Below are positions 1 through 63,029 of a stretch of 63,029 nucleotides of DNA, in pieces. The notes beneath the pieces were generated by a model, which was not told where the DNA came from, did no database searches, and saw only the letters and a list, made by a program, of their open reading frames with translations. The stretch is taken from contig JALUUO010000024.1 in NCBI GenBank assembly GCA_027021335.1, positions 1 through 63,029 on the forward strand. Direction: 5' to 3'. The translations under genes were made by a program, and so were the position numbers. The DNA comes from Nitrospirota bacterium. GTDB lineage: Bacteria; Nitrospirota; Thermodesulfovibrionia; SZUA-242. How positions within the stretch are numbered: the stretch's first letter is position 1; each line of letters starts with the position of its first letter.

Positions 1-209
1 TCAGCAACAGCCCTACGATCGGCCAGGTCTATCTTTACAAAACGGAAGGCCGGTTTTTCCGTAAGCAGCCTAAGTCGGGCCTCCTTAAGGCCGACATCGT
101 AATAATCGTTCATATTATCAAGACCGACAACCTCATCGCCCCGCTCGAGAAGCCTCTTTGAAAGCTGCGAGCCTATGAATCCTGCCGCTCCTGTTACAAG
201 GTATTTCAT
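1..209 (-). CDS. NAD-dependent nucleotide-sugar epimerase (N-terminal part, cut by window edge)
   Basis: The reverse strand from an ATG at 209 reads MKYLVTGAAGFIGSQLSKRL and continues open to the window edge. GAAGFIG is the Rossmann NAD-binding motif of extended short-chain dehydrogenases. The following LDNMNDYYDVGLKEARL-like stretch is typical of UDP-glucuronate 4-epimerase / CapI-type epimerases that make sugars for surface polysaccharide. Only the first 69 codons are present, so the catalytic YxxxK is not visible and the exact sugar substrate cannot be assigned. It is followed closely upstream by cysQ on the same strand, about 11 bases away, so the two may share a transcript. Confidence 0.8.
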   Translation of the reverse strand, partial: MKYLVTGAAGFIGSQLSKRLLERGDEVVGLDNMNDYYDVGLKEARLRLLTEKPAFRFVKIDLADRRAVA

Positions 210-220
210 ATTCTCACCCA

Positions 221-988
221 TTATTTATCTTTTGCTCCTTCTACAATAAAATGGCCGTTCTTTAAAGACTCCTTGTTATAAGTAAAACGCCTGCCGTCCA
301 TATCCAGAACCCGCCCTCCTGCCTCCTCAACGATCGTCTGTCCGGCAGCGGTATCCCACTCCATGGTAGGTCCAAGCCGTGGATAGATATCCGCCCTGCC
401 CTCCGCCACAAGGCAGAACTTAAGAGAGCTTCCGGCCGAAAGAACTGACTTAACAGAATATGCTTCCAGGTATTTTTCAAGTTCTTTAGACGGGTGAGAT
501 CTGCTGGTTACAACAACAACCGGTTTATCAGGCATCATTCGCCTTGCATGTATTTGTTGATCACCAGAGACTCCCGGAGTACGCTTCCACGCGCCTCCGC
601 CCCTGGAGGCATAATAAAGCACTCCTGTAACCGGCACATAAATCACTCCCATCACCGGGTAGGAATTCTCTATCAAAGCGATATTGACGGTAAACTCCCC
701 GTTTCTTTTAACGAACTCCTTAGTCCCGTCAAGCGGATCCACCAGCCAGAAGCTGGACCACTTTGACCTTGTCTTATAGCCCTCCTGCCGTCCCGTCTCT
801 TCAGATATTACAGGAATACCGGAAAAGGCCCCGGACAACCCATCTAAAATTATTTCATGAGATAAACAGTCCGCCTTTGTGAGAGGGGAGTTGTCATCTT
901 TATAGTCCACCGAGAAATCAGTGTTATAGACATCCAGTATCGCACGCCCGGCAAGCATAGCCAGTTTTTTTATTACTTCAAGCTCCAT
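221..988 (-). CDS. cysQ: 3'(2'),5'-bisphosphate nucleotidase CysQ (inositol monophosphatase family)
   Basis: The 255-residue protein belongs to the inositol monophosphatase/CysQ superfamily. Metal-binding signatures are visible in order: ISEETG near residue 61, WLVDPLDGTKEF near 81, and EWDTAAGQ near 210. The form of the DPLDGT motif followed by KEF is the CysQ variant, which hydrolyses adenosine 3',5'-bisphosphate (PAP) released from PAPS-using reactions and so links to sulfate assimilation or sulfotransfer. Its length matches the family (about 245-265). It is cytoplasmic and lies directly upstream of the sugar epimerase gene, a context often seen in surface-polysaccharide or sulfation loci. 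An inositol phosphatase activity cannot be excluded from sequence alone. Confidence 0.88.
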   Translation of the reverse strand: MELEVIKKLAMLAGRAILDVYNTDFSVDYKDDNSPLTKADCLSHEIILDGLSGAFSGIPVISEETGRQEGYKTRSKWSSFWLVDPLDGTKEFVKRNGEFTVNIALIENSYPVMGVIYVPVTGVLYYASRGGGAWKRTPGVSGDQQIHARRMMPDKPVVVVTSRSHPSKELEKYLEAYSVKSVLSAGSSLKFCLVAEGRADIYPRLGPTMEWDTAAGQTIVEEAGGRVLDMDGRRFTYNKESLKNGHFIVEGAKDK

Positions 989-1208
989 TGTCAGAAATTA
1001 TAGCCGCATTCAATGCTTTTATCAATTTAGCTATGCTATGCCGTGCAAGCGGAAATATCCATCCTAGGTTTGTTATGCCCATGGGGCCCGGCAATACTTC
1101 AGCTGAATCTGCGCTATCATATCTTCGCGACAAATCGTTCGATTTTGGTTATAGTAGTTTAAGAAAATTATTTTAAAGTTTTTTAGAAATTTTCGAGGGC
1201 AGCTTATT

Positions 1209-1643
1209 ATGAAATATCAAACAGGACAAACCGGGCGAATAATAATTGCGCGTTTCGAGGACAATGACGACATTCTTGCCGGGCTTACCCAAATTGCCAG
1301 GAAAGAAAATATCCGGGCGGCGTCATTCAACCTGGTTGGCGGAATGAGAAAGGGCGACTTTGTTGTAGGACCCGAAACCGATACTCTTCCACCCAAGCCT
1401 GTATGGAGGCAACTGGGAGAAAGTCACGAGGTGGTTGGTTTCGGGACGATCTTCTGGGAAGGAGAAACTCCAAAAATTCACCTTCACGCCGCTTTCGGCA
1501 AAAAAAACAGTGTTAAGGTAGGATGCTTGCGGGAGCACGCAGAAACATTTCTTGTTCTTGAAGCCGTAATTACCGAGATCAAAGGTGTTAATGTAACCAG
1601 GGAGCTTGACACCGCATCCAACATGGTACTTCTGAAGGTTTAG
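1209..1643 (+). CDS. PPC/DUF296 domain protein
   Basis: This 144-residue protein is a single PPC (DUF296) domain, the fold found alone in bacteria and archaea and fused to AT-hooks in plants. Features seen: the N-terminal GRIIIARFEDNDDILAGL strand-helix, RAASFNLVGGMRKGDFVVG, the conserved histidine-containing IHLHAAFGK segment, and a downstream GCLREHAET. Bacterial members form trimers, and the His cluster may bind metal; no reaction is firmly established. The stop is followed one base later by the GTG start of a RidA-family gene, so the two are almost certainly co-translated. An ATG start at 1209 is preceded by a GAGGGCAGC region acting as ribosome site. Confidence 0.82.
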   Translation: MKYQTGQTGRIIIARFEDNDDILAGLTQIARKENIRAASFNLVGGMRKGDFVVGPETDTLPPKPVWRQLGESHEVVGFGTIFWEGETPKIHLHAAFGKKNSVKVGCLREHAETFLVLEAVITEIKGVNVTRELDTASNMVLLKV

Positions 1644-1644
1644 C

Positions 1645-2106
1645 GTGATAGAAACAAGCCTGAAAAAACTCGGCATTTCGCTTCCTGAAGCCCCTGAAGC
1701 AGTGGGTTCCTACAGCCCGTGGAAAATCGTTTCGGGCAATCTTCTCTTTATAAGCGGTCAACTGCCGGTAAAAGGCGGCAGACTGCCGGTAAAAGGCAAG
1801 GTGGGGCTTGATATCGGGATAGAAAAAGGCAGAGAAGCAGCCAGAATTACGGCTCTAAACGCTTTGGCCCAGGCAAAAGCCGCTATTGGAGATCTAAATA
1901 AAATAAGACAGTGCATAAAAATAGCAGGATATGTAAACTCGGCACCCGGCTTTACCGATCATCCTGCCGTCATTAACGGAGCCTCAGATCTTCTGGTGGA
2001 TATCCTTGGTGAAAAAGGCCGTCACACAAGAATTGCTGTTGGTGTCTCCGAACTTCCGATGAATGCCCCTGTGGAAGTAGAATTTCTCTTCGAAGTCTCA
2101 ATTTAA
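1645..2106 (+). CDS. RidA/YjgF-family protein (Atu1372-like subgroup)
   Basis: The 153-residue protein begins with GTG one base after the preceding stop and matches the RidA (YjgF/YER057c/UK114) fold. Visible signatures are AVGSYSPWKIVSGNLLFISGQ near the N-terminus, ARITALNALAQAKAAIGDL, and the C-terminal MNAPVEVEFLFEVS. It is longer than E. coli RidA (about 128) and lacks the archetypal catalytic arginine context IAGYV-x-R: here the equivalent segment is IKIAGYVNSAPGF. It therefore fits the subgroup whose imine-deaminase activity is doubtful. An exact 15-bp repeat (1762-1776 and 1783-1797, 21 bp apart) encodes LPVKG twice, a possible small in-frame duplication in the loop. Confidence 0.82.
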   Translation: MIETSLKKLGISLPEAPEAVGSYSPWKIVSGNLLFISGQLPVKGGRLPVKGKVGLDIGIEKGREAARITALNALAQAKAAIGDLNKIRQCIKIAGYVNSAPGFTDHPAVINGASDLLVDILGEKGRHTRIAVGVSELPMNAPVEVEFLFEVSI

Positions 2107-2119
2107 ACACAGGGGACAA

Positions 2120-2253
2120 GGTGCAGTTGTCAGAAGTGGCAGGAAAAACTATTTTAATTTGATCGTATGCCGAGTTCACAGCCGTATCCGGTATTATAGA
2201 ACCAGCAGGTTTTGATATACGGATCCATATTTCTGCACCCTGACAACTGCACC
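2120..2253. repeat. Dispersed inverted-repeat element, copy 1 (ridA-der spacer)
   Basis: GGTGCAGTTGTCAG at 2120-2133 is the exact reverse complement of CTGACAACTGCACC at 2240-2253, a perfect 14-bp terminal inverted repeat bounding 134 bp. The inner right edge carries GATCCATA (2222-2229). The same right-end pattern, GATCCATA followed about 20 bases later by CTGACAACTGC, recurs at 41542-41623 and 42062-42170. No convincing gene lies inside. It has the look of a MITE- or REP-like miniature element. Confidence 0.7.
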
Positions 2254-2295
2254 CTAATAAAAACTATTACAACATTACCGCATGTTTTTTATCTA

Positions 2296-3612
2296 ATGAA
2301 AAAACCTCTTGTCGCCATAGTTGGACGCCCAAACGTAGGGAAATCCACGCTCTTTAATAGAATCGTAAAGCGCCGAACAGCTATCGTCGAAGATTACAGC
2401 GGCTTAACCCGGGACCGGAACTACGCAACCGCCTCCTGGCATGACCATAGTTTCCTGCTTGTGGATACGGGCGGTATAATTCCGGAAGCCAGGGAGGAGA
2501 TGCTTGCGGAAATACATAAACAAGCAATGCTTGCAGTTGAAGAGGCCGACCTCGTACTCTTTATGCTTGACGGCGGCACAGGAGCCATACAGGCGGACAT
2601 CGACCTTGCCAGGGAACTCCGCCTTTCAGAAAAACCGGTAATACATGTGGTAAACAAGGTGGACGGCCCGAAACAGGAGGCAGCTATAGCTGACTTCTAC
2701 AGCCTTGCGCCTAATGAACTTATTCCGCTGTCAGCCCTGCACGGCAGGGGGCTGAGCGAACTTCTGGATAAAATAACCGGAAGCATTCCCAAGGCCGCCG
2801 CAACTTCCGCTCCGGAAACCGATTATCCTAAAGTAGCTGTGGTGGGAAAGCCGAATTCAGGAAAATCCACGCTTATCAATTCTCTGACAGGCAAAGAGAG
2901 GCTTATCGTAAGCCCGGTGGCCGGAACCACCCGCGATGCAATCGACACGGAGTGCGTATACCATGACAGAACCTACCTGTTTATCGATACGGCAGGCTTG
3001 CGGAAAAAATCACGCATCGATATATCGGTTGAATACTACAGCATGATCCGAACACTCAAAACGATAGACAGGGCAGATGTCGCCCTGATTATGATTGACG
3101 CGGCCGAGGGATTTACCGACCAGGACCAGAAAATTGCCGGAATCGTACACGATGCCGGAAAGGGCGCTGTTATAATCTTAAATAAATGGGATCTTACAGA
3201 AAAAACCGAAAAGCACCTAAAGCAACTTACTCAAAAGATAAGAAACAGCGCGTGGTTCCTGAAGCACGCGCCCGTACTCAGCATCTCAGCCCTCACACGC
3301 CAAAGGACAACTAAGATTTTTCGATTAATCGACCGAGTAATAAAGGAGCACCGGAAGCGTATATCAACCGCCGGCCTAAACGAGTTTACAGCAAAGGTGA
3401 GAGCGGAAAAAGCTCCTCCACTATACCGTGGAGCAGCAGTGCGAATAAAATACATAACGCAGATTAAAACTTCGCCTCCAGGCTTTGTGCTGTTTGCAAA
3501 CCGGCCCAAAGGGTTGACACCGGCATACCTGCGGTTTCTTGAGCGGCGCATAAGGGAGGAATTTGGTTTTGAAGGGACACCGATACGTTTTTTCATAAAG
3601 AAAAAAGAATGA
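2296..3612 (+). CDS. der: Ribosome biogenesis GTPase Der (EngA)
   Basis: The product is a 438-residue double GTPase that acts in 50S subunit assembly. The first G domain opens with GRPNVGKST at residues 10-18 and the second with GKPNSGKST near 182; both are followed by DTGG/DTAG switch II motifs and NKVD/NKWD specificity motifs. The C-terminal KH-like domain ends with RRIREEFGFEGTPIRFFIKKKE, classic for Der. The frame is open for 28 more codons upstream to 2212, but that extension falls in the inverted-repeat element, and the family's normal beginning MKKPLVAIVGRPNVGKS is at 2296; I take that start. Confidence 0.95.
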   Translation: MKKPLVAIVGRPNVGKSTLFNRIVKRRTAIVEDYSGLTRDRNYATASWHDHSFLLVDTGGIIPEAREEMLAEIHKQAMLAVEEADLVLFMLDGGTGAIQADIDLARELRLSEKPVIHVVNKVDGPKQEAAIADFYSLAPNELIPLSALHGRGLSELLDKITGSIPKAAATSAPETDYPKVAVVGKPNSGKSTLINSLTGKERLIVSPVAGTTRDAIDTECVYHDRTYLFIDTAGLRKKSRIDISVEYYSMIRTLKTIDRADVALIMIDAAEGFTDQDQKIAGIVHDAGKGAVIILNKWDLTEKTEKHLKQLTQKIRNSAWFLKHAPVLSISALTRQRTTKIFRLIDRVIKEHRKRISTAGLNEFTAKVRAEKAPPLYRGAAVRIKYITQIKTSPPGFVLFANRPKGLTPAYLRFLERRIREEFGFEGTPIRFFIKKKE

Positions 3613-3678
3613 TGATCAAACCGTCTTTCATCAGTTTACTGGAATTCAAGCTCTCTGTTATTTCATAATAATAATGCT

Positions 3679-4680
3679 ATGAACAAAATGATATCTATCG
3701 TCATCCCTAACCACAACGGGGAATCGACAATAGGCAAGTGCCTTGAAGCCGCCTTTTCTTCAAAATATGACAACTTCGAGGTTATCGTGGTCGATGACTG
3801 CTCGAAAGACAGATCTGTTGATATCATAAATGGTTTTCCCTGCAAACTGATCAGGCTGACAGAACATGCAGGAGCATCGAAAACAAGAAACACAGGCGCG
3901 TTTAACAGCAGCGGGGATATTATCTTTTTTACAGACGCGGATTGTGTTATGAAAGACGACGCACTTTCTATAGCAAATAAAGTCATTTCCGAAGAAGGGC
4001 CTCACACCGTAGTAGGCGGCACATACACACCGATGCCTTTCGATAATCAGTTCTTCAGCATCTTCCAGTCCGTATTTATTAATTACTCCGAAACAAAAAA
4101 CATAAGTAACCCGGACTACATAGCAACCCATAACATGGCTATAGACGCCGAGGTTTTCAAAAAGAGCGGCGGATTTCCGGAAGTCTTCATGCCGATTATA
4201 GAAGATGTGGAATTCAGTCACAGGCTGCGCAGGGAAGGATACAGGCTGATAATGAAACCAGACATGCTGGTCCAGCATATATTCGACTACTCGTTTCCTA
4301 TGTCGATCAAAAACGCATTTAAAAAGTCTAAGTACTGGACCATATACTCGCTTAATAACAAGGACGTGCTTGCCGACTCAGGCACGGCATCCGTAGAGTT
4401 GAAAGTCAACGTGCTTTCATGCTTTCTCTGCCTTTTATCCTTATTGCTCTGGGTGTTTTTTAAAAAGCCTGTATTTTTGTATTCTGTGCCGTTAATCACA
4501 ATGATAAATATTTATGTAAGCCGTGGGCTGCTTCGGGCTTTTTATAAAACAAAAGGCTTATCTTTCGCCTTATCAGCCTCTGCGTACTATTTACTCATCT
4601 ATCCTCTGGTGGTTGGCTGGGGAGCGCTTTCAGGAATAATCAAACACAGGCTGGCAAAAATACAAGGGAGAGACTATTAA
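3679..4680 (+). CDS. Family 2 glycosyltransferase with C-terminal membrane segments
   Basis: A 333-residue GT-A fold glycosyltransferase. The N-terminus shows the GT2 opening ISIVIPNHNGESTIGKCLEA, a nucleotide-binding VIVVDDCSKD (residues 35-44), a DxD-type FFTDADC (84-89) and the acceptor-side IIEDVEFSHRLRREG motif. Three or so hydrophobic segments after residue about 238 would anchor it in the inner membrane with its catalytic domain in the cytoplasm. Substrate is unknown. It ends three bases before the ATG of a radical SAM gene, so both are probably one operon acting on the same product, possibly a surface glycan or modified lipid; this is inference from context. Confidence 0.85.
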   Translation: MNKMISIVIPNHNGESTIGKCLEAAFSSKYDNFEVIVVDDCSKDRSVDIINGFPCKLIRLTEHAGASKTRNTGAFNSSGDIIFFTDADCVMKDDALSIANKVISEEGPHTVVGGTYTPMPFDNQFFSIFQSVFINYSETKNISNPDYIATHNMAIDAEVFKKSGGFPEVFMPIIEDVEFSHRLRREGYRLIMKPDMLVQHIFDYSFPMSIKNAFKKSKYWTIYSLNNKDVLADSGTASVELKVNVLSCFLCLLSLLLWVFFKKPVFLYSVPLITMINIYVSRGLLRAFYKTKGLSFALSASAYYLLIYPLVVGWGALSGIIKHRLAKIQGRDY

Positions 4681-4683
4681 AAA

Positions 4684-5772
4684 ATGTCTTACTCGCCTTT
4701 CAGGCATATAGACTCGATCCTCTGGAAACGAAGCCCGATACATCTCACCCTTTTCCTGACCAGGAGATGCAACTCGAGATGCCCGTTCTGCTTCTACCTC
4801 TCTGACGAGGAAATCACGAAAGGAGCTGCTGAGGAACTATCCCTGGAAGAGATCAAAAAAATCTCTTCTTCGTTGGGAAACCTGCTCTGGCTTGCGCTGT
4901 CCGGAGGCGAAATATTTCTCAGAAAAGATATCTTCGAGATAGTAAAGACTTTTTACGACAATAACAAGCCCTCCATAATTCTTATGCCGACCAACGGACT
5001 GCTTCCCGAAGTCATAAGGGAAAAGATCGAAGAAGTCCTAAGGTACTGCTCCAACAGCGTTGTAACAGTGAAACTCTCGCTTGACGGTCCCGAGCCGATA
5101 CAAGACGCCATCAGGGGAGTAAAGGGCAGTTACAAAAAAACCATGGAGACATACAAGGCCATCGGTGGCTTGCTGAGTAAGTACCCCAACTTCGAGCTTG
5201 GAATAAACAGTGTGTTCTGCTCGATGAACCAGGATCACCTGGATGATGTTATTGAACTGGTCGGCAGTATGGATAATATTAAAACCCATACCGTATCACT
5301 GATCAGGGGAGAGGTTTCGGACGGAACACTAAAAGAGGTCGATACCGAAAAATATAACAGGATAGTCAAAAAGCTGGAGGAAAACCAGAAGAAGAAGATC
5401 GCCAAGCTGTATCGTTTCAAAGGAGCCAAGCTGAAGGCGGCTCAGGATCTACTACAACGCCGGCTCATTCATCAAACCGTCACGGAAGACAGGCAAATAA
5501 TCCCCTGCTATGCCGGCAAGCTGGATGTCGTGGTCACAGAATCAGGCGATCTTTATCCATGTGAACTCTTTACACCCGCCATGAAACTCGGCAATGTGAG
5601 AAAAGACGGATATGACATCAAGAAAGTTTTAAAGACTAAACAGGCACAAAAAGTTATTCGTTCAATAAAAGACAACCGATGCTACTGCACACACGAATGT
5701 AACTTCATGATGAATATTCTCTTTAACCCTTCCACGTATCCGGCGCTCTTAAAAGAGTACATACAGATTTAA
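4684..5772 (+). CDS. Radical SAM protein with C-terminal SPASM-like cysteines
   Basis: A 362-residue radical SAM enzyme. The CX3CX2C iron-sulfur motif CNSRCPFC is at residues 29-36, followed by the ALSGGEIFLRKD glycine-rich SAM-binding strand. The C-terminal third carries further cysteines (IPCYAGK, LYPCELF, CYCTHEC) and the LGNVRKDG loop, resembling an auxiliary-cluster SPASM/twitch domain. Such proteins modify peptides or act in cofactor, lipid and carbohydrate chemistry. No precursor peptide was found nearby, and the immediate partner is a glycosyltransferase, so a carbohydrate or lipid substrate seems at least as likely as a peptide. Reaction unknown. Confidence 0.85.
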   Translation: MSYSPFRHIDSILWKRSPIHLTLFLTRRCNSRCPFCFYLSDEEITKGAAEELSLEEIKKISSSLGNLLWLALSGGEIFLRKDIFEIVKTFYDNNKPSIILMPTNGLLPEVIREKIEEVLRYCSNSVVTVKLSLDGPEPIQDAIRGVKGSYKKTMETYKAIGGLLSKYPNFELGINSVFCSMNQDHLDDVIELVGSMDNIKTHTVSLIRGEVSDGTLKEVDTEKYNRIVKKLEENQKKKIAKLYRFKGAKLKAAQDLLQRRLIHQTVTEDRQIIPCYAGKLDVVVTESGDLYPCELFTPAMKLGNVRKDGYDIKKVLKTKQAQKVIRSIKDNRCYCTHECNFMMNILFNPSTYPALLKEYIQI

Positions 5773-5782
5773 CAGTCTCTGG

Positions 5783-5826
5783 ATTAATCCAAAATTAATT
5801 CAAAAATAATCCAAAAATAATCCAAA
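5783..5826. repeat. Four tandem 11-bp A-tract repeats
   Basis: Four consecutive 11-bp units of the form TAATCCAAAAN (one unit carries TAATTC) lie between the converging 3' ends of the radical SAM gene and ileS. A-tracts are spaced one helical turn apart, which would give intrinsic DNA curvature. Confidence 0.75.
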
Positions 5827-5857
5827 ATCAGTAAACCTAAAAAAAAAGACAACCGGT

Positions 5858-8689
5858 TCAGCCGGCCAGGACTTCTTTGCAGCGGGCGCAGATATCCTGC
5901 CCATCATCACCGGCTTTGACATCGGCACGCCAATTCCAGCAGCGCTGGCACTTCTTTCCATCCGAACGCTCCACAAGCACCAATATCTTGCTTCCCTTGA
6001 CCTCTCCCTGAAAAAGGCCGCTGTCTGAAGGTGGGTTTTGAAGATCAGCCGGCCGGGCCTCGGATACAATGAATATCATGGCAAGGTCTTCCGAGTATTT
6101 ACCAAGAAAATCACGTAAATCCTCATCAAGGTAAAGAGTAACACTGGCTTCCAGCGAGTTTCCGATAAACTTTTCTCTTCTTTTGATCTCCAGAGCCTTG
6201 TTTACCTCATCACGCAGATCGATCAGGCGCATCCAGTCGGACTCAAGCTCTTCGTCTATAAGCGCCTCTTCAACTTTTGGAAACGGCTCTAGAAAGACGC
6301 TCTGGTTAGCGGCTGCCGGCGTAAAGCTGTGCACCTCTTCAGCAGTAAACGAAAGAATAGGTGCCATCAGGCCTGTAAGCGTCTTAAGTACCTGATAAAG
6401 AACCCACTGTGAGCCGCGCCTCTCCTTAGAATCAGCAGCCATGGTGTAGAGCCGGTCTTTAAGAATATCCAGGTAGAAAGAACTCATTTCTATCACACAG
6501 AAGCTGTAGATTAAGTGGTAAACCTCGTGAAACCTAAAACTATCGTAAGCCTTGCTTACCTGCTTGATCAGCCTGTTCAGGCGGCTCAGGGCAAAACGGT
6601 CAAGTTCCGGCAGCGACGAGGGATCAAAAACAATGGCCGGATCAAAATCATACAGATTGCCGAGAAGGTACCTGCATGTGTTTCTGATTTTGCGGTAGGC
6701 TTCTACCAGGCGGCTCAGGATCTCGTTCGAAATTTTCACATCTTCCTGGTAGTCGGCCGCAGATACCCAAAGTCTCAGGATTTCAGCACCCTGCCGGTTG
6801 ATAATTTCGTGTGGAGACACCACGTTGCCATCCGACTTGGACATCTTCCTGCCCTTGCCGTCAACTATAAAGCCGTGAGTCAGCACAGCCCTGTAAGGAG
6901 CGCTCTTACGTGTCCCCACAGAGGCCAGCAAGGAGCTCTGGAACCAGCCCCTGTGCTGGTCGGATCCCTCAAGGTAGAGATCAGCCGGCCAGCTCAGCCT
7001 CTCGTTTTCTTCCAGCACGGCAGCGTGACTGACTCCTGAATCGAACCAGACATCAAGTATGTCCATTTCTTTGTCAAACTCATCGGCTCCGCACTTTTTG
7101 CAGGTATATCCGGCTGGAAGAAGCGCTTCGGACTCTTTTTCGAACCAGACATCAGCTCCTTTTTCAGACACATGATTAATAAAACTCTCCAGAGCCTCTT
7201 CATCCGTGGTATGTGTGCCGCACTTTTTACACTTAAGAAGAGTTATAGGAACCCCCCAGACCCTTTGACGGGAAATGCACCAGTCAGGCCTTTTTTCGAC
7301 CATGCCGTAGATACGGTTTCTGCCGGCTTTTGGGTGCCATTCTACACGGTCGATCTCCTTCAGTGCATCAGATCTTAAATCTTCATGAGCCATGGAGATG
7401 AACCACTGCTCGGTGGCTCGGAATATCACCGGTTTTTTACACCGCCAGCAGTGCGGATATGAATGCACTATGTCTTGCCTTTTAAGAAGAGCGCCCAGAC
7501 CGGAAAGCGTTTCGATAATATCTTCATTAGCCTTAAAGACAAACTTGCCTGCAAACTCCGCAACACCGTCGGTAAAACGTCCGCGGTTATCAACCGGGGC
7601 ATAGACGTCCAGGCCGTGCTCAAGACCTATCTTATAGTCTTCCTCACCATGGCCCGGCGCTATGTGAACCACACCGCTTCCATCCTCTGTAGAAACATAG
7701 TCAGCGGCAACCACCTGTGAAGCACGCTCGATAAAAGGATGCATGGCCTGCATCCCAACAAGATCCCGGCCCTTAAGAGCATGCAGCGGTTCCAGAGCGA
7801 GCGCCAACTCGTCTTTAAGCGCCTTGTACCTATTTTCGGCCAGGATTAAAATATCATTTTGACCTTGACGAACAAAAACATAGCTGATTGCCGGATTAAC
7901 GGCAAGCGCCAGGTTGGCAGGCAGGGTCCAGGGGGTAGTGGTCCAGATCACTATAGAGATTTTCTTATCATTTTTATCACTGCCTTCAACCGCTTTTGCG
8001 CATACCTTTGCAGCTTCACCAGGAGAAACCTGAAACTTTACGTAAACAGACGGCGAAGTTTTATCAGCATGTTCCACTTCAGCCTCGGCCAGAGCGGTCG
8101 CACAGGAAGGGCACCAGTGAACAGGTTTTTTGCCTTGGTAGACATAGCCCTTGCGGACAAACTTGCCGAATTCGCGTACAGTGGCTGCTTCGTAGGCTTT
8201 AGACATGGTAAGATAAGGGGTGTCCCAATCACCGAAGCCGCCCATGCGCTTAAACTCTTCCCTCTGGATATCAACAAATCCAGCAGCGTAATTACGGCAG
8301 AGTTTACGCCTTTCAGGCAAAGGCATATCGTGTTTTTTGGATCCCAGTTTTTTGTCCACCTGCAACTCGATAGGCAGGCCATGACAGTCCCAGCCAGGGA
8401 CATAAGGGGCATAGTACCCCTTCATAAGTTTATACTTGACTATGATATCCTTAAGGATTTTATTTAAAGCATGCCCGATATGCAGATGTCCGTTTGCGTA
8501 CGGCGGACCGTCGTGAAGAATAAACTTGGAATTCGGCCTATTTTGTTCGACACGGCGCTGATAGATCTTATTGTCTTCCCAAAACCGAAGGAATTCCGGC
8601 TCCTTCCGGGCCAGGTTGGCCTTCATGGGAAAGTCGGTTTTGGGCAGGTTCAGGGTCTTTCTGAAATCGATTTTTTCCGGATCATCCAT
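5858..8689 (-). CDS. ileS: Isoleucyl-tRNA synthetase
   Basis: Class I aminoacyl-tRNA synthetase charging tRNA-Ile, about 943 residues from the chosen start. The HIGH-type motif appears in PPYANGHLHIGHALNKIL and the KMSKS loop in GKGRKMSKSDGNV. The editing (CP1) domain lies between them with the WTTTPWTLPAN segment, and the C-terminus ends with a zinc site, CQRCWNW...CARCKEV, as in bacterial IleS. Length matches E. coli IleS (938). The frame is open to 8707, but MDDPEKIDFRKTLNLPKTDF starting at 8689 is the conventional beginning. It faces the radical SAM gene tail to tail and is divergent from the DUF3786 gene, only about 60 bases apart. Confidence 0.95.
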   Translation of the reverse strand: MDDPEKIDFRKTLNLPKTDFPMKANLARKEPEFLRFWEDNKIYQRRVEQNRPNSKFILHDGPPYANGHLHIGHALNKILKDIIVKYKLMKGYYAPYVPGWDCHGLPIELQVDKKLGSKKHDMPLPERRKLCRNYAAGFVDIQREEFKRMGGFGDWDTPYLTMSKAYEAATVREFGKFVRKGYVYQGKKPVHWCPSCATALAEAEVEHADKTSPSVYVKFQVSPGEAAKVCAKAVEGSDKNDKKISIVIWTTTPWTLPANLALAVNPAISYVFVRQGQNDILILAENRYKALKDELALALEPLHALKGRDLVGMQAMHPFIERASQVVAADYVSTEDGSGVVHIAPGHGEEDYKIGLEHGLDVYAPVDNRGRFTDGVAEFAGKFVFKANEDIIETLSGLGALLKRQDIVHSYPHCWRCKKPVIFRATEQWFISMAHEDLRSDALKEIDRVEWHPKAGRNRIYGMVEKRPDWCISRQRVWGVPITLLKCKKCGTHTTDEEALESFINHVSEKGADVWFEKESEALLPAGYTCKKCGADEFDKEMDILDVWFDSGVSHAAVLEENERLSWPADLYLEGSDQHRGWFQSSLLASVGTRKSAPYRAVLTHGFIVDGKGRKMSKSDGNVVSPHEIINRQGAEILRLWVSAADYQEDVKISNEILSRLVEAYRKIRNTCRYLLGNLYDFDPAIVFDPSSLPELDRFALSRLNRLIKQVSKAYDSFRFHEVYHLIYSFCVIEMSSFYLDILKDRLYTMAADSKERRGSQWVLYQVLKTLTGLMAPILSFTAEEVHSFTPAAANQSVFLEPFPKVEEALIDEELESDWMRLIDLRDEVNKALEIKRREKFIGNSLEASVTLYLDEDLRDFLGKYSEDLAMIFIVSEARPADLQNPPSDSGLFQGEVKGSKILVLVERSDGKKCQRCWNWRADVKAGDDGQDICARCKEVLAG

Positions 8690-8752
8690 AACAGGATAAA
8701 TTACCATCCGGCCCGGAAAGAGTCAAGGGAGATGTGAGGATAAGTAAGAGCG

Positions 8753-9376
8753 ATGAACGATGAAGTGAAAAATCCGGGGCTGGAGCAGGCCTGGGAAAAA
8801 CTGCTTGAGCTTGAACCTGCCGAGGTTTGCAGGCGTGCGGGTGTCTCTTATGATTCCTATAAAGGTCTTTACCTGCTGGATTCGTTCGGCATTAACTTCA
8901 GTGTTAATCCCGGTAAAAAAGAGATTCTTCCGGCTGATACAACCAGCCGTGAGGCGCAGAGCCTTCTTGGCCGCCTGTCATATTTTTTTAAACATTCGGT
9001 TCAGTGGTACCTTGTGAAAGCAGACGACTTTCCACTGACCGGACGCCTGGTAAAACCGTCGGGGTTAAAGGGAGCCGGATCATTTTTTATGGGTTCACAC
9101 GCTATTCCCCTACCGGCTCTGGCTGCAAAGTACACGAACACACCCGGCAGTCTCGGTCGCCTAGGCCTGTCCCTGGGCGGAAGTCCGGCACAATACGCAG
9201 ATGAGGCTGTAGAAATACGCCCGCTGCCGAGGATACCAGTAACACTTTTGTTGTGGCATGGGGATGAGGAATTTCCGGCAAGAGCCGACCTGCTGTTTGA
9301 CTCCAGCGTAGAGTTGCAGTTGCCGCTTGATATTATCTGGTGCGTGGCTATGATGAGTGTTCTTATATTTTTGTAA
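8753..9376 (+). CDS. DUF3786 domain protein
   Basis: A 207-residue soluble protein matching the DUF3786 pattern: an N-terminal AWEKLLELEPAEVCRRAGV helix, a central AGSFFMGSHAIPLPALAAKY stretch, then a RIPVTLLLWHGDEEFPA strand, an LFDSSV loop and the terminal LPLDIIWCVAMMSVLI. The family is widespread in anaerobes, especially Deltaproteobacteria, where members sit near corrinoid or ferredoxin genes; biochemical role is not established. Here there is no such neighbour. The ATG at 8753 is chosen because the family start is short. It probably shares a divergent promoter region with ileS. Confidence 0.8.
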   Translation: MNDEVKNPGLEQAWEKLLELEPAEVCRRAGVSYDSYKGLYLLDSFGINFSVNPGKKEILPADTTSREAQSLLGRLSYFFKHSVQWYLVKADDFPLTGRLVKPSGLKGAGSFFMGSHAIPLPALAAKYTNTPGSLGRLGLSLGGSPAQYADEAVEIRPLPRIPVTLLLWHGDEEFPARADLLFDSSVELQLPLDIIWCVAMMSVLIFL

Positions 9377-9463
9377 CCTGCTGTTTTTTCTTGATGTACG
9401 GCAGAGCCTGTGCTAAATAAAAAATATGTATCAGTAATTATTGAATTACAAGGAGCATGAAAA

Positions 9464-9769
9464 ATGAAAAGATTCAGGCTTGTATTTTTACTACTGTCCT
9501 TTGCCTTGCTTTGCCAAAATCTCTTTGCTCAAGATTTGGCTGAACTATATGGCCAGATTCTCTATAGGGATGGCAAGCCGGCCCGCCAGGTAAGTATAAC
9601 TATTTTTGAAGGGAAACAGGAGGTTGCCCAAACCGAAACCAACAGCTCAGGATTTTTCTCTGTAGAGTTACGCCCCGGCGAGTACCTTCTTAAAGTCAAT
9701 GGAAAAGATAAGGATGTATTTCTTTCTCCTAGAGGCACCAGCATAATCTTAAGAATCGGCAGGAATTAG
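9464..9769 (+). CDS. Secreted carboxypeptidase-regulatory-like beta-sandwich protein
   Basis: A 101-residue protein with a clear Sec signal peptide (KRFRLVFLLLSFALLCQNLFAQ, predicted cleavage after about residue 22). The rest reads as one small beta-sandwich: ELYGQILYRDGKPARQVSITIF, a TNSSGFFSVELRPGEYLLKVNG strand pair, then FLSPRGTSIILRIG. GQILYRDGKPA and GFFSVELRPGEYLLKV are the turn and strand pattern of CarboxypepD_reg-like/transthyretin-like domains. An AGGAG site lies eight bases before the ATG at 9464. It precedes an anchored protein of unknown function, suggesting a two-gene envelope unit. Function unknown. Confidence 0.7.
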   Translation: MKRFRLVFLLLSFALLCQNLFAQDLAELYGQILYRDGKPARQVSITIFEGKQEVAQTETNSSGFFSVELRPGEYLLKVNGKDKDVFLSPRGTSIILRIGRN

Positions 9770-9814
9770 GCAGGCATGTTTTGTGTTTTTGTATTAAGGC
9801 AATAAAAAAACGTT

Positions 9815-10864
9815 ATGAATAAGCTCAAAAAAGCCGAAACAGTATCAAAAATCATCGGAGCAGTAAGCATTCCTCTGATAGGCCTTGCTGTAACAATTCT
9901 TTTACATTTTGATTCCAAGTCAGACCGGGAACAACAGTTTATAATTGCCGAGGAAAACCGCAAGGCCCAGCTTCTTGCAGATATCATGAGCAGAAGAGAG
10001 AGTGCGGACAGTGAAATAAGGGCGTCCATGTTTAACACGCTTATGACGAAATACCTTGGTGGCTTTTCGTTGGGCGATCAGGAAAAAGTGAATATTGATG
10101 ACCTGCGCAGAAAGGTAGTGTTTCTTAACCTTCTTATTGGCAACTTCCAGGAGTATTTTAACTCCAAGCCGTTATTTGAGGACCTGTACAGACAGATTAA
10201 CGAACTTGAACAAAGGGAGCTCGGTAAATGGGAGGCACAAAAACTCAAACAACTCAGAAAAGAGCTGATTAAAATATCCAGGTCCACTGCAAAGAAGCAG
10301 GAAGTTATGTTGTCCAGAATAGGAATGACAAAAAGTTTGCAGCTGAAAAAAGGCAGGACAAAATGTATATTACTCTATAATCCTTATTCTGCCGGACTAA
10401 AGGAAAAAAGCAGAACCGGACAACTCAAAGACATGGATGTTGAATACGAGGGCAAATGCAGAGAATCACAATATGCTTCTGCTGCGGTTGAGGATGAAGC
10501 CGGTACCCAGGAAAATGCTAAAAAGGCCAAAAACCATTATGCTATAGAAGTAACTGCGGCAGATATAAAAGACAGCGAAGTGGCTGTTAAAATAACACTT
10601 TATCAGGATTACTTTAAAGGCGATGTTTACGACTACAGGCAATTAGTGAGAAACGACATAGACTTTGATGTTTCATACTTTGACCTGCCTTATATGGACA
10701 ACACCCGTCTCTTTAACGGCAGCCGTTTTGCCCTCATTCTGCAAGAAATCCCTCCAAGTAAGAACTGGGTGGAGTTGGGAGTTATCACCTTCCATGAAGA
10801 GTTCATGAGCCTGAGAGACAGACCGCTTTTTGAACAGATGTTAAAAAAATTACAGAAAGGCTGA
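9815..10864 (+). CDS. Membrane-anchored hypothetical protein
   Basis: I do not recognise this 349-residue protein. Residues about 13-31 (IIGAVSIPLIGLAVTILL) form one membrane anchor, followed by a long charged helical stretch rich in R, E and K (about residues 40-175, likely coiled coil) and a mixed alpha/beta C-terminal part with YDYRQLVRNDIDFDVSYFDL and FALILQEIPPSKNWVELGV. The orientation is probably N-in with the bulk in the periplasm, although the reverse is possible. It is 45 bases downstream of the secreted beta-sandwich gene, so the two may act together at the envelope. No catalytic motif was seen. Confidence 0.65.
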   Translation: MNKLKKAETVSKIIGAVSIPLIGLAVTILLHFDSKSDREQQFIIAEENRKAQLLADIMSRRESADSEIRASMFNTLMTKYLGGFSLGDQEKVNIDDLRRKVVFLNLLIGNFQEYFNSKPLFEDLYRQINELEQRELGKWEAQKLKQLRKELIKISRSTAKKQEVMLSRIGMTKSLQLKKGRTKCILLYNPYSAGLKEKSRTGQLKDMDVEYEGKCRESQYASAAVEDEAGTQENAKKAKNHYAIEVTAADIKDSEVAVKITLYQDYFKGDVYDYRQLVRNDIDFDVSYFDLPYMDNTRLFNGSRFALILQEIPPSKNWVELGVITFHEEFMSLRDRPLFEQMLKKLQKG

Positions 10865-10955
10865 AACCGTGCAAAAACTATGCAACAGTTAGGGTAAGAA
10901 ACCCAGCTTCTCGTGCATAGGTTTAAATAATTTAAACAGCTATTTTGAGCCGGAG

Positions 10956-11093
10956 CTAATCGTCTTTCTTGGCATCCGAAACTTCCTTATAAATCTCCTG
11001 GATGCTTCTTACCTTTATACCTGCGCCTTCCAGCGCCTTTTTTATGTCGACCATTTTGGCGTCTTCAACCTTGAGCATGAAGTTACTTTTCAT
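10956..11093 (-). CDS. Small 45-residue protein downstream of frr
   Basis: A 45-codon reading frame runs from ATG at 11093 to TAG at 10956 on the reverse strand. It begins MKSNFMLKVEDAKMVDIKKA and ends with VSDAKKDD. GGAG lies nine bases before the ATG, a good ribosome-binding site. The composition (amphipathic, charged, helix-favouring) and the position 30 bases after frr, on the same strand as rpsB-tsf-pyrH-frr, suggest a real co-transcribed gene. I recognise no family. Confidence 0.6.
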   Translation of the reverse strand: MKSNFMLKVEDAKMVDIKKALEGAGIKVRSIQEIYKEVSDAKKDD

Positions 11094-11123
11094 CTTTGTA
11101 TTACTCCCTGTATAACCTGGACC

Positions 11124-11681
11124 TTAAACTTCCATGATCTCCTCTTCCTTATGCGCGAGTATTTCGTCAACACGCTTTACATGTTTATCAGTAATCTTCT
11201 GAATTTCATCGTGGACCTGTTTATGCTCGTCTTTTGTTATGAGTTTTTCTTTTTCCATCTTTTTGAGTTCATCATTAGCGTCCCGCCTGATATTACGAAT
11301 CGCCACTTTGCTGTCTTCGCCCTTCCTGTGGGCAAGCTTTACAATCTCCTTCCTGCGCTCTTCAGAGAGCATAGGAACAGCGAGCCTGATAGTCTTACCA
11401 TCGTTGGCCGGAGTTATGCCAAGATCGGATTTCATTATTATTTTTTCTATCGCCACAATCATACTCGGCTCCCATGGCTGTATTGTTATGGTGCGGCTGT
11501 CAGGCACACTAAGCGCGGCAACCTGGCTAAGTGGGGTGGGAGTTCCGTAATAATCGACCATAATGCCGTCTAAAAGAGCCAACGACGCACGGCCGGTCCT
11601 TACAGACGCCAGCTCACGCCTCAGCATTTCAATAGCCTTGTCCATCTTTTCATTAGTGCGTTTTTTCAGCTCTTCCGTCAT
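11124..11681 (-). CDS. frr: Ribosome recycling factor
   Basis: The 185-residue product is ribosome recycling factor, which with EF-G and IF3 splits post-termination ribosomes. The family hallmarks are plain: ELASVRTGRASLALLDGIMVDYYGTPTPLSQ, VPDSRTITIQPWEPSM, SDLGITPANDGKTIRLAVP and ERRKEIVKLAHRKGEDSKVAIRNIRRDA. Length is identical to E. coli RRF (185). It directly abuts pyrH (frr start 11681, pyrH stop at 11682), the standard rpsB-tsf-pyrH-frr arrangement. Confidence 0.97.
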   Translation of the reverse strand: MTEELKKRTNEKMDKAIEMLRRELASVRTGRASLALLDGIMVDYYGTPTPLSQVAALSVPDSRTITIQPWEPSMIVAIEKIIMKSDLGITPANDGKTIRLAVPMLSEERRKEIVKLAHRKGEDSKVAIRNIRRDANDELKKMEKEKLITKDEHKQVHDEIQKITDKHVKRVDEILAHKEEEIMEV

Positions 11682-12425
11682 CTAAACACTCCTGACACTG
11701 GTACCTATTTTCTTCCCTTGAAGAACCTTTTTCAGGTTGCCCTTTTCCTTCATGTTATATACAAGTATAGGCATCTTGTGCTCCATACACAAAGATATCG
11801 CGGTGGAATCCATAACGCGAAGCCCCTTGTTTAACACCTCTATATGTGTAAGCTTCGAAAAAAACTCGGCTTTGCCATCCTTAACCGGGTCTGCAGAGTA
11901 CACTCCATCGACCTTGGTCCCCTTTAAAAGCAGATCCGCTTCTATCTCCAGCGCTCTTAGCGAGGCTGCAGTGTCAGTGGTGAAAAACGGGCTGCCGGTG
12001 CCGGCGGCAAATATAACCACTCTGCCATTACTTAAGTGTTTCACTGCCCGGCTTCTGGTATAAGGCTCTGCAACCACTGTCATCTCTATAGCCGACATAA
12101 CGAGACTCTTGATCTTACTTTGCTCCAGGGCGTTCTGCAGAGCCAGGGAATTCATTACGGTAGCCAGCATTCCCATGTAATCCGCCGTAGCCCTGTTCAT
12201 TCCACGGACACTACCCTCTATACCACGAAATATATTTCCACCACCGATAACAACCGCTACCTGAACCCCCATTTTTACGGCCTGGGATATTTCGGACGCG
12301 ACAGCTTTGGTCATAGCCGGTGAGATGCCAAAATCACGCTCTCCCATCATGGCTTCACCGCTTAATTTCAATAAAATTCGGCGATACTTTGGCTTTGCCC
12401 TTACCGGCTTTCTCCGAGCTGGAAT
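11682..12425 (-). CDS. pyrH: UMP kinase; start codon non-canonical (probable AUU)
   Basis: UMP kinase phosphorylates UMP to UDP. The amino-acid-kinase body is complete: [75 protein letters not shown]. The first conventional in-frame initiator is a TTG at 12371, but that would remove KYRRIL, the core first beta strand seen in all PyrH proteins, which is encoded just upstream in the same open frame. No ATG, GTG or TTG occurs between 12371 and an in-frame TAG six codons before 12425. An ATT codon at 12425 has AGGAGG eight bases before it, so I take it as the start (247 residues; E. coli 241). The alternative is an ATG changed to AGG at 12401-12399, which would give [17 protein letters not shown]. 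Confidence 0.85.
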
Positions 12426-13006
12426 CTCGCAAACCTCCTAATTACTATATTCTCTCCAAGCTTGGCAATCTGTTCCGCCACGAGGTCTTTGATCTTCTTC
12501 TTCCCTTCGGGATCCTTAACAAAGATCTGATCCATAAGACATACATCGGTAAAATACTTTTCCATCTTTCCAGCAAGTATTTTATCTATTATATTGTCCG
12601 GTTTTTTCTGCTGCCGCAACTGCTCTCTATGGATATTCTTTTCTCGCTCCAAAGCCTCTTCAGAGAGTTCCTCACGCGATACGCAAAGTGGAGCAGCAGC
12701 AGCTATGTGCATTGCTATATCCTTTATAAGTGTCTGGAAATCATCGGTTCTGGCAACAAAATCCGTCTCGCAGTTAATCTCAAGCAGAACTCCGATTTTG
12801 CCTCCCAGGTGTATGTAAGAAGCGATCATTCCCTCGGAAGCCGTACGTGCCGATTTTTTGCTTGCTGCAGCAAGCCCCTTTTTTCTAAGAACATCTACAG
12901 CCTTTTCAAAATCGCCATCAGCTTCCGTAAGCGCCCGCTTACAATCCATCATACCCGTACCGGTCTTTTCCCTAAGCTCTTTAATCGCTTCAACACTAAC
13001 GCTCAT
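12401..13006 (-). CDS. tsf: Elongation factor Ts (short form)
   Basis: The 201-residue product is EF-Ts, the guanine nucleotide exchange factor for EF-Tu. The N-terminal UBA-like domain carries [16 protein letters not shown]-type sequence, followed by the TDFV motif in [14 protein letters not shown], and the C-terminal [13 protein letters not shown]. It is the short single-core form (about 200 residues) rather than the E. coli form (283). The start overlaps the rpsB stop region at 13006, and the 3' end overlaps the proposed pyrH start, so tight translational coupling is expected along the operon. Confidence 0.96.
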
Positions 13007-13851
13007 TATGCCTGCACCTCCTTCTCAACAGCATCTGGATCTTCCTCAGAGCTATCTTCTTCGGGTCCAGCAACAATCTCTCCTGTATTATCTTCAGCAA
13101 CAGAATCCTCCTGCTCAGCCTCCTCCTGCGCCTCCTGCTCGGCTTCAGCTTCGGCTTTTTCCTTGGCCAGGATATCCCGCCCCTCTATAACCGCCTGAGC
13201 CATTTTCGACGTAACAAGACGTATTGCACGTATTGCATCATCATTGCCCGGAATTATGTGATCTACAACATCGGGATCACAATTTGTATCCACTATGGCG
13301 ACCACAGGTATGGATAGCTTCCTTGCTTCGTTTACGGCTATGCTTTCTCTTTTGGTATCAACCACAAAAACAGCGGACGGCAATCCCGGCATCTCTTTTA
13401 TACCACCAAGGTTTTTTTCCAGCTTAGCCCTGGTCTTTTCCAGCTTGCCGGCCTCCTTCTTAGTTAGCTGCTGGTAGGTTCCATCAGTACTCATCGTCTC
13501 TATTTTTTTAAGTTTTTCGATACTTTTTTTAATGGTGGCCAAATTTGTCAACATTCCGCCAAGCCACCGTTCATTTACATAAAAAGCTCCGCATTTTTCG
13601 GCCTCTTCGCGGATTGAATCCTGCCCCTGTTTTTTTGTTCCAACAAAAAGAATCGGGCCACCAGTTGCCGCAACATCACGCATAAAGCTGCAAGCATCGT
13701 TAAGCATCCTTAGAGTTTTCTGTAAATCAATTATATAGATTCCGTTTCTCTCTCCAAAAATGAATTTCTTCATCTTCGGGTTCCAGCGTTTAGCCTGGTG
13801 TCCGAAGTGCACACCAGCCTCAAGCAACTCCTTCATTGTCACACTTGCCAT
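13006..13851 (-). CDS. rpsB: 30S ribosomal protein S2 with acidic C-terminal extension
   Basis: Ribosomal protein S2. Starting at the ATG at 13851 the protein opens [19 protein letters not shown], the family's normal N-terminus; the frame extends four more codons to a GTG at 13863 but an AGGAGG lies only one base before that codon. Core motifs: [67 protein letters not shown]. After the core (about 225 residues) there is a roughly 50-residue tail very rich in Glu and Asp, longer than in E. coli S2 and of unknown role. First gene of the rpsB-tsf-pyrH-frr operon. Confidence 0.96.
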
Positions 13852-13969
13852 GATTAAATCCACTCCTCCTTAAAAAGGGTTTTTCCTCCGCCTTCCGTGT
13901 CGTGCAGGAACATAACACGAACCCCCAACCGGTTCGGCGTGCGAGATAAGCGCTTACAGCGCATAAGTA

Positions 13970-14008
13970 TATAACCGCTTTTGCATCATTAATATATAAG
14001 CGGCTATA
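13970..14008. promoter_or_regulatory. Imperfect 11-bp hairpin upstream of rpsB
   Basis: TATAACCGCTT (13970-13980) pairs with AAGCGGCTATA (13998-14008) with one mismatch. It lies about 120-155 bases before the rpsB start in the 313-base rpsB/rpsO divergent spacer. It could be an S2 leader structure or an operator. The remainder of the spacer holds AT-rich promoter-like sequence but I see no gene. Confidence 0.35.
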
Positions 14009-14164
14009 GTAGGCAAAAGCCTAGCATAGTAGAGGCCGTTTTTTCAACAGGACAAACGCCGGAACGCCTGGCAGGGGGTTTACAGTAAAATACAGGTTGT
14101 GTTAGGCTTTCAAGTTAAATAAAGATATCTAATAAAGTATTTTAAGAAAGGCGGTGGTTTTAAT

Positions 14165-14434
14165 ATGGGATTAAGCACGCAAACAAAAACAGAAATTATT
14201 ACTAAATTCAAAAAGCACGACAAGGATACGGGATCACCAGAAGTGCAGATCGCACTTTTAAGCAATAGAATCAGCTACCTCACAGAGCACTTCAGAACCC
14301 ATGTCAAGGATCACCATTCACGGCGCGGCCTTCTAAAGCTGGTCGGACAACGCCGCAGCCTGCTGAAGTATTTGAAGTCTAAAGACAGCGATAAGTACAA
14401 AGCAGTGATAACTGAACTCGGGATCAGAAAATAA
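14165..14434 (+). CDS. rpsO: 30S ribosomal protein S15
   Basis: An 89-residue S15, identical in length to E. coli S15. Recognised by the [20 protein letters not shown] opening, [41 protein letters not shown] and the terminal ELGIRK. It binds 16S rRNA helices 20-22 early in 30S assembly. AAAGGCGGTGG precedes the ATG. It is followed 21 bases later by pnp, the normal rpsO-pnp pair, and is divergent from rpsB. Confidence 0.97.
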
Positions 14435-14455
14435 AGAGGAATTATAAAATACATT

Positions 14456-16552
14456 ATGAATACGGTAACGATAGATATTCGTGGAAAGCAACTGACTTTG
14501 GAGACCGGCCTTATGGCCAAGCAGGCTGACGGTGCGATTGTAGCAAGATACGGTGATACTGTGCTTCTTGCTACTGCAGTAGCATCGAACACTGCGCGAT
14601 CAGGGCTGGATTTTTTCCCGCTCACCATAGACTACCAGGAAAAAGCATATGCCGCCGGAAAAATCCCAGGCGGTTTTTTTAAGAGGGAAGGACGACCTAC
14701 TGAAAAAGAAGTTTTAACCTCGCGCCTGATCGACAGGCCGACCCGTCCACTTTTTCCAAAAGGCTTCTTTTTTGAAACCCAGGGGATAATAAATGTTCTT
14801 TCCTTTGGAGAGGAAAACATAGCCGACATAATGGGGATTACTGCTATGTCTGCTGCATTTACAATCTCAGATATTCCCTTTGGCGGTCCGGTAGCGGCTG
14901 TAAGGGTCGGCCGCATCGCGGATAAGTTCGTTATCAATCCAGACCTGGAAGAGGTGGTGGAATGTGATCTGAACCTAATCGTAGCAGGCACTGAAGAGGC
15001 GGTTATGATGGTGGAAGGCGGCTCTAAGGAAGTAACCGAGTCTGACCTTCTTGAAGCTATTGATATTGCCCACGAAGAGATTAAAAAGCTTGTAGGCTTA
15101 CAAAAAGAGCTACAGGCGCTTGCTGGGAAACCTAAACGTGAGGTTGCGCCGATTCAGAAGGACGAAGCACTCGAGGCCAAGGTCACTGAACTGGCCCTGG
15201 ATAAAATTAAGCAGTCTATTGTTATCCCGGATAAAATGCGCAGGCAGGCCAGCCTGGACAATATACTGGCTAATCTTATTGAACAGATCAACAGTGATGA
15301 GGAAGAAGACCGGGGCAAAGAGGTTGCAGAGTTTTTTAATGCTCTCGAAAAAAAGCTTGTAAGAGACAAGATCATTAACGAAAACGAACGCTCCGACGGC
15401 CGTAAACCTGATGAAATCCGTCCTATATCCTCAAAAGTGGGTTTTCTTCCAAAAGTACATGGTTCAGCCCTTTTTGTCCGGGGCGAGACCCAAGCCCTTG
15501 CCATTGCAACTCTAGGCACATCCATTGACGAACAGAGAATTGATTCACTGGAAGGCGAGTCTTTCAAATCATTTATGCTACATTACAACTTTCCACCCTT
15601 TAGTGTTGGAGAGGTCAAGTTTCTCCGCTCGCCGGGGCGGCGGGAGATAGGCCACGGCATGCTGGCCGAGCGGGCACTTCAACCGATAATTCCGCCAAAA
15701 GAGCAGTTTCCTTATACCATTCGTATCGTTTCCGATATTCTGGAGTCAAATGGCTCATCTTCAATGGCCACGGTATGTGGAGGCACCATGGCAATGATGG
15801 ATGCCGGCGTTCCGATCAAGGCCCCTGTAGCAGGCATCGCCATGGGCTTGATTAAAGAAGGGGATAAAGTTGTGGTACTTACTGATATTCTCGGTCTTGA
15901 AGATCACCTGGGCGACATGGACTTCAAGGTAACCGGCACGGCTGAAGGAGTTACAGCCTTTCAGATGGATACCAAAATCGCCGGAATATCCAGAAGTATC
16001 ATGGAAAAAGCCCTGGAGCAGGCCAGGCAGGGAAGATTGTTTATTCTTGAAAAGATGGCCGAAACCCTGGCAAACTCCCGTGATAGCCTGGCTTCAAATG
16101 CACCAAGAATTCTGACAATTAAAATCAATCCGGACAAAATACGTGACGTTATCGGCCCAGGTGGTAAAACAATTCGATCGATTACAGAACAGACAGGTTG
16201 TAAAATCGATCTTGACGATTCGGGAGTGGTCAGTATAGCTTCTGTTGACGGTGAGGCGGCACAAAAGGCTGCCGAGGTGATAAAGGGTCTTACAGAAGAA
16301 CCCGAAATAAATAAGATATACACCGGCAAGGTTGTACGCATTACTGACTTTGGGGCTTTTGTCCAGATTCTGCCGGGTAAAGATGGGCTCCTTCATATAT
16401 CTCAGATATCTGAAAGCCGTATAGCAAAAGTAACGGATGAGATTAACGAAGGCGATGAAGTACAGGTAAAGGTGATCGAAATCGATAAAATGGGAAGAAT
16501 ACGCCTTAGCCGCAAAGAGGCCATGAGACATATGGCAAAAACCGGCGGCTGA
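14456..16552 (+). CDS. pnp: Polynucleotide phosphorylase
   Basis: A 698-residue 3'-5' phosphorolytic exoribonuclease that takes part in mRNA decay. Two RNase PH cores are seen (N-terminal about 10-145; second about 310-540, with the FSVGEVKFLRSPGRREIGHG and SDILESNGSSSMATVCGGT motifs), joined by an alpha-helical linker. A KH domain (about 555-610, DVIGPGGKTIRSI) and an S1 domain (about 620-690, YTGKVVRITDFGAFVQILPG) follow. Length matches the family (about 700). The chosen ATG at 14456 has AGAGGAA upstream. Co-transcribed with rpsO. Confidence 0.97.
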   Translation: MNTVTIDIRGKQLTLETGLMAKQADGAIVARYGDTVLLATAVASNTARSGLDFFPLTIDYQEKAYAAGKIPGGFFKREGRPTEKEVLTSRLIDRPTRPLFPKGFFFETQGIINVLSFGEENIADIMGITAMSAAFTISDIPFGGPVAAVRVGRIADKFVINPDLEEVVECDLNLIVAGTEEAVMMVEGGSKEVTESDLLEAIDIAHEEIKKLVGLQKELQALAGKPKREVAPIQKDEALEAKVTELALDKIKQSIVIPDKMRRQASLDNILANLIEQINSDEEEDRGKEVAEFFNALEKKLVRDKIINENERSDGRKPDEIRPISSKVGFLPKVHGSALFVRGETQALAIATLGTSIDEQRIDSLEGESFKSFMLHYNFPPFSVGEVKFLRSPGRREIGHGMLAERALQPIIPPKEQFPYTIRIVSDILESNGSSSMATVCGGTMAMMDAGVPIKAPVAGIAMGLIKEGDKVVVLTDILGLEDHLGDMDFKVTGTAEGVTAFQMDTKIAGISRSIMEKALEQARQGRLFILEKMAETLANSRDSLASNAPRILTIKINPDKIRDVIGPGGKTIRSITEQTGCKIDLDDSGVVSIASVDGEAAQKAAEVIKGLTEEPEINKIYTGKVVRITDFGAFVQILPGKDGLLHISQISESRIAKVTDEINEGDEVQVKVIEIDKMGRIRLSRKEAMRHMAKTGG

Positions 16553-16575
16553 AACAGATAGAGCATAACAGGAAA

Positions 16576-16597
16576 GAGACGGGTTTAAATCCGTCTC
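16576..16597 (+). terminator. Possible pnp 3' hairpin
   Basis: GAGACGG (16576-16582) and CCGTCTC (16591-16597) form a 7-bp stem with an 8-base loop, 24 bases after the pnp stop. The T-run is not immediate (CTTTTT occurs about 20 bases later), so it may be a processing or protective hairpin rather than an efficient intrinsic terminator. Confidence 0.45.
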
Positions 16598-16645
16598 CTA
16601 CCTAAAACCAGGTCATCTTTTTAAAAAATCCGGTTTAAACATTTT

Positions 16646-16855
16646 TTGCTTAAACCAAGACAAAAACCTCTAACAACCTTCAACAGCTTCAGTCTATTTT
16701 TACCCGAGCGGCTTTCACAATTCGATATTGATGAGGTTTTCAAAACAGATACTCAGAAAGTTGCCGAAAGACCTGTTCTGGAAGAGAGCCTGATTATGAC
16801 ACTTCCAGGACCTGTGCCTGATTCGGTCGAGTTAACCGGATTAATGAAATTCTAA
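16646..16855 (+). CDS. Doubtful small hypothetical protein before the HNH gene
   Basis: A 69-codon frame beginning with TTG ends 12 bases before the HNH gene. The translated sequence (MLKPRQKPLTTFNSFSLFLP at the start, then a DIDEVFKTDTQKVAERPV stretch) looks protein-like in its second half but has no clear ribosome-binding site and no family I recognise. It could be a genuine small gene co-transcribed with the HNH gene, or the remnant of a longer frame. Treat as tentative. Confidence 0.3.
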   Translation: MLKPRQKPLTTFNSFSLFLPERLSQFDIDEVFKTDTQKVAERPVLEESLIMTLPGPVPDSVELTGLMKF

Positions 16856-16867
16856 AGGCAGAAAACC

Positions 16868-17191
16868 ATGGGAAAAAGCAGACGCCTGAAACCGCCTCCT
16901 CAGAGTCTAAAAAACCGTTCGGCGCTTGATATGGCAAGCGAGCTTGCCGGTAAGGCACAGCGGCCGGGCCCTGACTACCGCGAGCGGTCACTTAAAATAC
17001 ATGGTTTGATATGCGCCAAATGCGCCCGGGAATTCGACGATTCAAACAAGCACTTGCTTACAGTCCATCACAAGGATGGAAACCGTCATAACAACCCGCC
17101 GGACGGCTCCAACTGGGAGAATCTTTGTACCTACTGCCACGAAGATGAGCATAGCCGGGCAGTTCTGGGTGATTATCTAAACAGTGATTAG
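16868..17191 (+). CDS. YajD-family HNH protein
   Basis: A 107-residue protein resembling E. coli YajD. It carries a CxxC zinc knuckle (ICAKCAREF), the HHKDGNRHNNP HNH histidine segment, then NWENLCTYCHEDEH with the second CxxC-type pair and final histidine. This is the beta-beta-alpha metal nuclease fold; YajD itself has no proven activity. The protein is slightly longer at the N-terminus than YajD, with a basic PPPQSLKNR segment. Its stop codon overlaps that of the converging spermidine-synthase-like gene. Confidence 0.8.
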   Translation: MGKSRRLKPPPQSLKNRSALDMASELAGKAQRPGPDYRERSLKIHGLICAKCAREFDDSNKHLLTVHHKDGNRHNNPPDGSNWENLCTYCHEDEHSRAVLGDYLNSD

Positions 17192-18672
17192 TCATCAATA
17201 CGGTACAGACTTCCAGGCGAGTAGTCATCCGTAAATATGGGTATGTTTTTGTCTATATCCACTTCTTTCCAGGTTTGAATCCTTTTCATCATGTTAAGAC
17301 CGTAGCGTTTTCTGACTATTTTCGCTCCATTGCTCAGGAGTTCCAGAGTTGTTTTATGTGTACTGTTGCCGGCTACTATAATATCGGCATCAGGCAATAT
17401 ATCAAAAAGAGCCGTATCGTTAAACACGGTCAGCAAGGTTTTTATTACAGGCTTATATATCTCCCTGTTGTGCGGGTCGTACAGGTTGAAAAGCAGCAAG
17501 CCGCCCTTTTTCAAGATAGACGAGAGTTCCTCAAAATATTCTTTGGTTAAAAGGTGATAAGGTGCAAACTCGGATTTATAAGCGTCAAGAATTATAACAT
17601 CGTATTTTTTATCCGTTTTTTTCGTATATATTCTGGCGTCGTTGATATAGACGTTCGCATGAACCCCGTTTCTAAAGTAGAAGAATTTTTCGGCAACAGT
17701 TAATACCTCGGGATCCAACTCCACCGCATCTATCTTAAGTGCGGGATTTATTTTATGTAATAATTTCGGCAAAGAACCTCCTCCCAGGCCCAAAACCAGG
17801 ATATCATCAGCATCTGGGTTAAAGACGAAAAAAAGCGGGATGTAATCAACATATATCAACCAGCTTTTATAAGGTGTGTTTAGATACATCGCGCTTTGGT
17901 AATGACGCATGTCAAAATCAAATTTCAGGTATCTGCAACAGGAATCTTCCATAACGATTATGTGATAATAGAGTGAGTCTTTCTCATAAAGCACTCTAGT
18001 TTCCGGTGCGGAGGCAAAGGAAGGACCGGCGGCGGATAAAATCAATACCAATGTCAAACTTGATATTAAGCGCGCGGATTTCGACCCGTTCCTGCCTCTT
18101 TTACTGAAAAATATGGTTGACGAAGATGTTACAACCAGGCACCCGCCTATTAAAAAACCAATGGTTTTAATGCCCAGAACCGGAATCAGGTAAAATGCTG
18201 TAAAAAGTGTACCTAATATGCTTCCTACCGTCGAGATGGAATAAACGGTTCCAGAGACATTGCCGACGGTTTCGACCGATCTGGCGGCCATTCTGATAAC
18301 AAAAGGCGACACAGCACCCAGAAAACAGCTGGGAAGAAAAAAGAGGATCAAACATGCGATCAACGGGTTTGACCTCGCCCCGAAGTCATAGTTAAAAATA
18401 ACGTTATTAACCTGAGGATAAACAAGCGGTAAAACAAGTATAAAGCTGCCTGGTATCAGCAGAATTAACGCCAGAATTTTGTAACTGGGTTTCTTATCGG
18501 CAAGCCTGCCGCCAATATAGTAACCAAAACTCAAGGCTGCCATAAAAACCGATATCAGGCTTCCCCATACAAATATGGAGTTGCCGAAATAAGGGGCCAA
18601 TATCCTGCTGCCCAAAATTTCCAGCGACATCAATGCCGCCCCTGCTATAAATGCAATAACATATAGTAACAC
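17188..18672 (-). CDS. Membrane protein with fused spermidine-synthase-like domain
   Basis: A 494-residue protein of the fused MFS/spermidine-synthase type. The first about 205 residues contain six to seven hydrophobic segments with the conserved AALMSLEILGSRILAPYFGN opening and LSFGYYIGGRLADKK loop. The C-terminal half is a Rossmann methyltransferase-like fold with ILVLGLGGGSLPKLLH, KIDAVELDPEVLTVAEKFF, ARIYTKK and VIILDAYKSEFAPYHL. This matches the aminopropyltransferase core, although the family's substrate is not established and true polyamine synthesis is doubtful. The final codons overlap the stop of the HNH gene on the other strand. Confidence 0.82.
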   Translation of the reverse strand: MLLYVIAFIAGAALMSLEILGSRILAPYFGNSIFVWGSLISVFMAALSFGYYIGGRLADKKPSYKILALILLIPGSFILVLPLVYPQVNNVIFNYDFGARSNPLIACLILFFLPSCFLGAVSPFVIRMAARSVETVGNVSGTVYSISTVGSILGTLFTAFYLIPVLGIKTIGFLIGGCLVVTSSSTIFFSKRGRNGSKSARLISSLTLVLILSAAGPSFASAPETRVLYEKDSLYYHIIVMEDSCCRYLKFDFDMRHYQSAMYLNTPYKSWLIYVDYIPLFFVFNPDADDILVLGLGGGSLPKLLHKINPALKIDAVELDPEVLTVAEKFFYFRNGVHANVYINDARIYTKKTDKKYDVIILDAYKSEFAPYHLLTKEYFEELSSILKKGGLLLFNLYDPHNREIYKPVIKTLLTVFNDTALFDILPDADIIVAGNSTHKTTLELLSNGAKIVRKRYGLNMMKRIQTWKEVDIDKNIPIFTDDYSPGSLYRIDD

Positions 18673-18870
18673 TGTAACTTCCCTGAAATATTTATTATAA
18701 TGTTTCTTCCAGTGTCATGTATCGTATATAATAATCCGGATATAAAGTCTTTCTAAATGCTGATTTTTTCTATTCGTCAAACGGTAATAAAAAGACTTTT
18801 TGTAACAGGCTATAAGTAGAATAATAACAGTTATTAGAAATCATTTATAATTAATGGGAGGCATAAACAT

Positions 18871-19317
18871 ATGACAAAAGATGAGCTGGCCAAATACTGC
18901 AATAGCGAGCTTGCGAAATTGGACTCTATTACAGATAATATATTCTCTGTTGCTACTACTGGAAAAACAGAATTTACAGTTATAGAATTAGCGGCAATGT
19001 CTGCATTTATCCACTACTTTTACGCTGCGGTCGAGAATATAATAAGGAAAATTCTCAAATTCGACGGTATAAGCGAACAGAGTGAGGAAAACGCACATCA
19101 AAAACTGCTTAAAACTGCAGGAGAACTCGGCATTATCCCTCCCGACCTTTTTCAACCCTTATCTAATCTACTGGCCTTCAGAAATGCTTTTGTGCTCACT
19201 CAGACGGAAAACGCCGGATGGACAGAACTTTCACCTCTTGTCTCTGAGCTGGAAGGGTTCAGAAAGCATTTCCGCCAGGAAGTTATCGAATACCTGGCAG
19301 TTGTAGATAACGAGTAA
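18871..19317 (+). CDS. HEPN/HepT-like protein with altered active motif
   Basis: A 148-residue all-helical protein resembling HepT-like HEPN ribonuclease toxins. The N-terminal IELAAMSAFIHYFYAAVENIIRKIL, then PDLFQPLSNLLAFRNAF, then WTELSPLVSELEGF reproduce the family order. HepT toxins normally carry an R-x(4-6)-H motif in LxxFRHxFxH; here the segment is LAFRNAFVLTQT, so the arginine is kept but the histidines are not. It may be a non-catalytic HEPN protein or an inactivated toxin. No MNT-type nucleotidyltransferase antitoxin gene is adjacent. GGGAGG lies upstream of the ATG. Confidence 0.6.
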   Translation: MTKDELAKYCNSELAKLDSITDNIFSVATTGKTEFTVIELAAMSAFIHYFYAAVENIIRKILKFDGISEQSEENAHQKLLKTAGELGIIPPDLFQPLSNLLAFRNAFVLTQTENAGWTELSPLVSELEGFRKHFRQEVIEYLAVVDNE

Positions 19318-19355
19318 GACTGTTTAGAAACCGAAACAGTTGGATTTATGTCTGG

Positions 19356-20003
19356 TTACACGTTAAGCGCGCTTTTTATCTCGGCTAAGACTACCTCACT
19401 CGAAGTGCCTTTTATGGTTTTCAAGAGTCCTTCCTTTTCATAAAAGCCAACCAAAGGAGCTGTCTTTTCATTGTAGGTTGCAAGCCGTTTACTAATGGCT
19501 TCCTCTGTTTCATCGGCACGCTGTATAACAACCGAACCACATTTTTTGCACTTATCCCCATCGGCAGGAGGGTTCGACTTGATATTGTAAATTTCCTGAC
19601 ACTCAACGTTGGAACAGGTCCGGCGGGTGGTCAGACGGTCGAGGATAACATCTCTGGGCACATCTATATTGGCCACCATATCAAGCTTTATTCCGAGTTT
19701 ACTCAACAGCTTCTTTAATTCTTCAGCCTGCGGAATAGTTCTTGGAAAACCGTCCAGCAAAAATCCCTTCTTGCAATCATCCTCCTGAAGACGTTGTTCC
19801 ATTATACCCATTATCAACGAATCAGGAACAAGGTCGCCCCGGTCCATGTATCCCTGCGCCTCTTTGCCGAGCGGAGTTCCTGCCTTTACAGCCCCCCGCA
19901 GTATATCTCCCGTTGATATTTGCACTGATCCATCATAAGCCGTAAGCAGCTTGGCAACGGTTCCCTTTCCAGCGCCTGGTGCGCCAAGTAATATTATTTT
20001 CAT
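19356..20003 (-). CDS. adk: Adenylate kinase (zinc LID form)
   Basis: The 215-residue enzyme interconverts AMP + ATP and 2 ADP. The P-loop GAPGAGKGT is at residues 7-15; the AMP-binding ISTGDILRGA and LLDGFPRT motifs follow. The LID contains CSNVEC...CKKC, the four-cysteine zinc site found in many non-enterobacterial adenylate kinases; a tyrosine/proline pair follows the first cysteine set. Length fits the long form (about 214). A possible 7-bp hairpin (19319-19340) sits between it and the converging HepT-like gene. Confidence 0.96.
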   Translation of the reverse strand: MKIILLGAPGAGKGTVAKLLTAYDGSVQISTGDILRGAVKAGTPLGKEAQGYMDRGDLVPDSLIMGIMEQRLQEDDCKKGFLLDGFPRTIPQAEELKKLLSKLGIKLDMVANIDVPRDVILDRLTTRRTCSNVECQEIYNIKSNPPADGDKCKKCGSVVIQRADETEEAISKRLATYNEKTAPLVGFYEKEGLLKTIKGTSSEVVLAEIKSALNV

Positions 20004-20406
20004 AACCAGCCGTTTCCTCCTGATGTTTAAGTTGATGCTTAAGCACGCCGTTCAGTCTATCACTGTAGATTATCGGATGTCAAAACCACAAGTTGTTTCA
20101 TCTGATATTAACCCCAACCCGGTACAGTAAACGTAGAGGAATTCATCCCATTTTAATAGAACTTCGCGACCTCAATACTACTGATGAATCAATATCTCAT
20201 GTGTTTAATGGAATTAAAAAGTGCAATTGGCAAGATCAGCAATAAGATTCTATCTGAAAAACCTGGAAAAAGCTTGAAAAAGCTTGAAAGGTTTCTACCG
20301 GTAGATAGGAATGTTGAGTCAGACGTACCCGTTCGGTCTTGCTCAACCCGGCTTAGCTTTGCTTGCTTTATTATGATAGTTATTATTTATAGAGCACAGC
20401 GTAAGA

Positions 20407-23400
20407 CTAGCTCACAGCAGCTCCCAATACCCTGGAAAGAATTCCGCCAAGCTGCTCAACCTGGTAGGGCTTTGCAATAACCCCACAAAAACCAAGCTCC
20501 CTGTAATTAGACATTGCATCATCACTTGAATAGCCGCTAGAAACTATAGCTTTAACATCCGGGTCTATCTCAATAAGCTTGGCAATAGCTTCTTTACCTC
20601 CCATACCTCCAGGAATCGTCAAATCCATAATAACAGCATCAAACGGGCTTCCCAGTGTGCGGGCATCTTTATAAAATTCAATAGCCTCTTTGCCGTCTTT
20701 GGCATAGTAAGCCTCGTATCCCATGTATTCAAGCATCATGCCGACAACATCCCTGACTGTCTGTTCGTCATCCATTATAAGGATTCTTCCGGCACCTGAA
20801 ATCCGCCTATCATCACTAATATCCTTCTCTTCAACTTCGAGTGGTGAAGTAGAGGCCGGAAGATATATATGAAATGTCGTTCCTATGCCCACTGTGGACT
20901 CAACCGTCAGGTAGCCGTTGTGGCGGTTTATTATAGAATAGCAGCTGGCAAGACCCAGCCCATTACCGGCTGTCTTGGTGGTGAAATAAGGATCAAATAT
21001 CTTGTCGAGACACTTTTCTGGAATTCCAATGCCCTGGTCTTTAATAGAAATTTTCACATAGTTCCCGGCAGTCAGAGGGAGTTCCGTACCATGTGGGACT
21101 GTTATATTCTTAGCGCTGACATTTATAGATCCACCTTCCGGCATAGCCTGGTCTGCGTTTATGATCAGGTTGTTTACAACCTGGCTCATCTGGCCTACGT
21201 CGACATTAACCGCCGCAAGATCTTCAGGAAGTGAAAATTCGCACCTTACGTTAGAGCCCCTAAGGACAAAGCACGTGCATCCCTTAATGATTTCCGAGAT
21301 ATGTGCTGCCTTTTTTACAGGTGCGCCGCCCCTGGAGAAGGTAAGCAACTGTTGAGTAAGATCTTTGGCCCTGGAACATGCATCTTCGGCCTGGTCAAGC
21401 CTGCAATAAATCGTCTCGCCCGGTTTCGAATGAATCTTGGCCATAGAGATATTGCCCATCAATGCAGACAGTATGTTATTGAAATCGTGAGCTATCCCTC
21501 CGGCTAAAACCCCCAGAGAGTCAAGCTTCTGTGCCCTTAGCAGATCCTCTTCCATCTTTCGCTTCTCGGTTATGTCTCTAAATACCAAGGCAACACCCAC
21601 TATGCCGTCCTCCCTGTCACGAATGGGAGCTCCACTTGCAGTAACGTAACGTTCAGTGCCGTCCCTGGCTATAAGTATCACATGAGACCCCATGCTCACG
21701 GTTGTTCCTGAACTAAGAACTTTTTTAACAGGGTCATCCATGTTCTTAAGGTTCTTTGCATCTACAAGACGAAACACCTCGTCAAGACGGCCTCCAACAG
21801 ATTCTTGTTCAGAATATCCAATAAGAGTTTCCGCCATCTTGTTTATCAAGGTCACCTTGCCTTCTATATCGGTGCTGATAACACCATCATCAATGCTCCT
21901 AAGAGTAACTGTCAGACGCTCCTTTTGTGCGGCGAGTTCTTTGGCAGCCCGCTTCTGACCCGAGATGTCTCTTATGATACTCTGAACCAAACCTGTGCTT
22001 GGTTCAGCAATCCTTGAACTAATCTCAACATCTATAGCACGACCGTCTCTGTGTTGAAATCGTGTTTCAAGCCGGCCGCCCTCTTGACTCTTCCAGAGCA
22101 TTCTAAGTATATCCCCATGAGTTCCTGAAACCTCCACGGCAAGAAGGTCTGAAAGACAGCGGTTTGCAAGCTCTTTATCCCCAAAACCCAGAAGTTCAAC
22201 CATGCGCTGATTCGCTCTTACGATTTTTTCATCAGGATGGTGCAAGACAATGGCATCGTTGAAAAGTTCAAAAAGATTCTCAAATCGCTGCGTGCTCTGC
22301 TTAAGCTCAGACACAATCCTCGCATTCTTTGAAAGAGCCATGCTTAAAGCATCAGCAGTATTGCGCCCTTCTTCAAGCAGCCTGATACGAGATAAAGCTG
22401 CAACTGTAATCGATACCAGGTGCTCATAGACTTTCAGATCCTTTTTACTTATAGGGTTGCTACCGGTCGTATCCGAAGCAGCAGCAGTAGTAATCAGTTC
22501 ACCGGTAAAACAGCAATTAACGGTAAAAGGCATAACCAGGTATGGATCATGATACTGAACCAGGTTAGTTCTACGCTTTTCTGTCGTACTCGACAGAAAA
22601 CGTATATGACATGTTTTTATCAGCTGCTTTAACTTTTCACTAAAGCCGGTAATTTCCTCGTTAAAAACAGGGAGTTTATTATCATCCAGATCAAAAACAA
22701 CAGTTTGAACCATACTTCCTGGCGACCATAGGGCACCTGTCATCTTCTGGCCTTCATAGTCCAAATAATAGACAATGCCTTCCTCTTTATCTAGCGCAAC
22801 GGCAAAAGTTCCGGCAACTCCGTTTAATACTTCATCAATATCCTCAACGTTTAAGAGTTTAGAGTAAAAATCGTGCAGCAGGTTAAGCTGCCGGTTCGAC
22901 TTCTTGACAGCCTGAAGCTCCGTATTTTTGGCTGCAAGCCCGGCCAACTTATGATTGGCCCGCTGAAGAGCCGAAATGTAAAAGGAAAGTTCATCTTCCT
23001 CGATATCAAGTATCAAAGCTCGCTCGCTGTAACGTTTGCCAACAGACGCCGAGATGTCCTTGATATCGCTGTCTGATATATCTAGAAATTCTAAGATTAC
23101 TCGGTAATCACTCTCTATACTGTTATGGGTTTCAGGCAAGTCCGCCATGATTTCGTGGGAAAGCATATCCGCAAGCTGAACAACTGCAATATAGTCTCTG
23201 CGCTTCACAAAATTAAGATCGGCAACTGCTTCAATCGAATGATGGTGCAGCCATACCGCCTGGATCAAAAAATCAGGAAGCCTCCATTTTTCCGCCAGCC
23301 ACTTACCAACCGTAGCATGATCCACCCCGAGAATCTCCACTTCGGCATCCAACATGGATTTTTTTTGGTCAAAATACAGAGACTTTACATGCTCATACTT

Positions 23401-23925
23401 CTCAGAAATACACTCTTCAAGAACAAGCTTGCCTACATCGTGAATCAGGCCAGCAACAAAAGCCTCGGCTTTCAAATCCGGACAAACACGCTCCGCCAAC
23501 ATCTCGGCGCAAACAGCACAAGCAAGGCAGTGCTTCCAGAGCGCGTCTTGGTTGTGTGGATGTTTGTCGCGTAATGGTTTTAGAAGCGATTCTGAAACCG
23601 TAACACTTAAAAGAGCACCCCTTGCCTCATTAAAACCGAGCATAAGCAGTGCTCTGGAAAGAGAGCCTACCGGCTCCTGAAAACCAAAAGAGGCTGAGTT
23701 AACGGTTTGTAGTAATTTTCCGGCAATAGCCTGATCGGTCTCGACCAGGCAGGCAACGTCGTCAAGGTGAGTATCGTCATTAACGAACATCTCAAGCACC
23801 TTGGCCGCAACAACAGGAAGAGCAGGAAGGGATTCAAGCTTACTAACAATCTTTTTTATCTCTTTTGCAACCATACCATTACCGAGGTCAAGCGATTCAC
23901 GAGTAAATGAAACAGCATTGTTCAA
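20407..23925 (-). CDS. HDOD-GAF/PAS hybrid sensor histidine kinase with C-terminal receiver
   Basis: A 1172-residue signalling protein. An HDOD domain occupies about residues 25-230 (SLPALPVVAAKVLEM; GLIHDVGKLVLEE). A GAF-like region follows at about 340-510 and two PAS domains at about 545-800, with FRDITEKRKMEEDLL joining the kinase. The HisKA box LAGGIAHDFNNIL has its histidine near 813; N, G1 and G2 boxes (INADQAMP, DQGIGIPE, GNGLGLASCY) make up the HATPase. A receiver domain from about 1045 has DDE and a phospho-acceptor Asp near 1101 (VIMDLTIPGG). The protein is probably cytoplasmic, as no membrane segment is seen. No separate response regulator lies alongside. Confidence 0.88.
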   Translation of the reverse strand: MNNAVSFTRESLDLGNGMVAKEIKKIVSKLESLPALPVVAAKVLEMFVNDDTHLDDVACLVETDQAIAGKLLQTVNSASFGFQEPVGSLSRALLMLGFNEARGALLSVTVSESLLKPLRDKHPHNQDALWKHCLACAVCAEMLAERVCPDLKAEAFVAGLIHDVGKLVLEECISEKYEHVKSLYFDQKKSMLDAEVEILGVDHATVGKWLAEKWRLPDFLIQAVWLHHHSIEAVADLNFVKRRDYIAVVQLADMLSHEIMADLPETHNSIESDYRVILEFLDISDSDIKDISASVGKRYSERALILDIEEDELSFYISALQRANHKLAGLAAKNTELQAVKKSNRQLNLLHDFYSKLLNVEDIDEVLNGVAGTFAVALDKEEGIVYYLDYEGQKMTGALWSPGSMVQTVVFDLDDNKLPVFNEEITGFSEKLKQLIKTCHIRFLSSTTEKRRTNLVQYHDPYLVMPFTVNCCFTGELITTAAASDTTGSNPISKKDLKVYEHLVSITVAALSRIRLLEEGRNTADALSMALSKNARIVSELKQSTQRFENLFELFNDAIVLHHPDEKIVRANQRMVELLGFGDKELANRCLSDLLAVEVSGTHGDILRMLWKSQEGGRLETRFQHRDGRAIDVEISSRIAEPSTGLVQSIIRDISGQKRAAKELAAQKERLTVTLRSIDDGVISTDIEGKVTLINKMAETLIGYSEQESVGGRLDEVFRLVDAKNLKNMDDPVKKVLSSGTTVSMGSHVILIARDGTERYVTASGAPIRDREDGIVGVALVFRDITEKRKMEEDLLRAQKLDSLGVLAGGIAHDFNNILSALMGNISMAKIHSKPGETIYCRLDQAEDACSRAKDLTQQLLTFSRGGAPVKKAAHISEIIKGCTCFVLRGSNVRCEFSLPEDLAAVNVDVGQMSQVVNNLIINADQAMPEGGSINVSAKNITVPHGTELPLTAGNYVKISIKDQGIGIPEKCLDKIFDPYFTTKTAGNGLGLASCYSIINRHNGYLTVESTVGIGTTFHIYLPASTSPLEVEEKDISDDRRISGAGRILIMDDEQTVRDVVGMMLEYMGYEAYYAKDGKEAIEFYKDARTLGSPFDAVIMDLTIPGGMGGKEAIAKLIEIDPDVKAIVSSGYSSDDAMSNYRELGFCGVIAKPYQVEQLGGILSRVLGAAVS

Positions 23926-24082
23926 AGTCAGCGTCCCCCGTTACTTAGAAACGTTAGAGCATTAAAGACTATATTAAGAATTCCCTATATATTAGATCTT
24001 CTAAAATATAAGCAAACAGGTTGATTCACCCCTGCACATATTACCTCGACAACAATATAAGATTACTTTATGGTATAAAGAT

Positions 24083-24100
24083 TGAATTAAGCTTAATTCA
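24083..24100. promoter_or_regulatory. 18-bp perfect palindrome upstream of the hybrid kinase gene
   Basis: TGAATTAAGCTTAATTCA is a perfect inverted repeat 158 bases before the kinase start, in the 357-base spacer between relA and the kinase gene. The remainder of the spacer is AT-rich with no gene seen. It resembles a dimeric repressor operator but no cognate factor is apparent. Confidence 0.4.
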
Positions 24101-24282
24101 GCTTAAGGTAACCTAATAACACATAAAATAAAAAATGTCAATATATTCAGAGGGGTAGGTTGTAATTTTATTGAACTGTGGTAAAGGTTGTTTCCGGGCC
24201 AAATCAGATACTTTCAGCAAAGCAGACGGCAAAAGAAGAAAAATATTATTTTATACTTAAAATCAATATGTTACATAAATAA

Positions 24283-26451
24283 TCATATTTTTCTTGTTCT
24301 CTGAACTCTTATCACCCCAGGGAGTTCACCAAGCTTTTTCAATACACTTTCCAAGTGTTTTTTGTCTTGAACTTCAAGTAAGAAATTAAAGTAAGCGGTA
24401 GAATCGCGGCCGGAACCACTATCCAGACGAATTATGTTGACTTTTGCGGAAGACAGCACGGCACTTAAGGAGGCAAGCATTCCCTGCTTATCCCTGGCGC
24501 TTATTTTGATACTTACCGGGTGACTCTGCCCCTCTACCGGCTCCCAATCCACATCAATCAACCGGTCTTTGTCTGCTGTAATAAGGTTTAAATTCGGACA
24601 GTCTCTTGTATGAACAGCCACTCCCCTTCCCCTGGTCACAAAACCTGCAATCTCATCTCCCGGAAGAGGATAACAGCACTTGGAGAAATGATAAAGCAGA
24701 TGATCCAGGCCCGTGATTTTAACGCCTTTTCTCTCCGGGCGCCTAACCTTGGCTTTTTCCAGTTGTTCTGGAAATGTCTTTTCTTCAGACTTTGCCGGAG
24801 CCGGAAGCAGACGATTAACCACCTGCCTGGCCGAATACTTTCCGTAACCAATCGCCACAAGCAGCTCATCAATGCTTTGAAAACTGAATTGGGAAGCTAC
24901 TTCTTTTAACTTGTCGGACTTCGCCAGTTTTGGACTTAAATCGTTCTTCCTTAGCTCCCTCTCTAAAAGTCCCGTGCCTAACTCGAGCGAGCGGTTGCGT
25001 TCATCAACCTTGAGCCAGGCCCGGATCCTGTTTAACGCTTTGGATGATTTTGCTATCTTCAACCAGTCACGACTCGGACCATGACCAGGCTGTGTAATTA
25101 TCTCCACAGTGTCACCGTGCTGTAGCTTGTACCTAAGCGGCACAATCTTACCGTTTACGCGTGCTCCTACACACTGGTTTCCAACATCAGAATGAATACG
25201 ATAGGCAAAGTCTATCGGACATGAGCCGGTAGGTAGTTCCTTAAGATCTCCCTCAGGAGTAAAGACGTATACTACATGCGAAAACAGATCCCCTTTTACC
25301 GAGTTAAGAAAGTCTCTAGAGTCCTGTAGATCCTGGTAACCTTGTATCATCTCTCTTAAGGATGAGAAGATCGCCTGATCCTTTTCTGACAGGGGTTCTT
25401 TATCCTTGTAACGCCAATGGGCGGCAATTCCATGCTCAGCAACCTGATCCATCTCTTCCGTACGGATCTGAAATTCCACTCTCTCTCCACCAGTGCCTAT
25501 AACAGTGGTCTGAAGAGACTGGTAACCGTTCGACTTAGGTGCACCGATGAAATCCTTTAACCGGCCGGGCACCGGTGTGTACATGCCATGAATAATGCCC
25601 AGGGTGGCATAACATTCGCCTTGTGTCCTGGTGATGATTCTAACCCCGACAACATCGTACACCTTCTCTAACGGAATACGGTGACTTTTGGTTTTCTGGT
25701 AAATTCCGTAGTAATGTTTTACCCTGCCGAAAATACGGCATTTTATACCCTGTTTGTCTAACCTTTCCTTTATAGTCTCGATTACTTCATTGACATAGCT
25801 TTGCTGATCTTTTTTTCGCTTGGCCACCTTTTTTTCAAGATCACGAAATTCTTTCGGCAAAAGATGTTTGAATGCCAAGTCCTCAAACTGGATCTTGAGC
25901 CAACCAATACCAAGCCTGTTGGCAAGAGGGGCGTAGATATCCAAGGTTTCACGCGCAACTCGGACCCTTTCAGGTGAGGACAGAGTTTCGAGTACTCGCA
26001 TAAGGTGAAGATGGGCGGCAAAACGGATCATTATAACCCGGATGTCCTTACTCATTGCCAGCAGCATCTTTCTGAAGTTTTCTACCTGGGCCTGGGCCTC
26101 CTCCCTAAATTCCATCCGGGCCACCTTTGTGGTGTTACTTACAAGAAACCCTACATCTTCACCAAACAGGCTCCTAATCTCTTCAATTCTGGCTCTGCCA
26201 TCTTCAGCCACCTCATAGAGAAGACCTGCCACTATGGTAGTAACATCAACCTTCATCTCCGCAAGGATTAAAGCAACCCGCAGCGACTGTTCCATGGCAT
26301 TATCTCCAAAAGGAGGCCGGCACTGCTTATTCAGCATATCGGCGACATAATCACAGGCCTTTTTTATCGGCGTAAGGTCAGCATCAGGAGCGTATGACTT
26401 GACCTTGTCGGAGAGTTGTTTTCTAGATACCTGTTCGGCTACGGTAGACAT
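24283..26451 (-). CDS. RelA/SpoT (p)ppGpp synthetase, hydrolase domain apparently inactive
   Basis: About 722 residues from the chosen ATG at 26451 (MSTVAEQVSRKQL...); the open frame extends to 26532 but that part is unlike the family. Order: degenerate HD domain, synthetase (GRVKHYYGIYQK, VYDVVGVRII, KDFIGAPKSNGYQSLQT, EFQIRT), TGS (VFTPEGDLKELPTGSCPIDFAY), helical/zinc-finger-like region, C-terminal ACT. The catalytic HD of Rel/SpoT hydrolases (ALLHDVxED) is here GLLYEVAED, and the upstream histidine is not present, so (p)ppGpp hydrolysis is unlikely. It should be a stress-responsive, ribosome-associated synthetase like RelA. A separate hydrolase would be expected elsewhere in the genome. 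Confidence 0.88.
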   Translation of the reverse strand: MSTVAEQVSRKQLSDKVKSYAPDADLTPIKKACDYVADMLNKQCRPPFGDNAMEQSLRVALILAEMKVDVTTIVAGLLYEVAEDGRARIEEIRSLFGEDVGFLVSNTTKVARMEFREEAQAQVENFRKMLLAMSKDIRVIMIRFAAHLHLMRVLETLSSPERVRVARETLDIYAPLANRLGIGWLKIQFEDLAFKHLLPKEFRDLEKKVAKRKKDQQSYVNEVIETIKERLDKQGIKCRIFGRVKHYYGIYQKTKSHRIPLEKVYDVVGVRIITRTQGECYATLGIIHGMYTPVPGRLKDFIGAPKSNGYQSLQTTVIGTGGERVEFQIRTEEMDQVAEHGIAAHWRYKDKEPLSEKDQAIFSSLREMIQGYQDLQDSRDFLNSVKGDLFSHVVYVFTPEGDLKELPTGSCPIDFAYRIHSDVGNQCVGARVNGKIVPLRYKLQHGDTVEIITQPGHGPSRDWLKIAKSSKALNRIRAWLKVDERNRSLELGTGLLERELRKNDLSPKLAKSDKLKEVASQFSFQSIDELLVAIGYGKYSARQVVNRLLPAPAKSEEKTFPEQLEKAKVRRPERKGVKITGLDHLLYHFSKCCYPLPGDEIAGFVTRGRGVAVHTRDCPNLNLITADKDRLIDVDWEPVEGQSHPVSIKISARDKQGMLASLSAVLSSAKVNIIRLDSGSGRDSTAYFNFLLEVQDKKHLESVLKKLGELPGVIRVQRTRKI

Positions 26452-26713
26452 GGGATAGGCAAATAAATTATTAAGGAATAGATAATCTGTTAGTTTACCG
26501 CAAAGCGGAATTAAACTGCTACAAGATAGCAAATATAATTGTGTGCGTCAATAACGCATATATAATATTATTGGTTTCCTCGCTGCACTTGAGAGCTACT
26601 GAACTATGCGGTATAATAAATTTGTTTTTAAAAATAAACACGATCATACTATCGTTTAATTTAAGAGCGCACACCACCAAAGCATTAATAGACGGTCTGC
26701 CTTAAAAAATTGC

Positions 26714-27388
26714 ATGAAGTCTGGAAAAACCAAAAATATAGTTTCACCAGGGGTGGTCATGGCAATGAATGAAAGAGGTAAAAAAACAGATAAACCTAAG
26801 CTTATAAAGTGCAGTCACTGTGACCGTAACATCAACCCAAAAGCTGCATACTGTCCTTTTTGCGGAGGAAGTATCCCGGTTGCACCAATAAATAACAATC
26901 CTGTCTGCCCCAGGTGCAATACAGCCCTAGAGACACACAATAATGATAACATTGAGACTGATATCTGCCCGGACTGCGGCGGAATCTGGCTTGATAAGGG
27001 AGACTTCAAGATGGCTACAGCCGAGTCCAATGTCTACAGAAGCTTTAAACTTACCCGAGAGTATATCCGGCCGCCCATAGATAGTGACTTCAACTACATC
27101 AACTGTATCAGGTGCGGCAAATTAATGCTGAGAGAAAATTTTAAAAGAATATCAGGCGTAATGATAGACAGGTGCGGAAGACATGGAGTATGGCTTGACG
27201 CGGGAGAACTCGAAAAAATAAGGCATTTTATAGCAGACGGAGGCCTTGACAAAGCTCAGAATAAGGAAATGGCAAAAAACAGGCAGGAACTTAAAGATCT
27301 GGCCATGACAGTAAAACAGATAGACTTCTCGCAGAAACTCCTACACCGTTTTGATCTTAGGCGAATATTCTTCGACGGGTTCTTCTAA
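26714..27388 (+). CDS. zf-TFIIB/zinc-ribbon domain protein
   Basis: A 224-residue protein with three or four CxxC zinc knuckles in a row: CSHCDRN and CPFCGGS (ordinary zinc ribbon), CPRCNTA and CPDCGGIWLDKGDF (zf-TFIIB signature), and CIRCGKLM with a degenerate CGRHGVWLDAGEL repeat. The WLDxGE element is diagnostic of the zf-TFIIB family. Such proteins are widespread and of unknown role, possibly metal-dependent protein or nucleic acid binding. The likely start may be the internal ATG near 26764 (MNERGKKTDK). Divergent from relA; converges on a small basic protein gene. Confidence 0.75.
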   Translation: MKSGKTKNIVSPGVVMAMNERGKKTDKPKLIKCSHCDRNINPKAAYCPFCGGSIPVAPINNNPVCPRCNTALETHNNDNIETDICPDCGGIWLDKGDFKMATAESNVYRSFKLTREYIRPPIDSDFNYINCIRCGKLMLRENFKRISGVMIDRCGRHGVWLDAGELEKIRHFIADGGLDKAQNKEMAKNRQELKDLAMTVKQIDFSQKLLHRFDLRRIFFDGFF

Positions 27389-27393
27389 TGCCA

Positions 27394-27597
27394 TTACGGC
27401 ATCTTTTCATGCATTACTTCTGGCGTGTCTGGCGTGTTTACAACTAACTCAGCGTTCGCCGGATCCGTCTCTTCCAAGGCTTGAGAAGGGTTTTTACTGT
27501 TTTTTTGGCGTTTAAGTCTTTTCTCTTCCTGTTTTTTCTTCCGCGATAATTCTTTTTTTCGCTTATTGCTGCTATACATGCCTGAACGCATTGCCAT
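27394..27597 (-). CDS. Small basic/proline-rich hypothetical protein
   Basis: A 67-residue protein with a strong GGAGGG site immediately before its ATG (27597). Residues 1-38 are rich in lysine and arginine (SSNKRKKELSRKKKQEEKRL), and the remainder is acidic with a VVNTPDTPEVMHEK tail. I recognise no domain; it could bind nucleic acid through the basic part. The ribosome-binding site and compact spacing support expression. Confidence 0.6.
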   Translation of the reverse strand: MAMRSGMYSSNKRKKELSRKKKQEEKRLKRQKNSKNPSQALEETDPANAELVVNTPDTPEVMHEKMP

Positions 27598-27720
27598 TGT
27601 TTTCCCTCCTGATTGATTTTAAAATCAACAAAAATGGTTTTTTATACTTGATATATTTGAACAAACAAACCAATAAGGAATGTTCAAAGATTGAGAAGTA
27701 AGAATACTTGGTGGGTTATT

Positions 27721-27756
27721 TTAAAAAGCAGGTCCCGCCTAAACAGGACCTGCTTT
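27721..27756 (-). terminator. Intrinsic terminator of the cold-shock gene
   Basis: AAAGCAGGTCC (27725-27735) and GGACCTGCTTT (27746-27756) form an 11-bp perfect stem with a 10-base loop. On the reverse strand the stem is followed by TTTTTAA, as expected for Rho-independent termination of the cspA-type gene, 14 bases after its stop. Confidence 0.88.
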
Positions 27757-27769
27757 CAGGTTTACAGTT

Positions 27770-27973
27770 TTACAGTCTTGCGATATTTGTTGCCTTAGGG
27801 CCTTTATCGCCTTCAACGACATCAAAGCTTACGGCATCGCCTTCGGTCATGCTTTTAAAACCATCGCCCTGAATCTCAGAGTAGTGAGCAAAAACATCAG
27901 GACCACCATCATCCTGGGTTATAAAACCAAACCCCTTGGACTCGTTGAACCACTTTACAGTTCCGTTTGCCAT
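27770..27973 (-). CDS. Cold-shock protein (CspA family)
   Basis: A 67-residue single cold-shock domain. It contains the RNP1 motif [12 protein letters not shown] and the RNP2-like [13 protein letters not shown], and starts with [14 protein letters not shown]. Such proteins bind single-stranded nucleic acid and act as RNA chaperones. The slightly unusual AHYSEI in place of the common HFSAI is typical of many proteobacterial paralogues. A GGAGGT site lies before the ATG. It has its own terminator. Confidence 0.95.
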
Positions 27974-28027
27974 ACAGATTTACCTCCTTACGTAATAAAC
28001 TAAACTCAAGAAGAATCCAGCTCTTAA

Positions 28028-28064
28028 TAAAAAAAGCCACAAAGCATAAAGTCTTTGTAGCTTT
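28028..28064 (-). terminator. Intrinsic terminator of the minus-strand T6SS operon
   Basis: AAAGCCACAAAG (28033-28044) pairs with CTTTGTAGCTTT (28053-28064) in a 12-bp stem containing one G-U pair in the reverse-strand RNA. On that strand it is followed by seven T residues. It sits 110 bases after the tagF stop and just before the cold-shock gene, closing the T6SS transcript. Confidence 0.85.
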
Positions 28065-28173
28065 ACTTTTTACAAATACTCCAGAAACTTCTTATTGATG
28101 ATGGCATCTTTCATTCTTAAAAGTCAACTCAGGAAATTACCAGAATCTAAAAGCAAGAAAACCACTTAACTTG

Positions 28174-29157
28174 TTACGTCCAGGTTGCTTTTAATCCGTT
28201 TATAACATCCGTCATCGAAGAAGCATGGTTTTCCATAACTTCCTTAATTTTTCCCTGCAACTTGCCGCTTAGTTTTTCGACCATGCTCAGTCTTAACTTT
28301 CCCAGGTCATAGACAGAATCTTCATCCATGTCCGGATGTATAAATGCCGAAAAACTCTTAGGCAGGGGAGTATCAAGAAATAAAAACAGAATGCCGGAAT
28401 CAGCATCCGCCCTGCTCCAGAAAAATGAATAAGACCTGTTTGCATCACCACATAACAGGCTAAAAACGATATCCATCCAGAAACTTACTCCGGCCTTTAG
28501 TCCTCCCGGCCCGGAGGACAAGGACAAAGGCAGAGCGACACCATAACTTAATCCAGAAGCACCACTACTGCCACGCAAGGGCAGAAGAACGTCGGCCAGC
28601 CCTTGTATCAGTGCGTATCTTTCAGCCGGTTTTTCATATCTGTCATGCATACCGCTCCAGAATTTTTCTAAAGTGAGTGAATCTTTGAGTTTTAAATATT
28701 CTGATTCAGCTTCGGTCTGTCCGGGAATAGGCAGACGCCCTAAACGCTCAACCTCTTCCGTAAGGGCTCTTACATCCTTTCCCTTCCATTTCTCCAGCGC
28801 AAGACTCTGTGCCTGGTCCAGAAACATACTGTACCGGACCGGTAATAACATCCCGTTTAAAGGCATATCATCCGGCTGTAGTGTTGTAAATATTGAAAAC
28901 GGAAACAGCCGGCCGCCGGTATCCATACCCGGAACAAAAACCCCAAAAAGGCCGGATTTAAAACCAGGTCCGGTTAAGAAAAAACCATAGGGCGGCATCG
29001 TGGTATACCCTTGCTGCCATTTCTGGTTCAGCTTGAGCCTTGACCAGTGAATTCCCTCCTGAAGCCACTGGTCCAAAATCCTGACCTCTCCAGATCCGGC
29101 GTTATACCGGATAAAGTCAGCATATATGGGTAGTTTCCCAAAACATCCAACATTCAT
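28174..29157 (-). CDS. tagF: T6SS-associated protein TagF
   Basis: About 327 residues from the ATG at 29157, where the family opening MNVGCFGKLPIYADFIRY begins; the frame is open to a TTG at 29202. It shows the TagF/DUF2094 domain (GCFGKLP-xxADF, then WLQEGI, then PPYGFFLTGP). TagF is a post-translational modulator of T6SS firing, best known as a repressor acting with the Fha/PpkA/PppA pathway. Here it is the last gene of the membrane-complex operon after tssM, in the same transcript as the FHA and PP2C genes, consistent with that role. Confidence 0.9.
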   Translation of the reverse strand: MNVGCFGKLPIYADFIRYNAGSGEVRILDQWLQEGIHWSRLKLNQKWQQGYTTMPPYGFFLTGPGFKSGLFGVFVPGMDTGGRLFPFSIFTTLQPDDMPLNGMLLPVRYSMFLDQAQSLALEKWKGKDVRALTEEVERLGRLPIPGQTEAESEYLKLKDSLTLEKFWSGMHDRYEKPAERYALIQGLADVLLPLRGSSGASGLSYGVALPLSLSSGPGGLKAGVSFWMDIVFSLLCGDANRSYSFFWSRADADSGILFLFLDTPLPKSFSAFIHPDMDEDSVYDLGKLRLSMVEKLSGKLQGKIKEVMENHASSMTDVINGLKATWT

Positions 29158-29229
29158 TACTTCCGCAGAACCCTCTTCTCTTAGCTTTCGGGCCGGCCGC
29201 AACCTATCCTCGGCCCAATCAAGTTAAAG

Positions 29230-32200
29230 TTATGGACTGATTCTCTTTGGACACTTGAAATTATCAAAAAGCCCCCGCACAAACGGGTTTTTATAACTGG
29301 AAGCCTTCAAGTTGAACTTGGCCGAATACTTGCCGCGTGCGGTATTAAAAATCCACTCCAGCCTATAAACTGTGGAGCTTTTAGCCGTTACTTTTGCGGC
29401 ATCCAACAGCCTGAAGAATCCCCACCTGCCTTCAAAGGCTTTCTCTTCCCTAAGACCGCTTCTTTCATCCGTAATTGATATCTTTGCTCCGGCCGATATC
29501 GCTTCGCCGGGCCAGGTGAACTTTTTGTATGCCTGAGGCCCCATACGATAACGATAGCGTTGCCCGTCCACCAGCAGCATAGTTTCGCTAAGCCCTGCTG
29601 TTGGAATAGGATACAACTCGAACGTGGCTGTCGGGTCAACGCTTCCTCTTGGAAACAGGCTGTCCGAAATACGCCTGATTCGTTTCATAGAAGAGAAGAA
29701 GGATTCAGAAAACCTGATTCCACGTCCCTGCCATGTTTTGGCACGCCAGGTTCTTCCAGAGGGGACAAGGAACTGCCGTAGATGATCGTTATAGAAACGC
29801 CGGACAACACCATCGCTTGGATGGAAAAATTCTGCTACGTCAATAAGAGCCGAGTCCTGTCCCAACTCGCTGAAAGGATACTTCATCTGCAGACTCTTAC
29901 GAAACACATCATAAACATCCACGCGCCAAAGATTGTCCAGGTACTTCTGTGCATCAACAAGTACAGCGGATAAAACATGTATCACAGGTTGTTTAAGCAG
30001 GGGTTCGATCAACATCTTTTCATCTGTATTAAAATCACGCAACATGCTGGTAATAGCGCTTAAGACCTGGTGAAGCTCTTCATTAGAACCGCCGGACAAT
30101 ATTTTTCCGGCCAGGTACCTAGCTTCCTGCTGCGGATTATCCGAATTCACCATGTCATTTATGAGCGACTGTATTTTAGCGATCTCCTCCAGGTAAACCT
30201 GCAACTCGGCAATATCATCATCAGAACCGTTTTCCCGTCCCTTAACAAACTCCCTAAGCGACATAAAACGTTTCTGCACCAGGCTTGCAGGTTCAGGCTT
30301 GGCCGCCTCCTGCAATGCCTTTTTACCTATGCCCAGCTTTCTTGTGGCTTTACTAAAGAGCTTTGTGACCGTCTTACCCACCTTAACTCCGGGTGTTTCT
30401 CCTATACTGGTCTGTTCCACCACTGATTGCAGCAAAAGTACAAGAGGAGAATCTTCTCCTGCCAATACATGAAGCCGGCCTGCCGCATCTTCCATATCTG
30501 TAAAAGAGCGCAATGATATTCCTTCAATAAAACTACGCCACTGCCTGACGTATTCCTTCATATAAAGATCCCTGAGCTCCTTTTCCACTTCCTCAGCGAC
30601 CGCATCTTCCTGATCTTCAGCTTGTCCCGGAGACAAGTCGGCAAGTATCCAGTCTTCTTTTAATAATTCTTCTCCGGCCTTGGCTGATGCTTCCTTAAAA
30701 TACTTTTTCCATGCCTCCGGCGTATAAAAGCCGGGGATCTCGTACTTGGACACAAGCAGATTCTGGCTCCTGTGTCCCATGGCTTTCTGAAGCGTGTAAG
30801 GCTCGAAATTCCTGTTTCCCTTGTTGCGTATGGTGAGAAAAACCCGCTGGATCGTCGGAATGGTTTTAAGCGCACTTCTTGCCGAATCAACCAGCCTAGG
30901 CTCCAGCTCAATTACAGGAACGCCGGCGGCTTTCATATGCCGCAGATAGAAATCACTCTGGCGTTCCATTATCTCCCGAATATCCGGCTCAACCTGGCTA
31001 TCCAGCAACGCCCTGAACATTTCACCTAGAAACTCTGTGTCTGCCCTGGCAGGATCAGCCAGCATAAGATACGCCTTAAGCATATCGTAGTAGTGGGAAT
31101 AGTCATCAAGATTTTTTACACCGCTTTGGCTTACCTGAGCAAGTTCAGCCTCAAGCTCCAAACCCATAGGCTCAAGAAGAATTTCAGAAAGACGGAAAAG
31201 GTATATATCCCTTACCGGAGACAAAATGGTATCACCACGGTACAAACCCCAGCGCATCATAAGCGGGGGGCCATCCGACTGATACTCGTATAGTGTTTCA
31301 AGCTTTCCACGCAGGTTATCCAGAGCTTGCAGGTTCGCTGACAAAAGATCATCTTTATTCCAGTCTATCTTGCTAACCTGCCGGGCGGAATACCCGATGT
31401 TGCTGATAAGCCGCTTGTTTGCTATAAAAGAAACAGTGAGTGAAACTATCAAGGCAACTGCAATAGCCAAGGAGCCTCCAAAAGAGGCCATGCGGATCAG
31501 CCTTGCCCTCCGGGCCGCACTGCTTGAGGCCCCGGCGATACCCTGGTCTGGAAAGATAACCTGGGTGAAGAGATTTTTCAAAAAATAACTCTTGGTTTCC
31601 CCTGTATTTTCGCTTTGAGCACCGGAAAAAACTCCTGAGACTCCAAACGCCCTGCTCATGGCCCCGATTACATTGTCTATAGGCGCACCCTCCTGGGTGC
31701 CACTGGTGAAGTAAAACCCCCTGAAAATAGGTTGTTCCTGGTATGGGTTCGGCTCAAAGAGAGCTCCAAGAAAGCGGGAAAGCCTTGCCTTTATCGACCT
31801 ATATTGAAGTGGAAAAAAATAGACAGCCTGTTTGTTCTCTACCTTGATCTCATAGCCAAGTCTTGTCAACCTTCTTCTGTTTAAAGATTGGTATAATTTG
31901 TCGAAATCATTTTCAAAAAGAGTCTGAACCGGCGCTTGCCTGAGCTCTTCTTCAGAAAACGTGCATCCCCAGACCTGGCTTCGTTCTTCCCTGCTCATAT
32001 CCCCAAAAAACTCTACAAACCCCTGGAGCAGATCACACTTGGTAAAGACTACATACACAGGAAAACGGATATCCAGTTGTTTAATCAGTTCATCGATTCG
32101 CTTTCGAATCTTCTTACCGTAATCTTCACACGCATCTTCATCTCCGCCCATAAGATCCGGAATGCTTATACCTACTATAACGCCGTTGATCGGCTTGCGC

Positions 32201-32820
32201 TTTCTGGCTTTTTTCAACATATCCAGAAAGCCCAGCCACTCTTTCTGCCCCTCTTCCTCGGTCGTGTACCTGCCTGCGGTGTCAAGAAGTACAGCCTCGT
32301 TGGTGAACCACCAGTCGCAGTTGCGGGTTCCGCCGACGCCCTTGATTTTGGCTTCAGACTCATTCACATATGGAAAACTCAGACCCGAATGAAGAATAGC
32401 TGTGCTTTTACCGGAAGCCGGGGGGCCGATCATCATGTACCATGGCAGATCGTAAAGAGCCGCGCTTTTGCGCAGGAATTTTCCCCCTCCGGATTTTTTC
32501 AAGGTAGTGATCGCAGAGTTGAGCTGTTCCTGCAGCTCCTGAATCTCTTCCCGGCGGTCGGGCCGTTCGCCGGCCATCTGGGCGGCAGCCTGTTCCTTCA
32601 GGGCGTTTTCAATCTGTGCGGCTCCTTTGGTAGCGTTGATTTTCCGGATCAATAACACAACAATACCGCTCATGACAGCCAACGCCATAACCATCACCCT
32701 AAGCAGAACAGTTCCGAGTCCTACAAACGGACCTGCAAACCAAACAAGCAGCAATAGTATGACAAAGCCTACAGCCATAACCAGGTAGCGATTCTTAAAA
32801 ATAGAATAGATTTTTTTCAT
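29230..32820 (-). CDS. tssM: T6SS membrane subunit TssM (IcmF)
   Basis: A 1196-residue inner-membrane protein. Two membrane segments lie at about 12-30 and 40-58, followed by the cytoplasmic IcmF nucleotide-binding-like domain: GPPASGKST Walker A at 132-140, VLLDTAGRY, and the VVFTKCDLL segment. A third membrane segment near 450-470 (SLAIAVALIVSLTVSF) precedes the large periplasmic domain that contacts TssJ. The C-terminal part carries the TRFARIEAL-like arrangement with FEGRWGFFRLL. With TssJ and TssL it makes the T6SS envelope-spanning complex. Length fits the family (about 1100-1200). Confidence 0.95.
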   Translation of the reverse strand: MKKIYSIFKNRYLVMAVGFVILLLLVWFAGPFVGLGTVLLRVMVMALAVMSGIVVLLIRKINATKGAAQIENALKEQAAAQMAGERPDRREEIQELQEQLNSAITTLKKSGGGKFLRKSAALYDLPWYMMIGPPASGKSTAILHSGLSFPYVNESEAKIKGVGGTRNCDWWFTNEAVLLDTAGRYTTEEEGQKEWLGFLDMLKKARKRKPINGVIVGISIPDLMGGDEDACEDYGKKIRKRIDELIKQLDIRFPVYVVFTKCDLLQGFVEFFGDMSREERSQVWGCTFSEEELRQAPVQTLFENDFDKLYQSLNRRRLTRLGYEIKVENKQAVYFFPLQYRSIKARLSRFLGALFEPNPYQEQPIFRGFYFTSGTQEGAPIDNVIGAMSRAFGVSGVFSGAQSENTGETKSYFLKNLFTQVIFPDQGIAGASSSAARRARLIRMASFGGSLAIAVALIVSLTVSFIANKRLISNIGYSARQVSKIDWNKDDLLSANLQALDNLRGKLETLYEYQSDGPPLMMRWGLYRGDTILSPVRDIYLFRLSEILLEPMGLELEAELAQVSQSGVKNLDDYSHYYDMLKAYLMLADPARADTEFLGEMFRALLDSQVEPDIREIMERQSDFYLRHMKAAGVPVIELEPRLVDSARSALKTIPTIQRVFLTIRNKGNRNFEPYTLQKAMGHRSQNLLVSKYEIPGFYTPEAWKKYFKEASAKAGEELLKEDWILADLSPGQAEDQEDAVAEEVEKELRDLYMKEYVRQWRSFIEGISLRSFTDMEDAAGRLHVLAGEDSPLVLLLQSVVEQTSIGETPGVKVGKTVTKLFSKATRKLGIGKKALQEAAKPEPASLVQKRFMSLREFVKGRENGSDDDIAELQVYLEEIAKIQSLINDMVNSDNPQQEARYLAGKILSGGSNEELHQVLSAITSMLRDFNTDEKMLIEPLLKQPVIHVLSAVLVDAQKYLDNLWRVDVYDVFRKSLQMKYPFSELGQDSALIDVAEFFHPSDGVVRRFYNDHLRQFLVPSGRTWRAKTWQGRGIRFSESFFSSMKRIRRISDSLFPRGSVDPTATFELYPIPTAGLSETMLLVDGQRYRYRMGPQAYKKFTWPGEAISAGAKISITDERSGLREEKAFEGRWGFFRLLDAAKVTAKSSTVYRLEWIFNTARGKYSAKFNLKASSYKNPFVRGLFDNFKCPKRISP

Positions 32821-32851
32821 ATACTTATATTTTTTTTAATATCACGATTTT

Positions 32852-33553
32852 TCACAGCACCTGTTTATCGAGCAGACGTGTTAATTCTTCAACAACCGAT
32901 CCTGCGTCGTGTCCAATCCAGAAAGTCAACCCGGTAAAGGCAACAAACACCACAGCAGCACAAACGACCAGCCAGACCCAGATCGGAAATTCCTGGCCGA
33001 TTCCTTGAGTCAATCCCTGAGGCCGCTCCCACTTGCCGGAGAGTTCCCTCGATTCCTTTCCTCGAATCCTGGCGATATCCCTGCCCGTCTCTTCCATCAG
33101 CACTTTTAACTTCTCTATACCTAAAATTTTGTACTTGCCTTCATAACCAAGCTGCATACATGTATAAAAAACCTCAAGTGCTTCAATCCTTGCATCGGCC
33201 GCCTGGCGAAGTTCTTCGAGTTTCTTAAAAAACTCCTCACCGGCCATGTGCACTCCGAAATAATCAAGCTGAAGAGGCCTGGTAAGCCATCCATCTTTAC
33301 CCGGCCAAGAAGAATTCAGAATCATCTCGTCAATAAAGGCGGTAAGTGCGTATTTGGCGTACTGCAAGTCCTCACTACTAACTCCTAGTTGCTTGCCATC
33401 GGACTCCATTTCCGCAAACATTGCGGTAATGCGATTCCGGAGGTTTTCCGGGTTGCCAAAGTCCTGAGAGGAACGAAGTTGAACAATCAAAGAGAAGAAG
33501 CCCGCGCATAATTCGCTCAGGTTGTATCCGCCTGTTACTGCTGAATTACTCAT
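32852..33553 (-). CDS. tssL: T6SS membrane subunit TssL (DotU), short form
   Basis: A 233-residue DotU-type protein. The cytoplasmic hook domain includes YALTAFIDEMILNSSW and FFKKLEELRQAADARIEALEVFYTCMQLGYEGKY, and one C-terminal tail anchor is seen at about 190-214 (WVWLVVCAAVVFVAFTGLTFW). There is no C-terminal OmpA-like peptidoglycan-binding domain, so anchoring to the wall must come from another protein if needed. It is positioned tssK-tssL-tssM, as in many T6SS loci. Confidence 0.93.
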   Translation of the reverse strand: MSNSAVTGGYNLSELCAGFFSLIVQLRSSQDFGNPENLRNRITAMFAEMESDGKQLGVSSEDLQYAKYALTAFIDEMILNSSWPGKDGWLTRPLQLDYFGVHMAGEEFFKKLEELRQAADARIEALEVFYTCMQLGYEGKYKILGIEKLKVLMEETGRDIARIRGKESRELSGKWERPQGLTQGIGQEFPIWVWLVVCAAVVFVAFTGLTFWIGHDAGSVVEELTRLLDKQVL

Positions 33554-33574
33554 GGTTTTTGTTTTTTTAAATCC

Positions 33575-34939
33575 TTATTCCTTGATCGCAATAAGATCGA
33601 GTTTTACTTCTGTAAAATCAGAGGGCACGTACACGGCCAGATTCTTAGCCTGCCTTATAACATCCCAATAATCGCCTTGTGTTTCGATACGAAAATAGTG
33701 ATACCCCATCTGCATACGAATATCCTCAGGCGGCCGCGGCGAGTGATAAAGGGCCAATCCTGGCATACCTGCGCTAACCAGTATATTGATCTTATCCAAA
33801 GAGCCGATTTTTATCTGATAAGGAACCCTGGAGATAATATCAGCCTCGGAAATTCCGGCTGAAACAGCAAGGTAGAACTGAGCGTTATCCAGAAGGCGTT
33901 CATCCGCTATACGGGCTACAAACAGGGATTGCTCGGTCTGCTCCAGGGCAATCGAGACGGACTTGCTTGACAAAACTATCTCCAGAGCACCACGAAGGCG
34001 TTCCAGCAACAAGCCAAAGGTTTGATCCAGGTTCGCATGCTGATAGGGCGGAAGCTCTCCCGGATGCCCTTCTGGAGAAAACGTAATCAGTTCACCCGCA
34101 AGTTGAGACAATGTAAGAAAAAACTCTTCCGGGTGTACTGACGCAGTACGGTGATAGTGAGAGATAAGAGGAATAAAAGAGTTCACTGTGTGAAGAAACC
34201 AGAAGTTAGAGATATCCGACGATCCGAACTCCACAGCTCCGCTGCGCTGCCTCCGGCGTTCGCCTGATAACGACCGGCTTTTGGCTGTCAACATCTCAAG
34301 CAGTTGTCTTACCGTACGCATAAGAGCATCCGACGCCCCGATTCTCAGGCAGGCAGGCACGAACTCCTCTTTCAGCGCAACATTTCCGGACGAAGCTCGA
34401 ACCAGTTCGGCTATCTTAATAACGCTCAGTTCGTCCAGGGATTCGCTCGAAAACATAATACGGAATTGCTTGCGGGCAATACCTATCTGTTTTTCGTTGC
34501 CTCCTGTGGTTTCATCAAAAACGTTAACAAATTGCCTCCGGTAGCGGGTTTGTCCGGAGGAAGAAGCAGGAGATTGTTGTTCGTTTAAGTCATAATTCAT
34601 TCGCCCATGCCGTTCCACCGGAATTGCGAGATAGACATCCATGTTTTCAGTAGAAGGAAGAAAAAAATCTTTTATATTCCTGCTCTCGGGCAGATTATCG
34701 GTTTCAGGCATGTCAAAAACCAATCCGTCAGGCATAACCCCACTACAGCCGGTCAGCACAAACCGGTCGTTGGCCAAAGCATCTTTATCAATGTCTATCC
34801 CCAGCAACCCCCAGCACTGCTGCTTAAGACTCTGAATACGAAAGTTCAAAATACTCTCGTTGTAGTGATCCCACTGCTGAAAATGCTGCGGAATCATGAA
34901 CATTCCTTCATTCCATATTACTTTACGGCAAGACTTCAT
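33575..34939 (-). CDS. tssK: T6SS baseplate subunit TssK
   Basis: A 454-residue TssK, the baseplate protein that connects to the TssJLM complex. It opens with the classic KVIWNEGMFMIPQHFQQWD and has the ILNFRIQSL, then LPESRNIKDFFLP segments; the C-terminal PEDIRMQMGYHYFRIETQGDYW is also characteristic. Length matches (about 445). The ATG overlaps the tssJ stop (ATGA), which indicates translational coupling with tssJ. Confidence 0.95.
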   Translation of the reverse strand: MKSCRKVIWNEGMFMIPQHFQQWDHYNESILNFRIQSLKQQCWGLLGIDIDKDALANDRFVLTGCSGVMPDGLVFDMPETDNLPESRNIKDFFLPSTENMDVYLAIPVERHGRMNYDLNEQQSPASSSGQTRYRRQFVNVFDETTGGNEKQIGIARKQFRIMFSSESLDELSVIKIAELVRASSGNVALKEEFVPACLRIGASDALMRTVRQLLEMLTAKSRSLSGERRRQRSGAVEFGSSDISNFWFLHTVNSFIPLISHYHRTASVHPEEFFLTLSQLAGELITFSPEGHPGELPPYQHANLDQTFGLLLERLRGALEIVLSSKSVSIALEQTEQSLFVARIADERLLDNAQFYLAVSAGISEADIISRVPYQIKIGSLDKINILVSAGMPGLALYHSPRPPEDIRMQMGYHYFRIETQGDYWDVIRQAKNLAVYVPSDFTEVKLDLIAIKE

Positions 34940-35412
34940 GGCTGTCTTTTCCTCTTACCATCAGTAATTTCCATCTCTTGTTCATCCATGACAAGATAAA
35001 CCTTCTGCCTTTTACTTGTTATCGGAATTATCCTGCGCCAGGAATTACCGCTTGGTTGCCTAAACAAAGCCACCAGGCCTAAGAACCTGGCGTCAGGCTC
35101 TCTCTGGACCTCGACCTGGTTATCCGAGTTTGGATATACAGTGGTTTCCCGCTTTGCCAGAAGATCATCGCCGAGCGCTTCGCCTTCATCCTGCCAGATG
35201 CTGATAAAATCAGCGCTTTCAAAACGCTCTTTGTTTTTAAGCTGATATATCCAGACAACAACAGGGAGGGCCGCTCCACTGTCATCAGGATTCAGGTTTT
35301 TATACGCCTGAAAAGTAATCCTGGCATACGGTTTTCCACATCCCGAAAGTCCCGGAAGTATTGTACATGTTACAAAAATAAAAAAAATAATCGCAATGTG
35401 CTGTTTTTTCAT
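34936..35412 (-). CDS. tssJ: T6SS outer-membrane lipoprotein TssJ
   Basis: From the ATG at 35412, preceded by GGAGGGATGG, the protein is 158 residues. The signal peptide ends in a lipobox LSGC with Cys25, so the mature protein is a lipidated outer-membrane lipoprotein. The LPVVVWIYQLKNKERFESADFISIWQDE stretch is the TssJ transthyretin-like fold with its loop that contacts TssM. An earlier ATG at 35427 is possible but lacks the ribosome-binding spacing. It overlaps tssK by four bases. Confidence 0.93.
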   Translation of the reverse strand: MKKQHIAIIFFIFVTCTILPGLSGCGKPYARITFQAYKNLNPDDSGAALPVVVWIYQLKNKERFESADFISIWQDEGEALGDDLLAKRETTVYPNSDNQVEVQREPDARFLGLVALFRQPSGNSWRRIIPITSKRQKVYLVMDEQEMEITDGKRKRQP

Positions 35413-35471
35413 CCATCCCTCCATCATTAACAGGCTAAAGACTGACGAATTTAAGTACCGTCCCTTTTCTA

Positions 35472-36632
35472 CTAACTCACTTTTTCCCTTAGTTTTTTAA
35501 TAGAATCAATGTATCCCTTGCCAAAACTGCGTCCGAAAACCCTTTCGAACGTCCTTTTGTGATCCTCGCGAAAACTTTTATGCTTTCGGGCAAGCCTCTC
35601 CCAAACAGCCGCCCGCCTGAAAAGAGGTATTTTATATAAAAATTTCTTCCAGCCCGACCGGCCCTGCGCCTGCATAATCTCACTTTCGATCGTCTCAGGG
35701 TTTAACTCCTCAAGAAACGCCTCCAAACTCTTTTGGGCACCGGAGAGAAGGCCTACCTGGTGCAGTAAAATATCCTGAAAGGCCTCATTAAGCTCCTTTA
35801 CAGCCTGCCCCCGTTCTTCATCCGTAGAGCGGTCAAACAGGTATTTACCTAAGTCTTCATATGTTGCCGCGTATTTCACAAGATTCCGGCGCCTGAGCTG
35901 TTCAGGATCGAGTCCTGTAGGAATAATCTTGGTTACCTGCGCATCGAATTCTTCCTCAAACTGCCGGCGCCCCTCAAGAGCCCCAAAAAGGTTCCTGAGC
36001 AGAACTTCAGATATTTTTCGTATGTGCAGGCAGAAGCGCTCCACTTCCTCCGGAGAATTCAACATACGTTGCTGTCCGGCAAAATGGGATGAGATTGCAG
36101 ATAGAGAATAATATGCAGTTTCGTACAATGAGGTATCACCCCTGTCTTCTTTTACAACAGAGACCGTTTTCTCATTTTTTTCAGTTTTTTTAGCTTTCTT
36201 GGTAGTCAGCCGGTCTATAGGTTCCGGCTTTTCATCTATAACATAGTTTTCATCTTTTTTATCTTTTTCAAATGTTTCTGCTTCAGAGGGTTTTTCTCTT
36301 ACAGCATCGGCGGGGGGCACAGGAAGAACAATTAGTGTGAAATTGCCAAACTGTATTTTGTCATCCGGAGCAAGGGGGTAATCCTCTCCAGCCGTCAGCT
36401 GTTTTCCATTTAGAAATGTTCCGTTTTTACTATTAACATCCCTGACGTAATATGTTCCTTCCTTTTTCTCTATGTTTGCGTGCTTCGACGAAACCAACCG
36501 GGTCTTGTCAGGAACCACCAGATCGTTGGACGAACCTCTTCCTATGGAGATGTTATCCTTGTCAAAAACATCCTCAAACTCTTTTGACTCTGCACCTCCA
36601 CAGGTTGTAAGAAGGGTAAGCTTAACCGGCAT
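35472..36632 (-). CDS. tagH: T6SS FHA-domain protein (TagH/Fha-like)
   Basis: A 386-residue protein. The N-terminal FHA domain (about residues 20-110) shows ISIGRGSSNDLVV and VSSKHANIEKKEGTYYVRDVNSKNGTFLNG, so it should bind phosphothreonine. A low-complexity charged linker follows, and the C-terminal about 200 residues match the T6SS FHA C-terminal domain (LFGALEGRRQFEEEFDAQ ... FGRSFGKGYI). Such proteins form the phospho-dependent switch of T6SS with PpkA kinase and PppA phosphatase. The gene overlaps the phosphatase gene by 11 bases; no kinase is in the locus. Confidence 0.9.
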   Translation of the reverse strand: MPVKLTLLTTCGGAESKEFEDVFDKDNISIGRGSSNDLVVPDKTRLVSSKHANIEKKEGTYYVRDVNSKNGTFLNGKQLTAGEDYPLAPDDKIQFGNFTLIVLPVPPADAVREKPSEAETFEKDKKDENYVIDEKPEPIDRLTTKKAKKTEKNEKTVSVVKEDRGDTSLYETAYYSLSAISSHFAGQQRMLNSPEEVERFCLHIRKISEVLLRNLFGALEGRRQFEEEFDAQVTKIIPTGLDPEQLRRRNLVKYAATYEDLGKYLFDRSTDEERGQAVKELNEAFQDILLHQVGLLSGAQKSLEAFLEELNPETIESEIMQAQGRSGWKKFLYKIPLFRRAAVWERLARKHKSFREDHKRTFERVFGRSFGKGYIDSIKKLREKVS

Positions 36633-37533
36633 TACGATTAATAACTCCTAGAGAAAATAATAGCATTCCTACTAATATCAGTGCTGTTATAACAGCTAAA
36701 AGCCACCATGCAAACGTATTTGTTCCGGCTTTTTCCCTGCCCTGGCCGGATATGGCTTTTACAAGTATTACTGAGATATTGTCATCTCCTCCCTTTTCAT
36801 TTGCGCGACTGATAAGTTTTTTACATCCATCTTTCAACGAAACGCTATCCATAACAATATTAAGTATTTCAAAGTCATCAAGTTTAGATGTCAACCCATC
36901 ACTGCAGAGCATAAATATATCGCCGCTGCAAATATCGATAGGATTCGGATGAAGTTCTACAGATACAGTTGATTTGATGCCGAGACTTCTTGAAATCATG
37001 TTTCTAGATGGATGGCTACGAGCCTCTTCTTTGGTTATCTCACCTTTCTCAACCATATCCCAAATAGGAGAATGATCCCGGGTCAACTGCCTGATTCGCC
37101 CGTCACGTATCAGGTAGGCCCGGCTGTCGCCTACATGCGCAATTATTGCCGTTGCACGGCGCATAACAAGGGCTACACATGTTGTCCCCATGCCCTGATA
37201 GGAAATATCCGATTTTGCAACATCACGCACACGTGTGTTTGCCTTTTCGATCGAAACAGCCAGCCGCAGTCCATCGGATTCGGCAGAACTGGAAACAAAC
37301 TCGTCAATAACGGCTTTCACTGCTGTTTTGCTTGCGACTTCACCGGCGGCATGCCCACCCATGCCGTCAGCCACCACAAAAAGAGAGAAGCCACCTTCTT
37401 TTGATTCGTGTACCCCTAGAAAATCCTGATTATTCCGTCTTGTCCTTCCCAGGTCGGAAAGAGCTTGCCATTCTATGTTCAGTTTATCTGGCTGCGGTTT
37501 ATCAGGTCCGTTTAGATGCATAGTTATCGGCAA
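36622..37533 (-). CDS. pppA: T6SS PP2C-type Ser/Thr phosphatase (PppA-like)
   Basis: A 303-residue PP2C-family phosphatase. The motifs are complete: VVADGMGGHAAGEVAS (metal), GMGTTCVALV, HVGDSRAYLIRDG, ARSHPSRNMISRSLG, FMLCSDGLTSKL and GGDDNISVILV. A single C-terminal membrane segment (about 278-298) would anchor it in the inner membrane with the catalytic part inside. In T6SS the PppA enzyme reverses PpkA phosphorylation of Fha. It is first in the minus-strand operon, with a TTG (37533) or ATG (37521) start; neither has a strong ribosome-binding site. Confidence 0.88.
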   Translation of the reverse strand: MPITMHLNGPDKPQPDKLNIEWQALSDLGRTRRNNQDFLGVHESKEGGFSLFVVADGMGGHAAGEVASKTAVKAVIDEFVSSSAESDGLRLAVSIEKANTRVRDVAKSDISYQGMGTTCVALVMRRATAIIAHVGDSRAYLIRDGRIRQLTRDHSPIWDMVEKGEITKEEARSHPSRNMISRSLGIKSTVSVELHPNPIDICSGDIFMLCSDGLTSKLDDFEILNIVMDSVSLKDGCKKLISRANEKGGDDNISVILVKAISGQGREKAGTNTFAWWLLAVITALILVGMLLFSLGVINRNAG

Positions 37534-37704
37534 TTTTTTTTATTATTGAAGCAAAATGACGCTTTTAGTTCATATACGGGCATGGTATAATTGCCTTGAG
37601 CTAAAGAAAGCAAGCGAAAAAGCCATCTTCTATTTAGTTATAATTCTTGTAGCTAAACAAGCGTATCAACCAAAAAAAGTGGCTTTTCATGACGAGTAAA
37701 AAAG

Positions 37705-37718
37705 ATTTTAAAACGTTT
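37705..37718. promoter_or_regulatory. Second copy of the TTTTAAAACGTTT motif before tssA
   Basis: ATTTTAAAACGTTT occurs here and as part of the perfect palindrome at 37742-37773; the AACGTT centres are 43 bp apart, roughly four helical turns. The same ATTTTAAAACGT 12-mer is found at 46918-46929 upstream of the SNF2 gene. Consistent with two sites for one regulator on the same DNA face; inference only. Confidence 0.4.
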
Positions 37719-37741
37719 CGGCAATGCCTTTAAAATGCTTT

Positions 37742-37773
37742 TATATTATTTTAAAACGTTTTAAAATAATATA
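37742..37773. promoter_or_regulatory. 32-bp perfect palindrome in the divergent T6SS promoter region
   Basis: A perfect inverted repeat centred on AAAACGTTTT, made only of A and T outside the central CG, lies 49 bases before tssA in the 288-base spacer that separates the two T6SS operons. It is a strong candidate operator. TATAAT-like boxes at 37582-37587 and 37639-37644 lie elsewhere in the spacer; no gene was seen in it. Confidence 0.6.
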
Positions 37774-37821
37774 GCAGAACTATAAAAAAAGGTAAATAAA
37801 AGAAGAGGAATTCTTTTTCTC

Positions 37822-39399
37822 ATGATACCGGAAATACCCCCTTTACTTGGATCTCAACCAATAAGCCCGGAAACCCCTCAGGGAACATCCGTCCGTTACG
37901 AGCCGGAATACGAAGAACTTCAGGAGGAGGTCCGTAAACTTCAGTCACTATCAGGTGGCACTGTGGAGTGGAGCCGGGTGGCTGAATTGGCGGTAGTCAT
38001 CCTCGGCACTAAGTCGAAGGACTTGCAGGTGGCCTCATACCTGTGTGTTGCGCTTCTGCATGAACAGTCGCTGAAAGGCCTGGCCGCAGGTCTGTTAACC
38101 TGCAAGGATCTCATCAGCAACTACTGGGACACCATGTTTCCGGAGTTAAAACGCCTTAAAGGTAGGGTTTCTGCTATCGAGTGGTTGTCGGAAAATGCAG
38201 CTAAAACACTCGGCACACAAAAGTTCACCAGTAGCGACAAGCAACAACTAGAACAGATACAGGAGACGATAAAACAGGTAAGCGACCTGCTGCAGGAAAA
38301 AATTAAAGACCGTAATAATCTTCTCTCTGAACTCAGCAGGAAGGTTAAAGAAATAATAGAAGACCTGGGTTCGCAGAGTGTTGCCGAACAACCAAAGCCA
38401 AAACCCACGGCCCAACCGGCTGCTTCGTCACAAGCCCAGGCTCCTACTCAGATATCCTCTGAGGCGGATGCTCGTAAAGCGCTACGTGAAGCCCAAACTA
38501 TCGTCTTAAAGGCCGCAACTTATCTTCGCAAAGCAGATCTCAAAAATCCACTTCCATACCGTCTCAGCCGGTCAATGTTGTGGGACAGCATTCAAGCGCC
38601 GCCCCCAAATACGGATGGACGGACACAGATGCCTGCAATACCTGCATATACGATGGACGCACAAAAACAACTGCTCGAAAAAGGAGAACCCGAAGCAATT
38701 GTGGCTCAGTCTGAATCCACATTTACAAGCAGCCCTTTTTTGCTGGACCTCCAGCTCAACATGGACGAGGCCCTCTCAACACTTGGCACTCTTTACAAAG
38801 ATGTACAGACTGTCATCCGTGAAGAGCTGGGAGTGCTTCTTCGCCGGGTGCCTCAACTTCTTGACCTTCAATTCCAGGACGGTACGGCTTTTGCCGGTCC
38901 GGAAACCCAGGAATGGGTGAGAAAGACCGTGCTGACATCACAGGCAGCAGGTACAGGCGAAGACCTGCAAGCAGGTGGGCAGTCAGAAGAGGCCCGGGAA
39001 CTGGAGGAAACTTACAACAAGGCAAGACAACTGGCTCGTACAAAACAGATTAAAGAGGCTATTTCTCTTTTTCAAGACAAACTGGCCAGAACACCGGGAC
39101 GCCGGGAACGGTTCCTCTGGAATTTTCATCTTGCCAAAGTATTGATGGCTGGAGGAAAACAGAATCTTGCCCTTGCACAACTTGAATCCCTGGACCGTGA
39201 AATTGATTTTTTCTCCCTGGAGGAATGGGAACCTGAACTATGCCAGGAAGTGCTTAGCCAACTGGTAATTTGCCAGAAAAAAGTCGCACAAGAAACACGC
39301 CTGAACACGCCTGAACTCAGAGAAAAGCTGAACCGTCTTAATGCACGCCTACTCGAATTAAATCCCGTATCCGCTCTGACAATTGACGGAAAAGCATGA
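37822..39399 (+). CDS. tssA: T6SS cap/tip protein TssA (VasJ type)
   Basis: A 525-residue protein. The N-terminal ImpA domain (about residues 40-150) shows EWSRVAELAVVILGTKSKDLQVASYLCVALL and GLLTCKDLISNYWDTMFP, the TssA hallmark. A glutamine/proline/alanine-rich linker around residue 195-210 separates it from a long C-terminal VasJ-type helical domain with tetratricopeptide-like segments (ARQLARTKQIKEAISLFQD). TssA primes sheath assembly and may hold the distal end. It is first of the plus operon and has the palindrome upstream. Confidence 0.93.
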   Translation: MIPEIPPLLGSQPISPETPQGTSVRYEPEYEELQEEVRKLQSLSGGTVEWSRVAELAVVILGTKSKDLQVASYLCVALLHEQSLKGLAAGLLTCKDLISNYWDTMFPELKRLKGRVSAIEWLSENAAKTLGTQKFTSSDKQQLEQIQETIKQVSDLLQEKIKDRNNLLSELSRKVKEIIEDLGSQSVAEQPKPKPTAQPAASSQAQAPTQISSEADARKALREAQTIVLKAATYLRKADLKNPLPYRLSRSMLWDSIQAPPPNTDGRTQMPAIPAYTMDAQKQLLEKGEPEAIVAQSESTFTSSPFLLDLQLNMDEALSTLGTLYKDVQTVIREELGVLLRRVPQLLDLQFQDGTAFAGPETQEWVRKTVLTSQAAGTGEDLQAGGQSEEARELEETYNKARQLARTKQIKEAISLFQDKLARTPGRRERFLWNFHLAKVLMAGGKQNLALAQLESLDREIDFFSLEEWEPELCQEVLSQLVICQKKVAQETRLNTPELREKLNRLNARLLELNPVSALTIDGKA

Positions 39400-39458
39400 A
39401 ATTATACAGGATAGACTGAACCTGAAATTCCAAAAGAAGTTACGAAAGGAGTGATACT

Positions 39459-39965
39459 ATGGCAAAAGAGATCTCGGTAGCACCAAAAGAACGCATTAAT
39501 ATTACGTACAAGCCGGCCACAGGAGACGCCCAGGAAGAAAAAGAACTTCCCCTTAAATTGATGATGATAGGTGACTATACCTTACAAAATGATGATACCT
39601 TGCTGGAAGACCGAAAGCCTGTCAATGTGAGCAAAGACACATTCAACGACGTTATGAAAGGGCAAAAACTGAAACTGGATATAAAAGTGCCTGACCGCCT
39701 ATCAGGAGGAGAAGAAGAAAGTGAAATCGCCACAAGTTTAAAATTCGATACGCTGAACGATTTCAACCCCGAGTCTATTGTTAAGCAGGTTCCTGAACTT
39801 AACTCTCTGCTTGAACTTCGAAATGCGCTTACCGCTCTTAAAGGTCCTCTTGGAAACGTGCCCGACTTCAGAAAGAAAATTCAGGAGATGCTGAAAGACG
39901 ATGCTTCACGCCAAAAACTTCTGGACGAGTTAGGGTTAGGCAAGGAAGGGGAAAAGTCTGAATAG
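39459..39965 (+). CDS. tssB: T6SS sheath subunit TssB (VipA)
   Basis: The 168-residue TssB shows the conserved RINITYKPATGDAQEEKELPLKLMMIGDYTL opening and the NDFNPESIVKQVPELNSLLELRNALTALKGPLGN segment, which holds the sheath-forming handshake region. It polymerises with TssC to form the contractile sheath. The C-terminus carries the DDASRQKLLDELGL helix. The ATG at 39459 has AAAGGAG upstream. It is followed 74 bases later by tssC. Confidence 0.96.
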   Translation: MAKEISVAPKERINITYKPATGDAQEEKELPLKLMMIGDYTLQNDDTLLEDRKPVNVSKDTFNDVMKGQKLKLDIKVPDRLSGGEEESEIATSLKFDTLNDFNPESIVKQVPELNSLLELRNALTALKGPLGNVPDFRKKIQEMLKDDASRQKLLDELGLGKEGEKSE

Positions 39966-40039
39966 TTTTTTCCCGGCAGACAGTAAAATTAGAGCCGGAT
40001 TATAATTGAAAAACAGTTAAAAATTAGGAGGTTTTAGAT

Positions 40040-41527
40040 ATGGCAGAAGCCGAGACACAGCAGGAAGCTGCGACAGAAGTTCAGGAAAAGGCAACCGGTT
40101 CACTTCTGGACGAAATACTGGAAGTAACAAAACTTACCCCGGCGCAGGAAGGCTACGATCTCGCCAAGAAAGGAGTGGAAGCATTTATTGCCGAGCTTCT
40201 GGCGCCAGGGCGTGAAGGAGAAAAAGTCCATCAGTCGGTGGTGAATCAGATGATCGCCGAGGTGGATAATAAGCTAAGTGCCCAGGTGGACGAAGTGCTG
40301 CATCATCCGGATGTACAGAAACTGGAGTCTGCATGGCGGGGTCTGAAGATGCTTGTGGATAGAACCAATTTCAGAGAAAACATAAAGCTGGAACTGCTGA
40401 GTGTTTCAAAAGAAGATCTTCAGGAAGATTTTGAGGACGCCCCGGAAGTAACACAATCCGGCCTTTACAAACACCTTTATACCGCAGAGTACGGACAGTT
40501 CGGAGGCGAACCCTACGGAGCAGTTATTGCAAACTATGAATTTGGTCCCGGTCCACAGGATATGGCTCTTCTGCAGCAGGTGGCAAGCGTTGCCGCAATG
40601 GCCCACGCTCCATTTATAGCAGCAGCCAGTCCCAAATTTTTCGGAGTGGAAAGCTATACAGAACTGCCTAACCTGAAGGATTTACAGTCGGTGTTTGAAG
40701 GGCCTCAGTATATCAAATGGCATTCCTTCCGTGAGTCGGAAGACGCACGATATGTCTCTTTAACAACTCCACGTTTTCTTCTTCGCCTTCCCTACGGTAA
40801 AGAAACCAATCCGGTAAAGGCATTTGAGTACGAAGAAAAAGTAAGCGGTAACCACGAACACTACCTGTGGGGCAACACCGCTTTTGCTTTTGCTACGAGA
40901 CTGACAGATAGTTTCGCAAAGTATCGTTGGTGCGCCCAGATTATCGGTCCGCAAAGCGGCGGTGCTGTTGAAGACCTGCCACTCCATCAGTTCGAAGCCA
41001 TGGGCGAAATTCAGACCAAAATTCCTACGGAAGTTCTTATCTCCGAACGCCGGGAATTCGAACTGGCAGAACAAGGCTTTATAGGCCTAACCATGAGAAA
41101 GGGAAGCGATAACGCAACCTTCTTTTCCGCAAACTCATGTCAAAAGCCCAAATTCTTCGGCACCAGTAAAGAAGGCAAAGCGGCCGAAACAAATTTCAAA
41201 CTCGGAACACAGTTACCGTACATGTTTATTATCAACAGGCTGGCTCATTACCTGAAAGTACTTCAAAGAGAGCAGATCGGAAGCTGGAAGGAACGAGTGG
41301 ACCTTGAAAGAGAACTCAACACCTGGATACGCCAATATGTGGCAAACCAGGAAAATCCACCTGCATCCGTAAGGTCGAGGCGGCCACTTCGAGATGCCCA
41401 GGTGGTGGTTGAAGATGTAGAAGGCGATCCAGGCTGGTACAAGGTCACACTGCATGTCCGCCCTCACTTTAAATACCAGGGCGCATACTTCGACCTCTCG
41501 CTGGTAGGCAAGCTTGATAAGACGTAA
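40040..41527 (+). CDS. tssC: T6SS sheath subunit TssC (VipB)
   Basis: A 495-residue sheath protein. Near the N-terminus SLLDEILEVTKLTPAQEGYD retains the helix that ClpV recognises in VipB-type proteins, which implies that a ClpV unfoldase exists elsewhere. The body shows LHHPDVQKLESAWRGLKMLVDR, DMALLQQVASVAAMAHAPFIAAASP, LRLPYG and NTWIRQYVANQENPPASVR with EGDPGWY. Length fits the family. TTAGGAGG precedes the ATG. The gene that normally follows, hcp, is replaced by a short inverted-repeat element and then tssE. Confidence 0.96.
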   Translation: MAEAETQQEAATEVQEKATGSLLDEILEVTKLTPAQEGYDLAKKGVEAFIAELLAPGREGEKVHQSVVNQMIAEVDNKLSAQVDEVLHHPDVQKLESAWRGLKMLVDRTNFRENIKLELLSVSKEDLQEDFEDAPEVTQSGLYKHLYTAEYGQFGGEPYGAVIANYEFGPGPQDMALLQQVASVAAMAHAPFIAAASPKFFGVESYTELPNLKDLQSVFEGPQYIKWHSFRESEDARYVSLTTPRFLLRLPYGKETNPVKAFEYEEKVSGNHEHYLWGNTAFAFATRLTDSFAKYRWCAQIIGPQSGGAVEDLPLHQFEAMGEIQTKIPTEVLISERREFELAEQGFIGLTMRKGSDNATFFSANSCQKPKFFGTSKEGKAAETNFKLGTQLPYMFIINRLAHYLKVLQREQIGSWKERVDLERELNTWIRQYVANQENPPASVRSRRPLRDAQVVVEDVEGDPGWYKVTLHVRPHFKYQGAYFDLSLVGKLDKT

Positions 41528-41541
41528 AAACAACAAAAAGG

Positions 41542-41623
41542 AGCAGTCGTCAGAAGTCAAGGAGCAAGAGAAGCTATTAATTATTTTAAAATTGATCCAT
41601 AATCCTGCTCCCTGACAACTGCT
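41542..41623. repeat. Dispersed inverted-repeat element, copy 2 (tssC-tssE spacer)
   Basis: AGCAGTCGTCAG (41542-41553) pairs with CTGACAACTGCT (41612-41623) with a single G-U-tolerated mismatch; an inner GGAGCA/TGCTCC pair strengthens the fold. GATCCATA (41594-41601) occurs just inside the right arm, as in the other two copies. It fills the usual position of hcp. Confidence 0.65.
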
Positions 41624-41636
41624 GGCTTGATAAACC

Positions 41637-42053
41637 ATGAGCCGGGAACGCACACTACTGGAACGCATAAGTGATCCGCGGGAGGATGAGCCCAGAACGA
41701 TCGAAGAAAACACCAACATGCTCGCAAACTCCGTGCTGAAACATCTTCAAAAGATGCTTAACACGCGGCAGGGATTTTCAGAAACTCTTCCTGACTACGG
41801 TCTTCCCGACCTCGTGGACTTGTTTCATTCCTTTCCAACCGCGATCGGAATCATGGAGAAGGCAATAAAGGGCACCATCGAAAAGTATGAGCCCAGGCTT
41901 AGAAACGTCAGGGTACAGCCGGTAGAGTCAGAAAGAGAGATTCTGACTTTGCATTTCGAAATTAAGGCCGATCTGGTCACATCACGGGAGCGAGCCGGAG
42001 TACTATTCGAGACACAGGTGGATTCAAACGGAGAGGTTTCAGTATCGTTATAA
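41637..42053 (+). CDS. tssE: T6SS baseplate subunit TssE (gp25-like)
   Basis: A 138-residue gp25/lysozyme-like baseplate protein. The opening RTLLERISDP is conserved in TssE, and HLQKMLNTRQGFSETLPDYGLPDL is the family core, with the later EPRLRNVRVQPVESEREIL. TssE nucleates sheath assembly at the baseplate. Length is normal (about 135-150). The gene sits between two copies of the inverted-repeat element, an odd arrangement for a T6SS operon. Confidence 0.93.
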   Translation: MSRERTLLERISDPREDEPRTIEENTNMLANSVLKHLQKMLNTRQGFSETLPDYGLPDLVDLFHSFPTAIGIMEKAIKGTIEKYEPRLRNVRVQPVESEREILTLHFEIKADLVTSRERAGVLFETQVDSNGEVSVSL

Positions 42054-42061
42054 ATAAACTA

Positions 42062-42170
42062 CAGGAGTCAGGGAACAGGAAAATATGAATTATTCGTATC
42101 ATCTGCCGACCTTACAACCATCATCTGGACTTTGATCCATATTTCTGTACCCTGCACCCTGACAACTGCC
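42062..42170. repeat. Dispersed inverted-repeat element, copy 3 (tssE-tssF spacer)
   Basis: GATCCATATTTCTG (42134-42147) and CCCTGACAACTGCC (42157-42170) repeat the right end of copies 1 and 2. On the left, GGGAACAG followed by ATATG (from 42071) is an imperfect complement of CATATTTCTGTACCC, with one bulge and a mismatch; the outer arm is shortened. It is the most degenerate copy. Confidence 0.55.
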
Positions 42171-42183
42171 AACTTATTCAAAT

Positions 42184-43941
42184 ATGTTCAACAAATACTA
42201 TCTGGAAGAACTGACCTTTCTTCGCGAGCTGGGAAAAGAGTTCGCTGAAGCGCATCCTGAGGCCGCCCATTATCTGGCGGCAAAGGGAAGCGATCCCGAG
42301 GTTGACCGCCTGCTGGAGGGCTTTGCTTTTCTTACCGGCCGCATACGGCACAAACTGGATGACGAGCTGCCTGAGCTGACCCATATGATGATAGGGCTTT
42401 TATGGCCGCATTATCTTCGTCCCATACCGGCCATGAGCATCCTACAGTGCAAGCCGAAAGAGCACCTTTTGTCTGATCATCAGATAATTCCACGAGGAAC
42501 AGAAATCGCATCGGTTGCGGTAGAGGGAGTTCAGTGCCGGTTTCGTACCTGCTACGATGTTGATCTCTACCCACTCTCCCTAAGAGAAGTTTTAATGGAA
42601 AGTCCTTCCGGAAAAAAATCTCAACTCAGATTGACCTGTGAACCTCACCAGGGAGTTCAGCTGAGAAACTTTAAGATCGAGCGATTGCGTTTCTACCTGC
42701 ATGGTGAAAGCAATGTCACATCCGCGCTTTTTCTTTGGCTTTCCCGTCGTATCAAAAAAATTTCCATACGTTCGACCTCAGGAGCCGGAGCACCGATATC
42801 TTTACCGCCGGATATGCTTTGTCAGGCAGGCTTTGCAGACAACGAGGTATTACTGCCCTACCCCCTTCATTCATTCAAGGGCTACCGGTTCTTACAGGAA
42901 TATTTCTGTCTTCCCGAAAAATTTATGTTCTTTGATCTTTATGGACTAGAAAAGCTTCACGAAGCCGGTATAGAGGGGACGTTTGAAGTTCTATTTGAAT
43001 TCGATAAGCGCTGGGATGATGCACTTAGGATATCTGATGAGAATCTTCTTCTTTATTGTTCTCCTGTTATCAATCTTTTCCAACATGAAGCAGATCCCAT
43101 CCGTATAGAACAGGAAAGAACCTCGTATCGTATACATCCTCACGGCTCAGATATAAAGCACTTCGAAATATTCTCGGTTGACCGTGTAACCGGCTGGGAT
43201 CAATACGCGGCACGTGAACGAGTCTATGAACCTTTCTATTCCTTTAAGCATGGACAGAAATCACTGGGCCGCGGCAACGTATACCACAACACCAGCATGC
43301 AACACGTAGTGGTTGGACATGGAACAGATACATATATTTCATTTGTTAACGAAGAGGGAGATAGGGAAGCGCCGTCTGCCGAAGTTGTAAACATAGAACT
43401 CACATGCTCTAACCGTAACCTTCCTTCTGAACTTCGCGTAGGTGATATTCGCATTCCCACAGACAAGTCACCTGAATATGTGGAATTCCGGAATGTTTTA
43501 CCGGTAAGAAATTCCGTGCCCCCCCCTTTGGAGGGAGATCTTCATTGGCGCTTGATTTCACACCTGTCTTTAAACTATCAAAGCCTCACAAACCCGGATT
43601 CGCTACGAAGAGTGCTTGGTGTATACAACTTTCAAGCTCTTTATGACAGCCAGGCCGCACGCCAAAGCGAACTGCTTCTTGATGGTATCGTAAATGTTCA
43701 TGCAGAACCTGATGAACACATATTTAGAGGGGCTGTGATTCGGGGGACATATATTCATCTCGAACTGCTTGAGGATCATTTCGCCGGCGAGGGAGAAATG
43801 CTGTTGTTTGCATCGGTGCTTAATGAGTTCTTCGCGCTATATTCGAGCATAAACTCATTTTGCAGGCTTGAAGTACGTGGAGTTCAAAAAGGAGAGACTT
43901 ACGATTGGCCGCCCAGAATAGGACAGCAGATAATACTCTAA
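42184..43941 (+). CDS. tssF: T6SS baseplate subunit TssF
   Basis: A 585-residue TssF recognised by the opening FNKYYLEELTFLRELGKEFA, then HPEAAHYLAAKGSDPEVDRLLEGFAFL, and HLRPIPAMSIL-type and LTCSNRNLPSEL segments. With TssG, TssK and TssE it forms the wedge of the baseplate. Length is typical (580-600). The tssG start codon overlaps its end by 37 bases, so the two are translationally coupled. Confidence 0.95.
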   Translation: MFNKYYLEELTFLRELGKEFAEAHPEAAHYLAAKGSDPEVDRLLEGFAFLTGRIRHKLDDELPELTHMMIGLLWPHYLRPIPAMSILQCKPKEHLLSDHQIIPRGTEIASVAVEGVQCRFRTCYDVDLYPLSLREVLMESPSGKKSQLRLTCEPHQGVQLRNFKIERLRFYLHGESNVTSALFLWLSRRIKKISIRSTSGAGAPISLPPDMLCQAGFADNEVLLPYPLHSFKGYRFLQEYFCLPEKFMFFDLYGLEKLHEAGIEGTFEVLFEFDKRWDDALRISDENLLLYCSPVINLFQHEADPIRIEQERTSYRIHPHGSDIKHFEIFSVDRVTGWDQYAARERVYEPFYSFKHGQKSLGRGNVYHNTSMQHVVVGHGTDTYISFVNEEGDREAPSAEVVNIELTCSNRNLPSELRVGDIRIPTDKSPEYVEFRNVLPVRNSVPPPLEGDLHWRLISHLSLNYQSLTNPDSLRRVLGVYNFQALYDSQAARQSELLLDGIVNVHAEPDEHIFRGAVIRGTYIHLELLEDHFAGEGEMLLFASVLNEFFALYSSINSFCRLEVRGVQKGETYDWPPRIGQQIIL

Positions 43942-44939
43942 TCGACAACCTGTTAAAAAAGTGGCATAGATTCTCATTTTTCCAGGCCGTACAACTTCTT
44001 GAACGTGCTGTTCCGGAAGCCGCTCAAGTCGGCCACGGAGGAAGACCGGAGAAAGAGATAATCCGCTTCAGGCCGGATGCATCTTTGGCGTTTCCTGACT
44101 CGGACATCGTAAGCATCGAAGAGCTGCCGACAAGCAGCGGTGGTAAGCGATACAGAATCACCATCTCGTTTCTTGGCCTTTACGGTTCATCTTCACCTAT
44201 GCCGACTTATTTCACTGAAGACATCCTCTGGGAGGAGGGTTACGCCACCAGGGTACGTGACTTTCTCGATATCTTTCATCACCGGTTGATATCACTTTTT
44301 TACCGCACTTGGTCTAAATACCGATACTATATTCAATTCAGAAAAGGAGGATCTGACCCGCTATCCAAACGCCTGATCTGGTTTATCGGTCAACTAAACG
44401 AAGAAACACATCCTGAGGAGGGAAAAGAGGGGAGAAAAGAAAAAATAATTTCTCCGGTTCGCTTCCTGAAATATGCTGGCGCCATGACACAGCAGCCTCG
44501 TTCCGCAAGTCTTCTTGAAGGAATTCTAACGGATTATCTTGAAGGAATTCCGGTCAAGATCAAGCAGTGCATAGAGCGCCGTGCCGTAATAAGTAAAAGG
44601 CAGCGAAATGCTCTGGCTGAAAAAAATTGCACCCTTGGCAACAACTTTACAATAGGTGCTACCCTGCCGGACCGAAGCGGCAAGTTTCGGATCGTAATAG
44701 GTCCGATCAAGTATGATAAGCTTGGAGGTTTTCTTCCAGGCAACCACGACTACCGTTCGGTTAGTGAAATCCTTGATGCTTACCTGGTGGACGGACTGGA
44801 CTACGATATGGAAGTCAAGATTCAGGCACAAAATATACCAGGCGTAAAACTTTCGGAATCAGACGCATCAGGGCTTGGACGAAACACCTGGCTTTCAACA
44901 CCGCTTAGTGAAACGGAATCCGTGTTTTTAGAGTTTTAA
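43905..44939 (+). CDS. tssG: T6SS baseplate subunit TssG
   Basis: A 344-residue TssG. The beginning (RTADNTLIDNLLKKWHRFSFFQAVQLLER) and later FRPDASLAFPDSDIVSIE, PMPTYFTEDILWEE, RDFLDIFHHRLISLFYRTWSKYRY and the C-terminal GSGLGRNTWLSTP-like NTWLSTP are family signatures. It starts with TTG, with AAAAAGGAGAG ten bases upstream, and overlaps tssF. It ends the plus operon; no VgrG, PAAR or effector gene follows. Confidence 0.93.
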   Translation: MAAQNRTADNTLIDNLLKKWHRFSFFQAVQLLERAVPEAAQVGHGGRPEKEIIRFRPDASLAFPDSDIVSIEELPTSSGGKRYRITISFLGLYGSSSPMPTYFTEDILWEEGYATRVRDFLDIFHHRLISLFYRTWSKYRYYIQFRKGGSDPLSKRLIWFIGQLNEETHPEEGKEGRKEKIISPVRFLKYAGAMTQQPRSASLLEGILTDYLEGIPVKIKQCIERRAVISKRQRNALAEKNCTLGNNFTIGATLPDRSGKFRIVIGPIKYDKLGGFLPGNHDYRSVSEILDAYLVDGLDYDMEVKIQAQNIPGVKLSESDASGLGRNTWLSTPLSETESVFLEF

Positions 44940-45127
44940 GTTCCGGATTCAAACATAAAAACAGGACATTTCTATTACAGAAGTTTAAGAGATAAAGCCC
45001 CCTGTTGTCTGTCTGTAACCCCTCGGAAAGATTGTATTTTTGTCTTCAGAATCGTAAGACCCCTAGGTATCAGCACAAAAAACCCGTAAAACATCAGGAA
45101 TATAGCGATATTCTACATTTTTGCGCT

Positions 45128-45787
45128 TTATTGTGTTAGAAAAGATTCGATTATCGGAATGGCTTTTTCAAGAAAATCCTCTGCGTAGCTTATGGTTTCA
45201 TTTAGGTTGTCATTGGTGTCTGGAATTGAAACACGTATGAATGCAGCATCGCTCCGGTTATGCAGGATAGAGTTATAGATCATGCCAAGTTTCAGCATGT
45301 ATTGGTTAGTCAGCTTTTTACCCTGCATATCGTACCAATATAGGAATACTGTCTTGTCGCTATCCTTTTGATAAACAGCTTCCACAATTTTTTGAGGAGC
45401 TAGTTTTCCAAGCTGGACTGATCGAACTCGTTCCTCCAGTTGAAACCATCCTGAACCAGGCAGACAATGCTTGGGCGAATGAATCTGAGCTCCCTCGCGT
45501 TGAGTTCTGTAATAGCCGATATAAAGCAAAATAGAGCGGTCTTTATAAACATAGGACCTAAATATGTAATCATCCACTCTCAGGTTGTCCAAGGTCTCTT
45601 CATCAAAAAAATGGTCTTTTAGAGTCGTCCAGTTTCCCAGTTTGGCAGGAAACTCGGCAAGTGGTTTTTTGAGAGGAACAGCTTCTACATCTAAATAATA
45701 ATTAATATATATGCCTGTAATCACAAGCAGTATGCAGCAGACGTAAAATCGCCAGCTCGTCATTCTATTTTTGCTTTGCTCCATCAC
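45128..45787 (-). CDS. epsI: EpsI-family exosortase-associated protein
   Basis: A 219-residue periplasmic protein with one N-terminal membrane anchor (about residues 13-31, FYVCCILLVITGIYIN). The EpsI domain is recognised by FPAKLGNWT, LYIGYYRTQREGAQIHSPKHCLPGSGW and the VFLYWYDMQGKKLTNQYMLKLGM segment. EpsI partners exosortase in extracellular polysaccharide or PEP-CTERM systems. Its start overlaps the exosortase stop by four bases, so it is translationally coupled. The rest of an EPS gene cluster is not seen in this window. Confidence 0.85.
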   Translation of the reverse strand: MMEQSKNRMTSWRFYVCCILLVITGIYINYYLDVEAVPLKKPLAEFPAKLGNWTTLKDHFFDEETLDNLRVDDYIFRSYVYKDRSILLYIGYYRTQREGAQIHSPKHCLPGSGWFQLEERVRSVQLGKLAPQKIVEAVYQKDSDKTVFLYWYDMQGKKLTNQYMLKLGMIYNSILHNRSDAAFIRVSIPDTNDNLNETISYAEDFLEKAIPIIESFLTQ

Positions 45788-46653
45788 AAGTTGCTTTTGT
45801 CCTTGTCTTTTCTTTTACCGCCTATTTTACTTAAGACAACTCCAACTCCAATAAGCATTGCCATGGAAACAGCAAATATTACCATTCCGGCAAATTCGTG
45901 AAAAAAGCCTTCGGCGGCTTTTTCTCCGTATTGGTGTGCGAGAATTCCTGTGCCTATAACTCGTACGGCATTTGCCAACACAGCGATTGGGATGGTAGAG
46001 ATTACCAAGATAATCTTTTTCGTCAAGCTTTTTTGTGAAAAATATGCGTAGGCAACACCAAGTGCAAGAAGAGACATGAGCGATCTGATTCCACTACAGG
46101 CGTCGGCTACTTCTAATGTGATTGCAGGAAGCATAATAATGTTACCTTCGCGGTAGACGGAAATACCTATGGACTGAAGCACAATAACGGAGTATTTGGC
46201 AACAAAGAGTTTAAGTGGAAAAGCAATTGCATCATAAAGCATATAAGGCAGCGGAATCATAAAGTAAAGATAGCCGTAGGGAAGAAATGCATAACGGAAA
46301 AAACTCATGCCGAGATTGGAAATAATCAGTCCGGCCAGCACTACAAGCATGGAAATACGCATAGTGAAAAGCTCGGCTGCCAGGTAACCGAATACGTAAA
46401 TACATAACCCGGATATAAGAACAATAAGGCCCCAGTTAGAGGGCGAGATGGGTGTTTGGATAAGTGAATGCCTTTTTTGCCAAAGTAGGTAGAGGGCAAT
46501 TAATGGCACAAGGAAACCATGAGAGTAATTAGGATCATTCGACCAATCTCCAACCATTTTTAAAATGACTGAATAATAGAGGGACAGAAACAGGACGATA
46601 AGAATACATCCGGCAAATATGTGGCTTGATGAAACGCTATTGTGTTTGTCCAT
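45784..46653 (-). CDS. Exosortase
   Basis: A 289-residue multispan inner-membrane transpeptidase. The catalytic triad of exosortases is visible: Cys186 in VADACSGIRSL, Arg231 in NAVRVIGTGIL and His252 in FFHEFAGMVIF. About eight hydrophobic segments cover the length, with GFLVPLIALYLLW near the start. Exosortases recognise PEP-CTERM-type signals (PEP or VPLPA-like), transfer the protein and couple to EPS. I found no PEP-CTERM protein in the window, so the substrates must lie elsewhere. The subtype is not assigned. Overlaps epsI. Confidence 0.88.
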   Translation of the reverse strand: MDKHNSVSSSHIFAGCILIVLFLSLYYSVILKMVGDWSNDPNYSHGFLVPLIALYLLWQKRHSLIQTPISPSNWGLIVLISGLCIYVFGYLAAELFTMRISMLVVLAGLIISNLGMSFFRYAFLPYGYLYFMIPLPYMLYDAIAFPLKLFVAKYSVIVLQSIGISVYREGNIIMLPAITLEVADACSGIRSLMSLLALGVAYAYFSQKSLTKKIILVISTIPIAVLANAVRVIGTGILAHQYGEKAAEGFFHEFAGMVIFAVSMAMLIGVGVVLSKIGGKRKDKDKSNL

Positions 46654-46917
46654 GAAAACTCTGCAGCCGACTATGAAAGCGAATATAGCCAGCCTTTAAA
46701 CCAGAAGAAAGAAGACCTGGGAGGGTAAGTACTAAGTATTTAATTATCACTTTTGAAAGTTCGGCGATCCTGTATTAAATTGCTGTTCGTATTAAAGCTA
46801 TTCTCTGCTCATTGAGTTTATTTCAATATCGGCCATTTAGCCGCCCTGATTAATATTTTCATTATAGACCAAGTTGAGTGCTTTTTACTTCTTAGAGCCT
46901 TCTTTTACGCGCTTTTC

Positions 46918-46929
46918 ATTTTAAAACGT
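46918..46929. promoter_or_regulatory. ATTTTAAAACGT site upstream of SNF2 gene
   Basis: This 12-mer also occurs at both sites in the T6SS divergent promoter (37705 and 37748). It sits 172 bases before the SNF2 start in the 448-base spacer after the exosortase gene. A third match to an AT-rich word of this length is suggestive rather than conclusive. Confidence 0.3.
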
Positions 46930-46961
46930 GCGATACAGCTTGCCCTTGATATACTACATCA

Positions 46962-46990
46962 TTTAAGATACCGGCAAATGGTATTTTAAA
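46962..46990. promoter_or_regulatory. 29-bp imperfect inverted repeat upstream of SNF2 gene
   Basis: TTTAAGATACC (46962-46972) and GGTATTTTAAA (46980-46990) are complementary at 10 of 11 positions with a 7-base spacer, and a further ATACC follows at 47000. It lies about 110 bases before the SNF2 start, a typical place for an operator. The rest of the spacer shows no gene. Confidence 0.45.
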
Positions 46991-47101
46991 GTCATATACC
47001 GTCTGTATCTTTTGTGATACTCCGTTATGATTATACCCCCTGTCGTTTAACGCAAAAATCTATAAACCATCTAAGCCTAAACGCACAAGATTTTTTGCCT
47101 G

Positions 47102-49837
47102 TTGCAATATAAAAAATATGGAATGAACTACTACATTAGACTGACTCCTACAGGCCATCTTCGCCTGCTGGAGGGCGACGACAATGCCGGGACAACACCC
47201 GATGCCTGGATGAAGAAAGTTGCGGCCGCATTTTCGTCATCCCAGGCTGAAGGGCTTTTTACACTTGCCGCCACAAGGCCGGATACACCGCCGCCATCGT
47301 CGCTTTCATTCTGGCGGGATTTCGCCTGCCGCTACCTGACACAGCTCTGTCGTACACCCGAGTCTGCCGGAAAACAACTCAACCCGATTGAGCCGCCTTC
47401 TGATTCCGAACTGGCAACTATGCTGCTTTCGGCTCCTCCCATGCAGGGAGGAGAGTATCTTAGTTCCGAGGTTTTTCGCAGCCTTTGGCTGGACCTGGAC
47501 TCGTGGGCGCTTAAAGATATCGCCGCATCAAAGGACGGCCTGGTCGGATGGTTGAAGAAAAACGCAGCCTCCTGGCATCAGGTCGGACGCGTCTGCTTTC
47601 ACCTTGCAGAGAATAAGAGGGATCCCGAGCTGCCTTTCGCGTTTCTGGCCACCTATGCGCCAAGCCTTTCAAAGGGGGGGCAAGTACAGTACCGGCCGCT
47701 TGGCAAAGCCCTTCAGGAATATGCGGGAGCAAGAAATAAGAAAGAGCTTATCAACCTGCTTTTGCCAGTACATCGGGCATCTGAAAAAGTAGATTTTGTC
47801 AAGAAGATGGTTGATTCAGGCGATCTTTTTCATCCTCTGGCATGGAGTCCTGACGAAGCCTACCACCTGCTAAAGAACGTACCCCTTCTTGAGGAAAGCG
47901 GACTCCTGGTACGCCTTCCGGACTGGTGGCAAAAGCGCCCCCGTCCGCGCGTGGCCGTGACCATCGGCGGGAACAAACAGAGCAAGTTAGGTATAGATGC
48001 AATGCTGGACTTCAAGGTCGGTATTACCCTTGGAGACCAAAACCTGACTAAAGGCGAATGGCGTAAAATCATGGCCTCGCAAGACGGCTTGGCATACATC
48101 AAGGGGCAGTGGATTGAAGTAGACAGAAAAAAACTCTCAGAAGCTCTTGAGCACTGGAAACAGGTGGAAGCCGAAGCAGCCGGGGAAGGAATCTCATTTA
48201 TCGAAGGTATGCGTCTTCTGGCTGGAGCGCCGGCAAACTTAAGTCTTGATGGTTCGCCTGAAGAGGTGGAACATGATTGGGCTTTCATCAACGCCGGCAA
48301 ATGGCTTTCCAAAACTCTCTCGGACCTGCGCAATCCAGACGGATTGAAAAACTCCGGAGTGCACAGCAAGGAGTTTCACGGCAGACTCCGTCACTACCAG
48401 AAAACCGGGCATAACTGGCTCTGGATGCTGTCAAGCCTCGGACTCGGCGCCTGTCTTGCCGATGATATGGGACTTGGCAAAACAATTCAGATAATATCTC
48501 TTCTGCTGACTCTTAAAGAGGCAAATAAAAAGAAATCGTCAGTTGTCAAGCCATCGCTTCTTGTGCTTCCGGCATCACTACTGGCTAACTGGAAGGCAGA
48601 GATTAAACGCTTTGCTCCGACACTCAAAGCATCTTTCATTCATCCCTCGGAAACGGAAAAAACAGTTCTTACCTCCATGGCCGGGAAGGCCGGCGATGCT
48701 TTTGCAAAAACCGATGTCGTCTTTACCACCTACGGAATGCTGTTTAGACAAAAATGGCTGCTCGATATCAAATGGCGGCTGGTCATCCTGGATGAAGCCC
48801 AGGCCATTAAAAACCCTTCTACACGCCAAACTAAAACCGTCAAACAGCTTAAGGCTGATGCCAGAATCGCACTTACCGGCACTCCGGTAGAAAACCGGCT
48901 TTCCGATCTCTGGTCGCTCTTTGATTTTCTCTGCCCGGGCCTGCTTGGTTCGGCAACCAGGTTTAAAAAATTCGTCAAGGCCCTGGAGGCCAGAGAACAT
49001 GACAGCTACGCACCTCTTAGAAACCTGGTCGGGCCTTATGTTTTAAGACGACTTAAGACCGACAAGAGCATTATCGCTGACCTGCCTGATAAAACCGAGA
49101 TGAAGGCGTTCTGCGGCCTGGCGAAAAAACAGGCTGCAATGTACGCCAAATCTGTGCAGGAACTTGCAGCATCTCTCGAACAACTTGATGGGATTAAACG
49201 ACGAGGGATTGTACTGGCCTACCTTATGAGATTCAAACAGATATGTAATCATCCAAGCCAGTTTCTGGGAGACGGCCAATACAAGCCGGTAGACAGCGGC
49301 AAGTTCGATCGACTAAGAACAATCTGTGAGGAAATCATGTCACGGCAGGAAAAGACTCTTGTATTTACCCAGTTTCGTGAAATGACTGAGCCTATAGCCG
49401 CTTTTTTGGGAGAAGTCTTCGGCCGTGATGGTCTTGTGCTGCACGGTGGGACAGCAGTAAAAAAACGCAGAACTCTTATTGACATGTTTCAGAAGGAGGA
49501 TGGGCCGCCGTTTTTCGTGCTTTCCCTAAAGGCCGGCGGCACTGGTCTCAACCTCACAGCCGCGTCGCACGTGATTCACTTTGACCGCTGGTGGAATCCG
49601 GCCGTGGAAAACCAGGCTACAGACCGGGCCTTCCGCATAGGCCAGCACAGAAACGTGGTTGTACACAAGTTTATTTGCCGAGGTACAATTGAAGAGAAAA
49701 TCGATACACTGATCGAAGAGAAAAAAAACCTTGCCGACGATATCCTGAAGGCCGGGGCCGAATCCATGCTGACAGAGATGAGCAACGAGGAATTGCTCAA
49801 GGTAGTGGCCCTTGATATCGATCGGGCAGAATTATAA
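47102..49837 (+). CDS. SNF2-family DEAD-like helicase/ATPase
   Basis: A 911-residue SNF2-type double-stranded-DNA translocase. The first about 430 residues are a bacterial-type N-terminal domain (SNF2_assoc-like). Motif I DDMGLGKT lies near residue 454 (ACLADDMGLGKTIQIISLLL), motif II DEAQ near 563 (LVILDEAQAIKN), motif III GTPVENRL, and the C-terminal helicase lobe ends with RAFRIGQHRNVVVHKFICRGTIEEKI. Such proteins remodel or translocate DNA-protein complexes. The start may be TTG at 47102 or ATG at 47123. The next gene, 11 bases on, encodes a SWIM-finger protein, a frequent partner. Confidence 0.92.
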   Translation: MQYKKYGMNYYIRLTPTGHLRLLEGDDNAGTTPDAWMKKVAAAFSSSQAEGLFTLAATRPDTPPPSSLSFWRDFACRYLTQLCRTPESAGKQLNPIEPPSDSELATMLLSAPPMQGGEYLSSEVFRSLWLDLDSWALKDIAASKDGLVGWLKKNAASWHQVGRVCFHLAENKRDPELPFAFLATYAPSLSKGGQVQYRPLGKALQEYAGARNKKELINLLLPVHRASEKVDFVKKMVDSGDLFHPLAWSPDEAYHLLKNVPLLEESGLLVRLPDWWQKRPRPRVAVTIGGNKQSKLGIDAMLDFKVGITLGDQNLTKGEWRKIMASQDGLAYIKGQWIEVDRKKLSEALEHWKQVEAEAAGEGISFIEGMRLLAGAPANLSLDGSPEEVEHDWAFINAGKWLSKTLSDLRNPDGLKNSGVHSKEFHGRLRHYQKTGHNWLWMLSSLGLGACLADDMGLGKTIQIISLLLTLKEANKKKSSVVKPSLLVLPASLLANWKAEIKRFAPTLKASFIHPSETEKTVLTSMAGKAGDAFAKTDVVFTTYGMLFRQKWLLDIKWRLVILDEAQAIKNPSTRQTKTVKQLKADARIALTGTPVENRLSDLWSLFDFLCPGLLGSATRFKKFVKALEAREHDSYAPLRNLVGPYVLRRLKTDKSIIADLPDKTEMKAFCGLAKKQAAMYAKSVQELAASLEQLDGIKRRGIVLAYLMRFKQICNHPSQFLGDGQYKPVDSGKFDRLRTICEEIMSRQEKTLVFTQFREMTEPIAAFLGEVFGRDGLVLHGGTAVKKRRTLIDMFQKEDGPPFFVLSLKAGGTGLNLTAASHVIHFDRWWNPAVENQATDRAFRIGQHRNVVVHKFICRGTIEEKIDTLIEEKKNLADDILKAGAESMLTEMSNEELLKVVALDIDRAEL

Positions 49838-49848
49838 GGAGTCAGATA

Positions 49849-51015
49849 ATGAGTCGATACTACTACGGTTGGAGTCCATACGTTTCAGTGAGCGAGCGTC
49901 GTGCGCGTGCACGGAGAAAGATGGAGAAACTCAGAAAAAAAGGGATGGATATCAAGCCCGTGGAAATCGAGGGTAGAAAGATTGCACGAACGTTTTGGGG
50001 CAAGGCCTGGTGCAATCACCTGGAATCATTCAGCGACTACGAAAACAGGTTGCCGCGTGGCCGCACCTATGTCCGTAACGGTTCTGTATGCCATCTTGAC
50101 ATTGCCAAGGGCGAGGTCAACGCCATGGTCAGCGGCTCTGAAATCTATAAAGTTGAAATCTCTATCAAAACGCTTCCAAAAACTAAATGGAAAGGATTGA
50201 AGGACAGCTGCGCCGGGCGGATCGGTTCACTTCTGGAGCTGCTTCAGGGCAGAGTTTCCGACAGTGTGATGCAAGTTGTAACCGACCGTAACAAGGGGCT
50301 GTTTCCTCTGCCCGGAGAGATCAAACTTAATTGTAATTGCCCCGATTGGGCTGTTATGTGCAAGCATGTAGCGGCAGTACTCTACGGAGTGGGGGCACGG
50401 CTTGACCAAGAGCCGGAACTGCTGTTTCTTCTTCGGGGAGCAAATCATGAAGAGCTGATCAGCGCCGAGGCCGATGTGGCTGCTGCTTCCGTAAGAACAA
50501 AAGGCGGCCGCAAACGTATCGCGGACGATGCTATTACAGATGTGTTCGGCATCGAGATGTCGGAAGATATGACACCTGCTAAAACAAAACCCTCATCACG
50601 TCGTAAAAAAGCAGCGCCAAAGTCCAAAAAGGTTTCCAAAAAAACTTCGAAAAAAGTCTCGAAAAAAGTCTCGAAGGTTATAGCCAAAAGTAAAGTGAAA
50701 AGCAAAGTAAAAAGCAGCAAGAGTAAAACTGTGGTGACAAAAACCACCAAGCCTCAGAAAGCCAAACTAAAGGGAACGAAGCAATCCGCCCGAAGTGCCG
50801 GCACCGTTACCGGCAAGGCGGTTACCAGGCTGCGCGTGAAGTTTGGCATGTCGCAAAGCCAGCTTGCAAGGCTTCTGGGCGTGAGTGCGCCTACTATCGG
50901 AAACTGGGAAAAAAAGCCTGAGAGACTTGATCTTAAGCCCAGCTCACTAAGTGCTTGGAACATGGCAAAAAAAATGACGAAGCAGCAGGCCTGGCAAAAA
51001 CTGGATGAGTCATGA
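49849..51015 (+). CDS. SWIM zinc-finger protein with lysine-rich linker and XRE-like HTH
   Basis: A 388-residue protein. The first about 150 residues start YYYGWSPYVSVSERRARARRK; a SWIM zinc finger follows at about 162-174 (CNCPDWAVMCKH, the CxCxnCxH pattern). From about 240 to 315 comes a very lysine-rich, Ser/Ala/Val low-complexity segment with KKVSKK-type repeats, like histone H1 tails. The C-terminal about 60 residues fit a Cro/C1-like helix-turn-helix (FGMSQSQLARLLGVSAPTIGNWE). The combination should bind DNA by several parts. GGAG precedes the ATG and it is coupled to the SNF2 gene. Confidence 0.82.
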   Translation: MSRYYYGWSPYVSVSERRARARRKMEKLRKKGMDIKPVEIEGRKIARTFWGKAWCNHLESFSDYENRLPRGRTYVRNGSVCHLDIAKGEVNAMVSGSEIYKVEISIKTLPKTKWKGLKDSCAGRIGSLLELLQGRVSDSVMQVVTDRNKGLFPLPGEIKLNCNCPDWAVMCKHVAAVLYGVGARLDQEPELLFLLRGANHEELISAEADVAAASVRTKGGRKRIADDAITDVFGIEMSEDMTPAKTKPSSRRKKAAPKSKKVSKKTSKKVSKKVSKVIAKSKVKSKVKSSKSKTVVTKTTKPQKAKLKGTKQSARSAGTVTGKAVTRLRVKFGMSQSQLARLLGVSAPTIGNWEKKPERLDLKPSSLSAWNMAKKMTKQQAWQKLDES

Positions 51016-51169
51016 TGACCGCCTGGCCACAACCGGAAACAATTATTAAGAAGGGCTTAGGAGTAAGCCTCTGGAGCGCTTTCTTATTCCGTTTAGGCGT
51101 TTTATGCTCCGTATGTCGGAATAAATTATGACTATAACTGAATGTTTTATAGGTAACGCCTCTGCTTAC

Positions 51170-52174
51170 TTAATAATAAACGGCACGTCTGCTTCTGCTT
51201 ATACCTTTAAATGTATAGGTTAGTTCTAACCCTGCCGCAAATGAACTCCAGTTTACCTCGTTCAGAAGGGTTTCAACATATCCTCCATCTGCACCGAAAA
51301 CCCGGTCTAAGCCCGGATCCGTTGACCACTGCTGCATATCCAGGTAGATTTTTAATGACCATCGCTCATTAAAAACATACGCCCCTCCGGCAGAGGCGAC
51401 AATGCCGGTTCCATCGGCATCGTGTTCAAAGCTGATGGGATGCGCTAAATCATCTCTCAAGTTCCAGTTTGCTTTAGCGTAGTAATCGGCCCAGTGGTAT
51501 TCAAAACTTCCAAATAGAGCTATCTTTTCACTTGCCTGTAAAGACAACTCCAGACCTATCCAAGGGCCTTTCCACTGGGTTTCGTATGTACTGTCCAATC
51601 CATAAAAAGGTCCCAAAGGAGACACCTTTGAATATAAGTCAGGACGGGAAACTGTCTGGTAGCCGTTCGTCATACGCAGGTTCTGCCGACTGGATGAATA
51701 CCCCATAAGAGGTGTAATTCTTATTCGGTCGGAAACAAGCCTAAACTGATAACCAAGTCCTAACGACGCATCAGATACATTCCCGTTGTTAGCACTGTTA
51801 CTTGAGCGGCTGAATTCCAGTGTCCTGTTATTTCCAGCGTAATCAGAGTCCCGGTTGTCACCAGAGAGAATCCAGCCGTAATCCAACATAACTTTTAAGA
51901 GAACAAATTTTTGATCTTTGCCTACTAAAAACCTGCCATCCGCTTTGAACTGTGAAATCTCAAGGTCACTCCATTTAAGCTCTGAAAGAACATTTACATA
52001 CGGTCCTGTAGAGTATAGGTTCCCCGCTATACTCCAATCAAGATTATCTACACGGGATCCCATACCCAGGCTGTATGCCATTTCCACATCATAATCCGCA
52101 TACACCTTTACGGGAAGAAACAAAAGCAGCGCTAAAGAGAAAAGCGCTCCGGTCCGAAACCATGCTTTAATCAT
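51170..52174 (-). CDS. Outer-membrane beta-barrel protein
   Basis: A 334-residue protein with a Sec signal peptide (cleavage near residue 26, VKVYA then DYD). The remainder alternates short hydrophobic and polar stretches as in a 10-strand beta-barrel, with an aromatic-ended C-terminus (ELTYTFKGISRSRRAVYY). Acidic loops such as SGDNRDSD and FEHDADGTG recall omptin-type or Protochlamydia outer membrane barrels, but the omptin catalytic set is not clearly present; I do not assign protease activity. Its ATG overlaps the zwf stop (ATGA), so it is co-translated with the pentose phosphate genes, an unusual pairing. Confidence 0.65.
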   Translation of the reverse strand: MIKAWFRTGALFSLALLLFLPVKVYADYDVEMAYSLGMGSRVDNLDWSIAGNLYSTGPYVNVLSELKWSDLEISQFKADGRFLVGKDQKFVLLKVMLDYGWILSGDNRDSDYAGNNRTLEFSRSSNSANNGNVSDASLGLGYQFRLVSDRIRITPLMGYSSSRQNLRMTNGYQTVSRPDLYSKVSPLGPFYGLDSTYETQWKGPWIGLELSLQASEKIALFGSFEYHWADYYAKANWNLRDDLAHPISFEHDADGTGIVASAGGAYVFNERWSLKIYLDMQQWSTDPGLDRVFGADGGYVETLLNEVNWSSFAAGLELTYTFKGISRSRRAVYY

Positions 52175-53724
52175 AGTTCTGCCAGACGCCGCCAGTCTCT
52201 ACCGGTTTTGCTGATCAACCTGTCGGCATTGGCAGGACCCTCAGAACCAGAGGCATAAGGAGCCGGCGGACCAAATCCATTTAGGGCCGAAAGAACCGGA
52301 TCCAGGAGTTCCCAGGTAAGCTCAACACCATCCTGCCTAACAAACAGCATGTGATCACCGCTCATACAGTCAATAAGCACCTTTTGGTAGGCATCAAACA
52401 CAGCTCCACTGCTTACACTTTCATAAGAAAACTCCATGCGCACCTGTTGCAGGCATAAACGGGAGCCGGGAACTTTTGTAAAAAAGCTCTGCATTATGCC
52501 CTCGTCAGGTTTAATGCGAAAGACAAGAACATTCGGCCCGGCATAACCAGCCAGTACACGGTCGAACATCAGATGTGGAGCCGCCTTGAACTGGATTGCA
52601 ATCTCGGTAATTCCCCTGGCCAGCCTTTTTCCCGAACGCAAGAAAAACGGGACACCCTGCCATCTCCAGTTATCCACATGAAAAACACCGGCAGCAAAAG
52701 TCGGAGTATTTGAGTTTGGTGGAACATCCTTTTCAGACCTATAATCCGGCACAGGTTTTCCATCCACTATACCGACCACGTACTGGCCGACAGCCCAGCT
52801 TTCATCCAGTTTTTTTGTATCGAAAGGCCGTATAGAGCGAAACACCTTTGTCTTTTCGTTACGCACCTCTTCAGCCTCAAACCTGGCCGGGGGCTCCATG
52901 GCCACTAGTGCAAGAAGCTGAAGTATATGATTTTGAAACATATCCCGGATAACACCCGCACTCTCGTAATAGCCGGCCCGGTGCTCAATTCCAAGCGATT
53001 CAGCCGCAGTGATCTGTACATGATCGATATAACGACGGTTCCATATAGGCTCATAGATGGCGTTTGCAAACCTGAACATCAAAATATTCTGGACTGTTTC
53101 TTTGCCAAGGTAATGATCTATGCGGAATATCTGATTTTCTTCAAAATACTTATGAAGCGTATTTGTGAGACTTCTAGACGTCTTAAGGGAATTACCAAAA
53201 GGTTTTTCAATAATGATACGTGTCCAGCCATGCTCTTTGCGGGCCAGGCCGGCGCCGCCTATGTTGTCGATTACAGTTTCATAAAGCATGGGAGGCAGCG
53301 CTATATAGAAAACCCTGTTGCCTCTTATACCGAATGCCTTGTCAATTTCATCCAGCCGTTTACCCAGTAATTTACCGGACTCGTCACTATCGTATTGAAT
53401 CGGCTGATAATATAAACGCCCGGCAAAATCATTCCATGAGTCTGCGTCAAAAGTTTCCGGAACATAACGCTTTACAGCATCAAGCATGGCGGCACGAAAC
53501 GAATCATCCGAAAAGCCGGTTCTTGCCACACCCATAACGGCAAACTTTTCGGGCAATAAATCTCTACGGTAAAGTTTATATATCGAAGGCAGGACCTTTC
53601 GTGCAGCAAGGTCCCCGGAGGCCCCATAGATTACCAGCACAAACGGATCACTTACCGGTTCAACCGTATGTTCACCGCTGTTAGGCTGAGTCACATTAAG
53701 CTTAGGATGAATTTCGCTGCTCAT
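52171..53724 (-). CDS. zwf: Glucose-6-phosphate dehydrogenase
   Basis: The 517-residue enzyme oxidises glucose 6-phosphate to 6-phosphogluconolactone, making NAD(P)H. The GASGDLAARKVLPSIY coenzyme-binding loop and the active-site RIDHYLGKETVQN are present, as are IIIEKPFG, IWNRRYIDHVQIT and the FFLRSGKR motif. An N-terminal extension of about 25 residues precedes the Rossmann start. Length fits (about 500). No 6-phosphogluconolactonase (pgl) gene is in the operon. Four bases before gnd on the same strand; overlaps the outer-membrane protein gene. Confidence 0.96.
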   Translation of the reverse strand: MSSEIHPKLNVTQPNSGEHTVEPVSDPFVLVIYGASGDLAARKVLPSIYKLYRRDLLPEKFAVMGVARTGFSDDSFRAAMLDAVKRYVPETFDADSWNDFAGRLYYQPIQYDSDESGKLLGKRLDEIDKAFGIRGNRVFYIALPPMLYETVIDNIGGAGLARKEHGWTRIIIEKPFGNSLKTSRSLTNTLHKYFEENQIFRIDHYLGKETVQNILMFRFANAIYEPIWNRRYIDHVQITAAESLGIEHRAGYYESAGVIRDMFQNHILQLLALVAMEPPARFEAEEVRNEKTKVFRSIRPFDTKKLDESWAVGQYVVGIVDGKPVPDYRSEKDVPPNSNTPTFAAGVFHVDNWRWQGVPFFLRSGKRLARGITEIAIQFKAAPHLMFDRVLAGYAGPNVLVFRIKPDEGIMQSFFTKVPGSRLCLQQVRMEFSYESVSSGAVFDAYQKVLIDCMSGDHMLFVRQDGVELTWELLDPVLSALNGFGPPAPYASGSEGPANADRLISKTGRDWRRLAEL

Positions 53725-53728
53725 TATA

Positions 53729-54631
53729 TTAACTTTTTTTCACTGCATGACCGCCGAACTTGTTTCTCAAGGCGGCCAGCACACGATTTGAAAAAGGATC
53801 ATCCTGGCGAGACCTGAACCTTTGGAAAAGTGAAGCCGCAATAACAGGCGCAGGTACACCCGTCTCTATAGCCTGCTGCAGAGTCCAGCGCCCCTCGCCG
53901 GAATCCTCCACCCAGCCGCTAAGCTTTGACATATCACTATCGTCCTTAAAAGCGTCTTCAGCCAATTCCAGAAGCCAGGAACGGATCACACTGCCTTGGT
54001 TCCACAGGTGTGAAATCTTCTCAAAGTCAAAACCGGTTCCGTAATCTGAGGCACTCATTATCTCGAACCCTTCTGCATAGGCAGCCATCATTCCATATTC
54101 GATGCCGTTATGAACCATCTTTACAAAATGACCGGCCCCAGTAGGACCGCAGTAAAGATATCCCTCGACAGGAGCAAGCGATTTCAGAACAGGCTCCAGG
54201 TGTTCATATACATCCCTGGCACCTCCGACCATTGTACAATATCCGATCTTAAGGCCCCAGATACCGCCGCTTACTCCGGCATCCATATAGCGAATACCTT
54301 TTAGTTCCAATTCTTCGGCATGTTTTATATCATCCTTATAATAACTGTTACCGCCGTCAACAACTATGTCCCCTTCTTCCAGAAGATCCGCCAGGGCAGT
54401 AACATGTTCGTCAACTATACGGCCTGCAGGAAGCATCAACCAAACAACACGTGGGCCCTCGAGTTTTTTTACGACATCCTCAAGAGAGGCCGCGCCTATA
54501 GCGCCTTCTGACTCAATCTGCCGCACCTTGTCCGCACTGCGATTAAAGGCTACCACCTGGTGCCCATGCTGAAGCAACCGGCGGGCCATGTTCATTCCCA
54601 TACGACCCAGTCCGACAATAGCAATTTTCAT
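53729..54631 (-). CDS. gnd: 6-phosphogluconate dehydrogenase, decarboxylating, short GndA/YqeC type
   Basis: A 300-residue enzyme that converts 6-phosphogluconate to ribulose 5-phosphate and CO2. The NAD(P)-binding GLGRMGMNMARRL is at residues 7-19, then VWLMLPAG, VDGGNSYYKDD, MDAGVSGGIWGLKIGYCTMVGG and the catalytic FVKMVHNGIEYGMM. It is the shorter (about 300) type found with NAD preference rather than the 468-residue GndA. It lies between tkt and zwf in one operon, with only a few bases to each. Confidence 0.94.
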   Translation of the reverse strand: MKIAIVGLGRMGMNMARRLLQHGHQVVAFNRSADKVRQIESEGAIGAASLEDVVKKLEGPRVVWLMLPAGRIVDEHVTALADLLEEGDIVVDGGNSYYKDDIKHAEELELKGIRYMDAGVSGGIWGLKIGYCTMVGGARDVYEHLEPVLKSLAPVEGYLYCGPTGAGHFVKMVHNGIEYGMMAAYAEGFEIMSASDYGTGFDFEKISHLWNQGSVIRSWLLELAEDAFKDDSDMSKLSGWVEDSGEGRWTLQQAIETGVPAPVIAASLFQRFRSRQDDPFSNRVLAALRNKFGGHAVKKS

Positions 54632-54671
54632 ACTCTTTACCTCCTTTGGATTTGTACTTAGCCTTTAACTT

Positions 54672-56690
54672 TTAGCCTTTTCCCTTTTTTCCAAGCAGTC
54701 CATGGGCCAGTTTTATTACGTTATCAAGTGTAAAGCCATACTTTTCAAAAACCACGCCGGCCGGCGCAGATGCACCGAATTTGTTAATACCCAGTATAGC
54801 ACCGTCGATTCCGACGTAACGTTCCCACCCCATAGGAGAGGCTGCTTCGATAGCCAGTCTAGCTCGTACATCCGGAGGCAGAACCTTTTTGCGATAATTC
54901 AGAGTTTGCCGCTCAAAAACCTCCCACGAAGCCATATTTACAACCCGAACCGCCAGGCCATCCGCAGTCATCCGCTCGTGGGCCGCCAGGGCAATTTCTA
55001 TCTCGGATCCGGTAGCAATCACAATTAAATCCGGTTTTTTAGCATGCGGAGATTCGGCAATAATATACCCTCCCTTGGTAACCCCAGAGGCTGAGGTATA
55101 TTTTTTTCTGTCAAGCACAGGCAGCCCCTGCCTGGTAAGAATAATAGCCGTAGGCCCGTCAGAGCGTTGAATCGCCATCTTCCAGGCAACCGACACCTCG
55201 TTTGCATCAGCAGGCCGGATAACATCCAGGTTAGGTATCGCCCGTAGAGATGCCAGGTGTTCAATAGGCTGGTGTGTAGGTCCGTCTTCGCCCAGCCCTA
55301 TGGAATCATGAGTAAAGATATATACCACACGTATCCTCATAAGAGCCGCCAGCCTGATGGCCGGTCTCATGTAGTCTGAAAAGACCAGAAAGGTTGCGCC
55401 GTACGGAATAATACCGCTTAAAGCCATCCCATTCATCACAGAGCCCATAGCATGTTCACGAACCCCGAACCTTATGTTACGGCCGGCGGAATCAACTGCA
55501 AACTCCCCCAGCCCTTTAAGATCAGTATTATTTGAAGCCGCAAGGTCTGCCGAGCCTCCTATCAACATAGGAAGATTGCCTGCAATAGAGTTTAGAACTT
55601 TGCCGGAGGCCGATCTTGTGGCCATTTTTCCAGTATCAACATCAAAACCAGGCAACGAACTTTCCCATCCATCAGGAAGCCGGCCAGTGCCTAGATCTTT
55701 TAACAGGCCGCCCAAATCCCGAAATTTTTTATTGTACCTTTTTACAACTTCTTTCCAGGCAACCTCATCAGCCCGGCCTTTTTTAACCGCCTTTCTGAAA
55801 TGTGTAAGCGCGATCTTCGGCAGATAAAAGGCGGGTTTCTGCGGCCAGCCGAAGTGTTCCTTCACAAGCTTGATCTCTTCTTCACCAAGAGGTGAACCAT
55901 GAGCTGAAGGTGAGTCCTGCTTGTGTGGGCTGCCGTAACCGATATGGGTACGCGCTATAATAATTGAAGGGCGCTTTGTTTCCTTTTTTGCTTTTTGTAT
56001 GGCCGTGTCTATTTCTTTGATGTCCAGGCCGTCAACATGCTGAACATGCCAGCCATAAGCTTCAAACCTCTTGCCCCTATCCTCGGTAAACGAAATATCA
56101 GTGGTGCCGTCAATGGTGATTCTATTGTCGGAGTACAGGTAAACAATCCTGCCCAGGCCCAGGTGTCCGGCAAGAGAAGCCGCTTCTGAGGCTACACCCT
56201 CCATAAGATCTCCATCACTCAATATACCGTAAATATGGTAATCAAATATGGGAAACCCCTTTTTATTAAAATAACCTGACAGATACCGCTGTGCCATGGC
56301 CATGCCAACACCGCTTGCAAATCCCTGCCCTAGTGGCCCGGTGGTCATCTCAATTCCGATGTCACGGTCCACTTCTGGATGACCCGGTGTTAGACTGCCC
56401 CACTGCCTGAACCGCTTCAGTTCCGACATGGGCAGACTGTAGCCGGTAAGATGCAGAAGCGAATACAAAAGCATGGAAGCATGCCCTGCCGAAAGCACAA
56501 ACCTATCACGGTTTATCCAGGCAGGGTTCTTCGGGTTGTGACGAAGGTGTCTGGTCCATAATACATAAGCCATAGCCGCATCTCCCATGGGAGCACCGGG
56601 GTGGCCGGATTTCGCCTTTTCCACACCTTCGATTGACAACATTCTTATAGTGTTGATACAAAGTTCATCTAATTGCATTCCTTTACTCAT
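54672..56690 (-). CDS. tkt: Transketolase
   Basis: A 672-residue thiamine-diphosphate enzyme of the pentose phosphate pathway. The substrate-side [17 protein letters not shown], the thiamine-binding [26 protein letters not shown], and the second-domain [25 protein letters not shown] and GEXXX-type segments are all present. The start chosen is ATG at 56690, with GGAGG five bases before it, giving [19 protein letters not shown]; the frame also extends two codons to a GTG. It heads the tkt-gnd-zwf-OMP operon. A possible upstream regulator is the terminator-bearing RNA at 56801-56885. Confidence 0.96.
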
Positions 56691-56800
56691 TAGCACCTCC
56701 CATGGAACGGATTAATTTCAGATGACGTAATAATATCATATGAGGTAACTACATTGTGTATCTAAAAAAGTGGGAGATTGAAAAAGATAAAAAAAGAATA

Positions 56801-56885
56801 AAAAAACCGGGAACGCTCAAAAGGCGTTCCCGATGAAAATAATGGAAAGAAGGGTCAGGAGGGAAATTCCCTTCTCCCGTATATA
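56801..56885 (-). ncRNA. Putative small RNA or attenuator leader upstream of tkt
   Basis: On the reverse strand, a perfect 9-bp stem (CGGGAACGC/GCGTTCCCG, 56808-56816 and 56824-56832) is followed by TTTTTTT, an intrinsic terminator. A second stem upstream pairs AGAAGGG with CCCTTCT and displays a TTCCCTCCTG loop that is complementary to a Shine-Dalgarno sequence. There is no minus-strand gene above it, so the terminator ends a transcript whose start lies about 56885 or further right. It could be an independent small RNA or an attenuator in the tkt leader. The rest of the 387-base spacer to 57078 holds AT-rich sequence without a gene. Confidence 0.5.
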
Positions 56886-57019
56886 TAATCTACTATAATT
56901 GTGAAGATTTTGTGAATAGGAAGATATAAGTATTTAGAATTGATACGCGCCTAAAACGTTCCGTAGCAGTTAATTATGATACAACGCCTCAGGAAATTCA
57001 ATTCTTGGTTGACGAGCCA

Positions 57020-57034
57020 TGACAATTTATGTCA
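57020..57034. promoter_or_regulatory. TGACA-N5-TGTCA inverted repeat upstream of kefF-like gene
   Basis: TGACA ATTTA TGTCA (57020-57034) lies 44 bases before the KefF-like start; TTGAC occurs just upstream at 57009-57013. It may be an operator. No conclusive promoter spacing was found. Confidence 0.3.
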
Positions 57035-57078
57035 AAACATCAATAAACTCACAAAATAAAGCCTGACGCCATATATCT

Positions 57079-57696
57079 TTGAAAAGCTTTAAAAACAATA
57101 TTCTTGTTCTCTTCGCTCATCCGGCCTTACAAAACTCCCGTGTGAACAGTCAGCTTATTAATTACGTAAAAGATCTTAAGGGTGTAACATTTCATGACCT
57201 TTATGAAACATATCCGGATTTTTATATAGATGTAAAATACGAGCAGAACTTGCTGCTGAAAAATGATATTATCGTCTTCCATCACCCGCTTTTCTGGTTC
57301 AGCGTTCCGGCAATATTAAGAGAATGGATGGATCTCGTTCTGCAACATATGTGGGCATATGGCAAAACAGGAATGGCTCTGCAGGGTAAAAAGCTGTTTA
57401 ACGTAATCACAACCGGAGGCAGGGAATCCATGTTTCAGCATGATGGATATTATGGGCATACAATGATTGAATTTCTTACGCCGATTATGCAGTCTGCACA
57501 TGTTTGCGGCATGGAATTTTTACCTCCGTTTGTTGTCCACGGAACCCGTAATATCACACAGCCGGAGATAAAACGCTACGGAGATGACTATCAAAAACTG
57601 ATTTTATCCCTCCGTGATGGCAGAGTGGATCTTGAGGCGGCGCGATCGCATCAAAGGATTAATTCAGATTTAGAAAGTATAATCAAAACGATCTGA
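57079..57696 (+). CDS. kefF: KefF-like NAD(P)H oxidoreductase (flavodoxin-2 fold)
   Basis: A 205-residue flavoprotein of the NAD(P)H dehydrogenase/KefF family. It opens with NILVLFAHPALQNSRVNSQL, then HHPLFWFSVPAILREWMDLVL with the FMN/phosphate contact typical of KefF and MdaB-type proteins, and KKLFNVITTGG. In E. coli KefF is the cytoplasmic activator of the glutathione-gated K+ efflux channel KefC. It sits 47 bases before a KefC-like gene, supporting that pairing. The start is TTG at 57079; no strong ribosome-binding site is seen. Confidence 0.85.
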   Translation: MKSFKNNILVLFAHPALQNSRVNSQLINYVKDLKGVTFHDLYETYPDFYIDVKYEQNLLLKNDIIVFHHPLFWFSVPAILREWMDLVLQHMWAYGKTGMALQGKKLFNVITTGGRESMFQHDGYYGHTMIEFLTPIMQSAHVCGMEFLPPFVVHGTRNITQPEIKRYGDDYQKLILSLRDGRVDLEAARSHQRINSDLESIIKTI

Positions 57697-57743
57697 GCGA
57701 AATATTTACAAGCTATTTTAAGAGAGTTCCTAAGGGTGTTTCT

Positions 57744-59654
57744 TTGCAAGGAGAAGGCTTTTTTTTTCAGGCATTTGTATATCTTTCTGCAGCGGTCATA
57801 TCGGTCCCTGTAGCAAAGCGGTTCGGGCTCGGATCAGTTCTCGGTTACCTAATCGCCGGTTTTGCCATCGGCCCATTCGGTTTTCAATTGATAGGGAAGG
57901 AAGGGCAGGATGTCATACACTTCGCCGAGTTCGGTGTTGTGATGATGCTGTTTCTCATAGGGCTTGAACTTCAACCGTCACTTTTATGGCGTCTCCGAGG
58001 TCCAATTCTTGGAATGGGAGGCTTGCAGGTAGGCCTGACAACCGCAGCGATAACATCGGTAGCTATGATTTTTGGCCTTCCCCTGCAATCAGCTTTGGCA
58101 GTCGGAATGACTCTTTCACTGTCATCCACAGCAATTGTTCTTCAAACATTGAGTGAGAAGAATCTCATGAAAACGGATGCCGGACAGAGCGCGTTTTCGG
58201 TGCTCCTGTTCCAGGATATGGCTGTTATTCCCATGCTTGCCATTATGCCTATATTGGCAATGAAGGCTGTTGGGGCGGCAAAAAAAACCGAAGAGGCACA
58301 CGGAGGAAGCACAACATGGGTTGAAGGTTTTCCAGGCTGGGGACAGGCCCTTATGGTGGTCGGCGTAATTGTTTTTATAATTATAGGCGGACTTTTCCTA
58401 ATAAGACCTTTTTTCCGTTATGTTGCAAAAACAAGACTTCGGGAGCTCTTTACCGCTGCGGCCCTTCTTCTGGTTATAGGCATATCACTGCTTATGTCAA
58501 AGGTAGGATTAAGCCCTGCCCTGGGTACGTTTCTGGCAGGAGTTGTATTGGCTAACAGCGAATACCGCCATGAGCTTGAGGTAAACATCGAGCCTTTTAA
58601 AGGTCTGCTCCTTGGCTTATTTTTCATTGCCGTGGGCGCATCCATCGATTTTGGTTTTATTAAAGCAAAACCAGGTCTCATCGGCATGCTTGTAGGTTGC
58701 CTAATAGCCCTTAAACTAATAGTGCTCCTGATAGTTGGCAAAATATTTAAAATCAAGCATGATCAGAATATTCTTTTCGCATTTTCACTTGCACAGGGTG
58801 GAGAGTTTGCCTTTGTTCTGTTTTCCTTTGCGGTGCAGAACCATGTTATCAGCAACACTGTTGCGAATCCTCTAATTGGAGCAGTGGCGCTTTCAATGGC
58901 CCTTACGCCTCTTACCCTGATTGTTAACGAAAAATTTATTCAGCCCAGATTCGGAACACATGAAAAAGAGGAGAGGGAAGCAGATAGTATCGATGAAGAA
59001 AACGCTGTTATTATTGCCGGATTTGGAAATTTTGGCAGTATCGTGGGGCGGCTGCTAAGGGCAAACGGTATCGGAATAACAGTTCTTGAGCATGATTCCG
59101 ACAGGGTGGAACTCCTGAGAAAACTTGGCCTCAAGGTTTTTTATGGTGACGCCTCCCGCCAGGGTCTTCTCCATGCGGCTGGAGCGGTAAAAGCCCGGAT
59201 CTTGATACTTGCCTTCAATGACCATGAAAAAACAGTTAATATCGTGCATATGGTAAAGAAGCATTACCCGCATCTGACAATTTTTACACGTTCTTATGGA
59301 AGGACGGAAGTTTTCGATCTGTTGGACGAGGGTGTGCATCATGTATATCGAGATACATTCGACACATCTCTCAAGGTTGGGATTGACGTGCTTACAACCC
59401 TGGGGTTCAGAGCATATCAAGCTCACCGTGTTGCCAAAACATTTAGGCATCACGACGAAGATGCAACTCATGTTCTGCGCCATGTACGCCATGATAAAAA
59501 TAAGTTCATCAGTATATCCCGCCAGAGGATTGAAGACTTGGAACAGCTTATGCTTACAGAGCTGCTCGACCCTGATGAACATATTGATACGGGTTGGGAT
59601 GATACATACGTTATTAAGGAGTTCGGAGGTAAAAATAAAGATAAGGAAATCTGA
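57744..59654 (+). CDS. kefC: KefB/KefC-type K+/H+ antiporter
   Basis: A 636-residue CPA2 antiporter. Residues about 1-390 hold 12-13 hydrophobic segments with GSVLGYLIAGFAIGPFGF, FLIGLELQPSLLW, ALAVGMTLSLSSTAIVLQTL and LLLFQDMAVIPML. The cytoplasmic TrkA-N/RCK domain begins near 420 with IIAGFGNFGSIVGRLL, an NAD-binding motif. The GLELQP motif and the HDEDATH-rich C-terminal tail are typical of the Kef group. The expected function is potassium efflux gated by glutathione adducts or redox state. Start codon TTG; co-transcribed with the KefF-like gene. Confidence 0.92.
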   Translation: MQGEGFFFQAFVYLSAAVISVPVAKRFGLGSVLGYLIAGFAIGPFGFQLIGKEGQDVIHFAEFGVVMMLFLIGLELQPSLLWRLRGPILGMGGLQVGLTTAAITSVAMIFGLPLQSALAVGMTLSLSSTAIVLQTLSEKNLMKTDAGQSAFSVLLFQDMAVIPMLAIMPILAMKAVGAAKKTEEAHGGSTTWVEGFPGWGQALMVVGVIVFIIIGGLFLIRPFFRYVAKTRLRELFTAAALLLVIGISLLMSKVGLSPALGTFLAGVVLANSEYRHELEVNIEPFKGLLLGLFFIAVGASIDFGFIKAKPGLIGMLVGCLIALKLIVLLIVGKIFKIKHDQNILFAFSLAQGGEFAFVLFSFAVQNHVISNTVANPLIGAVALSMALTPLTLIVNEKFIQPRFGTHEKEEREADSIDEENAVIIAGFGNFGSIVGRLLRANGIGITVLEHDSDRVELLRKLGLKVFYGDASRQGLLHAAGAVKARILILAFNDHEKTVNIVHMVKKHYPHLTIFTRSYGRTEVFDLLDEGVHHVYRDTFDTSLKVGIDVLTTLGFRAYQAHRVAKTFRHHDEDATHVLRHVRHDKNKFISISRQRIEDLEQLMLTELLDPDEHIDTGWDDTYVIKEFGGKNKDKEI

Positions 59655-59770
59655 GAAGATTAAAAAATAAGACAAATTTATACGGTATTCTGCAAAAACC
59701 TTGGTAGTGGATCAAATTTGTAATATATTTCTTACAATCAGGGAATGTTCATAAACGGTTTCTTCAGTCG

Positions 59771-60142
59771 TTATTTTGTTGACGTTTGTTTGATGTTATT
59801 TTCATTTTTCTCTATTAATGATTTTTCTTTAATATGTTTTTCACCCCACTCGTGCATTGAGTCGAGAATCGGTTTAAGACTTTTACCAAGGGAAGTAAGG
59901 GAATATTCCACTTTAGGCGGTACTTGTGGATAAACTTTTCTATGAATAATACCATGTTTTTCCATATTTCTAAGTTGTTGTGTAAGCATCTTTTGCGTAA
60001 TTCCATTAATAACACGGTGCAACTCGCAGAATCGCTTTACTCCCTTAAATAATTCCCGAAGTATCAAAACCTTCCATTGCCCTCCAATCACCTCTAGAGT
60101 GATTTCTACGGGACAGCCTGTTTTTTTGTTGTTATTTTCCAT
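59771..60142 (-). CDS. HxlR/DUF24-family transcriptional regulator
   Basis: A 123-residue winged-helix regulator. It starts MENNNKKTGCPVEITLEVIGGQW; the N-terminal Cys10 before PVE is the redox-sensing cysteine position of HxlR, YodB and HypR proteins. The body has KVLILRELFKGVKRFCELHRVINGITQKMLTQQLRNMEKHGI and the wing VPPKVEYSLTSLGKSL. These proteins respond to quinones, aldehydes or disulfide stress. It is divergent from a pirin gene, with a TACT-N4-AGTA palindrome in the spacer, so it probably regulates both. Confidence 0.9.
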   Translation of the reverse strand: MENNNKKTGCPVEITLEVIGGQWKVLILRELFKGVKRFCELHRVINGITQKMLTQQLRNMEKHGIIHRKVYPQVPPKVEYSLTSLGKSLKPILDSMHEWGEKHIKEKSLIEKNENNIKQTSTK

Positions 60143-60177
60143 GTTTTCTCCCTATAGTATCCTTTTGGGTAGTATAT

Positions 60178-60189
60178 TACTTAAAAGTA
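60178..60189. promoter_or_regulatory. TACT-N4-AGTA palindrome, candidate HxlR-family operator
   Basis: TACTTAAAAGTA lies just upstream of the pirin promoter and resembles the TACT/AGTA half-sites of YodB-type boxes, though with a 4- rather than 7-base spacer. It is in the 124-base hxlR-pirin divergent spacer. Confidence 0.45.
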
Positions 60190-60194
60190 CATAC

Positions 60195-60223
60195 TTGACG
60201 TATTGTCTGTTTTGAAATATATT
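60195..60223 (+). promoter_or_regulatory. Sigma-70-type promoter of the pirin gene
   Basis: TTGACG at 60195-60200 and TATATT at 60218-60223 are separated by 17 bases, a near-consensus -35/-10 pair, ending 43 bases before the pirin ATG. The operator-like palindrome is immediately upstream. Confidence 0.75.
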
Positions 60224-60266
60224 CTATTTTAGAGCATATAAAATGTCAAAACAAAGGAGCTACATT

Positions 60267-61007
60267 ATGAAAAAGCATGAAAAGGTAAAGGCTGAAGACC
60301 TTCACTATATGGAGGCCAGTGATATGCATCCGGCAAACACATATTTTCATTTTTCTTTTTCCAACTATTATGACCCTAAAAATATGAATTTTGGAGTCTT
60401 AAGAGTAATAAATGATGACAATGTGAAACCTAAGAGTGGTTTCGGCACTCATCCTCACCGTGATATGGAAATTTTCAGTTATGTAGTTGACGGAAAACTT
60501 ACACACCGTGACAGTGCCGGCAACCATGAAATTCTTAGTCGCGGACATGTGCAGTGTATTTCAGCCGGAAATGGCGTGACACATTCCGAGCTTAATGAGC
60601 AGGATGACTGGTGCCGTTTTCTTCAGATATGGATTTTACCAGAGGCAAAAAATTTACCTGTTAGATATGATTTTCATAAGTTTTCTTTCGAAGACAGAAA
60701 CAACAGATTATTACAAATTATATCCGGATCAAAAAACAAGGATCTTGCGCCGCTTTATATTTGTCAAGATCTAAATGTCTATGTATCTGAGCTAACCGCA
60801 AAAGATAAGAGTATATTTTTCACCCTAAAGGAAGACCGCCAGGCATATATCTTCTGCTTTGAAGGAAGCATAGATATTGATCAATATCCATCTCTAAAAG
60901 AGCGTGACTCACTGAAGGTATACGACCAAGGCAATATAGACATTACTCTTAGCTCCGATAAAGCGCAATTCATCATTGTTGAGATGCAGCAAGAAAAAAC
61001 AGATTAA
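60267..61007 (+). CDS. Pirin-family protein
   Basis: A 246-residue bicupin. The ATG at 60267 has AAAGGAGC seven bases before it; the frame is open eight codons upstream but without a better site. The cupin metal-binding motif is FGTHPHRDMEIFSYV, and HSELNEQDDWCRFLQIWI follows. Pirins include quercetinase-like enzymes and iron-dependent redox proteins; activity is not assignable here. It is divergent from, and likely controlled by, the HxlR-type regulator. Confidence 0.88.
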   Translation: MKKHEKVKAEDLHYMEASDMHPANTYFHFSFSNYYDPKNMNFGVLRVINDDNVKPKSGFGTHPHRDMEIFSYVVDGKLTHRDSAGNHEILSRGHVQCISAGNGVTHSELNEQDDWCRFLQIWILPEAKNLPVRYDFHKFSFEDRNNRLLQIISGSKNKDLAPLYICQDLNVYVSELTAKDKSIFFTLKEDRQAYIFCFEGSIDIDQYPSLKERDSLKVYDQGNIDITLSSDKAQFIIVEMQQEKTD

Positions 61008-61044
61008 TCCCTTTCCGGAAGACCTCAACCTTCTCCAAAATGCG

Positions 61045-61083
61045 GGTGGTGGAGCAGCTAATTATTTACGTGCTTCCGCCACC
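61045..61083 (+). terminator. Hairpin after the pirin gene
   Basis: GGTGGTGGAGC (61045-61055) pairs with GCTTCCGCCACC (61072-61083) with a bulged T and one G-U pair, about 38 bases after the pirin stop. No T-run follows directly, so its efficiency as a terminator is doubtful. The remainder of the spacer to 61234 shows no gene. Confidence 0.4.
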
Positions 61084-61234
61084 TCGTTGATTAATAAAAA
61101 TAACAATATTTCAAATCTTTAGTTGACTTAGGAGTTCCAAGGATAAATGCCGCCCTGTAAATCAGATGTGCTTTCGGCAAAACCATTTAGGGCAATTATT
61201 AATTAATCGTTGAAAACAGTTAAAATATAGCTGT

Positions 61235-62176
61235 ATGGAAGAACCCAGAATTCAGACATTCGGCGCCTACATGAGAAATCTTTACGGTGAGAATGTTTCA
61301 AAGGTAAATATTGACGCCGGCTTTACATGTCCTAACCGTGACGGTACAGTTGCGCATGGAGGCTGTATCTTCTGTAATAACGACAGCTTCAGGCCGGATG
61401 CCTGCAAGCCTATTGTGCCTCCAGGCCTACAGATAGAAAACGGAATACGTTATACTTCCAGGCGTTATAATGCAAAACTTTTCCTGGCCTATTTTCAGCC
61501 CTTTACAAATACTCATGCCCCAGTTGAAACCCTCGAACGGCTTTACCGGGAAGCGCTTTCATACGACGGAATAATCGGGTTGGCGATAGGCACACGGCCG
61601 GACTCGGTGGACGAAGAAAAACTGGCGCTTCTTGAAGAACTTGCACAGGATCATTTCATCCTGGTGGAATATGGCCTGCAATCGATTCATGAACACACAC
61701 TCAGGCTGATAAACAGAGGACATACGTACAAACAGTTCCTGGAGACTGTAAACATGAGCGCAGGCAGAGGAATCCATATAGGTGCCCATATTATCCTTGG
61801 ACTTCCGGGCGAGACACGCGAAGACATGCTATGCACAGCTGACGAAATCTCAAGTCTGCCGGTTGAATTTCTGAAACTGCATCAGCTTCAGGTTATTAAG
61901 AATACCCCTCTTGAGATCAGCTATAAAGAGAAACCTTTTCAGGTTTTTGAGTATGAGGAATATATATCTCTGGTCTGTGATTTTCTGGAAAGGCTATCTC
62001 CTGAAATTCATATCCAGAGGTTCTGTGCTACAGCGCCGCTGGATATTCTGATCGCACCCCGCTGGTCACTAAGCCGTCATCATCTTTTAAAGGATATACG
62101 GAACGAGATGGTCCGAAGAAACAGCTATCAAGGCGCAGTAAAATTGCTGTCAGCCGAAAAAATGTGCAACAACTAG
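61235..62176 (+). CDS. Radical SAM protein of the YhcC/TIGR01212 family
   Basis: A 313-residue radical SAM protein. The CX11CX2C iron-sulfur motif (CPNRDGTVAHGGCIFC) is near residue 31, followed by FLAYFQPFTNTHAP, IGTRPDSVDE, VEYGLQSIHEHTLRLINRGHTY and HIILGLPGETREDM. These are characteristic of YhcC, whose activity is unknown. Length is as in the family (about 310). It is 29 bases before the glucokinase gene, so co-transcription is possible. Confidence 0.9.
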   Translation: MEEPRIQTFGAYMRNLYGENVSKVNIDAGFTCPNRDGTVAHGGCIFCNNDSFRPDACKPIVPPGLQIENGIRYTSRRYNAKLFLAYFQPFTNTHAPVETLERLYREALSYDGIIGLAIGTRPDSVDEEKLALLEELAQDHFILVEYGLQSIHEHTLRLINRGHTYKQFLETVNMSAGRGIHIGAHIILGLPGETREDMLCTADEISSLPVEFLKLHQLQVIKNTPLEISYKEKPFQVFEYEEYISLVCDFLERLSPEIHIQRFCATAPLDILIAPRWSLSRHHLLKDIRNEMVRRNSYQGAVKLLSAEKMCNN

Positions 62177-62205
62177 GTATACAATCCGATGTTTCAAAAA
62201 CCGGT

Positions 62206-63029
62206 ATGAAAAAAATTCTGGCAGCTGATATAGGTGGAACAAACAGCCGCTTTGCGCATTTCAATGTGGAGGAAGGCGGAAAACTAACCCTGGCCGGTGT
62301 CAAGTGGTTGCCGACCAAAGATGCCGATTCTTTTAACTCCTTGATCGAACAACTTAAATCATCCGATTTTTCTCTACCTCCTGACCAGGCTGATATTGCG
62401 GTTTTTGCAGTGGCCGGCCCGGTGGAACACGGTTCTTACAGCGCACCTCCATATATTTCATGGGATATTGATATATCGGATGCTCAAAAAAAACTGGGCA
62501 TTAAAAACTCGGTGCTGATCAACGATTTTGTGGCCCAGGCCTACGCCTGCCGTTCACCTGTCGGCAAAGCATCCAGAGAGATTATTCAGGGACAAATCGT
62601 TACAGACGCAGCAGTAGCTGTTATAGGTGCAGGCACCGGCCTTGGGAAAGCGGTTCTTCTTCCGGATGGAAACGGAGGATTTCTAGCAGCACCGTCAGAA
62701 GGGGGACATGCGTACTTTCCGTTTATTTCGGGGCAGGAGTGCGAATTCCAGAGGTTTCTTATGAAAAAACTAAGTGAAAAGCATATAACAGGCAACCTTG
62801 TGGTTTCCGGCAAGGGCTTGAGCCATATTCACTGGTTTTTAAAAGAAGAATATTTGAAACCCGAAGATGTGGCAAAAACATTCTCAACCGAGTCTGACAC
62901 CCTGGCCTGGGCCGCAAGATTCTATGGAAGGGTCTGCAGGGACTACGCCCTTCTTACCCTGTCTTTAGGTGGTCTTTATATTGCCGGTGGGTTGGCTGCA
63001 AAGATTCCAGAACTGGTGACCCATGAAGA
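62206..63029 (+). CDS. glk: Glucokinase (5' part, cut by window edge)
   Basis: From ATG at 62206 the frame is open to the window end (274 codons). It starts MKKILAADIGGTNSRFAHF, the ATP-binding phosphate-1 motif, then VFAVAGPVEHG, SVLINDFVAQAYAC, AVIGAGTGLGKAV and the PSEGGHAYF motif of Glk-family glucokinases; the Zn-type ROK motif is not seen. It would supply glucose 6-phosphate to zwf. The stop codon is outside the window, so the C-terminus is unknown. Confidence 0.9.
   Translation, partial: MKKILAADIGGTNSRFAHFNVEEGGKLTLAGVKWLPTKDADSFNSLIEQLKSSDFSLPPDQADIAVFAVAGPVEHGSYSAPPYISWDIDISDAQKKLGIKNSVLINDFVAQAYACRSPVGKASREIIQGQIVTDAAVAVIGAGTGLGKAVLLPDGNGGFLAAPSEGGHAYFPFISGQECEFQRFLMKKLSEKHITGNLVVSGKGLSHIHWFLKEEYLKPEDVAKTFSTESDTLAWAARFYGRVCRDYALLTLSLGGLYIAGGLAAKIPELVTHE

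Follow-up and report, generated by a model that had tools for sequence, protein, structure and literature searches.

A bacterial SNF2 ATPase gene paired with a gene for a SWIM-finger protein bearing an H1-like tail and a Cro/C1-type helix-turn-helix: a candidate two-subunit DNA motor

Introduction

A 63,029-nucleotide stretch of a Nitrospirota genome (contig JALUUO010000024.1; hereafter the window) carries a gene for an SNF2-family ATPase followed by a gene for a SWIM-finger protein, whose single chain continues into a disordered, lysine-rich tail and a Cro/C1-type helix-turn-helix (HTH). With slightly better than even confidence, we regard this pair as a two-subunit DNA motor in which the SWIM protein would be the DNA-holding subunit, its tail a tether and its HTH a second DNA contact. 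The original description of the SWIM domain already noted SNF2 neighbours, and ywqB encodes a SWIM protein. The SNF2-SWIM pair is already known; the form with a basic tail and a DNA-binding head constitutes an uncharacterised variant, and none of the papers listed in our literature searches deals with a SWIM/basic-tail/HTH fusion.

Results

The SNF2 motor gene

Both open reading frames lie where the initial annotation had placed them, at 47102-49837 (+) and 49849-51015 (+). The first opens at a TTG at 47102 and comprises 911 residues; its translation probably starts at ATG 47123 instead, yielding 904 amino acids, because the first residue of many orthologues corresponds to residue 8 of the window protein (Table 1). 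Pfam assigns to this frame an SNF2-rel_dom (223.6 bits), a DUF3670 (118.2) and a Helicase_C domain (72.3), each above its gathering cut-off, and ATPase motifs I, II, III, V and VI are all intact. These domains and motifs, together with the best solved relative of the motor, the SNF2/Rad54 protein of S. solfataricus (1z63, E 3.3e-127), place the protein in the SsoRad54 branch of SNF2 family ATPases. The predicted motor structure, obtained with fair confidence (mean pLDDT 82.6, pTM 0.60), aligns with 1z63 over 429 residues at Z 25.2; we infer that the rmsd of 21.0 arises because the lobes are placed differently. Structural matches listed for the model are remodeller and related SNF2 motors. The best named model, NCBIfam NF058637 (SCO1167/SCO6262 family helicase), matches from residue 215 with 565.2 bits against a curated cut-off of 1200, and membership in that family was rejected.

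Table 1. Features of the SNF2-SWIM operon and its upstream region (window coordinates)
Feature	Position	Strand	Basis
SNF2-family ATPase gene from its probable start (SsoRad54-like motor, N-terminal half with DUF3670)	47123..49837	+	Pfam, motifs, orthologue starts, solved relatives
Walker A GLGKT, residues 457-461 of the 911-residue frame	48470..48484	+	motif reading
SWIM protein gene, 388 aa	49849..51015	+	open reading frame, Pfam SWIM and HTH_3
Conserved N-terminal core of the SWIM protein, residues 1-234	49849..50550	+	homologue alignment, structure prediction
SWIM finger CxCPDWAVMCKH, residues 162-173	50332..50367	+	Pfam, alignment
Disordered lysine-rich, H1-like linker, residues 238-319 (27 K, 3 R, 1 D, 1 E)	50560..50805	+	composition, structure prediction
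Cro/C1-type HTH of the SWIM protein, residues 320-388	50806..51012	+	Pfam, predicted fold, homologues
Imperfect inverted repeat (arms 11, one mismatch, spacer 7), 5′ of the operon	46962..46990	.	chance level, not conserved

The SWIM protein

The SWIM gene starts 11 bp 3′ of the SNF2 gene, and a Shine-Dalgarno-like AAGGAG, located directly after or overlapping the SNF2 stop codon, suggests translational coupling of the two genes. The Pfam SWIM match barely exceeds its cut-off (20.2 versus 19.6 bits); the assignment is carried further by the finger itself, in which all residues except 163, and hence its cysteines and histidine, are invariant among 47 HTH-bearing homologues. Structure prediction, for which an alignment of 47 of the 50 HTH-bearing proteins (window included) was used, yielded a confidently predicted core, a stretch mostly below pLDDT 50 at residues 235-316, indicating disorder, and five helices at residues 321-388 with pLDDT about 95-98. 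The pTM of 0.55 is as expected for two domains on a flexible linker. ZSWIM8, considered as a fold relative of the core, gave a match too weak to use (Z 6.0, rmsd 5.0, 100 aligned). The C-terminal domain belongs to the Cro/C1 (XRE) class by its HTH_3 match (31.8 bits, cut-off 23) and its lambda-repressor-like predicted fold, its nearest solved folds being HigA2 (Z 9.3, rmsd 2.5, 71 aligned) and MqsA (Z 7.6, rmsd 2.3, 63 aligned). The arrangement read initially, with SWIM finger, basic linker and Cro/C1-type HTH in one chain, is therefore upheld by Pfam and by two confidently folded ends, and the HTH has passed the structural check proposed for it. Scaffold positions 329, 340, 345, 353 and 354 of the HTH do not vary among homologues. 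Positions 347, 348, 351 and 352 of the recognition helix, which we take to face DNA as is usual in this fold, do vary, which argues against one target site common to all homologues in the sequence-specific recruitment that the initial annotation considered possible.

The linker qualifies as histone H1-like by its long lysine-rich disordered stretch (27 K of 82 residues). Among the 50 HTH-bearing proteins it measures 16-113 residues. A net charge of +0.10 or more per residue was found for 46 of these linkers; the other four are short or acidic with a charge of zero or below, and two of them, both from Kiritimatiellota, are frankly acidic. The basic character is thus usual, the sequence is not conserved and the linker is dispensable. 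The initial annotation had named poor conservation of the linker as a point against its reading; as basic, disordered character is kept in 46 of 50 proteins but sequence and length are not, that objection holds by half.

Distribution and inheritance of tails and heads

A scan of genome contigs returned 163 SWIM relatives, the best 80 of which were read; adding the window and three loci found in an initial genome search gives a set of 84 SWIM proteins. Three loci matched through their HTH alone (L005-L007) proved to encode short HTH proteins and were excluded before counting; these sit beside a gene some 105 residues long, an arrangement that by eye resembles a toxin-antitoxin pair. To class the tails, we used an HTH profile derived from clear cases together with lysine and arginine content, and four were assigned by eye. 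Fifty proteins end in a Cro/C1-type HTH, 21 in a basic tail only, three in a winged-helix-like domain (L002, L068, L080) and one in a transposase-type HTH (L070), while six have none of these and three are cut by contig ends. Pfam supports the calls for L080 (MarR_2 42.1 bits, cut-off 27) and L070 (HTH_Tnp_1 31.7 bits, cut-off 24.1); the winged-helix calls for L068 (25.9 versus 27) and L002 (16.4 versus 22) lie below the Pfam cut-offs. Since the same tail occurs elsewhere without an HTH or with another DNA-binding end, the HTH head appears to be exchangeable equipment outside the core mechanism. Neither tail nor HTH is indispensable, because four of the 50 HTH-bearing proteins have no basic linker and six of the 84 have, by our classing rule, neither part.

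A search for the same fusion in other phyla, as initially suggested, was successful: the 49 HTH-bearing loci besides the window derive from ten named phyla, Glassbacteria and further genomes. On the core tree, the inner branches of which are often weak, the HTH label requires 8 changes versus 26.6 in shuffles, and the HTH is therefore largely inherited. In the phylum of the window, a match at E 1e-20 or better is present in 29 of 245 genomes; among the 20 loci read there, two bear the HTH (the window and G195), and in the others the tail is of a different, mostly basic, kind or the protein is incomplete at a contig end or short. Decayed HTH sequences were not found 3′ of 27 complete proteins without a Cro/C1-type HTH, a few of which have less than 200 bp downstream; three more proteins were truncated by contig ends. 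No HTH-bearing copy was seen on plasmids, where 113 records match the SWIM core, none covering 80% of the query, and a single phage record, Wolbachia phage WO, matches the core. The genome of locus L073 encodes a second SWIM/HTH protein (L118, 862-2199), which is divergent and has a linker poor in lysine.

When 29 of the 50 HTH sequences served as queries, 25 genomes yielded fusions as well as stand-alone proteins. Four of the latter (L117, L119, L120, L121; open frames of 171-274 residues, coiled-coil-like start by eye) share HTH subfamily and basic stretches with the window SWIM protein but have no SWIM core; a search for a known function of these four returned none. Such stand-alone proteins are a plausible source of the SWIM-fused HTH. 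The GC3 of the pair, about 0.54-0.57 against 0.41-0.48 in its nearest neighbours, hints only weakly at a foreign origin.

The pair as a unit

In all 82 readable pairs the SNF2 gene lies 5′ of the SWIM gene on the same strand, with a gap of at most 60 bp in 61 of them, so that adjacency and co-orientation are kept across lineages. Five genomes of the window's phylum (G219, G211, G115, G153 and G114, the last cut by its contig) encode single-chain proteins in which a SWIM core precedes an SNF2 motor; such a protein is also found in Wolbachia phage WO, and phage family phrog_29996 matches both window proteins. Distances of SWIM core, SNF2 and HTH correlate (r 0.73-0.76, 44 rows), which we read as co-inheritance rather than contact. 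Conserved order, correlated distances, single chains and phrog_29996 taken together make a physical SNF2-SWIM complex likely. Sequence or prediction shows the pair and its conserved order, how the domains are arranged, that the tail is disordered, that the parts are inherited together and that single chains exist. A further SNF2 gene stands near the pair at locus L069 (7172-10003); the chain it encodes also shows a SWIM match, which at 17.7 bits is weak and falls short of the 19.6-bit cut-off.

Surroundings of the operon

The pair is flanked in the window by T6SS, exosortase and G6PD genes. Directly 5′ of the operon, on the minus strand, an exosortase EpsH-like gene is followed by a DUF3485 gene (45128-46653), and T6SS genes (ImpA/VasJ-like, VipA, VipB, TssF, TssG) occupy 37822-44939. 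Three exact copies of the word ATTTTAAAACGT are situated between a PP2C-type phosphatase gene and the T6SS cluster (37705-37773), two of them head to head in a 32-bp AT-rich palindrome recognised by eye (37742-37773).

Discussion

Alternative explanations

The HTH could serve autoregulation, the SWIM protein repressing or tuning its own operon via an upstream operator and the HTH taking no part in motor action. Its fold is of the antitoxin/repressor class, it is encoded in the last gene of the operon, and the upstream region holds an imperfect inverted repeat, initially described as operator-like, as well as a copy of ATTTTAAAACGT at 46918. The repeat does exist, but it is at chance level: when the intergenic stretch was resampled 200 times with a Markov model, 14 copies reached arms of at least 11. 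Nor is it conserved: in the 300 bp 5′ of 40 HTH-bearing operons, including 13 close to that of the window, no common word of 8-10 bases and no exact palindromic 5-mer exceeded 20 shuffles in a test restricted to exact words and exact 5-mer palindromes. The word ATTTTAAAACGT, also pointed out initially, is real and rare (five exact copies in the 2.7-Mb genome, none of the reversed control), but it is not specific to the SNF2-SWIM operon: four of the five copies lie in the window, one 5′ of the SNF2 gene and three at 37705-37767 in the T6SS intergenic region. We consider autoregulation distinctly unlikely.

A role in defence against phages or plasmids, with the HTH detecting or silencing foreign DNA, is suggested by the patchy distribution within the phylum (29 of 245 genomes), by the relatedness of the SNF2 motor to the ZorD and DpdE helicases and by a PADLOC hit between the SWIM core and PDC-S62, which is short and scores 25.1 bits; according to PMC5512222, moreover, SNF2 ATPases associated with SWIM proteins are widespread in mobile systems. 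The motor scores 296.6 bits with the Zorya ZorD model, below its curated cut-off of 1500. No neighbour recurs beyond the pair, the commonest neighbour family being found in four loci, and the near flanks of the window pair contain no defence gene among ten proteins scanned. In a crude PADLOC test of 145 of 244 neighbours and 127 of 132 control genes, the commonest model was found in 3/145 versus 2/127; 62 models were matched among neighbours versus 23 among controls, models rather than distinct hit proteins being counted and many representing one methyltransferase and its relatives. The defence module proposed in the initial annotation thus received no positive support, and we hold it to be very improbable. 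An RNA-polymerase-linked factor is a further, unlikely candidate: like RapA or B. subtilis YwqA, the motor would free or backtrack stalled polymerase while the SWIM subunit holds the template. The Swi2/Snf2 relatives RapA and YwqA are reported to act on RNA polymerase (PMC8501970, PMC7385302). RapA identity was rejected, since the NCBIfam RapA model aligns in pieces only, with 50.2 bits versus a cut-off of 576. This reading overlaps with that of a DNA motor, the difference being the target.

A proposed two-subunit DNA motor

For the DNA motor that we prefer, we infer complex formation, DNA binding, sequence specificity, translocation and an anchoring role of the pair. The SNF2 subunit would be a double-stranded DNA translocase of the SsoRad54 (SSO1653) kind, whose ATP-driven movement along the duplex may remove or displace bound proteins; candidate targets are nucleoid proteins, RNA polymerase and recombination intermediates. 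The SWIM core with its finger would dock on this motor. The disordered lysine-rich tail could then hold the motor on DNA as a non-specific electrostatic tether that is able to slide, and the Cro/C1-type HTH might provide a second DNA contact, serving as an additional anchor or as a guide and biasing the place of loading.

Two known systems invite comparison. The SNF2-SWIM system named in PMC5512222 and the window pair share an SsoRad54-branch motor adjoining a SWIM-finger protein, in kept order and with single-chain forms too, whereas the window SWIM protein adds the basic disordered tail and the Cro/C1 HTH. In the actinobacterial topoisomerase I, H1-like lysine repeats stabilise TopA on DNA and confer processivity, according to PMC7398561. 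Both cases would involve a DNA enzyme held by an H1-like lysine-rich tail, a functional analogy for which no homology is claimed; in topoisomerase I the tail resides on the enzyme itself, whereas in the window pair it resides on the partner subunit and is followed by the HTH.

A broader and more doubtful reading, which we put forward tentatively, is that of a bacterial counterpart of subunit-guided chromatin remodelling, in which lineages would retarget one SNF2 motor by swapping heads on an H1-like tether, the heads being a Cro/C1-type HTH in most and a winged-helix or transposase-type HTH in others. If tail and head do hold and aim the motor, the pair would represent a simple two-gene bacterial analogue of the tethering and targeting of eukaryotic remodellers, and the roles of tail and head could be tested directly in the natural variants that have or lack each of them. 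The analysis offers a structural reading for a widespread and little-studied SNF2-SWIM gene pair.
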